This document shows positions 1 through 64,000 of a DNA stretch of 64,000 bases, in pieces (position 1 is the first letter of the stretch; each line of letters starts with the position of its first letter). The notes under the pieces were generated by a model. It did not search any database and had not been told where the DNA came from. It worked only from the letters and a program-made list of their open reading frames with translations. This stretch comes from Branchiostoma floridae (lineage: Eukaryota; Chordata; Leptocardii; Amphioxiformes; Branchiostomatidae): NCBI RefSeq assembly GCF_000003815.2, contig NC_049989.1, forward strand, positions 5,457,245-5,521,244, in the 5' to 3' direction. Both the position numbers and the translations under genes were made by a program.

Positions 1-285
1 TCGTCACTTTTCGTCTTCTCCTTTTGTCGTAGTCCTTCTTCACCAGTTTTCCTGTGAAAAAAGAACGGATTTCGTCAACACCGTTACCGTGCTATTCATG
101 GAATTGAAATGGTTCAAATTTCAAACAACAATGTCATCTTTAGATGGAATGGGACTGTCCGTCTTTTTCAAATTGTTGGGAAATGCTGCTATTGAGCTCG
201 AGACTCATATGGACCAACATTCTGCTAATTCAAGTTATGTTCAAAATACAATATCCAAGGAAAACACGAGCTTCTTATAAAAAGC

Positions 286-3200
286 TTAAGCTTCAAATAA
301 CCTTATATGTTTCAGAGCTTCCTTAGTTCTCTGTCTCATCTCCTCCGTGACTGGATACTGCCACAGAACCGCCAGACTCAACACAAGGCACAACATCGGC
401 ACCATGGTCACGTTCCAGCGGATAGCCCTGCCTACTGACTCTGGCTGGTCACAGCCGCCGCTCTCGTAGCCGCCGATTCTGTGTCAGCAATAATTCATAC
501 ATTATAAGTTAATGATGATGATAAGTTAAGCAGGTGATGCTTCGAATTGGTTCAAAGAAAAGAGTGTAGCCGGGAGACAAGTTGATGAGTAGGAGTTAGC
601 AAATAATCATCTCATGTCAAGACATTATTTAAAGTTATGCCCTGCTATCCATCCAATACCTTCGCTGTCTTTACCTTTTTTTATTGAATTGTAACTGTCT
701 CTGTTGATATAAGTAGTGTAACTTACCTTTTTTCTGTTTATATAAGTGATAAGTAATATAGTACCACTAGTAGAGGGAGACATCACTTTGTTAAGTTAAA
801 GGAATCGCTTGTCAGTAGAATATACGCATTTGTATTCTACTCACTCCAGGGCAACTGAATTGGCGCCAAATGCAATGGCCCCCGTTATCCGCTGGGCGGT
901 GCTGATGACACCGTGCAGCACAGTGTCATAACTTCTGCCCGTCTGAAGCTTCAGGAGGTCTGACACATCAGATAGCATCATCCTGTAAAACAACGCAGAA
1001 ATAAATCTTAGAGAGGCAGATAGAGACACACAGACAGTGTTTCTGACACCTATTCTAGGGATTGTGCACCATCAAGAGATATAAACGATATGAAATCGAT
1101 CTAACAAACAAAATTTGCACTACTGTGGTTCGATAGTTGGCAACACTGGATCGGTTAGAAAGAAAACAGTGGAAATCGTACAAAGATGCTGCAAGAATAA
1201 CATATCTGGGTTATATGCACCATGTTCTGCAACAGTCCTGACCGCTTATATTTCCTTATGAAGGCATTTTGTGAGAGGGTGTCATGCATATTAAAAATCA
1301 AATCTTGTATGACCTTAAGTTACGTAAAAGTCTATAACCTACCATGGCACAGTGAACAGCAGAGAATATGCCATTCCAAATACCGCGAGCAGTAGTAGAG
1401 CAGAAACAAGATTTCCGGGCACGAACAGAAGTCCTAACACAATGGGTATCAAGATCTGGCAGGAAGAAACATAGACTGTGGTGTTCACGGAGAAAATAAT
1501 ATAAGAAAAAATTTTATCTTTTCTAATGTTGTTGAATTCAAATGGCGTTTGCATACAATTCTTTGGTTTCTTAAGTTGTTTCTGTAGTTGCATTCATCAT
1601 CAGTTTTCGTAAATTCTTCGTCGCGATGCACATACGTTTTCTACAACAAAATGTAAAAATAATTCATACATCGCATCTTACCAGGATGTTGCCGACTGAT
1701 ACAGGAGTCTTGCCAAACTTGGACATCAGCGCCGTTACAACAGGAATGCCTATCACACAGGAGCCCTGGAAATGCAAACATGCAAACATTTTGCAGTGAT
1801 TGTTTTGGAATTGCGTATGATTTTGTGTCCTGAGGCTGTTTAAAAAAGTTGCAGGATAGTATAAAAGATAGCGAGTATATGATCGTAAACATCACAGAAA
1901 ATAAAGTTTAGTTGGTAACTTCACAAATACAATATTTGAAATGCATGTGAATGCAGACTGGATCTGTTAGTGAAATAAAAAGTTTATATTTACCACAAGA
2001 ACTAGCAGACAGTTCTGCACCTGACTTGCAAGTCCCAGGGAAAACTGCACATAGAGCGCCAGACTCTGTTGAATAGTCTGGATAAGATAATGTCATTGGT
2101 TTTTCAAGTATCAAAAATGGCTATGAAATACTGTTCTTCTAGCGCCTTTAAGTTTTACCATAGAATGGAAAAGAATGTACCTGATATAAACCATTGATTG
2201 AAATACGTAAGTTGCGTGAAGGCATGTCAGTGAAAGAAAGAGTTGTAAATCAAGCTATTCGTCCGATTTTCGAATTCCTCACGTTGTCAGTTAATTAGGT
2301 TTTCATTCAAGAATTTTCTATGAAAAAAATAATGATTAAATGATGACAACTTCATAATATACGTATTTCCTCTGAAAGGGAAGAAGACGAAACTTTGGAC
2401 AAACTTACGTGACTGATCGTGAAGAAGCACAAGGACAGAAGAAATGCACAGACGGAGGGTCTATGTGTCATCACTCGCATCAGACTGCTTCTCAACGGCT
2501 CATCTGTCTTCTCCTGCTGGAATGCTGTGCTCGAAAAAAGGAAGGTAACGTGGCTGTACCTTAGACTAAAGACGAAGCATGGCGCTTTATAGTGAGCTAG
2601 AAGTGCGGCTTTGCTACAGCCCGTGTGTTTAGCCAAGCACACCGGGTAAACCCTACTCTTCTCGATAAGTGTGTTGGGTTCTTTTACGCGCAGAAGTTTG
2701 ACGCTGAAGCTCATGCATAGAGCTCACTCATACACGGGACTGCCAGAATCTAACCCAAGCCTGAGCTCGTTTTCACAAAGAAACTGAGAAACTGAAAAAC
2801 ATCATCTTGTGAATTAAAGGAACCTTAAGGTTACCAGAGGAACAGATAACAAATGATTTTAAAATTTATATAGCACTGTAGTGACTATTCCTGGCCATTG
2901 GCAACTCAACTGACTATACAGAACACGTAAATGTAAATGCTGTATTACTATTACAAACTCGATCTTGTAACTACCTGTCCGTTGTTTGACTGTTGTTAGT
3001 GTTATCGTGGCGAAGATCAGAGCCAGGAGACACATGATTCCCGCCGCCACCAGGTACCCGACTTCCTGATACAGGGGAACCAGAAATATATATGAAAACC
3101 TTATATTATTATTAACTTATAGCATGCAACAGCACTGACTTAAAAAATGGAATACTATGCATTAATGAAAAGCATCATTGGATTCAAACCAATTTCTTGA

Positions 3201-4488
3201 TGTAGTTATTGATAGACATCAAACATTGTAATGATTATAATGTGGTAAGACTGAACGTTGAATCCAAGACTGTATCGTGTATGGCCATGAACATGTTTAT
3301 AAGACCCATAGAAAGGTCCCCCGCACATTGCTCTACAGTGTTAGATGATCTTAGATCGCAATGTCTTTTTACTCTTTTAGCACATATGAAATGAACAGAC
3401 GCAAGGAAATTCCTACATGCACCTGTGAGAACAAACAAACGCACCTGTCTACCTGTCTGTAGAGGGGTGACGCCTGTGGCGTTACTGACCGTGCTGCAAG
3501 TTGACACTGCCGTTGCTATGGATACAGGTACCGGACAGGGACCCGCCGAACACCGAAGGCTACGACGACCTGGCCCTCAATGCCGACACCAACAACCATG
3601 CCGATAAGTCCACTTGCTGATCCTTTACAGTCGAGAAATGATAGTTTCATTACTCAAAACCATTTGTTCAGGAGAAGCCCCGTTACGCGCGTTCGTGACT
3701 TATCGGTAGAACACGACACGCCCCAAACGTGGCTTCGCAAGTCAGCTTTTGAATTTCTTGCCTATGTATAACAATTATGACGAATCCAAAAACCAGAACG
3801 TTTAAAATTTAAAGAGAATGAAACATTCTTTTTAGTCTTCAATTAGCAATTGCTTTTGATTCTTTTCCAGATTACTTACTTACTAAATGCAAATGGCCGA
3901 TTCCCTGTCGCTGCTGTAGTCGCTGATGTGCATCACAAGAGTTCTGTGGGCCAGAGTGACGCCCTGGTCGGGAAGAAAGCTGTTACTGCAACGTTTAGTA
4001 GAATGTGGAAAAGGGTTGGACAAGGGCAGATTTGATCAGAAGGGTCGACATGTAGCCTCTTACCATGCTCCACAGGAAGTGTAGGAGTGTTCATTGGCAA
4101 CCTTGGCCGGCTACACCCCTTTGTCATCTTTTGATGCTATCTTTAATATGCAACCGAAGGAACTGCTTGGAGATTACAATGTTGTAGTTATTTCTACGGA
4201 ATGTATTTTCTTGGTATAGATACATACCGAGTTCAGAACACTCTCCGTTATATAGAGAACCACGAAATACGCGATTTTGCCAGCTGGTGCCACGTCTGGG
4301 ACATACCACTCCAGCATGTAGAAGGGGACCGCGGCCAGAGAACAACCGAGAATCCTGGATAAAGACAGTCAAGCTTTTCATCACCTTCATTTAGTTGGGA
4401 TCCATGAATACATTTGCACATAGATACAGCATGCCGTTTTTTTGCAAAGCACTATGGGTAAGGGGGCGAAGTCCCCCCTCTCTCACTC

Positions 4489-4568
<80 letters not shown>

Positions 4569-5122
4569 ACTCACTCACCCACCAACTCACAGGCTCTCTC
4601 TCTCTCTCTGTCTCACAGGCTTTGTCTCACAGGCTCTCTCTTACAGGCTCTCCCTTTCTCTCTCAGCACGGTTTTCTTCCTGACAAGTTGTCTTTAAGGG
4701 GAATGGTTTCGATGAAGAATACATACACGTGTTTGTAGTAGAGTATACTACTTACCATGGTTTGAGTTGTCCCCATCTTGTATCAGCTCTTGTGATAAGA
4801 TATGTAAGTACAGGATAGGCCAAGATTTCTGCCACTCTACCGAGGACGCCGACCAAGAGAAGGTGAAGCGGTGGAACCTCATGAGACAAAAAAAAGACCA
4901 TTTTTGTACAAGCATATAGTAGCAACACGACGACATCGTTTACTTCCAACCAATTGCAACGTATTTATGTTGTAGAAGGTACTTTACCTGGGCGACTGTT
5001 ACTAAGAAGTAGCTCAGGTAGAAGTTCAACACGTGTAGAGTAGTCATGTACGACAGGGCACCCATACCGTAGCACACTTTCTCCAACGTGGACGGGCGCT
5101 CCGTTGGGCCTGTGGTCGCCAT
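286..5122 (-). CDS. MFSD2: MFSD2-like major facilitator transporter, 12 exons
   Basis: Coding exons (read downwards): 5122-4988, 4877-4756, 4354-4228, 3963-3884, 3612-3570, 3065-2975, 2524-2409, 2065-1994, 1765-1682, 1455-1343, 982-845, 478-286. They sum to 1314 bases (437 residues), phases agree, and introns are GT-AG. Vertebrate MFSD2A imports lysophosphatidylcholine with sodium across the plasma membrane. Family matches are seen along the whole length: VAQ then a TM2 GR block, an IS..SxRxSA loop, a G.GIEGQ helix, a VKQR segment, VQN..L, SKFGK, PWMMLSDVSD, and a last exon with GGYESGGCDQPE before the final helix and a YPVTEE tail. It is about 100 residues shorter than the human protein, mostly in the N-terminus and the glycosylated loop after exon 5. 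Exon 5 is the least certain: its donor (CAG/gtcgtc) is chosen because it alone keeps phase. Sodium-site residues of TM2 are not conserved. Family call is firm; substrate is not. Confidence 0.85.
2595..2755. repeat. Dispersed repeat fragment (copy also near 32225-32360)
   Basis: The stretch around CCTACTCTTCTCGATAAGTG and a following GGTTCTTTTACG is closely matched at 32265-32305, in the same orientation. It lies in the intron between exons 6 and 7 of the MFSD2-like gene. It looks like part of an old SINE-type or other dispersed repeat; no coding potential. Confidence 0.5.
4493..4655. repeat. (CT)n microsatellite with degenerate CACAGGCTCTCT repeats
   Basis: About 36 uninterrupted CT units run from 4493 to 4564, followed by imperfect copies of CACAGGCTCTCT to about 4655. 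It sits in the intron between exons 2 and 3 of the minus-strand transporter gene. Apparent serine-leucine reading frames across it are artefacts of the dinucleotide repeat. Confidence 0.95.
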
Positions 5123-6029
5123 CACTATACAAAATTGCGAAAAACACATTAAACTTAAAGTTCTTATCGTGCATTAAATAACGATCACCAAGCAATAGGG
5201 AGGATAAGTTAGTGAGACAACCGCACACCACTGCAGTTCGGTCGATCACATCTGCGCTGATTCTTCATGATTCGATTGAATCATTTATCATTGAGAAAAG
5301 TTTGAGTGGTAGATTTTACAATGATACATTATTTGTTGTGATCATACATATAGACACTAACACCAGGTCTGACTATGTGAGTGGATGTTAACAGTGCTCT
5401 AAATGAGGTGTTCAATGTGGATATAGAATGAGACCGACTATGATGACAGCAAGTACGTATACAGTAGAGCCATCCTTCACCTTGTCAGACAGCTGACGCC
5501 TGAAGTTTGGTGTGCAAATAAAGGTTATGTGACACATCAGCTGGTGCACTTGAATGCGTTGCTGATGTGTTATGCCCAATGGTGGTTATCGTGATCGGCA
5601 TACAGATAGAGATCGGGTAAAGAAAACAGACAGCTTGGATAGAAACATGACCTAATGATCCAGTCACACATCGATATCTAACATACCTAACCTATCAGTA
5701 AGACTCTTGTAAGCCCAATCCGTATTTTTGACAACCAACACAGTTTAAGCATGTGACCTCATTTTAAGGTCAACTACATGCAAGTCTACGCAGTTCACAA
5801 ATTTCACTGTACCGAAATTGTCTACCCAATCTTTTTCGACAGAACTCTGAATTATTGTGCAGGTTTGAATGTATATGTCTTTAATTAGTTTTGCTCAACA
5901 CAAACAAAAATGTTGCGAATATTCTAGTGTAGCCGTCATTTGAAATATCTTTAAGTTAATGTTTGAATGTTCGACCTCAGTCGGAATCGTAATAAAACCA
6001 GCACCTGTGGCCTTTTCACCTGGTATCCA

Positions 6030-6185
6030 GTATACTGTGGATTGGCTAGGTTCCCTTCGGGAGAATCTTCTGCGGTACTCTCTCGCATCAGGTTGGAGTT
6101 TTACACGATACTAAGGAGTTCGCCATAGCTGACCGTGTAAAACTCCTACCGTGTGCGAAAGATTACCCCGGCGGCACAAAGATTC
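6030..6185. repeat. Foldback dispersed repeat, copy 1 (copy 2 at 44205-44420)
   Basis: The interior carries GGAGTTTTACACG near 6101 and its reverse complement CGTGTAAAACTCC near 6136, so it can fold on itself. The same arrangement, with GATTACCCC and a TACCTTCGGGA-type block, recurs at 44205-44420. This fits a small non-autonomous DNA element family. Ends and target duplication were not resolved. Confidence 0.6.
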
Positions 6186-6234
6186 TCGTGCCCCGTAGAC
6201 AGACTGTATACAAGGTTAGTGGCCTTTTTGCCGA

Positions 6235-7600
6235 AATCTGCCTTTTTGCCAAAATCTGCAGTACTGACTGTATAGAATCAACCTCTTTCCACCCGGAATC
6301 CTATCCACCGTCTTTCCTCACCATCTTGATGTTGTAAGGAATACTCACCCTTAATGAGATGTTCCAAAACTCCCGAGTAGCGGTATCAAGTTATACGAAA
6401 ATCTGCTGGGAAAGGTTATTGACAATTGTTCCTTGTCAAGGCTGAGATGCTTTGTCAATATGCTAATGTCCTGGGAAGCTTTCGACGGATAAGGGCGTAC
6501 TTTTATGTTCACATCGGTCAACTGTTAACTTAAATGTAGCTGGCCTATGAAATGCTTAATTATTTCAACATTTTGGTTCGAAGTTGTAAATGTTTGATCA
6601 GCTCAATGAAGCCAACACCTCGTATATCCTATCGTGTGATCAGAAGTCAGTGACCTTTTTGTTGCAAAAAAAGTGCGACACTGTATATGATCCCCTGGAG
6701 GCATGTGGCAATTACGAACGAAAATGACGCCCAATGCATTTACACATCGCCTTGATTGTTAGAAAATTCGATTCCTAAAAAACACTCACCCTTCAGAAGA
6801 TGATCTAAAACTCCTTAGCAGCGCTTAGGTTGTTCCTTAAGGGCTAAGATGCCAGGACTGAGATGCTCAGCAATATATGCCTTGAAGCTTTCAAGATTCG
6901 TCAGACCGGTTCACTATCAGGAGTCAGGGATCCATTCAAAACAATTCATCGTCACCTGCCTGAGGAAATCGTTAGGAATTTATTGGAAGAATCTCTGACA
7001 AGAATTCGCTCTGTAATGACTGCATATAGTTTGTGTTTTGAAAGCTCCAATTGCGATTTATCAATTTAAATAATTGAATAGAGCTTGGCCGATTTTCTGA
7101 TAAGATTTTGTTTAAATAGTTCTATAAAGTCCTACCTATGGACTTAGAGTTCAGAGACCTCATACCTCAACGAAGTAATGTAAATTTACTTTTTGCCACA
7201 GAAAGTAAAATCCATGCATGACATCCTCTGCAAGCTGCATATTTAGTAAGAGAGGGCGAAAAAAACATGATGGGTAAAAAAACGACGTACATGTTTTTTT
7301 TTTCAAAATAGACACCACAAACATTGTAATATATAACAAGAATCTAAACAACAAAACACGGTATTACAGCATATGCCTTGAAGCGTTCAAGATTTGCCAG
7401 ACCGGTTCACTATTAGGAATCAGGGTTGCTTCAAAACTTGTGTCGTCTGTGGGAATCGCTTTGATAAAGAATTTGCCCTGTATTTAGAAAGGATCCAATT
7501 GCGATTTAGAAATTGAAGTCATTGAATACTGCTCGACCGATTTGGTAACAAGATTCTTTTTTGAAAAATAGCAGCATAAAGCCCTCATACATTCATTAAG
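6235..7600. repeat. Degenerate tandem array of about 450-bp units
   Basis: Three diverged units are seen. Landmarks recur in order: a CTTTTTG block followed by ACTGTAT (6240s and 6650s), CACTCACCCTT (6345 and 6785), AAAACTCC (6366 and 6808), and the block containing GCCTTGAAGC and CAGACCGGTTCACTAT (6880s and 7372-7412), followed by a shared CCAATTGCGATTTA (7046 and 7496). Spacing of the last pair is about 490 bp. No coding signal. Confidence 0.65.
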
Positions 7601-7652
7601 TACTGTAAATTCAGTGAAACTGCCATTAATACTAGGTAGATCAAAGTACGCA

Positions 7653-7788
7653 GTTCGCGATTTTCAACGTTGGCTAGGTTCTCTTGTGCCGGGAAAGGGA
7701 GTTTGCCTAGCCTAGAGCCTAGAGGAAGGGAGTTAGCCGTGAAAGCGAGTTTGGCCCCGTCCCGGGACAGAAAATCGTTGAAAATCGC
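7653..7788. repeat. Small foldback (MITE-like) element
   Basis: Left end carries GCGATTTTCAACG (near 7657) and the right end carries its reverse complement CGTTGAAAATCGC (near 7773), about 135 bp overall, with a GC-rich interior unlike the flanks. No convincing target duplication was found, so the mobile-element reading is tentative. Confidence 0.5.
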
Positions 7789-9446
7789 AAACCCCTCCCC
7801 CCAAATGAAAACCAGCCACTTTCGTAGAATGCAACGGAGGCTACCCATGCCATGGAGCTATTAAAGTTCAGCTAACCCCGCCTATGTCAGATCTCATACT
7901 GCATGTGTACTCGCGCCTCCTTTGAGTTTATAATAGAAGTGCAAACATTACGTCGGTTGTAAAGAATTTTACTGGTTTATAGCAACTGTACTCCTCGCGT
8001 GTGTCAGCAATGCTCTCATTGAATACAACGTAGACTCTCAGGAATTTGACAGAAAGGTAATACTGTTAATAAATAACCAACATCGTGCAACCTGTAACAA
8101 TGAAGAAAATCAGGCCACTCGTGGCCTCATTGGTCTGACGCAATTTGCGGTTTTCTTTCGTGAAGTAAGGGCTTTGTTGCGTCATTTTCCCCGTCCCGTC
8201 CCCGTTACAATTTTCTACCTTCTGCTCAACCGTTAACCAGGACTGTTGAGTATAGGAACTCCTTTTCACCAAGAGTCGCGCACAGAATACTGCAACCCAA
8301 TGTGTGAAAGCAATATCAGATACATGTGATATTAAACTTTTCATAATTTATATAGAGTTGTGATATCAGTGTTAGCCAGTATTCATCTATGCGCATGATG
8401 TAATGAGAACAACCAATTTATATGTCAGGGTAGAGACTTAAGTCTTTCTTCTTGTACTATACAATGTGGATAGATGATTATTATTTTTAAGAACTATCCA
8501 ATGCAGCGCCACATTTTGTTAGAATAACTGTGGGATAAGATTTTGTGATGTAGTGAATGGTTTCTGAACTTTCGAGTATTTGTAAGGCACTTTCTAGGTG
8601 CTGGGACAGCCTTACCAAAAATCAAACTACAACTTGTACAAGAGAAGGCTTTCATACAAGCAAGTTTTAAGCGGATGAGTAGTTCTTGTTTATCATTTCT
8701 TGATATTTGTTATACATGTAATAGATTCAAACTAGTATCATTTAATCGTAAGGATGTGTGATGTGGCTCACCCAAATACCGTTAACATAACCTGTGACAC
8801 GGTTCGGGATTTGAAACTTGGATTCTTTCCGATTATGCACGGCCGTCAACCGCAACTTACACCAGGAAAGGGTTTGGCTACTTCAGTCTTCAGCATCCTT
8901 TAAGTAAACTTGACTTTGACTCAGCTATAAAGCCTTACGCGGCATAAACCGGTATGCACCGGTATAGACCAGTAGACGCCCGCGTATAGCTTACGCAAGC
9001 AGGTGGAAAAGCGTGATAGCGAGCTGTGACCGGCCGACACGTTATCAAGGTAGTGGGAAATAGTGATTGAACTCGAGTGAACCGGGTCGGGAACCGAGAG
9101 GTGAATGAACTTTTGTCAATATTTTACAACTATTTCTTATTTATATTGATCATATTGACAGGGCACGTGGCAGACACGAACAGGTACATCCAGGTGTGCT
9201 GTTAGGTCACGCATGGTGCACGTGATTGCATCACTGCTGAGGAGTCCCTGAGCGACTGTTTCCTATTAATAGTCCGGACTACGTCAGAGGTTACCACCAA
9301 ATAAGGACGTGTCCCGCGGGGATTGCCACTTACCCAGAAACAGCGCCGGAAATCGAAAAGTCTGGTGACGTTCGCGAAGTCATTCTCGCCTCGGTAGTGG
9401 ACCAAGGTTTCTTAAGACAAGAAGGCAGTCTTCAAGATATTTAGAG

Positions 9447-12400
9447 ATGAATATGATGATTCCTGCTGACGCCTCTCGAGCGACAGGCGGTCGCTGTGTG
9501 AAGGCTCTGCGGTGGATCGGCTGTCTGATAGCACTGGTCGGCATCATGATATCGGTGGCTGTGGTGATCATGACGGGCATGCAGAGCGAGGAGGGGATAC
9601 GGTTTCCGGGAGAGGGACTGCTTCTGCTGTTCGTCGGAGTGGCACTTGTTTTACTGAGTCTGTGTTATACTTCATACTCTCCCCACGGCACAGAGAGAAG
9701 GCGGCAGAACTCTGTATTGAATACGAACATTGACCAACCACCCTCGTACTGGGAAGTCTGCGACTTAAGGTAGGCATACAGTGTGCTGTGTGTGTATCAT
9801 ATGTCCTGTCTGTCTGTGGAGTTACTATATAAAGATACCAGTTTGTGTGGCTGGGTCAGAACGGGTCATTTCAGTTGACTACACGACAATCTAGAAATGT
9901 CCTCTAATAAAACAGTTTCGTTATAACCTGACATACCCAAACTGTTAGGCTAGAGTTTTTAACGTTACTTAATTAAGCAGGTTAAAAACTGGGCTCTCAT
10001 CGGTTCTTGCGTTAAAGCATTCTGCCTAATACTAGGACTTTTACCAGAATGACAAGGCATATGAAAGGTACCATAAAAGTTGACAATGAAGCCGGAATAT
10101 GAGCGGAAATTTTGGTTTCGTCTAGTATGTAACGTTACATGGATGTCGGACGTTGACCACTGTGTTTTCCCCAGCTTAAAACTTCCGCCTGACGTCGTTT
10201 GTACCTGAGTCACTGTCTGTGGTCTACCATGCATGAAAGAATAACAACGTTGCGGTATTTCTTCCTGGTAGTACACGCTTTAAATGTTCAATGTAATTAC
10301 GTTACTGGGCAAGAATATTGTCATGTCGTGGTACGAAATGTACACTTTAACCATGTATATGTGAACCTCTGTCAGACCTTTAGTGTGCGTACGTAGGTGT
10401 ATTCCGATGTACACCTGTCGGAACATGCACTATTTGCAAAAGGGCGGTGTTGTTTTTACCCTCTGTTAGCTTTCGTAACAATGTACGCGGCATTCAGTGG
10501 CAGATGCATCGTCATTACATCACTGTGAATCTTATAAAGGACGTTGACCTACTTAAAAATCGGTTACTTCATTTTCCTGTTCTCAAAACCTTGAATTGTC
10601 TTGAACAACAAATGTTACGTATTGTATTTAGGCCAGGCAAGTTTTCTCAGACTTAAACCTTTTTCGTTGTGCCTACGTGAGTTTGTACCTGTCCGCGATG
10701 TCGCTAGATTAGATCTCGGCCCAGTGAATACTAGTGTGTGACGTCAATGTTTTGTTAGAAGTGCCCGAAGCGCTCACGACAAAAACACATACAGACCGCA
10801 ACTGCCATATTTACCCGTGGTTGCGTGATATGCCAGGGCCTCTAACCAGCAGGTTGTTTGTTTGGCGACAGTTGGTATTGGTTTTCTTCGCCTGACCGAG
10901 GAGTTTTTAAAAGAACTGAGCCCCAAAGTCAGACCCGTCTTACCTGAGTCCCATTCACGTCCTTCCAAGCGTTAACACCAGTTATAAGTGGTGCAGTCAA
11001 CTTAGCACTTAGTTATATTTTAACACCCGTTGGGCTGCTCTATTGTAGAGCAGAATGTCACTTGAGACAAGTGACATTCTTTCTTCACTTATGCCACCCT
11101 TCCCTACTTGTGTTGCTGACAGACGGTCTTTCTTGCGAATTGGTGCAAGGCTCTTTGTATACACTGAGAATGGCAAAACTATAGGCAGTAAAATTTTCTA
11201 AGAATTTTTGCTTTGTCATGAAAAGGCAAGGACTTTGTTCACGCCTGTTATGGACCATGAATTGTTTACGGATAGATGATCTGGGAGACAGACAGGTGTG
11301 CAAACTATAAGTATGCCTGAGGCCACATGTTGTTTATAAACGGTGTCGATAAGACCTTGATTCCATATGATTTTTGTCAAGTCAATTGTGTCAAGCAAAG
11401 GTCTTCTTTTCCATGGTCAGCTTCCCTCGTTAATTTGACAATTGAACATATACTTAACGTTAATTCGCAAGATTCTGATAGCCCTTTGCCATACGCACGC
11501 CTTCTGTGCTTATGATGATTTATCCAATTATTGATCGGTTTATTGTTAATATCAATATCTGTGATGATGGTGTTATTCCCCTACCGATCGCGACGTTCTA
11601 TCGTGTACGAAATGCCACCATTTAATATCGATGTGAATGCCACACTTAAAACCGTGTAGTGGCACCACACCTCAAATCGTGCAATGGCACGTTTATACCC
11701 AAAATTCTTCCATTATCTGGATGACGTGAATGTCCATTTTCCAGGTACCGTCTTGTGATATATATTACACCAAGGCAAAACCTGCCATCTAAAGTGAGAG
11801 AGCCACACATGCATCTCATGGTCACATACTCCATCCCGCACTAGTCTCTGCCAGACTGTCTCTGCTAGGAGGAATAATTTGCCAGCAGAAGGTTTGGGCG
11901 GACGCCATAGGGGAATATGCTAACCTTAGCGTGGACTGACTCCCCTGGACAATTTTCCAATTCGAATTCCACGATCCCCGTACCCCCATAGGAAGGCCTC
12001 GTGGAAGCTACCCATAACCCTAGTTCACCTTTATTCGGGGTGTAACCTATTTGCGATGTATTAAAAAAGCAGACAGTATGTAGAGATATCAAGTCAGCGG
12101 TGGACGGTGGTTTCAGACTGCAATATTTTAAAAGTATTTTAAGCCACCACCCGTCGACTTGATATTCCCAAATACGCTGTTTTCATTAGATACAACGGAT
12201 ATAGGTGAACTAGTGTTACGCGTGCTAGATTAATCCGCACGTTGTAGCATGGCTTCCCGCGATTTGATAAACGAGCAGCCATGACAGCCAAGGCCAACTG
12301 CTCACCTCGCCTGTCGTGCAACGTGTATAACCGCACGTCAGCACCTAAGGAGGTGCCAAGTTCAACTGCTGTATAGCAGTGAAACTACGTTTTAGCGATC

Positions 12401-13336
12401 ACCGGTAAAGTCGGTTCATAAGATACACATGTTCGACCTTCAGAAAGAGCATGGAAGGTCTCGGTCCCAAATGCATATTTTATTTATCTGATAGCTTTCC
12501 CAATCCACACTTTAATAATAATAATATAATAATAATAATAATAGCCTTTATTGCACATTCATGCCCTATCGGGCTAAGTACAGGCATATAGATACAAAAG
12601 GTAGTAATGCAGTACACATGGTTTCTAAAACATGGATTTTAAAACTAGTCTAATACATTTGTTCGGCTTCTTCTCGTTTCTTAGTAATGTTGAATATGAT
12701 GTTGATACAGGGAATTGCATCGATTTTACAATGACCAAGACAAGAAAGTGACTGATGATGAAGACAAGAAAGTGTTAAGATGATGAATATGACAGTCTAT
12801 GTATTGAGATAGACACATTATATTCCAGGGCGATAACATGAATTTTTTTACCCAGATTTTATCACTTTCATCCACAAGGTCAATTTTAAACTGAAAACAG
12901 ACGTAAGCCAATCTGTCTACTCTCCAAGTAGAAGCAGGCTCCGGCTGGTATTGACGTGTTAAGGCGTTTTTGTCGGGCTTTCTATTTTGAATCGTTTTCT
13001 TCATGTCCGTTCGGCCGGCGGAAAAGAAGTACTAAGTAAACGGTGAAAAAAATAGTCTGACATAACGCCTAAAACACGTCAAAAAACAGCCGGATCCGAA
13101 CCTCTGCTTGGAGAGTAAGTTGTCACTCATCACTCATCGTTCTTCCTTGTGTTTGTTTCGTGTGCAGTTACGACAACCCCATCATGGCGCCCACCGTGAT
13201 TACAGAAGGCGGAGTCATCATCGTGCCCACCAGCAGACTCAGGACCATTTCTGAAGGCGTCGTCATAGACGTGGACTCCTTACAGGGAGAGCCTGACGAA
13301 CCCTTACCGAAGTACGAAGACGTCGTGGGCAGGTGA
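9447..13336 (+). CDS. Small two-helix membrane protein with PPxY and LPxY tail motifs, paralogue A
   Basis: Exon 1 is 9447-9769 and exon 2 is 13168-13336 (492 bases, 163 residues), joined by a phase-2 GT-AG intron (acceptor TGTGCAG). Residues about 24-44 and 57-75 are hydrophobic helices separated by a short SEEGIRFPGEG loop; the rest is a hydrophilic tail. The tail has PPSYWEV at the end of exon 1 and LPKYEDVV just before the stop, both typical WW-domain ligand motifs of the kind that recruit Nedd4-family ubiquitin ligases or WW adaptors. The design recalls vertebrate TMEM51, but sequence identity was not established. A tandem paralogue with the same exon layout lies 3 kb downstream. The start is the first ATG of the open frame and directly precedes the first helix domain. 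Exact function unknown. Confidence 0.75.
11052..11080. repeat. Short perfect hairpin
   Basis: AGAATGTCACTTG is followed after three bases by its exact reverse complement CAAGTGACATTCT, a 13-bp stem with an AGA loop inside the intron of paralogue A. It is too short to be called a microRNA precursor. Confidence 0.6.
11870..12010. repeat. Dispersed repeat (copy also at 34550-34700)
   Basis: Shared blocks in the same order at 34550-34700: AACCTTAGCGTGGACTGACTC against AACCTAAGCGTGGATTGACTC-like sequence, then ACGATCCCCGTA, then a TAGGAAGGCCT / TAGAAAGGCCT block. A CCAGAGGAGTTGGTCGGCC start seen at 34553 also occurs at 26025. An old interspersed element; class not determined. Confidence 0.6.
12513..12600. 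repeat. (AAT)n tract joined to a retroposon-like end
   Basis: An imperfect AAT repeat (12513-12543) runs directly into CCTTTATTGCACATTCATGC and a GGGCTAAGTACA block. A related CTTTATTGCATACTCCTGCC and GGGCTAAATGCA block is at 46651-46692, preceded by an ATGACA repeat. A recurring unit abutting a simple repeat is typical of the end of a non-LTR retrotransposon or SINE. Confidence 0.55.
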
Positions 13337-14348
13337 CAGAATTCAAGACAGGATATAACGTCTTAGAATATGTCTGAAGGAGCTGTCACCGATTAAAATT
13401 GTACAAAACTGCTGCACATTTGAGCATGATTTGCAGACATGGCCCATCTGCATCATCGCATTGGACTGCACCTCGAGACAAGGCCGCAAGGGTCGCTGTT
13501 GAGCAGTAATGAGTACGAAGCAAAACTATGACAATCTGACATTACCATGCATCATATAACCTCCTCAGCTTAGTTGGTGATTAAGCAATCCATGGCCTGC
13601 TCAAGGAATCTGAAACATTCCCAATAAGATGAAAATTTACTTTTATTTAGCATTTAAGTTATTCAAATGCTTTATTTATTTGGTTTTCCGGCGCTTCCAG
13701 TGTAGTAAGAGGAATCCTTAACTTCATGTCTATGCAATTATATTAATTCCAGTACTAAATCATACTTGTGCGACAAGACGTGCCAATGGAAAAGTCTGTA
13801 CGATCCTGTACCAGGATTTACTTGTCAAAGCTGAACTATATGAAACTGACTGTGCAGACATATGTGTTGTGATGTTACATATCAAGCTTTGGTGACCAAA
13901 TGGAATGAGAAGGTTTTATAAGAATTTGTTTATTATTTTTGTAAGAAAGAATATTCTAAAAACCACATCACAACAATTTCTTGATTTTTCAGAATTCGAC
14001 GAATTTTCGCAAACGACCTAACAGAAATTACACTATGTGTGGGGATATAAAGCATCAACTTTTGCTATTCTCCCTTTCAGTCTCTTTATTTTTGCTATAT
14101 TTGAAGATCAAGTAATTGAAATGATGTGGTCATATTTATTTACGGGCGGAATGCAGCTATCATTGTGTTTGTTTATTGGTTTGGCTGTTCAGCACGGAAG
14201 TCAGGGTTGCCCAACTAGCCTGTGGTTATTACAAATGGATAGCCCGGCTGGCAGAGACAAAAACAATACAAAACAGTAACAGTAGTCTTAGTACATTATT
14301 TGTAGCCCTTAGCTATCATTGTATATAGCTGAAGTGTCCGCCAGCTTG

Positions 14349-14354
14349 AATAAA
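14349..14354 (+). terminator. Candidate polyadenylation signal, paralogue A
   Basis: AATAAA about 1 kb after the stop at 13336. It is the canonical hexamer in the sense strand; use was not verified. Confidence 0.35.
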
Positions 14355-15509
14355 GCAGATATACATTCGGGGATACTCTCTCCTGTGTTTCGTTGGCTAC
14401 GTCATAGAGATAGAATATGGTAAATGCAGGGACTCGAGCTATTAAATCTCAAAGCAGATATTGTGACTGACGACATTAACTATGCCTAACTGCCACTTTT
14501 ATCACCTACACACACTAGCCTCCCCACAGTTAAACAAGCAACGTCGCAGCATTTCTTTCAACGTATGCATTGAAGTAGTAAGGATATATGCAGAACAAGC
14601 CGGTACAGTTAAACCTTCCAACATTTATAGCCGGGGATGTAGTGGCTAAACACGCACGCATAATGCATTTATACCTGCTTTACAACACTCTCCGCGTTGT
14701 ACAATATATTATACAAGCTTTATTGACACGACAAACAAGTACAGCGACTTTTGCATGGTCAACTACAAACTACAAGAAAGAAAATGGAGAATACAGAATA
14801 GATCTAAATATAGGATAATAAAATTCTACATGCATATGGACACAACCAGCTAGAGCACAAGTGCAGACAGTATAAAATGCTTCTGTATTGCACACTTTAC
14901 AATTTTATTGCTTTACGAGATGTTTATACAGATCGAAACGACCTTTACAAGGATGCCTGCGGAATACGTGTCATCATAAACCTTCTAGAGAACGTTGACC
15001 AGACAGTGGTGGCTTTTTGCCAGTCAAAATACATTGCTATGGGACCTCCGATCCCATTGGGAGACTCTTGGCCAACCTGTACGTGTACAAGATTAGAATA
15101 TCAGATGTTTGAGATGCCGCGAATTGTAAGGGGCGATGCATGGCAATGTTAACCGAGTTGTAACGTGTCAAGTTCCCCTGTCATGATCACTCAAACGTAT
15201 TTCTCTCACGTCTCTTACAGAAGTGATCAGTAGTGTAGCTGAACTCTCACGGAGACTATTTTACAATGCACATAGACAGGCATAACAAACGCCGTGACGT
15301 AACGTTAACAATTTATACATAATCTCAGAAAAATCTAACATAGGATTAACACGTTAATCAAGCACTGTATCAGTAGAAGCACCAAAAGTGTTTTAAGAAG
15401 TGCGATAGTCTTTTTCTCCTAAAACATCTCATGAAGGCCGCAAGGATACATGTGCTGTCCGTAAACTTGTGAATGTCTGATATTTGTTGTTACACGCATT
15501 GCATGCTAA

Positions 15510-15523
15510 TTTTGGCGCCAAAA
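15510..15523. promoter_or_regulatory. Perfect E2F-like palindrome
   Basis: TTTTGGCGCCAAAA is a perfect 14-bp palindrome matching the E2F recognition core on both strands. It lies about 900 bp upstream of the start of paralogue B. Functional use is unproven. Confidence 0.35.
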
Positions 15524-15671
15524 GTGAACGTCCGACCGCACAGCTACCTCAGCCACCTACGCCGTCCGTATTGGGAACAGCCAGAAAAGGCGGTAGTCTG
15601 ATCCAATACGTTCTAGTTTTAGGCAGGAAGACTGTAAGATTTTGCAAACTTTGACACCTGCATACACATAC

Positions 15672-15720
15672 TTACATACATACATAACTGTTACATACAT
15701 ACATACATACATACATACAT
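15672..15720. repeat. (CATA)n microsatellite
   Basis: CATA units, interrupted once near 15688, between the two PY-motif genes. Confidence 0.9.
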
Positions 15721-16146
15721 TAACACAGCACACACATAAAATCAACACAACAATTCAAAATCATAACGTTAGCTGGTCAAAAACATGCAGTACTTGACCT
15801 TGGCCTAACGTTAACTTTAGGGCACTTCAGATGTCCTTGTGGTGGTTAACGTTTGCCGTGGTAGATAATTTCGTCCATTATCCAGGTTTGCTGTCGGAAG
15901 CTAACCTTGCCTCTAAGCACCTTTCAATTCAACAGAGAATACATTAATGGCAATAGTTGTGGTCAGATCCTTACGGCAAGGTAACGTTAAACATGTCAGG
16001 TATCTATTGTGCAGTTATTATCCAGGAATGTCATAGCTAATTGCGGTAGGAGTCTGTATATGAAACACTCGTCTGTTTCCATTAAAAACAGAGAGTAAAG
16101 AGTAAAATCACGTTTGATATGCCGAAAGTGGGTTCATAAAAGACCT

Positions 16147-16226
16147 TATAAAGCAGGAATTCCGCGCACGTGCAGGTCTACACGTTCACTTATCGGCAAC
16201 AGGTGACGTCATTTGCACATATAAGG
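16147..16226 (+). promoter_or_regulatory. Candidate core promoter of paralogue B
   Basis: Within 80 bases there is a TATAAA (16147), the palindromic E-box GCACGTGC (16166-16173), a full cAMP response element TGACGTCA (16204-16211), and a second TATA-like CATATAAGG (16217-16225). The start codon is at 16414. Paralogue A also has CACGTG cores upstream (near 9163 and 9229) but no comparable TATA box. The arrangement is consistent with a CREB/ATF and bHLH-regulated promoter; this is inference. Confidence 0.4.
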
Positions 16227-16413
16227 AAGTCCCCACTCGAGGCTTGTCCCAACCCTGGAGAGGAAACTAGAGAAGGGTAAACTTGTAGCACGCTTCTTCA
16301 GTCTTCCACCCTGAACTTGGCACTGGCTTGCGTGTCGTGTTGACAGTGATATAGAGTGACGAGTGCTGAGTGGTTGTTAAGACAGCAGGACGGAGAATCC
16401 ATCGGTTTGGGCC

Positions 16414-18495
16414 ATGTTTGCCGCACCTCTAACCGGCGGGGAGGCTGGCCAGGGCATGCCGACCCAGCGCCAGTGGAACGCCGTGCTCAGGCTTTTCGGG
16501 GCTATGATAGCCATGACCGGGGTAGCCGTGGCGATAGCCGTCATGGTCATGGCGAACAAGGACGAGGAAGAGAACCGTTTTCCCTGGGAGGGGGTTCTGT
16601 TGTTTTCGGTGGGACTTATCATGGTGTTGTTTAGCCTGTACTACACGGATCCGGAAGGGGGAGGGCGGAGAACATCCCAGTGTGTCGTCAGGAGAGAGTC
16701 TGACACGATGATAGACCAACCGCCAGCGTACTGGGAAGTCTGTGATCTTAGGTAAGAGTTCTTTGTGATTATTCGTTGTCAAGGAAGCCTACTGTCGATT
16801 TAAGTTGTCGACTTCACGAACTCAAAACAGGTATGATTTCTGAATGTTTACAGTTTACAAAGTCCTTGAAATCTGGGTGTAACGTTATAAACAATTCCTG
16901 TTAGTGTGCATGTTTTTGTCTTAGATTTTCAAGTCACGACATCTATACTAACGTTCAGTATATACGTTAGATTTGGTATTGCTTCTACCAACTGCCTTTC
17001 TTTTTAGTATGTGGTTATAGTACCTTCATAGTCATACACAGTCTCTTGCTGCCAGGCTCCTTGCTTGCTTGCTTATATTATGCGACCTTTCTTGACCGCA
17101 ATGCTTATCGTTTTAACAATGTCTTTGCAAGCATTGCTGATGTTTCACAATGAAACATCATATCTGGTACATCTCAGGAATGTATATATCTATGAGACTA
17201 TGACAAAGGCTTGATACGGTGTAAGGTCACAAGATACAAAACATGTTTTGTTTACAAAAGGCACGATGTGAACTTTGACCCGATTTGCACTGCATGCGCT
17301 ACACTCTGGACTATTCCATCTAAGATATTCGTGTGGGGTGGGGGTGTAAATGTGGAGATTTACTATCTTACAACAAAGAGCCTTGCTCATAATGATAGAC
17401 ACGACAAAATATTTTGATATGTTGGAGTAGCTAGTGGGGTATTCACTGCATCAAGGTAAACGAAACGTAAGAATGGTGCCGCGGACGGGCATGTTTTTGA
17501 GTGACTATTACTAGGGCGTGAACTGAAGTGGTAACTTTATAGATGGTTCGTCTAGACAGGGCCACCCACCCGAACCATAAATACACAAATTGACAGTCAT
17601 TGCCAAGGGGTTGGCCAATAATGATCTTGTAGGGATTCAAATGGTAGAGGCAGTGTCTCAGAAAAACAATGGACAAAATAACTGAAAGGGTGGTATGCGT
17701 TTGTATTTGAGATGGATATTATAGCAGATCGTCGGTTGAAATAAAAAGAAAATATTGCATTGTAAAATATGAATGCTTCCCTCCCTAAACGACCAATCCT
17801 GGGTCACCCCCAACGTGTATCATTTACGCGCGTAGCTGCACGTCGCCCATGCAGCTGCGTCACGTGCTGTTCAGGGCTGCCAACTCTCCAAGCAGATGTA
17901 ACATGTTTGTTCTGACGGCTTTGCTTTGTGCTGCACGCGGCTAAACGATCGGTTGAAAATATGACACCTGAATATGAAACTGAATATACGATTGAGAAAT
18001 CTTGTAACTGATATTGATGCTTAAGTAATGTTGCAATGCAGTGCGCTTAATTAATCTTTACATTGAATCTTTACCTTGAACCACAGCCAGTCGATACCCT
18101 ATTGGGTAATAAGGCTGTCCAATAATATTAATATTGAAGAAGGAAGTTCAAAACTAAAAGCTTCCCATTGACTATCCCATCTCAGGTTTGCATAGAGTTA
18201 TTTCAAGGTATTCCATAGAGTATTTCAAGGTGTTCCAATTTCCACACGCAGTGGTCCCCCACCGGACTACTTAGAACCGACGTCGGTGACGTCAGGCAAT
18301 GGCGAGATCGTGGTCACCATCACAAGAGTCAAGTCCACTCCGCCCTCAGCGGCCGCCGTAGACTCCGCAGCGGTGAACATAGAGGAGCCATGCCGACAAC
18401 AAGACGAAGAGGAACCGGACGAGCCGCTACCGTCGTACGAAGATGTCGTAACGTTAGAAGAGAACGAAAGAAGAGATAGAACGTCCTCTGTATGA
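16414..18495 (+). CDS. Small two-helix membrane protein with PPxY and LPxY tail motifs, paralogue B
   Basis: Exon 1 is 16414-16751, exon 2 is 18252-18495 (582 bases, 193 residues), phase-2 GT-AG intron at the same place as in paralogue A. Two hydrophobic segments (about residues 25-46 and 60-77) are separated by a KDEEENRFPWEG loop that matches the SEEGIRFPGEG loop of A. Exon 1 ends in DQPPAYWEVCDL, almost identical to A. Exon 2 differs: it opens with a further PPPDY motif, then a longer acidic tail, ending with LPSYEDVV and a charged C-terminus. With three PY-type motifs this protein offers more WW-domain contacts than A. A TMEM51-like membrane adaptor role is possible. A 540-bp element is inserted 29 bases after the stop codon, in the 3' UTR. 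Confidence 0.78.
16752..18251 (+). other. Intron of paralogue B
   Basis: 1.5 kb. No further exon supported. Near 17885 there is a CTCTCCAAGCAGATG block like the transposon terminal motif noted at 25846. Confidence 0.6.
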
Positions 18496-18515
18496 CGGCC
18501 AAAATGTTTTTTATA

Positions 18516-18524
18516 CAGATTTAG
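18516..18524. repeat. 9-bp target site duplication, left copy
   Basis: CAGATTTAG, repeated exactly at 19065-19073 on the other side of the inserted element. Confidence 0.85.
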
Positions 18525-19064
18525 TAGTCTCTACCAGACTCGGGGGGGTGCAGATCCCTCGATGGAGACCTGTGGGTATGTGTGTTTCCTGTTTTTGTCT
18601 TTCCTGTGTTTTTTTTTCGTTGTCTTTGCTGTGCTGTGTGTCTTGTGCTGTTTCGTGTGTGTGTCTGGGTCTTTGGGTGTGGTCTCCTCCGTCCCTCCGG
18701 GGTCGGTGTGTTTCCTGTGCGTTGTCTTTCCTTGGGTGGCGGCCTTGTCTCTGTGTGTTCTTGTGGTTTTCCTTGCTTCCTCGTGTTGGCTCGTTGGGTT
18801 TGTGTGTCGCTTTCCCTCGCGTGTTGGTTGGCTTCCGGTCGTCCTGGCGCTCCTTCGGCTTCGGTCTGTGGTTTCTCCTCCCTTGCTGGCGGGTTCTGTG
18901 TCCGTGTGCTGCGCTCCCTGTGGGCGCCCTCCCTGTTGGCTGCCTGGTTGTCCCGGCCTTGTTCCGCCCTTGTTCCCTGGCCGGCTTCCCTCCTCTTGCC
19001 GGCTTTCTCCTCTATTTGTTCCATTTCTACGGTTTTCCGGCGACCCGGAGTCTGGTAGAGACTA
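18525..19064. mobile_element. 540-bp non-autonomous DNA transposon with an adenine-free core
   Basis: Perfect 17-bp terminal inverted repeats (TAGTCTCTACCAGACTC at 18525-18541; reverse complement at 19048-19064) are flanked by identical 9-bp CAGATTTAG copies, as expected of a cut-and-paste insertion. A 9-bp duplication is typical of Mutator-like elements, but the family was not identified. The core, 18579-19013, has no A on the plus strand, so no stop codon, ATG, AG acceptor or AATAAA can occur in that sense, and the minus strand has no T. The overlapping open frames of 158-197 codons on plus and 167 on minus are a by-product and are not claimed as genes. No transposase is present, so movement would need enzyme supplied in trans. 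Confidence 0.85.
18579..19013. other. 435-base run without adenine on the plus strand
   Basis: Read base by base: the last A is at 18578 and the next at 19014. The sequence is a mixed, non-repetitive text of T, G and C, not a simple repeat. A short internal duplication is visible: GTTTCCTGT followed by TTGTCTTTCCT-type sequence near 18583 and again near 18709. Confidence 0.95.
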
Positions 19065-19073
19065 CAGATTTAG
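19065..19073. repeat. 9-bp target site duplication, right copy
   Basis: CAGATTTAG, identical to 18516-18524. Confidence 0.85.
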
Positions 19074-19470
19074 CACTGACAAAACAATCTGTCCGTTGTC
19101 TGCACTTCAGCCATGTTCCACCAGGGGACTCTGTTGAGTGATCTTGGCAATCAGCCCGAGCTGAAGGAAGAACAGTTTTCGCACATGGCCGTATTGAACT
19201 TGAAGGGCTCCCAATCAAGTCAACTAGGCTTAGTTAAGGGATATATCTAGAATAACTAATACGCAAGCAATGTCTCCAATTGTGTGCCATGTGTTTTGTA
19301 TGAACAATATGTAGCTAGTGGCAGCCCATATCGCATTTAACGTCATATATACGTGCATACTGTGTATGCTGAATGAAACTTGACAATTCTATCTCTTACA
19401 GTTGTTAGCGGGTAGTTGGAGAACGGGCTCCAATAGTAGGGGTAGTGAATACGTAACATGTACATTAAAT

Positions 19471-20001
19471 NNNNNNNNNNNNNNNNNNNNNNNNNNNNNN
19501 NNNNNNNNNNNNNNNNNNNNNNNNNNNNNNNNNNNNNNNNNNNNNNNNNNNNNNNNNNNNNNNNNNNNNNNNNNNNNNNNNNNNNNNNNNNNNNNNNNNN
19601 NNNNNNNNNNNNNNNNNNNNNNNNNNNNNNNNNNNNNNNNNNNNNNNNNNNNNNNNNNNNNNNNNNNNNNNNNNNNNNNNNNNNNNNNNNNNNNNNNNNN
19701 NNNNNNNNNNNNNNNNNNNNNNNNNNNNNNNNNNNNNNNNNNNNNNNNNNNNNNNNNNNNNNNNNNNNNNNNNNNNNNNNNNNNNNNNNNNNNNNNNNNN
19801 NNNNNNNNNNNNNNNNNNNNNNNNNNNNNNNNNNNNNNNNNNNNNNNNNNNNNNNNNNNNNNNNNNNNNNNNNNNNNNNNNNNNNNNNNNNNNNNNNNNN
19901 NNNNNNNNNNNNNNNNNNNNNNNNNNNNNNNNNNNNNNNNNNNNNNNNNNNNNNNNNNNNNNNNNNNNNNNNNNNNNNNNNNNNNNNNNNNNNNNNNNNN
20001 N
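19471..20001. other. Assembly gap (531 N)
   Basis: Unbroken N. Reading frames drawn across it have no meaning. Confidence 1.
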
Positions 20002-20291
20002 AACATGTTGTACATTGATTGTTTCCGCTGATAACGCGGACATCAGCCGTCGTCGTTATTTCTGAGAAAAGAAGGCAATGAATCTAAAGGCATCACCGTA
20101 CGCTATGCACTTGTCAGTATTGTGTCTGGCAAAGTGCTTCTCTATCAGGTGAATTTTCGTCGAAGTTTTATATTTTCTATAATGGAAACAGTGCCCGTCT
20201 CCTTACATTTCCTTCATTTTAGTCGCCGGTGCTGAAGGTACAAATGAATCAAACATGAGTAACGCCGTTTCATCAAGGTCAACTCATTTGA

Positions 20292-20318
20292 TTATTTATT
20301 TATTTATTTATTTATTTT
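20292..20318. repeat. (ATTT)n microsatellite
   Basis: About seven TATT/ATTT units, then TTTTCAGCACATATACAAC, which may be the end of a retroposon. Confidence 0.85.
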
Positions 20319-21499
20319 CAGCACATATACAACAATTCATAACAATTATAAATAGATTAAAAATAAAACATGCAGGGGGAACAGAAGCCAGTGCAGCTTT
20401 TCAACTGAAATTTCGTCACAAAGTAGGTATATTAATGAAACGTAATGTACATAGTCTAGATAATGATGAAACATAATATACATACATCAATTTAAAAATG
20501 ATAACAAATGAAATTAATTGAAACTGCACCAAGAAAATCACAACGCTGCAAATGATCAAAACTAAACATGATCTACAGATCATAAAGAAATAAGTCGAGA
20601 TTATAGAATTATCTGTTAGCAGATACCAAACGAAATACAGAAAATCAAAGCAAGGGATTCAAAGTCAAACAGATCAGGTGAAAGTAGCACTATAAGTAAA
20701 AAGTATAATACTATTACTCATGAATGTGTGTTCCAAATCTCAGTCACTCAACTCATGAATGCTTCATTATCCGTGAAGACGCCAATTATGAAGACGCTTC
20801 TAATGGTCAATTATTTCGAGTATGACGAAAGAGGAAGGAGCTTGACGGAAGAGGAAGTAGATTGGTGGACATGTTGTCATATTGCATTATAAGTATGAGT
20901 GGTCAATTAGTAATTGCCTGGCGTCGCTCGGGACCGCCATTGTGCGTTCCTTCCGAATGACAGGCCGGAACGAGATATCCGGTAGTCAAACCGAATTCCA
21001 ACCGCTGTCTCCCAGTTACCAACTACTGGAACCTCAAATCATCGCCATGTATTTATCTATTACAAATTACATCATTGCAAATGAATTCTTTAGCTCCATT
21101 TTTCCAAATCACATATGTTGAAATATCCTTCTTGAAGAGGCCATGGCCATTGTAGCATTTCTTCATTAATAATGCAAATTACGTCAATCGTTTTGGATAA
21201 TTCATATATATACAGCATTCTCTCGCTGGATGATTCCTTGGGAGAACTGGCAAAAACGATAAAGCAACAATTCATATTAAGTTTAATGAGCTAAGTGTGT
21301 TAATTTTTGCACTCATGTTCCTCTCAAAGCAAGTTACATATGTACCGAGTATGAAGTTCCTGTCATTTAGCACAGTTGTAAGATAAATTTCCCTCATGGA
21401 TTAAGTATGCCGAGTTCTAATTTGAATATTTTACCTAACATTACAATGGTTTTCATCAAAGTCACTTACGGGTCAAAAGACATGAGAAGTCTTTTGTGC

Positions 21500-21840
21500 T
21501 TTCTTGACCAATCCTGTTCTAAGGTCTGCGACTGAAACGCCTCTGCAGTTCCAAAGAAAGCTGCTAGTGGGCCCAAACTTGTGAAACTTCTTTCCGACCA
21601 CAAGCCTGTTTAGAACAGGAGATATCAAAACCGGGCGTTCCGCTGCAGCGCCACAGCAAGTCGCTAGGGACTCAAAATCTAATTAGATCATCATTTCGAG
21701 GTCTCATCAAGACCTACTGTTACTAACATGCCAAGAATGGAGTTAATCCATCCAAGCATTCTCAAGTTATGGTGTTGATAGAAACACACACAGACACACG
21801 AACGATGCCGGAAACATAACCTTCTTGGCGAAGGTAATAA
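21500..21840 (+). mobile_element. Non-LTR retrotransposon-like 3' segment, copy 1
   Basis: Shares ordered blocks with 28368-28540: CTCAAAATCTAAT / CCAAAATCTAAT, AGGTCTCATCAAGACCTAC / AGGTCTCATTAAGACCTAC, AATCCATCCA, TCAAGTTATG / TTAAGTTATG, and a final ACATAACCTTCTTGGCGAAG. Recurring 3' ends with a conserved terminal hairpin-like block fit CR1/RTE-type LINE remnants. No reverse transcriptase frame is preserved here. Confidence 0.55.
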
Positions 21841-23065
21841 CGGTTGAACCATTCCTAATTAATCAGGGACGGAGAAATGTTTACTTTGTGTTGTAATATC
21901 GGCGTTTTAGCCAGCACCAGACCATTATATCCATTTAGTTAGTTATTGTGACTTTCCTGACAAATATAAATTTGGACACAGGCTAGCTCAATTTAACCTT
22001 CGCATCCCTACCAGTCTCTGGTCACAATCCTAACCGGGAACAAGCTGAAAGAAGAAGAAAAAATGGAACATACACCAGGACAGACAAACAAACAAAGGGA
22101 GGCGACGATTAAAAGTTACAAAAGTTACTTCGATATGTACGTAGGTTGAAACAAACAAGTGTACGTCGAAAGCCATTGGACCGGTTTAAGCATCGTTTCC
22201 ACAGGACAGAGGGCATTAGTTGATGAGCATTAGCCATCGAGAGATGATTGAGACATCATCGTATCGTGGTGGAGATCGTGGTGAACTCTTTAAAAGACCA
22301 CTGAAAGATGTGTCAAAATCAAGGTTTGGGCGACCAACGGTCCAACCCCAGTGGTCCAGATTACATGTAGTATAACGTCTTTGCAGAAGCAATACACCAC
22401 CCATATTCACTGGGCTCCTGCTGCCAGCCTTCTAAGCTTTACTCCGCTCTCTCGGCTGGCACCCAGGCCACGTATTCACAACCCTGTGCACGTGATATAG
22501 AGATATCACAGAAAGGTTCCTGGAGCGGCTTTGTTAGGATCCTAGGACAAGAGACCAATCAGACCAATGTTGCTCATAACCAGACGTTACAATGATACCT
22601 TTCTTCGCCGCATTGTTTACGCCAACCATAGTTATCCGCCTTTTACCTAATTGAGCATTTTAACCTCTTGGGTTTCAAATTTACCACTGGGGTTTCAGAT
22701 TTGCCATTTGCCATGGTTGTCCTTTTAGAGAAGGGAAGGTGTATACCGTCCCTTGAGTGACGGTGCTCACGCTACTCTTACGTAGTTGCACAGTCGGGAC
22801 GGGTAGGATACTATCAAATATTGATTACCAGAGACGTTATTCACAAAATATCAGAACAGTCTACAAGGCAACAAGCTTAGGAGCACAGGTTAGTGATACA
22901 GCTAAGATGGCGCGTATGACGGCTGTGTGAATGGTCGTTTCCACGGCAGAATGGAGCTGGGTCACCGTACTGTCCGATCTGTACGCCAGGCATGTTGGTT
23001 ACCATGGATAACATTCAGAACGGTTTTCCTAACGTAACCCATAGCGCTCCGGGACAAACAGCATT

Positions 23066-23158
23066 AACTAATGATAATCAGTGTCGTCAGAAGAGCCGAA
23101 AGGAACCAGTAAAACTAATGATAATCAGTGTCGTCAGAAGAGCCGAAAGGAACCAGTA
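23066..23158. repeat. Tandem duplication of a 47-bp unit
   Basis: The block beginning CTAATGATAATCAGTGTCG occurs at 23068 and again at 23115 with essentially no differences, so the duplication is recent. Confidence 0.9.
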
Positions 23159-23284
23159 AGTTGGATAACGGTACGTATTTACGACCTGTTGATTTGTTGT
23201 CTAGTATACGTGTATTATTCATTTGTAACTTATAATTAACTGACCAAGAATTCACGAATTGGTATTTCGGAAGGGACGTAAAAT

Positions 23285-23390
23285 GGGGGTCCCGTGTTCG
23301 AGAAGATGCCTCGAGAACGTAAAACAGCTTCATTACTCTAGCAAAATTGGGTACCTACTGGCTGCAAATAATACACCATTTGTAATGCCT
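23285..23390 (+). repeat. SINE-body-like repeat (copy at 53955-54055)
   Basis: GGTCCCGTGTTCGAGAAGATG, ACAGCTTCATTACTC and GGGTACCTACTGGCTGCAAA blocks recur in the same order at 53958-54040. The same text types appear inside the SINE at 57060-57330, so these look like headless SINE bodies. Confidence 0.55.
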
Positions 23391-23983
23391 TGAATTAGTG
23401 CTGCTATGTGGCCTATAGTATTGAAAGAAAAATTGAAATAGTAAAAAAAGAGAAATCATTCTGAAAACTTGCGATACTGGTATCTAGAATCTGGTTATTC
23501 TTTTCGTCATTTTCAGGTGACTAGAAGTCATCATATTATGACATCTCTGAGCACGGACGGACGGACGAACCAACGTTTATCATAATTGAAAAGCTAGCAG
23601 AGTTGCGTGTCAAATTAAGTGTTTTTTCCTCTTTCTATTTACGGTTCCCAGGCTCTTCTGACTGACTGTATGAAACATCGGCGGCGTCACTTCCCCACGC
23701 ATTTCCCGTCTACGCGTGCTGAGAGAAAATGATCACACCATTGATGTGAAACTGCATACAGAATTACATGCTGCCCACATGCACAATAAGCATTTAATCA
23801 AGGACGAAATACATTATTGACGCAGACGCGGTTCTCCCTCGTCTCGAGTAAACTACTACTGCGCTACTTGATACTTTGGCCACAGGGCGCAAGGTCTGAA
23901 TTAGACTGACTTATCAGGCATCACACCTGCCGCTTTACCACAAACACGACTGCTGCCTGCAACTCTCTCGCCGCCTTGTCACG

Positions 23984-26900
23984 ATGAACCGTACTGATAT
24001 CGACGGGAACTTCTCCACGACCAACGGCACAGACGAGACCGCCTTGGTCATCTCCACGGCCGAGAAAGTCGTGGAGATCTCCCTCTTGGCGCTGGCCTTC
24101 TTCTTTGCCTTCTGCGGGAACTTGCTGGTTTGGGTGAGCGTCCTCTGGAAGCCCAACCTCCGCAAGGAGACGGCTAACTACCTGATCCTGAGCCTGAGTG
24201 CGGCGGACATGACGGTAGCTGCCTTCAACCTACCGTTCACGATGTCGGCCGTGGCGCGGGGAGACTGGGTGCTGGGGGACGGTGTCTGCACCCTGCTCGG
24301 CTTCACCAACATGATCACGTTCGTGGCCTCCGTCATGAACCTCGCCGCCATCGGCGTCAACCGGTTCTGCATCATCGTCCACTACTCCAAGTACCCGACT
24401 TACTTCGACAAGAGAGGAACAGCCCTCACCATCACCGGTAAGTGGGCGTTAGTTGAAGCAAAATCTTTCAAATGGCTGCGTTTTCTTACTTACTACAGTT
24501 AAAAGGGAGCAGATTATCATTGCACTGAGAAGAGCACTTGCACAAACGCTTGTAGCCTCTTGCAGCTTGAACTTATATACTAGTAGCTGATATTTTGTGA
24601 ATAACGTCTCTGGTACTCAACGAATCATATTGACCCCCAGCGGGAGTCTTCACACCTCGTTGAAAATCGAAAAATCTTGAGATTTATTCCAAAAATCTTC
24701 AGATTTTGTGTTAAATCTTGACATGTTTTGAGTCTATCTTGAGATTTTTCATGAGAATCTTGAAATCTTTTTCGTCTCAAGATTCTTTGAAAAGATCTCA
24801 AGATTTTTCTAGTCCCCTTGAAAGCATCTCAAGATGCTTCTGATAAATCTCAAGATGCAAAATGTTTCATCTCAAAATGTATCTTTGTGTTGAATTTTCG
24901 CTATATGGGCTTTCTCTCTCAACTCCCTTCAAGTAATCGTCTTGCTACCACTGCCACACAGCAGGAAAATCGACCAGCCTACCAGTCTGTGATCTCTAAA
25001 TGACATTTTCGTTATCATACTAGTAATGCGCCCGGTGTCCTCCCGATCATCACGCGATTTTTAGGGATAAGCCGATGACGTGAGCAGGTAAACGAGCCCC
25101 GTAAATATGTTAGGGTGGATTTTCAGACAAGACCGGTCAGGCATTTTGCGGAGAGTTTTAATTAGTTTTAAGATTTAAAAGACAACATAAAACACAAATA
25201 TACAAAACTTAGAAATTATATTTCTGCAATGTTTGTTCTTTTCCTCAAAAAGCTCGGCCGAACCTCGGGTTTGAAGCATGACCCTGGCATTACAGATACC
25301 CATCTTAGTTCAGTACTAGTGATGGTCCGCCCTCACGAACGGATGCTATTTCTAGAGTGGAGCAAAGCTCGCCAAGGACTTCCAAAACCGAACAAATGTT
25401 AATCAGATTACTATTGTATTTTTACTTGTCATCGTTGCCATGGACTCATCTAAGATATCGTGCGTGGGTTCTTCAGCCTATAAGGTCTGATTACTGGCAC
25501 TTATCCTGACCTTTGGAGAAGGGATTGTTTTTGTACTAACCGTCTCCAAGGAGCTTAGCTTTATGCATGTGGGGATGATTGCTACAGCCTCTATTGACAT
25601 TTTGTTGCGCATTCAAACCACACAATCGACGACAATTTTGAACACGTGCGTATATTCACATACGACCTAGATAAATCTTGTGCTCGAGTCGTCAGAAGAT
25701 TGATCTATAAATTTCTGAAGGTAAGATGAAAGAGGCAATCGAGTTTAAAAATGCGGCTCATTGGTGTAACAATCTAGCCTCTATCAGGCTCCTTATGTCG
25801 CTGGAAATTAAAGGAATTGGCCAAATAGATTTTAGATATATAACATAATCTCCAAGCAGATCTTGCGGTGGCATAAGATAGTATCATGAGCTGGGGAAGA
25901 AGTTTAGCCGGCAGAGCAGTTTCATTGGCCACCTCTTCCGGCTAAACTTCTTCGAGTTCTTCCCCAGCTTATGATACTATCTTATGCCATCGCAAGATCT
26001 GCTTTGAGATTAATATAACACAGTACCAGAGGAGTTGGTCGGCCCCAAATGACGCTATCCCAGTGTCGCAAACTGTAGGACATCTCTTCTGGTGTGTTAT
26101 TTTATCTATTTATTTGGTCAATGTCCACTACTTCCAGCGACATGTGGAGCCTGTCTGAGGCTGGCGCTTGCAGGTAGGATGTCAGAATATCCAGTTGGTC
26201 CGGATCACATTAGGGTAACACATGAGCGACAAAATGTCATTGGTCATTAAGATTACGGAAATATCAACCACAGACATTGCAGATCGTTCAGCTCTGACTG
26301 AACGACAGTTGAGAGATTTTTCAAATTATCAAATGTTAAATTTTGTTCTCCTTGGCCTCGCCTCTACGGAAAACCTAATGAAGTAGGTACGTGTGATCTA
26401 CATTAGGATCATACAGCATGCCGGATGGGTGGTAGAAGTAATACGTTCTTCGTGCAGTTGTGTGTGACTTAAATTGGGTGTACTGTCGAAGCAGAGGTTA
26501 GCCTCCGGCTTGTTTTGGATCAATGTCTATGCATTGTTCTAGGACTCTCTACTCATCACGCTTAAATATTTCCCTGATCGGAGAGTGAATTAATCGTAGT
26601 CCTAAACACACATATATGGATATCTATAGGTATGTATAAGTCAACATATTGGATCTAGCATGTTATTTACACTATTGGTTCTACGGTATAAACATTCGTG
26701 GATATATTTGCCAACTTAAGCTTGTACACAGTAAGGGCTATCGCCTCCCAGAATGAAGTTAAATTTATCTATCGAACAGAGAGTAGCAAATTCATTAGAG
26801 CAAGCGGAAAGTAATGTGAACAGCTCTGTGCGTTTGTCATTATATCGTGAACAATCCATAACAAAGTGACGTTCGTCTTAATGAACCATTGTTGATGACT

Positions 26901-27863
26901 TGTTGCTTGGGGATGCCTATCATTGAAAACGATTGCTCCGGTCAGTAAATGCCAATGTCCACTCAGGAAGTATCTTTCCCCCGTCCTCCAGGCGTGTGGC
27001 TGTTTTCGATCCTCCTGGCGGTGCCTCCGCTAGCCGGCTGGGCGGAGTACTCCTACCTGCCGGGGCAGTCCATCTGTTTCTGCAACTGGCCGTCCAGCGT
27101 GTCCTACACCTTCTTCATGGTGGCTGTGTGCTTCGGCGGGCCCTGCTCCGTCATGGCCTTCTGCTACACCAGAATCATCCAGGCCGTCCGCGAGAGTAGG
27201 AGGAGAGTCCGACAAGGAGACGAGCCGGCGTCGAGTCAGGCTCCGCCCGTTCGGTTAGCCTTCACTCGACCTCAGGAAACGGGACAGATGAATGGAAATC
27301 AACAAGGTAGATTCAAATCTTTAACATCAATCAAATCTCAGTCAGAAGACGAAATAATTCCTTTAACGGAAAGGCCCAATAAGCCGAGCTCAAATCTTCT
27401 GACAGTCCCAATAATGACTACGCCTCATTCTAGACACCAAATCAACATCGATTCCCAAAGCAACAAAACAGCTGACAGCATCACAACTATATCAGTTGAT
27501 GAAAGCGGAAATTCTAGCCCTTTGCCTGATTTGGCCCCAGTCGCAAGCTCGTCTGCTCTTATCGTAAGAAAACACCAAGAAGCTATGAAAAGAAAGGCCC
27601 GAGAAGAAGATATAAAACTGACAAAATCCTTCGTCGTTGTGATTGTGGTGTTCACGCTGTGCTGGTTGCCGTTCTGCGTGGCTATGTTCTGGTCGGTGTT
27701 CTCCCCCACGCCGGTCCCGCGGCTGGTAGACATGGCAACTCTGATGCTGGGCTACTCCAACAGCTGCTGGAACCCCATCATCTACGGGGTCATGAACAAA
27801 AAGTTTCGCGCCGTATTCAAAGAACTCTTAAGGAAAATCTTCCAGTGCAATTGTACGCGATAG
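23984..27863 (+). CDS. Class A (rhodopsin-type) GPCR, melatonin/opsin-like group, two exons
   Basis: Exon 1 is 23984-24437 and exon 2 is 26992-27863 (1326 bases, 441 residues; phase-1 GT-AG intron at the start of TM4). Seven helices are readable. N-glycosylation sites NRT, NFS and NGT lie in the short N-terminus. TM1 has GNLLVW, TM2 LSAAD, TM3 ends in NRF where most receptors have DRY, extracellular loop 2 carries CFCNW, TM6 has the CWLP toggle, and TM7 has NPIIY. The TM3 cysteine (DGVCTL) can pair with loop 2. Intracellular loop 3 is long (about 150 residues), rich in S, T and N. NRF plus an N-S-C before NPIIY resembles melatonin-type receptors. TM7 lacks the retinal-binding lysine of opsins. 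Ligand unknown; high-GC codons contrast with AT-rich flanks. Confidence 0.87.
24665..24860. repeat. Cluster of degenerate ATCTTGAGAT / ATCTCAAGAT motifs
   Basis: About 10-12 imperfect copies of ATCTTGAGAT and its reverse complement lie within 200 bases, in both orientations and at irregular spacing. The motif is itself near-palindromic. Confidence 0.7.
25846..26012. mobile_element. 167-bp foldback MITE with 8-bp target duplication
   Basis: The ends TAATCTCCAAGCAGATC and GATCTGCTTTGAGATTA are inverted repeats, and the arms stay complementary for about 65 bases around a short loop. Identical ATATAACA copies flank it (25838-25845 and 26013-26020). An 8-bp duplication fits the hAT superfamily. 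The element is non-coding and lies in the GPCR intron. Confidence 0.85.
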
Positions 27864-28367
27864 TACCTATAACCTGTTTCAAACATTCGGCGCAATATGA
27901 TCAACACTACCTCGTGTACATATACATGTGAAAGATATAGTATGTAAGTATTTTAGCACAGGCTTTACTGAATCGATGTCTACTAGTATTTAACTTGGTT
28001 TTGTTTGAGTATATTCCATATGTGTCCCATTAACTATTCAGTGCAAGAAATGTGAATGATGGTGGTGACAAGTATTGCAGTGTATAGATTGACAGTAATC
28101 ATGTTGATCTAGAACTTGAGCAAGGAAATACGTAACAGGAAGCATCGAGTCTTAGACAACAAGCATGTTTTTGAGGTTTAATTCTGTATGAGTGCCAACT
28201 CTTCTTATGTCACATATCCCACAGAAAATTTCATTTTCCACCAATAATGATACACATATGAAACATGACAGGACAAATCGGATGTACATATTTGTCATGT
28301 AATATTCAGATATACGTATGTCAAAACCGAAATTCTGCTACAGTACCTACAGTACAAGCCGCTATGG

Positions 28368-28540
28368 GGCCCAAAATCTAATGTTTTCAAGGTCTCATTA
28401 AGACCTACACACATATGAAATATTAATACAATCCATCCATGTCTTCTTAAGTTATGTTATTCATCCACATACACACATACATACATACATACAAACGCTT
28501 CGAAAAACATAACCTTCTTGGCGAAGGTATTGAGCACGGC
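28368..28540 (+). mobile_element. Non-LTR retrotransposon-like 3' segment, copy 2
   Basis: Matches the block order described for 21500-21840 and ends in the same ACATAACCTTCTTGGCGAAG. It includes a short CATA microsatellite. Confidence 0.55.
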
Positions 28541-28937
28541 AATTCTGAGTACAAATATAGATAAAACTGTGTTCCCGTGCCTGCACGTGTTTCAATCATC
28601 AGACCTTTAATTGGTCCTGCGTCATCAAATGTTCTAGTAATCTAACCACCTGACTAGAAAACAGCGGATAGCTATGGCCAGATGATCTGACATATATTCT
28701 TTTACATTGATACATTTCAATAAGATAAATATATACATATTAATTATTTTACTGAATACAACCTTGTAGTAAGAATCTTGACTGATAAGATATAAAGGAG
28801 TTATATGCCTTAGATAGAATTGTAGAAGTCCTCTTGATTATTTGAAGAATGATAGATGAACAAGGAAAGGTTATGAATATACTGAACTCGACCGATCGTT
28901 AGTCAAACGGCGAAATTTACAAATATACATTGCTTTT

Positions 28938-28971
28938 AAACAAACAAACAAACAAACAAACAAACAAACAA
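28938..28971. repeat. (CAAA)n microsatellite
   Basis: About eight CAAA units. Confidence 0.95.
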
Positions 28972-29825
28972 TTACTTTACTGACAATAATATATTTGTAT
29001 ATATCATCACCACCTAATATATAACATACCTTCTTCAGATGAACATAAAACCCTCAACTCTATTTTTCAACTAAAACTTCATTTCAATCAATCAATAAAT
29101 CATTCTATTGTTAACCTTATCAATAATTATGAATGTGTAATAGGTAACGAACACGGATCATTACATATCATACGATAATCAATATCGTTCACATTCACTG
29201 GTAGGCGCGAAGAATGACTTTGTGTCTGAACTGTGAATGAAATTAGTCAATAATGGAACTAATTAACTGATCAATCAACCGATCAATCGATCACCATCTG
29301 AAGAATGAACATGTTCGACCAGGCCGGAGTCTTGTTGAGACTAACATGTATCACGAGCTACAAACATGTTCAACCAGCCCTAACCAATTAACTGCTTCGA
29401 CATCATTCTCGCCTCCCGGCATATTGGTAAACTCAGACGCACCAAACATTGCCACCATAGATGGTTCGCCTTCAAGCAGATCATTGCTGAACCTCAGCAA
29501 GTTATAGCTATATATCATATCTTGATCAATCATATTGTCAATAGATTAATCAGCACAGTCGATTAGTTAATGTTCTACCCTTAGTGTCTAGCTCTCTACG
29601 TTAGGGTTGCCTCCGCGGTCAGTCATCTTCGCACGGATGCAGGCATGAAATTAATTCAACAGGATGGCTATCGTTTCTTTTATAGCCTCATTCACAGCCT
29701 TTTGAGAGCGCTTAGTACGTTTATTGCAGACATGGCATAAGAGGCTGAACCATAAGTTGAAAATCGAATCAGTGCTTCTCAAAACGTAAACACCATCGCC
29801 CCTAGAAGGCTACAAAGATGTCTCT

Positions 29826-29831
29826 TTTATT
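29826..29831 (-). terminator. Candidate polyadenylation signal, second GPCR
   Basis: TTTATT on plus (AATAAA on minus), about 140 bases after the stop codon at 29968-29970. Hexamer match only. Confidence 0.35.
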
Positions 29832-29967
29832 CATGTTAACAGAAGTGTTTTGACGTGATGTTATCCTTAAGTTCACAAGAACCATCGGTTTACACTTCCA
29901 ATTCATTCCACTAGACCAGTCTTAAAGTTAAAGATCACGAACATAGATATTCTTCGATACAACAAAC

Positions 29968-32900
29968 TCAAACCGTGGTGAGTTCGGTCGCACTGGCTCC
30001 CCCATGCTGCTGCAGCTGCCGTGACACCTGCCACAGCCACAAGTTGAACATGTTGTCCTGCACCTGTCTGTAGTAGCCGTGCGGGTGCGGGGGATGGTGC
30101 CCGGACAGGCTTCCGCCGGACGTGCTGTCCTCCTGCCGGCCGCGCGGCAGCACGGAGCGCAGCGCGCGGCTCAGCCCCAGCCGGAAGTTGCGCGAGACGA
30201 AGGCGTAAGCGATGGGGTTGACGCAGCTGTGCAGCAGGGACAGCTGGGTGAAGGCCAGCCGCATGGCGTACACGGCCTGGGTGTACGGGCTCACCAGATC
30301 GAACTTCATGGTCAGGTTCAAGGTCAACACCGGCCCCCAGAAAATGGCGTACAGGACCACCACTGCCACCAGGATCCTGGTGACCTACAGGACACGGAAA
30401 TAATTGCTGACGTCATTTTCCTGTACTAGAAAGTTTGTTTGATTATTGATTGATTGATTAGTTAGTTGGTTGGTTACTTTGTTGAAGATGTTGCCACACT
30501 TCATATCACATTGAATTATATAGATACCAAATGCGATATTGATAAAAATGATTATGCAGAGATAATGGTTAAACAGACAATAGTCTAATGTATTTGATGC
30601 CAAAGGTGCGATTAGCTGATTAGAGGGATGTGGTTGTGATACAAGCCTAAGGAGTTGCAGTGCGAATGTATTTCGGCAGGCGGCATAATATATCCCACAT
30701 TATGCTGGAGTCACTATATACGGGCGATAGACATTCGCGCCTTTAATATGGAAAGCAGCATACTGCGTATTCTACCTGGGCTTTTGAAGCTCTCTTCCCG
30801 CCTTTTCCTCCGGTCCCAGTCAGGAAGTCGCCGTTTGCCTTGCTGTCGCCCCGCAGGTTGTAGATAGCCCGGATGTGAGAGACCAGCATGCCCAGCACCG
30901 GGGCCACAAACAGCACCACCATCAGGTACACAGCATAGACCTGAGAGAGAAATAAAGACGATTGTATGAAATACAGTTGATATACGTCCACGTACATTCA
31001 TTATGAAGGACACCACTGCAGGTATAGTAATTTGGCGTGTGCCCTAGCCTGTGTGTCGTCATACCCAACCAGGCACAAGACATACATTCATAGGCGTGAA
31101 ACGTATATTCACCAGGGGTGGATGTTATTTCAGTTCAGATATACATGCATATCTTTTTTTATGTACTAGCAGGTTTCTAGTAGGGGTTCATAATGCAAAT
31201 GAATACTAAGATCAGTGAAGGTTAGCCGAGGTAGGCAGATCTCCTACTTACATTAGTCTTTTTGTTTCGATCGAATTGACAGCCGGTGGTGATGCTTACA
31301 TGTGTGGAGATTTTGCAGTCTAATTTTGTATTGTACACATGTTTGATCAAAGTCCACAGGCAGGATCGTAGCCGTCTATAAGATAAATGAAACAAAACAT
31401 GTCCGTACCTGTTGAAACACTGTTGAGTTCCAGGACATCTGACAGTGGTACACCACCTCCACATCAAACGGTACCTCGTGGGCGATCAGTCTCTGTGAAC
31501 AAAAAGGTTTTATACACACGTTAGACTATGACGCCATGCTATCTGCAGCACGGAGTACAATCAATATGCCATCGAAAGTATAAAAATGCATGAAATACTC
31601 TACTGTTGAGGGTTAATATTAAAACATAGTAGTACTGGGGAGCAGGTCATTTCGTAAGACATTTGAGATTTTTCTTCAATTTCCTCTCCTCGGCAGACGA
31701 CGAAAAAGAGCCATTATTGCAATTGTTACAGGGTACTAGTGTAGCATGACCTTCAGTACCAAGGAAAGCCCCTACGCGAGCCAAGCGGGTGTTGACAGGC
31801 CGTCTGGGTTGACTGGCTTAAAAGCACGTCATTTTTACATCTTCTACTCGACTGGAAACCACGATTGATAATGTCAAAGGTGTTAATGTTGCCAGCACTT
31901 TGGAGTTTTTCGTCATATCTGCGGGATCTGTTGTCAAAACTGTAACGTTACGTCTGACGAAAACGTCATGCGTGCCGAAGCCTCTGACATTCCCGCTAAT
32001 GGTGCACAGCGGAGTGTACAGAAGACGCAAAGCTTTCGCCTCTCAAGCGTTTTTCTGCATCCCTGATAAGATCCAGTCTTTTCTTTCTGAACGGAATAAA
32101 TTTTTGCATCCCTTGCCCAGCTGTCACGATTAGGCCGTATTGTTAGTAGTTTCTTTTACACCATGTTTTGACATTTTGTTTCAGATAACCAGTAGAGTAC
32201 GTTTAGACGCAACAGTCTGTGTGAAACCAGACTGTAAGGTTTGATCACCCACACACCGGAAGGACCCCTACTCTTTTCGATAAATGTGGCAGGATCTCTA
32301 ACGTGGTTGGGGCGTGGCTATCCTCAAGTACGGGGCTTCTGGCTTTACGCTCTATCAGATGCCGAAGCTAGATACTCCTTAGTTGAGTAGGATATGGGTG
32401 TACCTTTCCAAAGTGCACAACATTAACGCCTGTCAGGGATTCAGATCAAAATCCTTATTAATTAAGAACAACCCTAACCACAAGACCATGTTGCCACATC
32501 GTGTAATATTCACTGAGGAACAAAGCGGTCGCCGCATTCTTACAAAGTTGGGAGCCGCTGGAGCGTTACGCCGACTGGCGGATGTAACGTCTCATTACAG
32601 GTACATATGCACATGGAGGTATACGTACAGGTGCAGGTACAGTTATAGAAAGATTGTGCCCTGAACACACCTGTCCGACGAGTTTGGGCACGCTGAGGAC
32701 CACTGACGTCACCCACACAGCTGCAATGAGGCGGCGGGTGCGGCTGGTCGTGGCGGACGACTTGGCCTTCAGGGGCTGGGTGATCACGTGTCGTCTGTGG
32801 ACCAATCACAAACAAGATACATCTTAGTACTGCACATTTGTCCATCCAATTACCCATCTCTTCTTATTTCTTAGTTCAAAGACAAGAGTACACATACAAG

Positions 32901-35900
32901 GAAACTTCTATTGGACACCCTTTCCCTTAAACATGTCGGAACACCACTTAACTCTCCAAACAGACTAAAGACAAACATGAAAAGTTCAGAAACACGGTTT
33001 GACGTTACATAAAGGGGAACCTGTTTTCGCCTTCAGACAAAAGAGTAGATATTAACGTGATTTGTGGCAGAGAGGGACGACAGGCTATGTAGCAATTGAT
33101 GTCGAGTTGTGTTTTATTATTTGATAAAACGACCACTGTCCTTGGTTACATAAGTGATATCTACCCAGTTAATTGAATTTTCGTCGTAAAATCTAATATC
33201 ACACTGTGTTATACATGAAGTAGGCTGGCCATTTAAGGTTTGGACAGGACAGCATGCCAGAATAACAATTACTCAAGCAGCTAGGGTATAGTTTAGGTAT
33301 TATTAGGTAACTTCTGTTTGGCATATCTTATTTCCTGGATGTCTAACCTTCATCGACGTAGACAGGACAATATATGGTGAAAATCGGCTTTTCTACGGCG
33401 TCATTTCGTTAAATCCTGGTCTTAAGTAATGAAAAGGGCAGTGACTTCCATATTATTTTTCAAAAATAGTGATTAGTACATGGAGACATAAGCCTTCTAG
33501 ACCAGACAAATGGTGCAAAGAACATTGCCAGAAGTATATAACGGCATGACAGGGTGATGAGTATTATGGGATGCCCTGAAACAGAGTACTCTGTATTTAA
33601 AGTGAGCGATAGGAAAAAGGCTAAAACACGATGAAATTCTCCTTTGCCACTCCGCATCACGAATGTAGGAGACGTCCTACCAGCAATGGGCTTTCCAACG
33701 AGATACGACACGCAACGGATTTACTAGTGCTCGGCTTGCGTCAGAAAAAGTCTAATCCAAGATTAGAGTCCACTACATTTGCAAATCACACGGCAATCTC
33801 ATAATTCTATAAATGACAGTACACATTTCTTGGAACAGATGATAAACAATGAATGATAAACGCCAGCCACATTATGAGTACTTCCACACGGATGACATGT
33901 TTAGCCACTTAACAGCACATTTACGTGTCCAATGGGCAGGAAAAAACACACGCAAGATCTGAAGTACGCAGAACAACTCTCTTCGTCTGAAACGCTCCCC
34001 AGGCGAAGTGAAAACACCCGTGATCAATATATTCCCACATTGTTCGGCACGTTTTTTTTCCGTGAGTCGAAAACACATTAGAGACATCGGCCCGCCCGGG
34101 CTTTCAACAACAAAGCCTCTCTCCATTAGGCCAACTCACGTAGAATAACGGTTCAATCTAACCTATGAACAGTCTGAACAGCCTAATGTACAAAGGGCCC
34201 TATAGGGACGCTATGCCGAGACATATTTTCCTCATGACATCAATTCGAGCCCGCTGGAGAGTTTTCGTCTGCGTTGAAGTACTAGGTGTTACAATAAAAG
34301 TCATATTGTCAAGTTTGTGCTCTCGTGTGGTTGCCTTCCATTAAAGAGAAAAGTTTTCTCATTGCTCTAAGCGGTCGAGCATTGTTGCAAAGATGCGTAT
34401 CCATGCACATTGAAAAAAAAACGCTGAAAGTTTCTAAAAGTTTCGCTCCCTTCTCGCGACGATTGTAAGCCTTCTGTTTTGTCACTTATGGCGAGTCTCC
34501 ACCAGACTGACTATGCTGGTTACTATAGGGAGAATAATTCGCGAATATTTTGCTACCAGAGGAGTTGGTCGGCCGCGCAGGGGAAACATGAACCTAAGCG
34601 TGGATTGACTCCTTAGCCAATTTCCCGATTTTTTGGCCTCATTTTACGATCCCCGTAACCCCGTAGAAAGGCCTGGTGAAGGCTAACTTACGGCCTAGAA
34701 ACTAATTTGTCCTCCGCAGAAAATTGATATGTCAGGTTTCGTATACCACAATCTACGCCGTGATTTGACCTTTGCATGTAATATGAGTCAGGCCCGAGAA
34801 ACACATCATCCCAGCGTGTGGACAAGAAATCTAGATCGTCTCTACTACACAGAACATGTTCCAATTACATCGTTACATTAGGAGTGCACTAATATGTCTG
34901 CTCTTATGTTTATAGCTATAGTTGAAGAGGTCACCACGTACATGGCATCAAAAGAAATTGAAGGCAAGATATCAAAAGAACTTGAATAACGGAAAGTATG
35001 CTTAAAGGAATTACAGCAATAGTCTTAATAGTTTATCTTAATTGTACCCTGGAGGGATTGGGCTATTAAGGATGCATTGATTCTGTAACCGCTACCGTAT
35101 GGGTTTCATTCTGGGAATTTCTAATAAATAAAAAGATAAATAAAAAAAAAGAACATGGTCGACCCATTCTGCGCAGCCGACAGTGGGCTCTTTTCATTTT
35201 TTTCCATCCAGTATGTTTCATCTCAAGCTATGTCTTGCACATGGGGGGCTCCCAGAAAAGCCACTTTAGAGTTTTGCATTATCAAGAAGAGGTTTGCAAC
35301 ATCAGAAAAGCAGGTTGATTTGTGCCCACAGCTCAGGTATCTCTCTAGCTTTCTAAAGGCAAACATGGTCATGCTATTAACCATTTTCTATTACGCTCTA
35401 GGAGCCGACCGTGGGATCTTTCAACCCTTTTCTTTTTGTTTCAACCAAGATTTTTCATCTCAAGATCTGACGCAGGCATCACACTTAATGTCTTTATTGT
35501 TTCCAACCCCGTATTGACATAAACCCCAATAACGTCACTAATATTCTTCTCTTATGTCTTGCACATGGGCTCAGAGAAAATCCACTTTAAAGTTTTGCAT
35601 GATCAATGCGCGGTATGTTTTGTTGTGACTTTAAAGGCCATGTGCGGCTTCAAGTTGCCATTGCATTGTGACGTTAGTATGGGTATCAAGAAGACGGGAA
35701 AATGATGGGTATTGCAATTGGATGTTGGGTGTATATAGTCATACTACTTCTTTACTTGGGCCATTTTATTGAGATCAAAGTTATAGGCGTGAAAGGTAAA
35801 GCACTTTTAAGAAGATTGCATACGTGCCAGACGACATGTGGTCAAATTAATCAAGCACATGAGAGATGACATGGAACTAAGATAAAAGGAACGTGGTGAA

Positions 35901-38900
35901 GGATTTGCTTTTTCTTGATATTTGATTGCAATAGCTCCTTCGCCACTAGCCGTATGTGAAGAGAGTCACGTCACGAACGCGTTTAAGAACTCGCCTCACT
36001 TCTTGATAAGTAGTGTTAAGTATGCCATGCCCTATTGTGTGACGTCAACAAAACACTTTCAGACCAGACCTCACAAGCTAGTTCTCAATAGCTGCATTAG
36101 GATGGTTGGAAATCCCAAAAGAATCTTTCAAAAAGCCCTTTTTCGCCACATTCCATCAGAGATGAGCTGGTCTGAATTGAAACTAGCTCGTTTTCAAAGC
36201 TAAAGACTTTCGGAAAATCAATATCAGGTTAGGGAGAAATAAAGTGAAGAAAATTACCCACGACGTGGAGTGTGGACTTACATTGATTTTAGACTTCCGT
36301 TCGATATACCTAAAGAAAAGCCTTCGCCGTTGGCAGCCATTTATTATTGGCTCTTTCTCTCGCCAAAAATACCTCTGAGGTTGTACAACCAATCGTAAGG
36401 CCAAGGTGAATGTCTCCTTGCAATACAAACTTTTTGTACTTGATGATTGCTATTCCATAAGCCTTTTATAACTTGATATCAACTAGGTATCGTATTTATG
36501 GGTCATACCGATTCTGAGAGAGACATGGATTCATGGAATATAGAATTGCTCGGAGCTCAGAATTCTCTCCATTCGCTACAAAAGATATGGAAAACACTTA
36601 TCAGGAAGCACATAAAACCCAAGTGTTAGAACATGTATTGAGTCTATTTCACTTTATACTTACAAGTCATGAGTCATCTCAGCAGCCCAGCCCAGACAAA
36701 CAAATTGGACGGTACTTACACGAAAATGTTACTATAGGTGTACAATGTTTTATGGAGAGACTGTTTAACCAACAAACCCTGGCAGGGCATGTAGTTCGTG
36801 GTGACGCCTGAAGGGAGACTGATTGACGGGTTGCCAGAAGGAAGGCTCAGAGTGGGCCGGCCATACAAAACGTTAAAGACAATGATTGAAAGAGACATTA
36901 GGCTGTGAGGATCTGTTTTAATGTATTCCATGAATGACGGATCATACATGAAAACTTTCGATCTAATGTACTTCACTGGTGTAAACCGAAGGCATGATGA
37001 TGATGATGATGATGAGGTATCACGCCTGCGCTTGATGTCGTTCTGGTATTCCAAATCTTTTTCCCGTGCATTTAGAACATTTCAATCACATGTGAATAAA
37101 TGTATTTCGATAACGTATGATCATATGACGGATATCTTGAATTGCCCATTACGAGTTCGCACGAGTGCCCCTGGTGGTACTTTAAAGCCCTCTTTAGACC
37201 CTGTCGTACACCGAACTGAGCTTTAAGCACAGGCAATTTCACGCTACAAACTGTATGTAGTCAGGACTTCGCCATCACCAGTAATTTAACACAAGGCTTA
37301 AGGGGCTCGTCTTACAGACGTCGTTTTGAGACATGATTTAATGTCGCACCGTTTGAAATGATAAGCACCATTCTTCACTGGTAGGCTTGTCTACTGGTAG
37401 GCTTTCACTGGGTCCAATCTGCATGAGCCTGTTTCTCGCAGATTGTCTTTTTGCTGACCTTTCTACTGTAACTAACCCCGTTAATATCCACTGAAGTGCG
37501 CTAATGAACTAGCGGGTGGGCATCAGCCTTAGCACCGTACAGATGCGGGGAGCTTACAATGGTATGGTAATCAAGTTTGGAAATATCCACGTGCCTATTC
37601 GCGTGCTTGACTGACCTAGACGCGACCCGCATACGAACAGTACAGACATCATATTGACATTGTTCCGTTTCATTGACGTGTTTTGTGTTCACAGTTCAAC
37701 TTCAGAAAGGGCACGTCACGCGCACGTGAATTAAATGCCGTACATGATGAACATCCTATGGCATCGAGCGTGGCGCAACTGCATGCTGGTAGAGCGTTTG
37801 GCTCGGAATCTAGAGGTTCCGAGTTCGATACCGGCGGTGCCCCCGACTTTGTGCCCTTGGGAAAGGCACTTTATACGACCTTCCTCACTACACCCAGGTG
37901 TAAAAAGATCGGAGAGGTAAAAGAAAAAGACTGCCTTTACCTTCTGTCTGTAATGTGTATCTAAAACAGTACACAGTGTATCTAGAACAGTTGATATAAG
38001 ATACATACTATAACTTGGGTTATTGCAGCAAAATAGAAAAAAGACCTGGGTGTCCTCGCCTGACCAGAGGCTCGTTCTCATTTAAATGTCGAAATGCTGT
38101 CGCCTGACTTTACGCCTTAATATGGAGCAAATTATAGACATCACTGTTTCCTTCATTTTTTTCACAACCCCTGTAATGTTTCACAAAAGATGCACAACAA
38201 CATTCGTATTGGTTGATGGCTTAGAAGATTATTATAGCCACGGGTGGGATTTCACCCCCTAAAAAATGACTGTCGCCTGAGAAGAAACAAAGAATTCAAA
38301 TAGTATGTAAAAATTCAGTTCCCAGAATGATTGTTCGGTAGGTGAAACCAGCTGACCAGGCCCTCTGACCGATCACGTCAGATTGCTACAGTCAATGATG
38401 TTGGTTTATGCCTGTCGCCAGATTCGGTAACAAACGTTACCACCACGAGTACGATGGTTGCCACGGTTATATTATCCACGTATAAGACTAGAAATGACCG
38501 TTTTTGTGACGCTATACAGTTTTTCTGGCTTTCTAAAGAAACAAGAAAGGGTTGTTGACTGTCATTTGTATCCCACCTTGCTTAACAAAATGTTGTACAG
38601 AAATAACTGTAACAAACGTTACCATTGTTCGATGCTGTCTAAGCTTTCTATTTCACCTGGTGTAAAAAAAAAACTGCCCACTTTTTGAATGTTCATAGGG
38701 ACGTCCACTTATACCTAAATGATGTAGTCAGTAAGGTGAGTCCTTTCGAAGAAAACGGGGTGAAGTCTACTGTTGTAACAAACGTTACCGGTAACGTTTG
38801 TTACCTGCCCTGTAATGCATTACCAATGGGACCGAAAATAATAAGTTGCCAATTTTTGGCTATGTTTAAAAGAGGAATTTTCCTAAACAACCACATACTT

Positions 38901-40903
38901 TTCACTGAAAATAAAGCCAATTTATTTTTCTACCAAAAAAATGCCATTTTCGACATTTCAATGAGAACGAGTGCAGAATGAAACCGCAACATTCATGTAG
39001 CTGCCATACAAAAGCATGTTCTCAGTATACTAGTAATACTGATCTTCACTTTTGTTTCCAATTAATTTTGCACTCGAGCGTATGTACGTAAATGGTATCT
39101 CATATGGCGTTTTGCTTCGGGAGGAGTACGCGTGCAGGGTATAACAAACTCATATGAAAACCTAATACCTGTAGGCGCGTTCAATATGTCTAGAACAAAG
39201 CTTGGAGGCAAGATTTCAATTTCCCTAACAATAGCTGTTACGGAAATGGCTGCGACCACCCAGTATTGAATCTCCTACCGGCTTAGGCGTTTTATTGCAC
39301 CTGGGGTGTTTCCCAGAAAGAGAACGGAGGCGAAGGCGTAACTGATAGCATTCCAGATCGCTCCCTATCGCCCCATTGCTTCTCAGTTTAATACCAATGT
39401 GTGCATTTGAAAAGAGGATAAAACAAAAGCTTAATGTATCTGCTATCCCGATTTGTGATACTACTGTAATGTCGTTTGCAATGATATTTATTGGAAGTGA
39501 GCATTGGTGATAGAGAACCAATGAATGTTACATTGAAAAGGATCCGGGGAAAATCTACGGTATTGCTTCACATATTGAAATCTAATCTGCCAGCAGCTTG
39601 GCGGGAGTGAACGGTTTATGCCCGGCATACGTAATCCGGGTTTGTCTCCAGCTCTTCAAAGAGAAGTCAGTGTGTCTGTCACATGCCAAACCTCGTTTCG
39701 GCGGTCGAATATTGGAAGATTTATAAGTAAAGTCTGTCAAAATGTACCCTAAATCATTTATTCTGTTTTGCACTAGAAGACAAACGCTGATAATTGTTCG
39801 CGGAAGATGACAGCAGGGTATTAGTTCAGCCTAATTGAAGCGGGGTCTCCTATGCTGCAAGATTAATCAATTAGGCGGTAGTTTTGGCATTTCACTAGGG
39901 GCACTGGGAGCAGATTCTAAATTTGTACCGTTTCAACCGTGGAAATGAGAGTACGGCGCATACAGATAGACATGTACAGTTGACGAGAACCTCTCCATAG
40001 CCCATAGTTTCTCTACTTGATTACTTTAAATGCCAAACGTTGCACATCTAGTGAGATGCATTATCCATTAGAAAGGGGGTAAATGAAGGAACCGAAACAG
40101 CAAGTTACGACATTTAAAACGTATGAAGGAAATGCAACTTTGTGTCACCTTGTCAAATAAAGAAGCAAACAAAACGCAGTTAGTGACACCGAAAACATGT
40201 TTTAGTCAGAAGAAATGGGCTAGGCCTACACATGAAGGAAACACAAACAGCAAACCCTGTGATACTTAAAACGTATGAAGGAAATGCACGAGTCACCCCG
40301 TCAAACAAACAGACAAAAAGCAATTAATGACACCGAAAACGTATTCTGGTCGGAAGGAATGAGCTAGGCCTACACTTACCGTTCCACGGCGATGGCGGTG
40401 AGTGTGAGGGCTGAGCAGGTTCTGGTCAGCAGGTGGACGAACGCCACCACCTTACAGGTGAACCAGCCGAGCTGCCAGTCCGGCAGGAAGAACTCCACCG
40501 TCTCCACGGGGACGAACAGCGCCGCCGTCAGTAGGTCCGCCGTGGCCAGACTCACCAGGTAGAAGTTGATGCCTGTACGGAGGCACTTGTTTCGGCAGAC
40601 CGAGAAGATAACCAGGGAGTTGCCTAGGATACCGAGCACGAACGTCAGGGCGCCCGAGATGATCACGGGCAGGGAGATTTCGTACATGGTCAGGATACAT
40701 GCGGCGCCACAGAACCTTTCATCGTCCATGAAGTCTGTGCCGTTCATCGTAGATTCGCTCCTGTTCAAGTTGGTGAAGTTTTGTGCAGGGGCGTTAGGGT
40801 TAGAAGGGTAGGCGGCTGTGGGGGAGACAGTACCGTAGACCGTCGACATCATCTGGATTTTTATCAGGCTTAGCTGCGGTACATACCTCAGCAAGTAGGT
40901 CAC
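29968..40903 (-). CDS. Class A peptide-type GPCR (QRFP/orexin/CCK-receptor-like), five exons
   Basis: Coding exons (downwards): 40903-40380, 32794-32671, 31492-31409, 30940-30776, 30384-29968; 1314 bases, 437 residues, phases consistent. Three N-glycosylation sites (NFT, NRS, NGT) lie in a long N-terminus. Exon 1 covers TM1 (GNSLVIF) to TM3, ending AVER; exon 2 supplies ERR at the DRY position, a PLKAK second loop and TM4; exon 3 is extracellular loop 2 with YHCQMSW; exon 4 is TM5 and loop 3; exon 5 has TM6 with FWGP in place of CWxP, TM7 with NPIAY, an SRNFR helix 8 and the tail. The ERxxxxxxPLK layout and loop-2 cysteine fit RFamide/QRFP, orexin or CCK receptors, so a neuropeptide ligand is likely. 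The start could instead be the internal Met-Met at 40852. The first intron is 7.6 kb. Confidence 0.87.
32225..32360. repeat. Dispersed repeat fragment (partner of 2595-2755)
   Basis: Contains CCCTACTCTTTTCGATAAATG and GGATCTCTAACG, matching the copy at about 2660. It lies in the intron between exons 2 and 3 of the second GPCR. Confidence 0.5.
34550..34700. repeat. Dispersed repeat (partner of 11870-12010)
   Basis: See shared blocks described for 11870-12010. It begins with CCAGAGGAGTTGGTCGGCC, also found at 26025. Confidence 0.6.
35160..35620. repeat. Imperfect duplicated units of about 240-320 bp
   Basis: GCAGCCGACAGTGGGCTCTTT at 35172 resembles GGAGCCGACCGTGGGATCTTT at 35400; TTTCATCTCAAG is shared at 35216 and 35453; and a TGTCTTGCACATGGG then CCACTTTA.AGTTTTGCAT block occurs at 35230 and 35551. 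The 120-codon open frame across it is not supported as a gene. Confidence 0.5.
36994..37014. repeat. (GAT)n microsatellite
   Basis: Seven GAT units. Confidence 0.9.
37766..37905 (+). mobile_element. tRNA-derived SINE
   Basis: The head resembles a tRNA: GTGGCGCAACTGC with GGTAGAGCG (A box region) and GGTTCCGAGTTCGATACC (B box) near 37816. It is followed by a body TGTGCCCTTGGGAAAGGCAC and CCTTCCTCACTACACCC. The same body follows a related tRNA-like head in the minus-strand SINE at 57060-57330. Confidence 0.75.
38427..38804. promoter_or_regulatory. Three copies of a 15-bp motif, the last as a perfect 30-bp palindrome
   Basis: GTAACAAACGTTACC occurs at 38427-38441, 38609-38623 and 38775-38789. 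The third copy is followed directly by its exact reverse complement (38790-38804). Spacings are 182 and 166 bp. It lies in the GPCR intron. It may be a regulatory site array or a remnant of a repeat; I could not tell. Confidence 0.5.
40084..40380. repeat. Tandem duplication of about 152 bp next to a splice donor
   Basis: Blocks such as AAAACGTATGAAGGAAATGCA (40117 and 40269), GACACCGAAAACAT/GT and GCTAGGCCTACAC recur with a period of about 152 bp. The downstream copy ends in the real donor CACTTAC (minus-strand gtaagtg); the other copy has CACATGA at that place. Confidence 0.75.
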
Positions 40904-41729
40904 ATCAATCCAGATGCCTCTCTAAGACAGGTTCTGTCCTGTAGTCTGAGGCATGACGGCGATTACGGGAGACAGAGGTACCTTTTTATACGCAGACGCG
41001 CTGCAAGAAGTAGTAGCAGACCGTCCAATCAGACGCAACAGCGCAAAACACGTGTCCGCCTCCAAGCACGCCTATTCGCAATAGATCACGTTTTCTCACT
41101 CCGTGACGTGCTCAAGGTGTGCGGTATCTTCAGTTTTGTATTGATAATAACGTCAGGTTGTCTTTGTTTTCGCCGTCTGTTATGACGACCAGGCCGTGGT
41201 GCTGAATGTTGTACTGTTATTGTCGTCACCTTGCCCTCGTAGGATCGTCACCCAATTTGACGTCTTTCAGTGTTTAGGGGCCATCTGACACACATTGTGT
41301 CGTCTGAAACAGTAAAACGACAATTGATATTAACTGTCACCGAAATAGACGATATAGCCCCAGACTTGAATACGCTACGAAGAAATCTAGGGGAAATATG
41401 TAACTGATTAACAGTATTAATGCCTGGTGACACACGTACACATTACTTGTGACACAAACGAGGCAAATTAAAGCGATCTCATGACAAATATCTGACCACA
41501 CACACAAATAGGATTAAAAAAATCCACGTAGATTTATGTTGCATGTAAGCATGAGCGTGAGGTAATAGACCGCTGCAGACCATCTCTTATTCTTATCACA
41601 GGAGAAGTAGATGCACACATAACCGTGTTTCAGCGGATAGGTTTGTGATGTACAGTGTTCACCCAGGTTCTAGTTATAGCCGTTATTGGATCTACTGGCG
41701 GCGCGCGCTCAGAGATCTGCTGTAAAACA

Positions 41730-41985
41730 TAATCTAAATCGTATAGCCTGGGTCACAAACCGATTAGATTATCAGTGTTATGTATTGCAAGGTATTATGT
41801 AAATATCGTTTGATAATTCATTGGTGCACTGTATACCTGATGATTGTTGTCAATGAGCTACTACAAAGCCTGATCTAAATCGTATAGCCTCCGCTACAGA
41901 ACCTGAACTCAATCGTATAGCCTGAGCCGCACATCACTGTTGCTTCTTGCGGAGTATTATGTAAATATCGTTTGGCACTGCGTAT
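41730..41985. repeat. Imperfect tandem repeat with AATCGTATAGCCT
   Basis: AATCGTATAGCCT occurs at about 41736, 41878 and 41912. A TATTATGTAAATATCGTTTG block occurs at 41791 and 41956. This indicates a duplicated unit of about 165-170 bp with extra internal copying. Confidence 0.65.
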
Positions 41986-43361
41986 CTGATAATCGTAGTA
42001 GTCGAAGAAGTATTAATACAAAGTCCCAAGTCTTCCATTACTTGATATGGCTTGCTTTTTTTAAAAATCTGAACAGCATAGCTATTTTTTTAGTTATATC
42101 GAAGCCGTCATCCATATTAAATCACCTGACCTGAAATAATGTTATTTTTCCTCTGCAATTCTAAACCATTCCGTTGAATTACGTTTCTCAAAGCCTGGAC
42201 AAGACAATGAAGTTGTTGATCATTTGAGAAGGCGTATCGATGCTGCAAGGGCAAGAAGTGGGTTAAGCAAAAATTATGAATTCTGGGAACCCGCTCATCC
42301 AATAACATTTAATATGCGGGGTTCAGACAGTGTTCACCAAAGTTTGGTCTCTAAGTTACGTCAAATGTATCTTAGGCTAGTAGGGAGTTACCGAAGAGTC
42401 TGTAATGCTTGAATCCCATAAGTCATGCTTGCTAAAAGTCATTGGTTGACGTCCGATTCCTGAAAACACATTGACTTTTAACTTTAGTTAGAGTTAGAGT
42501 GTAGTATGTCGGTATGGTTCGTCTCTGGAAAACCGGATAAGAGTCGTAGGCATGGTCACTTCTTTGACACCTAAGAAGATAATTGAATGTGGGACGTCTG
42601 AATGATGAACTATGCTCTGCCATACTCGACAGGGATTTATGGAAAACTTACCGTCATCTCACAGAGGATGAACTGAACTGAACTCAAGAGTACGAATGTG
42701 TCACGAGAACTTCTAAAATGACCCACTACCCTTAAATCGTGAGTGCTCCTAGCGCTTGGACAGTGGCCAATCACAGACAGACAATCCTTAATGACCCAGC
42801 TTAGTCCCCATCAATCCCTTGAATACGCCTCAACGCAAATTGCTGACAGTTTACTCCTTTTCCCGCCGAAGGTATTCAGAGAGAGCTTTTTCGTCCTTAA
42901 AAGGGCTGTCACTTTAGGATGCAGTATGCTAGAGAAAGAGCAAGTTAGTCACTGAACAGGGTGCCCCATGGTTAGATTGGTCCTTGGAATGGTGAAATGC
43001 AGAGGGTGCAAGACTCAACTCACACATAAGTCCTCCCCCACATCCTCTCGGGTAGAATAGGCACTTCTGTCCGCCGCAAACAATTTTCTTCCTGGAATTC
43101 ACTTCATGCTCCAGTTGCCCCATTACAAACATCAGCCCGCAATGAACCATGTACTTTCGGGTCAACAAGGAGCAGATGCAGAGAGGGTTGTTTGTTCTCA
43201 TAATACAGGGGTTATCAATATGTTCTCGGCCTCACTTAGAAAAAAAGGTGCACAACTGAAATTTTGAAGCATTGATGAAAAGTATAAAATCTTTTATGAT
43301 GTGTACAAAAATTCAAATCATTGTAATCATTACGTTTATGAAGGTTAGACATCCAGGTAAG

Positions 43362-43475
43362 CAATATTCAAATACAATTCAATCTCTACAACTGGATAAA
43401 AAACGGATATTTACTTCCGGAAGTAAATATCCGTTTTTTATCCAGTTGTAGAGATTGAATTGTATTTGAATATTG
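43362..43475. repeat. Perfect 114-bp palindrome (57-bp arms, no spacer)
   Basis: The centre is TTCCGGAA at 43415-43422. The two arms from 43362 and 43475 inwards are exact reverse complements. A direct TGTAATCATTAC is present at 43322 and 43474 around it. It could extrude as a cruciform; it could also be a foldback element or an assembly artefact. Confidence 0.9.
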
Positions 43476-44204
43476 TAATCATTACTTTCCAGGCGACGCC
43501 CAGTAACGATAGGTGAGCTGCGACATGAGGTGTGCGGATCAACCTGTTCTACTTCCCAATTCTTTATAGTTGAAAAACCTCATCAAACATTTTGACAATG
43601 TCTTCAAAGAAGTTACGGCATGGGGAACTCGACGCACATATGTCTGATCACAGTTCTCGCCACATACCTGTTGATTTTTTAAAAGATGTTGCCTGGAAAG
43701 TACTGACTGCAATGATTTGAAATTTTAAGGATGTTGAGAAAAAGACTTCATACTACAAAGCTATGCCTCGAAATTTGAGTTGTACTTATTATTTCTGGGT
43801 GGTCACCCCACATTTATTCGCCCGTGTTTAGCGCACACAACAAGTAAAGGTTACGTTTAATGGGTATGCGACTAGTAGGTAAAAGGTACGAGAGGTCCTG
43901 GTATTTAAGAAACTCAGGCAAAAGTTACAATGGATAGTTACAACTGGGAACCGAGATTTTCACTTGGTCATTGGTCAATTGAAGTATTACTATAGGGCTT
44001 CCTGAAGTGATCTCTAAAAATCTAGTGGGGTCGCTTCTAAAAGTGTACGTCCTAATCTCTAGCTCTACAAGATCGCTCTAGAGCAGGCCAGGGTGCATAA
44101 GTATTCTCGCGAATGTTATGGCAAGAGGTTCTCTTGGACAGGAGCTTCAAAACAAGGTGCTCGGCAAGAAACAGCACCACCACGGGACTTAACCCCAGCA
44201 CCAT

Positions 44205-44420
44205 AGGACGGTTAACCTGGAATCCAGTCTACCGTGGATCGGCCAGGCTACCTTCGGGATAGGGGAATCTGTCTGCTGCTTGGCTAATCTTTCACACCCG
44301 GTAGGAGTTTCGGACGACGGGAGTTAAATTAGCAATCCGGCAGGCATCTATTCCCTCTCCTACCACGTGAAAATCCTACCGAGTGCGAACGATTACCCCA
44401 GCAGTAAAAACCTGCATGTG
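44205..44420. repeat. Foldback dispersed repeat, copy 2
   Basis: Partner of 6030-6185. Contains GGTAGGAGTTTC near 44301 with the inverted CTCCTACCACG near 44357, and GATTACCCC near 44391. Confidence 0.6.
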
Positions 44421-46650
44421 TTCCGTAGAGAGCCTGCACTAGCTGTGTAGCCCACAAGCCACGAATAGACTGTATTCTAGTTAAGAGGACTGTGTCCCCT
44501 TGGTCGTGTAGCACCAGCTGCGCCTTATACCTACGATGACATTTTCAGAACGAATTTCAGCCACTCTGATCGAGTCTAATTTACTTCTGACCTAGATGAT
44601 AAGTAATTTGACTCGGTATATATCTGGTAAATTGTACCAAATTACTTGGAGTTTATGTGGATTTGGTAAAGCCCATCAAAATGACTTCGATATCGGTACC
44701 GACGACCCTTTATCTGGGGCAAAATAAGAAGGGAGTTGTTTAATTTCTTACCGCGATTAATTTTCGTTCGGCTATTTTCTCTCAGATTATGCAGCAGCCC
44801 GGCATTGCTGCCACCGGGATTCAGTTTGCGCATCGCCGCGGTCTTTCATTGAATATGTGTTTTCATTGCGATGGCCGGTAAGAGGGATTCCTGACCATCA
44901 TTGATATATTATCATAGAAACTTTGTTATTAAAGCGGAAGTAATTTGAATCTGTATATTGGTGGCAAATTATACAAAATTACTGGGACGGGTGAGATCCT
45001 CAAGGTCGTCGAAGGTCTCGACCAACCTGACGATATGGTACAAAAGAACACATTATAAGTACGGGGGATTTCTATAAGACCCCATGCAAATCGGCTTCGT
45101 CTGGGGCAAAAAGGAAGGAAGTTGTTTTTGTTACTTATTGATTACTTTTCCGTCGGCTGGATTCGGGTAGATTATGTACCAGAGTGGCAATGTTCCCAAT
45201 AGGACTGCACTACGTTCATCTCAATGCTTTGGCCAATTCAGCTCAGGCATTCGTCATGGTTGTCTTCTTGTATTCATCGCGGAGGCTGTTAAGAGGGGTT
45301 GTCGACCCTATGATAGAAACGTCGCTGAGTAGGTGTGATTCTGTGCAAAATGCGAATAGCTTCCAATCACTCTATCTACAAATATGGCTGATTTGATCGT
45401 GTTAAAAGTATCTAAAACTCTTTTTACACCTTTAGGCAGAATGCCAGTACTGTTACACTAGATTGAATCTACTTATCATTGCAGATTCTGGTGAGGGTGA
45501 TTACTCGGATTCGAGACTTAATTTATCAACGTACAGGACTAAACGTGCCACTCAGCCTGAGTTGTAGTATACAATAGTCACACTAACAGCATCTATTTAC
45601 AGATAGCGTAAGCACATACAGAAAATAAATGGCTTCCGATGAAATATGAGTTACTCGTGTTCAGGAGTCTTAAGAAGCTTTTATAACACATTCAGGGTGC
45701 TTATATACAAGACTAGATTATACTTGCATTGATGACACCGTCAAGGGTGAAGATCCGGGGAGAGATGACATTTAAACAAGTGCATAGTATCAATTTAAGG
45801 TTTGCAGAGAGTTGCTCCAACGCACTTCAGACCTTCTTGAACTTTGCGACGACTAGAAAAAAGTTTTGTAGACCGTTGTTGAGTCACGTAGGAGTACTCT
45901 ACGGAAAGTTCACCATGTTGAAGTATAGCATAAACAGGGTAATAGATTCTACGAAAAAGTTTCAACCTCTGCGTCGGAATAACAAGCGTGCAATCAAGTT
46001 TGAAATGGTCCAAATTGTGCAGTGTTCGTCTGGGATATCCCGGATGCTATATGGGCAATTTTGCAACAGTCGAAGGGTTCACATGCTAACGATTGACTTA
46101 ATAGACCTTACAGCCCGCAAAATACTCCCCAGCGTAATGTTTTCTTGAGCACGGATAGGGTGGAATAACACACAATGACAGGCTTTCAGACACTGAATAG
46201 GTGTGTTTTACCCAAACAGACAGGCACTGTGTTTAGAATTTAGATATCCCAAAGAGTCATATTTTTACCAGTACCAGTCATATTTCTAAAAGCGAAACCA
46301 GGATATGTTTAGAAAATAATGTCTTTACTAGTTGTGAGATGATATGTTAGGGTCCTTAAATCCGACGCTTGTAATCATTAGGGGACGACCCTTACACAAT
46401 TTGGAAGTGGACGTAATAGCCTGAAACGTGTTGAAAATACTCGTGATGGAATTATTGTGAAGTAGGACATATGCCAAGTTCAGCAAGTACTCTCTGTTGC
46501 ACTGGAACATGTTTTGAAGATCGTCTTGAATTAGCAAGGCAATTGAGAGGGTTTTGATTGCCAACAGGCTGGGAATCTTTATGATATCAAAGAACTTATT
46601 ACTAGTACTGAGCTAGGTTGTTTTGTTTACAATGATGACAATGACAATGA

Positions 46651-46692
46651 TCTTTATTGCATACTCCTGCCCAACATGGGCTAAATGCATTG
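46651..46692. repeat. Retroposon-like end (partner of 12513-12600)
   Basis: CTTTATTGCATACTCCTGCC followed by GGGCTAAATGCA, after an ATGACA-type simple repeat. Confidence 0.5.
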
Positions 46693-47619
46693 GGTTGGAT
46701 AACTTAAGTATACGTGAAACAGGTTACATCTTATATCATCTAAAAGGGGTTGCAGCATGCTAGCAAAACTGCGGAACTCAAGTTCATGTCCTCGCCTCAT
46801 GGCGTTAACGTTGTTTCAGGGACCAGTCTTCTCCCATTAGGCTTTGAGTAGACGAAGGGTTACTTTGTTATCTTCATATCGTAGATATGCTGTCTTCATG
46901 TATGGATGCATTTTAACTGATAAAATTGGGGAGGGGGTAGGAGTATGAAGACAACCACGTAGTGACATTGACGGTGATATTCAGGCTAAGATATTAATGC
47001 GTTATGATATGAATTGTGAGGCCGATCTTCAAAAGATGCCATCGATGGATTAAACTTGAACCCCTATATGGGGAGTGTGTGGTAACTAATACGATAATGA
47101 TAATCAACAGTCCAGATAAGCCTGCCTTCCAAGCCTGATCGGATAAAGGCAATACGTCCATATCTAACGGCTTCCAATGGCTCTGACGTCATGCCCCATA
47201 CCTTATAAGGCGAAGAAATGTGACCGTTTTGTGGATGATCTAATGTGTGGCATGAGCAGGATAATGTATCAGCTTGCTAAGCTGGGGAGGGTTTTACCGA
47301 CAAAATTATCTCTGCTATATGTACAGCATTGCGATATGATCAGGAGAAACGTTGTAAGGAAGATACTCTAAAGGAAACATTGACAGTCGAAGAACATTAC
47401 AAGGGGAATATTTCGTGTCCCCCACAGAACTGCCAGGAGGATAGAGCACTTTATGAAAAATTCGCTGTCAGCTTTCAAGACTGTGACGTCTTGTGCATAC
47501 CAAGAAGAACATTGAACGCACTTAACCCCAGTGTTGGACTGCATGTAACCGGTCAAACCCTTTTGTGCAGTATCTCACTCTCTCGCTCAGTACATTAGGT
47601 GACGTTGGAATGAATCAAT

Positions 47620-47730
47620 ATTTAAGGGTTAATGACCCGCTCCGAGGTGTATATGGTGTCATAGCGCCTGGCCATGGTCCTTTGCTATAACCACCGAATA
47701 AAACCACCGAGTGAGCGAGGCGTTGTAAAT
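47620..47730 (-). repeat. Partial copy of the foldback element at 57405-57545
   Basis: Shares, in reverse orientation, TATTTAAGGG, a GAGGTGTATATGG block, CGCCTGG, GGTCCTTTGCTATAACCACC and CCACCGAGTGAGCGA with the 57.4-kb copy. Confidence 0.65.
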
Positions 47731-49590
47731 AATAGACGCAACAATACGTTACAGATACCATGCCCAAGTACTGGAAAAGCTGGTATGGTGTAAGTTTGTC
47801 CAAAACATATTATATCAGAAGGACTAAGGATAAAGTTTATCTAATGCTCGTTTGTATGGCATCAGCAGAGCGTTTTGGACACATACTGTAATATCTATTG
47901 CGCTATAGACACCGCACTTTCTTTACATAATCCTAGCTCATCTAGTTCAATCAGTATTCCTTGCACCGCCTCTCTTTTGTCACTTTTAACTCTTGATGGC
48001 ATTATGAGCGGGTAACCATCTGATAAAAGCTACATCGCGGCTATCGGTTATTTCATCACGTACTGTACTGTGGACACTGATCTTATTACAGGCCTTTTTG
48101 TCCATGATAAAACTTGCGTGACCGATCTTATAAATCATTCTTGTGGAGGGAGGCGGAAAATCCTGGTTTCTAGTGGCCCCCAGTGGAAACCTCTGCGTGG
48201 AGAATAGTGACAGGGCAAGAGAGCTTGGAGAATTTCTCTTTGCTGTGGCTCGTTTATTCTCTTTCATGCCCGCCCTAGTGTGCTTTTAAATCTAATTGTT
48301 GCTTGTTTTTGCAGAATCTGTAATTTGTACAAAGGGAAAGATAATTTCGTGATGTACATGTGTTATCCTGAGGCGACTGTGCCGATCAAACCTCGCAAAC
48401 CTTATTACGGCCAGTGAACTGAATCGCATATAGATACAAAAAAAAGCTTGTTATTTGTCTCAACTCTAGGGCCGAGTGTAAAGTAACTATGTCAACTGTC
48501 TTCCACCACTGATTTCTACTATCTATCCCCCTTTTATTGCCATTTTTATTGTCTCTGATGCGAATTAGCACTATTCTGAGATTATAAGAACGCAGATGAA
48601 TTTAAGAGGTTATGAGAATCGAAGGTTTTTAGGAAGACTCATCGTCATTGAGTTTTGTTGAAGTATCTTAAGATTATCCAGGGTGAAGGAAATCATACAT
48701 ATAGCAGTGGTTTTTTTACGACACGAGGCAATGAGAATAGAAAGTATGAATATCGATTAGTCACAAGATAACAAATAAAGAGTTCAAAGATTGGAAGTAA
48801 AAGAGCTTGTGTACCTTGGATGTTTTCTCGTTCTCCGACTGCACAAAAGCGTCATATAACATGTCTGTATGCAAAATATTTTTCTTCTACTAAACATGTT
48901 TTGACCTGTGTTAGCTATATCCGTATAATCACATTATTCTGGATGTAATGTGCGAAGTTTCATCGTCAAGACAACGTCGTTAATAACTTTCCAGATGTTG
49001 TTGACATACAGAGATTGTAAACTAACAGCTGAGAGGTCTCAAATAGGAATCGGTACAATATGAATGTGAACAGGTGGGAGGGAGTGGTATATAATAAGTA
49101 GCAGTGAACAAAGTATTGTTCTCGGTGTGTTTGCCTGTCTGTTTGCTTGTCTGTATTTTGCAAATGCAGATGCTAGTCACGTTCACCTTAGAGTGACATA
49201 ACGTTAAGACCATTTCGAGTTCTCAGAATGACAGAAAGTCAAGTTCAGGGTTGCCAAAATTAGTACTTAATCCACCTTGTTTCCGTAACTGATAGACATT
49301 TCAGGTCATCGGATGAATGAAAGAATTGTGTTTTTGATCTGTTTTTTTTTTAAAAATATTTCCATATTCTCATATGCTTTGGATTCCAGGCGATCACTTC
49401 CCCATTTTGATTGTGAAAATGCCCCCCCCCCCCGTACTGTCTATTTATCACATTATTCTAGTTCAAAAAAGGTTTTCCAGTCGAAAACCGTGTTAACTAC
49501 TTTTACACGTGCTAATGGTTGTCACAAAACATCACATTATTTTACCAGTACATTTAGACCAGAATTATCCTTTTACCAGTGAAAAAATGC

Positions 49591-49673
49591 GATAGAGGGG
49601 TGCTATCACATTTTTTTCACTAGTAGACAAAAGATTTGGTCTATTAGTGAAAAATGTGATAGCGTCCCTCTAT
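49591..49673. repeat. Imperfect inverted repeat (37-bp arms)
   Basis: The left arm contains GTGCTATCACATTTTTTTCAC and the right arm its imperfect complement GTGAAAAATGTGATAGCG, around a 10-base loop. A small foldback element is likely. Confidence 0.65.
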
Positions 49674-50798
49674 GGCTTTAATTCACTAGTATATATCCAA
49701 TTATTGAAATAACAGTTCGAAAGCAAGTTATCATAACTTTTACAACTATCACGTTTTCTGCCCAAAAATACTATTCAGGGCTAAATATATGTGGTAAATA
49801 ACGTTAACCGAGCACCGCCCAACCCCCTAACCCCTCCCAACCCACACACCGCAGCACAGACAGCGCCAAAGCACCTCTCCCGTGATGATTCAGCTGATCG
49901 CCTGAGTAGCCCTCTCCTTCGCACATGTTGATGACAATCTATCTTACTATAACGACACAAACCGTTTAAGGGGGAAATTACAAAATGCTTGATGACGCAT
50001 TTATAGCCAACTGCTATCAGACAAAGCATGTCAAATGTTCTAAAGCAAATCGGTGGTATATTACCGGGAAATAAAACGGACGCCGCTAGAAACACCTCAA
50101 GTTTCCAGAGGCGTCTGTCAGTTTTCTGATTTTCTTTTCTTATCGTTCATTAAACGCGACGGCAGATATAAAGTACAGATATGAGACGATTCTACGTATT
50201 GTACGTAATACAAATTGCATCCCGCCTTAACCGTGTAATAGCATAACGAAACATAGTCTATAAGCACTGAAATTGCAATTGTAATTTCAAATGTGTAGAT
50301 GCTAACTACCCTTGTTAGGTTTCTCTAAAGAGTGTGCATCTTTGAGCTATGAGAATACTTCTAGATTGGACTAAGCGATTGACAGGAGAGCTTAAAGCCC
50401 CTTTCATGAAACAGTGGATCTCACGTTGGCCGTCGGCGGTAGAAACGTGACGCTTGAAGAACTTTTGAGAGCTCGCCGGAAAAGCTCCAAGGGAAAGTTG
50501 TGAATCTCTTGGATCGGTACACCGTTAAAAAACATCAGTGCTCTAGCCTCTGGCAAGAGAAATTAATACATTTCTTTGAAGACTATATCCCCAAAGAGAC
50601 CTTCAATGGTTTCACTGTGATTGTAGAAACGTTTCACTGTGATCTGCGTACGCAGTAACCTTCTCTTATTCCTCCCCATTAGCGACCGCTTGTCGCCTCG
50701 CTTTGACAAGGGCAGAGGATAGAGAAACCGACAGGATTACAGTAACAGACACTGTCAGCATAGAGGCTAGCTGTTCTTCAGTGATATGAATAATCCCG

Positions 50799-50838
50799 GG
50801 GTTATAGTCTGTTATTGTGGGTTATAGTCTGTTATTGT
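50799..50838. repeat. 20-bp tandem duplication
   Basis: GGGTTATAGTCTGTTATTGT is present twice in a row. Confidence 0.9.
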
Positions 50839-51061
50839 ATTGAGGTCTGTATTTACATCATTTCACACAAAAAAATAGTACCCGGAAGAAAAATAGTGTT
50901 GCGCACTGCATACGCACTTGATACGTAATGGATAAGCTGAAGTCTAATTCATACGCGTGACGTATAATTCTATTTATTCCGAAAAATTCCAAATGTTGGG
51001 CGTATTGACAGAATTTCATACGGACCTCATACAGACTTGAAAATATACGCACGCGTGAACC

Positions 51062-51290
51062 CGCCCTTATAGTTATATAACACTGATAAGGCATAGAGAC
51101 AATCCTTTACACTTTACAGTCTGTTATATAACACCAGAGTAAGGCCACAACTTTAACGAACGCTGCCATATAGGCTGCCCTTAACACGTTATTGTCTGTT
51201 TTATAATACCAAAGCAAAGGCGACCACTTTAAACAAACGCTGCCGGCATAGAGACTATTTTGAACCTATTATTGTTTGTTATATAACACT
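51062..51290. repeat. Minisatellite-like array, units of about 75 bp
   Basis: GTTATATAACAC or close variants recur at about 51072, 51122, 51200 and 51278, followed by AAGGC(G)AC...ACTTTAA.(C)AAACGCTGCC and CATAGAGAC-type text. Units are diverged. Confidence 0.65.
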
Positions 51291-51671
51291 GTTCAGAAGT
51301 ATACCCAACTAAGGCTAAAACTGGACAGGAGATTGTCATCGATTTATTTAGGCTTTCACGGGATTTCAGCGACTCAGAGAAAGTGACGTTTGTGTTTGCC
51401 AGTTTTAGAGAGATATTTTCCTGCAGCTTAGTAGCTCAGCGGTAGCGGATTGACGTTAACGTTGTTGAACACTTCTAACACTAAGTCAGGCCTATAGGGC
51501 ATGTAGGGTATAGCTGTATGTTTAGATCGTTGTTGCTATTATAAGATACCACAGTGAATGCGAGCCAGCTGGGTTCTCCCTGCCGCTCGAAATAAACCAT
51601 AAACGGTTTTGAAATTCATTTACCGTTAGGTTTTTGGTCGCAATGATTTACAGCTAGATACACGTAGGAAG

Positions 51672-52086
51672 TAGGGTTGGGTATCGGTACAGAAAGTTCA
51701 GGTCCAGGCACGGTCCAGGTCCAGAGGATCAGGTCCAGGTCTGGCCCTGAACCTGGACCTATGAAAACTTGTGAATGGGCGATAATACTCAAAACAATGG
51801 TTCATTTCGCTAAAAGAAATCTGTTTCATGGAATATATCCGACGTCCAGTGGCTTTTGAAATCCTATCGGAATCACTGTATAAACTTAGTAAAAATAAGT
51901 ATCAACTCTCCTCTACTTCACTCTTGTTATTTTCTTGCACCAGTAAGCCCCAAAACACGTAAACACCTGCCGGTATAATCTCTTCATTTTCGAATCGGTC
52001 CAACATCCAGTCGCCGACTTTTTAGGTACGTTTTTTTAATCGGTCCAACAAGAAAAAACGGTTGTGTGTACCGGTACCTACCCCTA
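51672..52086. mobile_element. 415-bp non-autonomous hAT-type element
   Basis: Ends TAGGGTTGGGTATCGGTAC (left) and the complement of TAGGGGTAGGTACCGGTAC (right) form imperfect inverted repeats. Exact 8-bp copies GTAGGAAG flank it (51664-51671 and 52087-52094). The left part carries several GGTCCAGGT motifs, some inverted (51703-51758), and CGGTCCAAC occurs twice near the right end; such subterminal repeats are usual transposase-binding regions in hAT elements. Confidence 0.8.
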
Positions 52087-53954
52087 GTAGGAAGTGTATT
52101 TTGAATGCTGCTGCACACTACGTAACTTTCTAAACATTGACAATATAACTGGAGCCTACAAGTCTATAACAATCCCCAATCATCCATAACAGGTGAATGT
52201 GCATACATCTTTGACGATATACATACATGGACATACATGCACACTATCCATATATCTATAATGTTTTTTCTCATAAAGGTTCGCCTTCATCTTAATATCT
52301 GCTTAGCTATTACAGTATGTGCCTAGAATTGAGTTTATGTCACATATAACTTGCGTGGGTCCACGATAACGTGCTTGTGACTGCGATGTTACGTTGACAC
52401 TTACAATGGTCTTTGAACTTCATATAAAACTCATAAAATAACATATGCAGCTAGAATCGCCCCATGAGAAATGCCAATGAAGGTCCGACATCAAGGTAAT
52501 GATGATACACAATCAAAAGTTACCCAAGCAACTGTGAACAGTCGGGCGTTTCAGGCAGCACCCTCTGCCTTTCGTCTGTGACTGGTGAAATGTAGTGGAT
52601 GAAATGTCGGACGTTTACAAAACTTATCCGGTAGCTCGAGTATTTTTTGTATTGTTTCACCGTATAGAACCAGGGGAGCCATTTCAGGGTCGATTTGTGG
52701 TTTCCACTGGATGCCTTTAGGGGCAAGGAATGAGAGAATAGTGGTGTAATGGGGTGAAGATTGCCCACTTGAACTTGCAGTCTAGGAAGTCAAGTTCACT
52801 TGAAATGCTAATTGGACATTGCCCCTCACGCTATCTTCTGCACGCTGTTTGGCAAATACTAGCTATTTGTAATCTTACCACCACGTCTTACACATATATC
52901 AAGCGTGACTTGAAAGAAAGTTTTCGGGTACGTCTACGGCCATGGCTGTCCACCTGTGGAGAAGGGAGGTACTTCGGAATCAGTCGGTAACTTGTGGAGC
53001 GTAAATCTTCATGTCACTAGACAATCAATGATACGGGTTTCCTTCATTAACTGTTACTGTAGTGTTACATGTATACATTGCTCAACCACATGGATGTATG
53101 AATTGGATTTTAATGCTACTAGCCCTCGCCTGATCTTCTGTTATCTGCTATTAAGATTATCTTATTTTTGCCGTGAAATGGTTACGGCACAAATAAAACC
53201 ACAGTGACATTAAAGTTCCCCGCCACGTCTTTGGTTGCCATAGAGCCAACGAAGAGTGAAACAGTTTTTTCTATGGTCTGATGCCTCCGAGTCGCTCCTG
53301 GCGAAAACAACCATTTGCGAAAGTGGGCGCCAGTAAGAACTGGTAATTTGCAGTTCTCAAGAAAGGTCTCCAGTCTCCTTCCCGCTTGAGTGGTTTCGCC
53401 AGAAGAGCTAAATGGTTCCCTAATTTCGATACTTCGCCAAATAAATCTATCTAGATCTGCGTTCGGACAAAATGTTTTTGTCAAAGGAGAGTTATCAGAC
53501 GAACTATACTTGTCTGTATAGTCTATATTTTAATATTGATATAAATTTAGTTAACAAACGTTCATTTGTACGTAGTATATAAATGGTATTATTGCGGTAA
53601 ATCTTATTTATCACGTATTTAAGATTAATTAGTACGTTTTATTTGAACGTGTATGTTCCCCTTTTTTAAAATTTCAAGTGCGTCATTTTTTTGTAAAAAG
53701 GTACCGTAAGTTTTGTTCAGATAACGGCGGTACAATTGCAAAGTATCTCACTCAACGGTCGACAAAACACTTCGCCTGCAATCATAAGCGTCTACAACTT
53801 TGCGATGACATGTGACAAGGACATGTCGGCGGTATGTTGAAGCTTCAGGTAAGTATGAAAAATTATGTACTTTACACACTTGCGGTGACATGATGGGTTC
53901 TTGATTGTGCAATCAAGCAAGCTGTCGATCGTTTGAAGTTGTTTTCCCAGCTCT

Positions 53955-54055
53955 TCATAAGGTCCCGTGCTCGAGGAGGTGCCTCGACCACGTTAAACAG
54001 CCTCATTACCCACACTTTGGGTACCTACTGGCTGCAAAATACACCCGATATTATA
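53955..54055 (+). repeat. SINE-body-like repeat (partner of 23285-23390)
   Basis: GGTCCCGTGCTCGAGGAGGTG, ACAGCCTCATTACCC and GGGTACCTACTGGCTGCAAA in the same order as the copy at 23.3 kb. Confidence 0.55.
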
Positions 54056-54330
54056 TCCGGCATACATGTACGCTGAAAACGTTTACAACTGAGAGTTAAC
54101 TAAGGCCACAGCAAGTAAATCTTATGGATAACATGTACATATTCAGCAATTTCCAAATCCAATGCGAGAGAGCGAAAAAAAAGAAAGATTGGCGAAAATA
54201 AAGATGTCTACATTTTCAAAATAAACAACAGTCATATTGTAACAGATAATAAGTTTAAATTTCCCTATTTCTATCCGTGAATAGTTTCATCAGGTTGGTA
54301 CGTCACTGAATAAATAGACTCTTTTTACAC

Positions 54331-54400
54331 AACCATTGTTTTATTCAAACCGACGTTTCGATGACCGTCTGTCACCTTCTTCAGGGCAATTCTGACTGGT
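54331..54400 (-). mobile_element. Possible Penelope-like element fragment
   Basis: On the minus strand, CTGAAGAAGGTGACAGACGG followed by TCGAAACGTCGG and AATAAAAC resembles the GAAGAAGG...CGAAACGTCG end seen in Penelope-like retroelements. Only the terminal segment is present. The call rests on remembered motif similarity. Confidence 0.4.
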
Positions 54401-54582
54401 TCACATTGTACTGCAGGACAGGTGTCGCTGCTCACAGTTCAGATGCGGTTCCTTATTTCTAGCCTTTGTTTACACAATCTCTTGAGGCAACTGTCGGGCC
54501 TACATATCTTCGGCTGGGGATCCTGAACTCTGCCAAATAGGACTTTAAATGGAGGTCCCATGTTTGAGGAGAGCCACTAACC

Positions 54583-54720
54583 GGTGCAATGGCCTAGTGG
54601 GTAGAGTGTTCGCCTTGCATTCGGTAGGTCATGAGTTCGATCCCTGGCCGAGTCATACCAAAGACTTTAAAAATGGTACATACTACTTTCTCTGCTAGGC
54701 ACTCAGCATTTGGGAAAGAG
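54583..54720 (+). mobile_element. tRNA-derived SINE of a second family
   Basis: GCAATGGCCTAGTGGGTAGAG (A box region) and GGTCATGAGTTCGATCCC (B box) are spaced as in a tRNA, followed by a body with AAAATGGTACATACTACTTT. It appears inserted into a GGAGGTCCCATGTTTGAGGA body like that of the other SINEs. Confidence 0.7.
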
Positions 54721-55250
54721 TATGGAAGTTGAACACACACCACTACCAGTGGACTACCCCCCTGCTGTAGTGATTGCGTTGTGTGGACCAGGGCTAAGGA
54801 AACAACACTTATCTAAAGGAGTAGGGGTCTATGCTGGTGTGGGTGGATCAATAACTCTGTCTGGATATGCAGCTTGCACTCTTCGGAGCCATGAGCCGGT
54901 TATCGGATATGCAATACAAACAAACAGAGAAACAAACAGGATTGAAACAAAGCTGGAAAAGGGATGGAACCTATTCAATGTTTGGAGATTTCTTGCACTT
55001 TAATTGTTTTTCGAAGCCACGATGGCGTAAGCTGTGGCGTGACATATTTTCTTGACACTGGCTGACTAACAAGATGCCGCCATGGTTGAGAGAAAACTAT
55101 AAATAATTTACTTTTTTCTGCTGTCGTTCTTTCAAATCGGATATTTACTGACGTATGTCGACTTTCCCAGCATTACAACTGTTAATGCAAAAGCACCAAA
55201 GAAGCTCTTCAGGGACATTAGTCGAATGTCAGTATTGTCCTCCTATGCTA

Positions 55251-56175
55251 CGAGGGCGGTTCAAAAAGTAATGCCACTGGTTTTATAACAAACTCATGTT
55301 TTCATCGAATGAGTTGAAATTTGTCACAAATGTACAAGGCTATATTCTCTTGAGATTGAGATATCTCAATTTGTGGTTCAGTTTTTTATGAGCAACTGAG
55401 ATGATTTTAAGATGACCAAACCCTTAAAAGCTTGTCAGGAGATCAGTTCCTCTAGATCTTACCATTTTAAGACTATTGTAGAAAACTGAAATTTCACCCG
55501 TATATTAACAAACGTCTCTATAGATTACATGCCAAATTTCATGTTTGAACTCTCAATGGTTCATCTTTTACAGCCACTAGAATGGAGCGAGTTGCTATAT
55601 TACAGACAGTTTGATTAATAGCCAAATACGTGATTTGTTGAATAAAGGTTTTTGTAGACTGCTTTTCCATTAGCCAAAAGATGTGAAACTTAGCACAATT
55701 ATTAACTGTTTCAAGATCAAGATGTTTGATTTTTCTCAGTTAATAAAAAAGTCGGTTATGGACACTTTAAGCAGCTCACCCCTAATCAACCGCTAATTTC
55801 GACCCTGACGACCTCACTTCACACCAGGAACGAAAAAATAATAAATGATTGTATTTACAAAATCAAAATAGGTATGTGGCTTACAGAGAAGTGCAACTTG
55901 ATACATGTGCAATTTCAGTTTCTTACAATAGCTACAAGTGATTTAGAGACATTGTCAATTGCACGTTAATTAACCCTCTAATTTCTTCCGACGGGACAAC
56001 AGGGGTGTGGTCATCTTGAACTCAACTCAGTCACTCATAAAGATTTTAACAACAAATTGAAATATGTCAATCTCAAGAGGATATATTCTTGTACCTTTGT
56101 GCCAAATTTCAGCTCATTCGATGAAAACATGAGCCTGTTATAAAACCAGTGGCATTACTTTTTGAACCGCCCTCG
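55251..56175. mobile_element. 925-bp mariner-type element with very long inverted repeats
   Basis: Ends start CGAGGGCGGTTCAAAAAGTA in both directions and are flanked by TA on each side (55249-55250 and 56176-56177), the mariner/Tc1 target. The inverted repeats are nearly identical for the first 75 bases and remain alignable for about 185. The interior has no transposase-length frame, so it is non-autonomous or decayed. Confidence 0.82.
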
Positions 56176-56219
56176 TATATGGAGAGCTCGGCATGAGCCA
56201 CACTGGGAGAACTGTGCAA

Positions 56220-56292
56220 TAGAATGATTTTAAGACGAATGATTTTAAGACGATACTGAACTAAATTATTTTAAGACGATACTGAACTAAAC
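56220..56292. repeat. Short minisatellite, ATTTTAAGACGA units
   Basis: ATGATTTTAAGACGA twice, then two copies of a TTTTAAGACGATACTGAACTAAA-type unit (broken here for length: TTTTAAGACGATACTGAA). Confidence 0.8.
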
Positions 56293-57059
56293 TGTGTGAT
56301 ATCATTGTTGTAAAGTCATATGTACATTAGTCCATGTCTCCCTGCATGTTTGATCTGCTAAGACCAACATGACCTGGGATCAATGTCACTTTCTTTTATT
56401 TTCTGAATAAAGAATGATTTTATATATACTCGAGTAATCTCGCCTACAGGCAAGAAAAAATAAACTACAAATAATCACTGTATAAAAAGAAATCATCGCC
56501 TTTTCATCTGGCGATACGATGTTAAAAATTTGATTTCAAACCTGAAATCAAATGCTGACCACCTTCTATCATGTGATCAGCATGGTACTGTACACATCTT
56601 GTCTTTATTTTGCGGCTCTTACACATCTTAAAAATGTGCGCTTTTTATTCAGTCTGTGGGCAGAAACAATTCCGTGTGTGCCTGGTTATGTTTGAGAGAG
56701 ACTTAATCCCTCCTCCCGTCGCCTAAGGTCATATTGCACCATTACGCACGAACTTTATCTAATTTTCAAACAAAAATTGGATCTATTCATGGACACACGG
56801 ACAGAAAACACTGCTGCATTGACACAATGTCGTTTTGTTTCACAGACAAGCCTTCAACTTTGGATGTGTTAGCCCTTGAGTCATTGAGTTATTGGGTGGG
56901 CCGACTACTCACTCTTTGCAGCCAGGGGCTGAATTGCGAGGAGCTTACAATAGGCGGAGCTAATTATAAATCGCAAATGTCTGGAGCGAGCTGCCATTCA
57001 GGTGACCTCAATACGACAGCAATTACCCCAGATGCGGCCAAGGTACTATAAGTTTTGAA

Positions 57060-57330
57060 CTATTCACACCGCACCATCTCACGTGTGGCGGGTTCTTTAA
57101 CGTGCCTGGGGTATGGCTCTCCCCAGACACGGGACCTCCATTTAACGTCCTATCTGAGGGACGGCCCTAGCACAAGCTAGGTACTCATTTTCACCTGAGT
57201 TAAGTGAGGAAAGTCGTGTTAAGTGCCTTTCCGAAGGGCACAAGATCGGTTACACGGCAGTGGGGATTCGAACCCACGACCTCTCGGTCACGGGCCGAAC
57301 ACGCTGCCGCTGCGCCACGCGGTCCCACAG
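57060..57330 (-). mobile_element. Near full-length tRNA-derived SINE
   Basis: Read on minus: head GACCGCGTGGCGCAGCGGCA with B box GGGTTCGAATCCC (57262-57274 on plus), body TGTGCCCTTCGGAAAGGCAC and ACTTTCCTCACTTAACTC, then GAGTACCTAGC, GATAGGACGTTAAATGGAGG and GGCACGTTAAAGAACC blocks. It is the most complete of the SINE copies here and explains the body fragments at 23.3 and 54.0 kb. Confidence 0.75.
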
Positions 57331-57404
57331 AACGTGACAATGTACCAGATGTGTGCTCCACTATTTCTATTATACTAACGAGAATCAAATATATCATTTA
57401 TTAC

Positions 57405-57545
57405 AGTGATAACGCCTGGTCCTTTGCTATAAGCATCGAATGAAACCACCGAGTGAGCGAAGCGAACGAGGTGGTTTATGAGGTGGTTATAGCAAAGGAC
57501 CAGGCGTTATCATACCATATACACCTAGGCCTCGGGTCGTGTTAT
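57405..57545. mobile_element. Foldback element around GATAACGCCTGGTCC
   Basis: GATAACGCCTGGTCCTTTGC (57407) is the exact complement of the segment ending at 57511, and CCACC/GGTGG blocks lie between. A second, partial copy is at 47620-47730. Confidence 0.7.
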
Positions 57546-57837
57546 TGGCCCTTAAATATCCAATTGCTTTGTTTGCGAAATGTGTAACCATTGTATTTCT
57601 TGATTCTTGATTGTCCTGTTTTGTCTAGACGCTAGAAATCCCTCCAATGATTGTAAGAGACCATTTTCATCCCAAACTATCCACCCTTGTATTAAGTATT
57701 AATTATTAGCCTTATAGAACTGTAGTTGAGTATCACACACGTCATGTTTTGTACTCTGTAATATTTTTGCGCAGTAAAGTTATGCTTGTTTTCGAAATCA
57801 AAGCCATTCGAATAATATAACAATCGAATAATCAAAC

Positions 57838-57965
57838 CACTTTACGGGCCTTTCGCGATTTCTGCATTCCCAAATAGTCCGAAATCTGGTAATTTGACGG
57901 TCGTTTTTGTCACATTTCCAGACGCGACCGGGAGTGGTACTGCAGATTAGGCACTAATAAAGTCT
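57838..57965 (+). repeat. Inverted repeat, left member (partner 60020-60142)
   Basis: Blocks TTTCGCGATTTCTGCATTCC, AATTTGACGGTCGT, GACGCGACCGGGAGTGGTAC and TGCAG match the complement of 60020-60142 in the same order, roughly 75-80 % by eye. The pair brackets the two-exon gene at 58649-59389. Confidence 0.65.
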
Positions 57966-58648
57966 ATAATCCCGGCTTGTAAAATGTGAGATTATAGAAG
58001 ACATTAGGCGTAAGATCAATCAAACGTTTGCTAACATACATTTAGAATTGAAAGGAGCACATGTAACATCCTGGCCGCCCGTCGAGGCGCCACGTACATA
58101 TTCATGTACACATTACTTGACATGGGGAATTGCGGAATGTACTCTTTTCTTATAACGTTACCTATGTAAGGAGTATTTATATATAGAATGCATTTCCCTC
58201 TGGACACAGTGCTGTAGGACTGGTCATTTAATGGGCTGAGTCTTTTTTGGGGTATATCTTGCCTCGTGAGAAAAATATCCTTCTCTTGTTCTCACCCTGC
58301 CATCATCACCCTCCATCGCACACTCTATGCCTTGAGGGCGTCTTATAGACTGGAACTTCCACAAACAACATACCACAAAAGCAACATGGCCGCTGAACAC
58401 TTAGAGGTAGTGCTCATTTTATAGAGCATAGGCTGTACCTGTTGCAAGAGAGTGCGATAGTTACATTAATTTTTAATTAAGGGATCACCATATCTGTTTT
58501 TCTGGCCAATGCTTGGTTGTTCTGGGTGAGTATGGGAGGGTATGATAGACGCACCATCGTGGTTTACAGCACACGAACATGTCCAAACTTAACGTGAGAA
58601 GCACCAACTCGTCACAACTCATTCCTTCTCACTGACAACCCGTCCAAA

Positions 58649-59389
58649 ATGCCGGGAACTGAAGCCTTCACCAAGCCTTTCCAGGACGGGTTGGCGAAGT
58701 TTTTCCACTTCTACAGCCGACTCGAGACGAAGGAACTGCCAAATGATCTGGAGACTGGGAAAAGGAAGTACGTCCCCCTTTGTTATTTTCTTGTAAATTG
58801 CTTATAATGACACCACAGTACTGGAACGACAGGTTGTACAGACAAACATTCCTAGTATACATGGAGAACCATCCAGAAAACGTCGTAAGATGTTACACCT
58901 AAGTTCGAAGTAAACATTCCCTTAATGTACATATGGCATGCATGCCTTTGTGTACACAGAAAAGAAAATATCCTGGATACATGTATAGCAGTCATGTAAC
59001 TCTTAGACTGTAGCAAACGTTCAGTTAAAGCTACAACTATAGAACGTTGAAATCCAAGATTATGTGTTTATGACGTTAAGTAGTTGTAGAACTGAAAAGC
59101 ACAAAAAAGTTTTTAAAGTAAAAAAAAAAAAAACAACGATGGATTAAGATATATATTTCTCAGGAGAGAGAAACCACATGTGTCAAAGTTAGACCTGAGA
59201 GACTTGGAGGATGATGACGTGGTTATATTTGACCGGACGTGGTACGTCATACGCCCGTCAGGACGTCATTGTGACGTCGATCCTTTGGTGATGACGCTAC
59301 GTCCACCTGGACAGACTGACGTCACCAGGACGCTGAGACGTCTGAGAGGAATGACCACCTGCTGCTCTGTCCTTGGATGGATCACAACT
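58649..59389 (+). CDS. Unrecognised protein, first two coding exons (3' end unresolved)
   Basis: Exon 1 is 58649-58767 (starts MPGTEAFTKPF), exon 2 is 59164-59389 (acceptor TTTCTCAG, donor gtaagc); they join in frame (phase 2) for 115 residues. The predicted text is charged, with KRKREKPH, an acidic LRDLEDDDVV, a TWYVIRP segment and LRRLRGMTTCCSVLGWITT, the last looking like the start of a membrane helix. The phase-0 donor could join an exon at 60379-60444, giving LFICLYGAI and a stop, which would complete the helix; but that stretch may lie in a transposon, and other candidate acceptors occur at 60836 and 61298. I recognise no family. Confidence 0.42.
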
Positions 59390-59449
59390 GTAAGCACTTG
59401 TCTTCAAGTTTAAGACATAACATTGGTCAGTCTACCTGCAAGGTTTGAG

Positions 59450-59492
59450 AAGTCAGTTTACAAATATCAAAAGTCAGTTTGCAAATATCAAA
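59450..59492. repeat. Tandem duplication of about 22 bp
   Basis: AGTCAGTTTACAAATATCAA is followed by AGTCAGTTTGCAAATATCAA. Confidence 0.85.
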
Positions 59493-60019
59493 AGCAGCAT
59501 ATCTGAATATACAGTAGAGATTGGACTGCTTTCTTCATTTGATAAGGCAACAAGGAATCAGTTTTGTAGATGATATCCTCTGGACACCACCAAATTAATG
59601 TGTACGTTTTAGAAATCGAATACGGTCCCTAAGCAGATGTTGGGATGAAACATTTTATGTTTCCTGAGTGAAGGCCGGGCTTCTCCGGCAGCCACTTGCC
59701 TCATATAAGCAGAAAAAAGTTGCTGAGTAAAGGTAAAGGTTGTAAAGGAAAAAAACGGATGACGTCCACATATATACTTAACTTTAATATCCTACAAAAT
59801 ATGATGCACATATAAATGTAGGTGGCGCTTCGACGGGCGGACAAAGTGTTACAAGGGCTCCTCGCATGGCTCCTAAAAATGTATCCTTTCAATATCAAAT
59901 AGTGCTTTAAAGGTATTCTAGATGTATGTAAAGATGTATACACCTATATGACACGTTTTCGCCAGTTTAAAGGCCGATTTATGTATATTATCGCGTTTTA
60001 AAAGTCATGATCATATACC

Positions 60020-60142
60020 CTATTAGAGCCCAAACTGCAGTACCGCTTCCGACCGCGACCAGAAAAGTGGCAAAGACGACCATCAAATTGCCGAATTTCG
60101 GTCTTTTCGGGAATGGGGAAATCGCGGAAGGCTCGCAAAGGG
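60020..60142 (-). repeat. Inverted repeat, right member (partner 57838-57965)
   Basis: Complement carries TTCCGCGATTTCCCCATTCC, AATTTGATGGTCGT, GGTCGCGGTCGGAAGCGGTAC and TGCAG, matching the left member. Confidence 0.65.
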
Positions 60143-61634
60143 GTTTGAATGTTTGAGGCTTATTTGACTTTGTTATACTTTCTCAAGCAGGTCCAGACAT
60201 GTTAACATACATTTAGAATTACCTCAAAGACTTTTAAAACACGAGTTAATGAAAAATCGATCAGCTTCTAGGCGCAACGCGAGAGTACGTCGAGTTTCCA
60301 CCTACATGCACGTTACTAGTACTTCTTCCACGTGATAAGGATACATCTAGACATCATTATTTTTCCTTAACTTAACAGCTGTTCATCTGCTTATATGGGG
60401 CAATAGACTGTCAGAGAAGCCTGGTCACCACCCGGAAAACATAACCGGATTTCCACCCTAACATCTGTTTGGAGATTAGGTAGTCTCGTAGGTAGTTTCA
60501 TAAGACGGTGTAACAAGCTAACAACAAGCTAATATCTCTTTTTTAGACGGTAACTTCGTTATGTTGTCCAGTCTAAGAAGGAGATGTAACATTAATTGGT
60601 ATAACCTCATTCAATTTGGTCTTGTTGAAAACTGACGAAAATCGAGTTGCCGATGCGATATCATCCATGCACACAATGAAGTCAGTGTTAAATCAAGGAG
60701 GTTTAACCTCTTCGGTTAAATGAAGTCTGTGTTAAATTGGAATCATCACAGATTTACAATTTCCAGAGAGCCTGCCGTGATATTGACTTACCGATATCTT
60801 TACAGATTATAAAGTCTTCTTTTTCGCTGTCTTTATCCAGACGTGCCCCCTCCTTTGTGTCTGCCGGCGGAGTGGGCATCAGGCCCTCTAGCCGCATGTA
60901 TCATGTGCACCCGAGATCTGGACGGGATCATGAACTCTATTTGGTGACTTCACAAGATTCCCTAACAACAGGAATCTGGAGGCGAGACTGACAATGCAAC
61001 CGCGAAACCTACACATCTCCCGATATAAGGTCAGCAAATTGACCTGCCTCTAAAAGTTACCTTGCCTCCCACTCTTCAAAGTCGATGATTTGTTTGAGTC
61101 CAATTTTTGTGTTGGATATTGCAGTTAAACTAAATCTAGTTCAAGAATGACCTCTCCCAACACAGATGAACTTTCAAGTTAATGTTGGTAACTTTTATTG
61201 TTGAATCTCGGTTGTAGACTTTTGAGGCTAAAATGTAAGAATCCAATTGAATCCAAGTCTTTTAGTGTATGCTTTTTTCTCATATCACATTTACAGGAAC
61301 AGCAGTAGTTGCTGTACCCAGTTCTGCACTGACAGCAAGAGATGGTCCAGCTGACATGGGATGCTGTTCGTTCTAAGCTCCCTTATTCAGGCAAGAAAGG
61401 GCGATGAACAGCTAGAAAACCATTCTTAATGTTCTCCTTCTGAGTGGATAGCTTACAAGTAAATGTCTTTTTTTAAGTAACCAATCAAGAAAGTGGAAAT
61501 TCTTTTCATAGTCTAACATCATTTGAATTCAGGTTCTGTGCCATAAACTATATAATATCAGTTTCAACATTTTCATACAAGCTCTGCACTGTGATACAGA
61601 GAGCAGAGAGCCAAGCCATTGACAGGAGACTGGA

Positions 61635-61640
61635 TTTATT
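61635..61640 (-). terminator. Candidate polyadenylation signal, Rab11-FIP-like gene
   Basis: AATAAA on minus after a 1.6-kb AT-rich stretch that follows the stop near 63275. Hexamer match only. Confidence 0.3.
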
Positions 61641-63240
61641 GTGAGGTAATCAAAATATGTTCATCATAATACAACAGAGAAGTAAATGTAATGAATTAAC
61701 TGTATCTCATTTAATTTCATTACAGAAATTCATGTCACATGATGGTGCACTTTGAACTGTAGCGCACCAAGGGGTACTATTTAAACTGTACCAAGCATTC
61801 CATACATGGAAGGGAGGCAAGTTAGATATAACGTTAAACATAATTACAATTTTATGATGCATGAAATGACAATGTTTAGAAAATCTACAGAAAACATTGC
61901 ATTTGTATGATGATATGACTTACAACAATTGTAAAAGGCAAGACATCACTTTATGTGTATTTGCAATACAAAATCTACCCCAATTATAGCTAAGGAAGGA
62001 TATGATAGATGTAAACATTTGTATTTTCTGTTCGTTAACATATACAAGACTTAGTACAATACTTAATTTGTATCATGATAACATTGTGTGAATATTGGAG
62101 GAACCCAGCCTCTTAGAAATGTCTTTTGTTACAAGCTTACATCATATAGATAGGAAAACAAATAATTATGAAATATACACACCGTACAAAGACACAGTAC
62201 ATATACATAATGAAATAAGAGAATATTTTTGAATTATGGAAGAGTTGTAGTCTACAGTTTGAGATCTAAATGTACAATATCTATATATATATTGCTGCAG
62301 AATTTTGTTACTATTTTGTTTAACACTTAAATTAGATAAAGATTAAATTTGACTGTAATGTTTGTAAAATTTGAAAGAACAGGCTCATTGGTGATAGCCT
62401 ACATGTACATGTATAAAAAGCTACCCATAAGGTGAAGAACAAGTAGCAAGGCACTTTGAATCATTAGGTAAACAAACACTGCCAATAGAAATGGTTCCTT
62501 GGCAGGCTTTTGGGAGAAAAGAGATTAATCTCTATTATCTTCAATAGATATGCTATACATGTTACTACTGGCCACCAGAGTGTCATGGTTTCACTTGTCA
62601 TGCAATGCTCCTTCCATTACTGACGGAACGATATAAAAAAAACTGTATATACTCTAAAGTAATTCACTATAGATCTGTCTGCCAATATAGTCTATTATCT
62701 ATTTTTTTCTACCATGGATGAAATCTTCAATATTCAATAACAATGTGACAAGCGAGACTGGGATTCTGACGAGCTTGTCCTTATAAAATGAGGGGAAGAC
62801 ATGTTTGAAAAAAAGCTTGACATTAAAATAAAAAAGAAGTACTCAACAGATCAACAGAGTTACGTTCTGTAGTATTTCATTCCATGGCACTGTTTAAAAT
62901 CACAGATCTTAAAATGGACCTGGCATTAAGTCTAACAATGATGTGAACCTTCTCATTTGAGTCAAACATTGTGCCAAGAAATGTGTGGAAGGCCCCTGGA
63001 CCCTGCCAGGGGTATTTCACAAATTGTGTATTTCTAAATTAAAAATATTAATAAACATACTGTGGCTTGGTATGATGACTTGATGAGCTAAATATGATTG
63101 TTACTTAGGCTCAAGCATTATGTGGCTTTCTAGAAATGTTAATTACATAATTTGATGTCTTAGTTCTAACAGACTACATATTCAGCCTGTTCCAAAAGCA
63201 TCTGTTGGGTGAAAACCTTTAATTTTTAAGTTGCTGTCTC

Positions 63241-63274
63241 TCACAACAGAGTTCTGCATTTCCCTTGACTGTTG
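63241..63274 (-). other. Start of 3' UTR of the Rab11-FIP-like gene
   Basis: Sequence just after the stop. A shifted frame remains open to a TGA at 63241, but phase favours the stop at 63275-63277. Confidence 0.4.
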
Positions 63275-63925
63275 TCAACAGAACTCTTCATTTCCTGAGA
63301 AGTCCCTGCAGAAGGAACAGAAAAGTTATGATGAATTTCTACATTCATAAAAGAAAGTGTCTCGCATGAAATAAGATTGGAAAAAAAGGTTTGAAAAAAA
63401 TATTGAAATCACTTATCTACAAATCACAAAACCTTGTAGAGATAAGTTGTTCCTTGGGAAGGACTCCGAAGGAGTGTTGAAATGGAACAAGCACAGTAAA
63501 AAAGATTCAAATTCAAAATTAGTTTTATTTCTGGCCTAGCACTGAAACTACAGTAGATACACATAATGTTATATGTAATTAATTGTCCTAGTGTACAAAG
63601 AATATAGTTATTGATTGTTCCATTTGTATTGTTCTTGTTAGCAGGGACATTACATAGCCACAGGCTGGTTGAATAGTCCTGCCTGTGCTGTTACAACCTG
63701 AGTTCTGTATCTGTATCTGTATCTATGATGATAGCCGGTATAACCACCCTTCGGCATAACACACCAGAACCGACAGATAACTACTGACCCTGCCTCCATG
63801 TCATCCCCCATGTACTGCAGCAGCTGTGGAGCCTGTTCTATCACCACATTCAGCAGCTGGTCCAGATAAGCCTTCTGCTCCGAACTCTCGCGGACATTCT
63901 CCTTCAGGGCGGCCAGGATGGTGTC
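63275..63925 (-). CDS. C-terminal exons of a Rab11-FIP family effector (partial)
   Basis: Two exons: 63925-63789 and 63305-63275, joined by a phase-2 GT-AG intron and ending in TGA. The gene continues upstream beyond the window. The exon ends in a helix AYLDQLLNVVIEQAPQLLQ, which matches the Rab-binding signature of Rab11-FIP proteins (Y-I/L-D-x-L-L-x-x-V-I/M-E-x-x-P-x-I/L-L), preceded by a charged, probably coiled-coil segment. In this family the domain dimerises and binds GTP-bound Rab11 to direct recycling endosome traffic; it usually lies at the extreme C-terminus, as here, where only about 18 residues follow (MGDDMEAG, then DFSGNEEFC). Class I or II cannot be told from this part. Confidence 0.65.
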
Positions 63926-64000
63926 CTGGACAACAAATTTAGGAGATGTACTGACAGGTTAACTTCTAAAGTGTGTTAGACAAGAAAGAATAAAATGACA

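Follow-up and report, generated by a model that had tools for sequence, protein, structure and literature searches.

In a window of 64,000 nucleotides from Branchiostoma floridae (the whole stretch of DNA analyzed here, numbered from its first base), the plus strand is devoid of adenine over 435 consecutive bases (18579–19013), all of them inside a 540-bp transposable element (18525–19064). Where this run can be compared with relatives, adenines of the transposon family have been exchanged for other bases in this one copy. With a probability of about 0.5, we read the A-free run as a sequencing and assembly artifact inside a real transposable element.

The Element Enclosing the Run

Judged from its sequence, the host element is a nonautonomous inverted-repeat DNA transposon (MITE), with inverted ends, a target duplication, and many copies all found. 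Its left terminal inverted repeat (17 bp, 18525–18541, plus strand), in which adenines are normal, matches the right one (17 bp, 19048–19064, minus strand) at 17/17 bp and at 95% over 22 nt, and the two are flanked by perfect copies of a 9-bp target-site duplication, CAGATTTAG (18516–18524 and 19065–19073, plus strand). The genome searched comprises 513,431,437 bases in 431 contigs (largest observed, 35,335,272 bases), and at two or fewer mismatches the terminus matches it 3047 times in forward and 2923 times in reverse orientation, versus 51 and 44 times for a reversed control. Among 52 repeat pairs, some of them nested and the present element included, 22 carry a 9-bp target duplication (17 perfect and 5 with one mismatch). 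Many of the other pairs span 106 to 300 bp, and several family copies look by eye almost like palindromes. In 49 arms belonging to the same subfamily, conservation extends over about 105 bases.

The element thus resembles MITEs with 9-bp target duplications in being short and noncoding and in having inverted ends, a target duplication, and thousands of genomic termini. It differs from its own MITE family in that it agrees with it over 94 right and 17 left bases only, while its middle is single-copy and A-free. The part between the left terminus and the run (18542–18578, plus strand) is also single-copy and unlike the family arms, and it contains adenines. Target duplications of 8–11 bp characterize the Mutator-like (MULE) superfamily, and the 9-bp duplication of the present element falls within this range. 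A search for an autonomous MULE partner gave 27 MULE matches in the genome, and in the 8 of these 27 loci that were examined (about 3.3 kb each) no terminus occurred at three or fewer mismatches. Literature searches returned no match for four forms of the terminus sequence and no paper on LanceleTn. Four more copies of the terminus, with two to three mismatches, lie in the window at 11842–11858, 25775–25791, 29327–29343, and 34493–34509. A same-family repeat pair at another locus (L065, 58–595) encloses an interior that looks captured and is perhaps coding, and it is interrupted by a 100-N gap.

Extent and Composition of the Run

The sequence-only reading had claimed 435 consecutive bases without adenine, in text other than a simple repeat, with a chance probability of about 10^-54 under base independence. 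Direct counting in the window reproduces the extent of the run to the base (zero A; 122 C, 129 G, and 184 T), and, conditioned on the contexts and on statistics of the window itself, log10 P of finding no A is −64.7, −61.3, and −58.6 under Markov models of order 1, 3, and 5, i.e., about 10^-59 to 10^-65. The next-longest A-free run in the window measures 73 bases, and runs without one of the other three bases reach 99 at most (no G). Across 212,921 bases from other genome loci, some of them overlapping, the longest run missing one base measures 160 bases (a CTTTAA repeat without G), and A-free runs reach 94 bases at most, in TG-rich sequence. The window's second-longest A-free run stems from a CT repeat of 43.5 units at 4478–4564.

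The run is likewise no simple repeat, since Tandem Repeats Finder reports only two short weak arrays within it and its complexity is mixed, the TG-rich left part excepted. Complexity is low in the left 145 bases, with 75 distinct 5-mers versus 91.7 (sd 7.4) in random three-letter text; the middle 145 bases are close to random text (103 versus 102.8), and the right 145 bases are slightly low (98 versus 104.6, sd 6.0). Relative to shuffles, CpG is depleted (P = 0.004) and TpG enriched (P = 0.001), beyond what a model of random replacement yields, and the TG-rich left part may contribute to this bias. A coding role was set aside: it has no standout phase bias in its favor, and the minus-strand frames across the run are open because that strand lacks T. 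Folding of the run gives a z score of −1.96, and 3 of 100 shuffles fold equally well.

Models that convert the adenines of window DNA uniformly into one base (G, C, or T) or into a neighboring base were rejected for wrong composition or neighbors (0/300 model stretches score as low as the run). Window DNA from which A is replaced at random or removed fits both the composition and the neighbors of the run.

Fate of Adenines in the Right Arm

A genome search with the whole element aligned other copies starting no earlier than query base 436 and mostly at 447 (about 18971–19064), and among the 40 of 838 candidates scored these relatives of the right arm (18971–19064, plus strand) reach 96% identity in short pieces and up to 95% across the full 94 bases. 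The first 43 bases of this arm (18971–19013) lie inside the run. We compared them column by column with 79 aligned stretches from 59 loci, some places being counted twice. All three family adenines within the run are lost (3/3), those at 18987, 18989, and 19006 appearing here as T, C, and T, and only 1 of the 40 other sites is changed (18997, G to T) in an ungapped alignment. Past the run, nine family adenines are retained and one is changed to G (19039). The right edge of the loss falls within 8 bases, with A gone at 19006 and retained at 19014. The exact probability of 3/3 adenines among 4 changes in 43 sites is 3.2e-4, and the family's own variation at the three A columns gives 0.0018; both values compare the only three A sites shared between run and family and are partly conditioned on how the run is defined, since by that definition it stops on the right at the next A.

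These losses are confined to a single copy. A 40-base arm form of the present element, allowing three or fewer mismatches, matches the present locus alone in the genome, and no other arm lacking all three adenines was found there at one further mismatch or fewer. The normal arm form occurs at 50 places at one or fewer mismatches, of which 49 keep all three adenines and 1 keeps two, in a pattern that tolerates at most one A loss. A property of the whole family was also rejected from the elements themselves: the longest A-free run in 49 other repeat pairs is 26 bases (the 52 pairs minus the present element and two with long N gaps, L054 and L065; among the 49 is a pair in L057 with 2 N at its edge). 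Because the adenines are changed and the copy is unique, we infer an in-place replacement of A by mixed bases that is limited to one copy, a pattern that argues against both A-to-G editing and a trait of the family.

The earlier suggestion that something removes A from one strand therefore stands for the 43 comparable bases (3/3 A sites versus 1/40 others), but three more specific readings lack support. A-to-G mutation conflicts with the replacements T, C, and T and predicts the wrong composition; an A-free state proper to the transposon family conflicts with the 50 normal arms and the lack, at one further mismatch or fewer, of any other arm without the three adenines; and selection on a three-letter molecule loses its footing with no second copy of the interior found. 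The same reading had proposed comparing copies collected by their termini, and the others carry normal A, which on its own terms points to an assembly or one-copy feature.

A genome search with 18542–18985 gave the element's own locus and two TG-rich stretches at 77–78% identity (3/3 candidates scored), so most of the run is without a relative. No parent copy with adenines appeared among these three candidates or in an A-blind alignment of the run to 81 loci and the window. The best A-blind scores, 46.2 and 49.8 against shuffle maxima of 43.8 and 40.6 (25 shuffles), belong to two loci (L062 and L063) that we rejected as parents, as they are TG-rich stretches fetched for resembling the run; the next-best scores, 39.6 and, in the window, 38.6, lie inside the shuffle range. 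Likewise, 131 arms compared with the part inward of 18970 and with 18542–18578 showed no resemblance beyond shuffles.

A Possible Sequencing and Assembly Artifact

As PMC7269912 describes it, the B. floridae genome was assembled with ARACHNE from about tenfold Sanger shotgun coverage of one animal, with haplotypes assembled apart, merged, and scaffolded; PMC7926999 puts the genome at 513.461 Mb, with nineteen chromosomes between 17.12 and 35.34 Mb in size. Of two B. floridae Ptch primers taken from PMC8709984, one had no match in the genome searched at two or fewer mismatches, and the other agreed at 20/22 bases with an open frame resembling Patched by eye (L102) and at 21/22 with a place that does not resemble it (L101), a weak test of the species; a GFP family search gave no match and has no bearing on it. 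We favor an artifact because the loss is complete, concerns one base only and one copy, and has a right edge of at most 8 bases, and because Sanger coverage is about fivefold per haplotype and a gap is nearby. This gap (531 N, 19471–20001) begins 457 bases past the run.

If so, the middle of the present copy would rest on one or very few Sanger reads, presumably where coverage was thin. In a faulty read the signal for A (or for T, if the opposite strand was read) would have been lost, perhaps with a whole channel, and the base caller would have filled each A position with a different base; the run would end where the faulty part meets other reads. The same replacement would probably have affected the remaining 392 bases, which lack a relative for comparison. 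The stretch between the left end of the run and the gap edge (19470) measures 892 bases, roughly the length of one Sanger read, and might represent a single read; alternatively, the 435 bases might be one trimmed read. The pattern resembles the failure of one dye channel in Sanger base calling in that one base is lost on one strand, spacing is unchanged, and the length is near that of a read. It differs in that such text is unusual in a finished consensus.

The distribution of gaps bears on this reading in both directions. In 79 other terminus-bearing loci, 8 of 10 gaps lie no more than 150 bp from a terminus (P = 5e-4, with overlapping gaps merged and overlapping loci unmerged), and two fall inside an element (L054 and L065). 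Against an artifact, gap density is no higher in the terminus loci (10 in 206,747 bases) than in 10 control loci (2 in 32,445). In simulation, a uniform fivefold depth leaves only 0.007% of 435-base windows on one read throughout, although for bases no more than 900 bp away from a gap the share resting on one read is 13%. The assembler would also have had to accept such a read. A literature search combining hairpins and Sanger gaps found no paper. The gap inside L054 (1022–1456) is 435 N long in another family copy, its equality with the length of the A-free run probably being coincidence.

Were the run an artifact, it would exemplify a type of error in a genome that serves widely as a reference for the study of vertebrate origins, placed beside a likely gene end and easily taken for biology. 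Long nonrepetitive runs without one base would then offer a simple screen for such errors.

Alternative Explanations

A possible but doubtful alternative is that the run is real DNA, a natural TG/TC-rich insert without A, partly microsatellite-derived or captured, lying beside an arm that lost three adenines by ordinary mutation. The low-complexity, TG-rich left third with its two matching stretches fits such an origin, as do the A-free TG-rich runs of up to 94 bases elsewhere in the genome, the longer interiors of some other copies that are unlike the common short form, and the intact ends and target-site duplication. However, the middle third is as complex as random text and the right third nearly so, and a repeat so decayed would be expected to have gained adenines. 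Three separate A losses would also be required in the arm, an outcome at odds with the variation within the family. A natural insert accounts for the TG-rich left part but not for the arm.

Less probable is an in vivo process that swapped every A on one strand over about 435 bases for mixed bases, such as error-prone synthesis while a gap was being repaired, or rewriting akin to that of diversity-generating retroelements (DGRs). The in-place, A-specific changes to T, C, and T with other bases spared are what such a process would leave, and replacing the adenines of window DNA at random gives text that fits the run. DGRs similarly replace A by mixed bases on one strand while the other bases stay; the present run differs in having no A at all and no template repeat found, and DGRs are not known from animals. 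More generally, known forms of error-prone synthesis and A-directed mutagenesis leave many adenines, whereas none survives in 435 bases here. Only one copy is affected, and neither the genome search nor the loci examined yielded a template or parent copy. In vivo erasure of A fits the pattern, but no known mechanism is so complete. That an animal germ line underwent such an event, with every A erased from one strand across some 435 bases of a transposon, mixed bases substituted, and the others left intact, is in our view quite improbable; it would amount to an adenine-directed rewriting of a kind not known from animals. If true, it would be the first known animal case of complete one-strand adenine replacement.

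Finally, editing of A to I in a hairpin transcript or a strand of DNA, with the changes fixed as A-to-G, is barely credible: adenosine deaminases act on duplex RNA, which the nearly palindromic family copies could form, but their hypermutation turns A into G only, whereas the in-run replacements are T, C, and T, the sole A-to-G change (19039) lies outside the run, and G makes up 30% of the run versus the 50% expected from A-to-G conversion of window DNA, so that the bases found contradict editing unless the source had a very unusual composition.

Genomic Neighborhood

An open frame on the plus strand (18196–18495, stop codon 18493–18495) is likely the last coding exon of a gene. A Pfam profile search of this frame gave no family above the cut-off, with TMEM51 below it at E = 0.027. 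The element starts 30 bases past the stop codon and would thus sit in the 3′ untranslated region. Just upstream of the element is a short repeat (about 18049–18120) with 39 other genome matches at 86–96% identity among those scored, and flank searches of the genome for a second haplotype gave only the element's own locus and this left-flank repeat. Elsewhere in the window are a perfect tandem duplication of a 47-bp unit (23066–23159) and a tRNA-Thr (CGT) gene on the minus strand (57251–57325).
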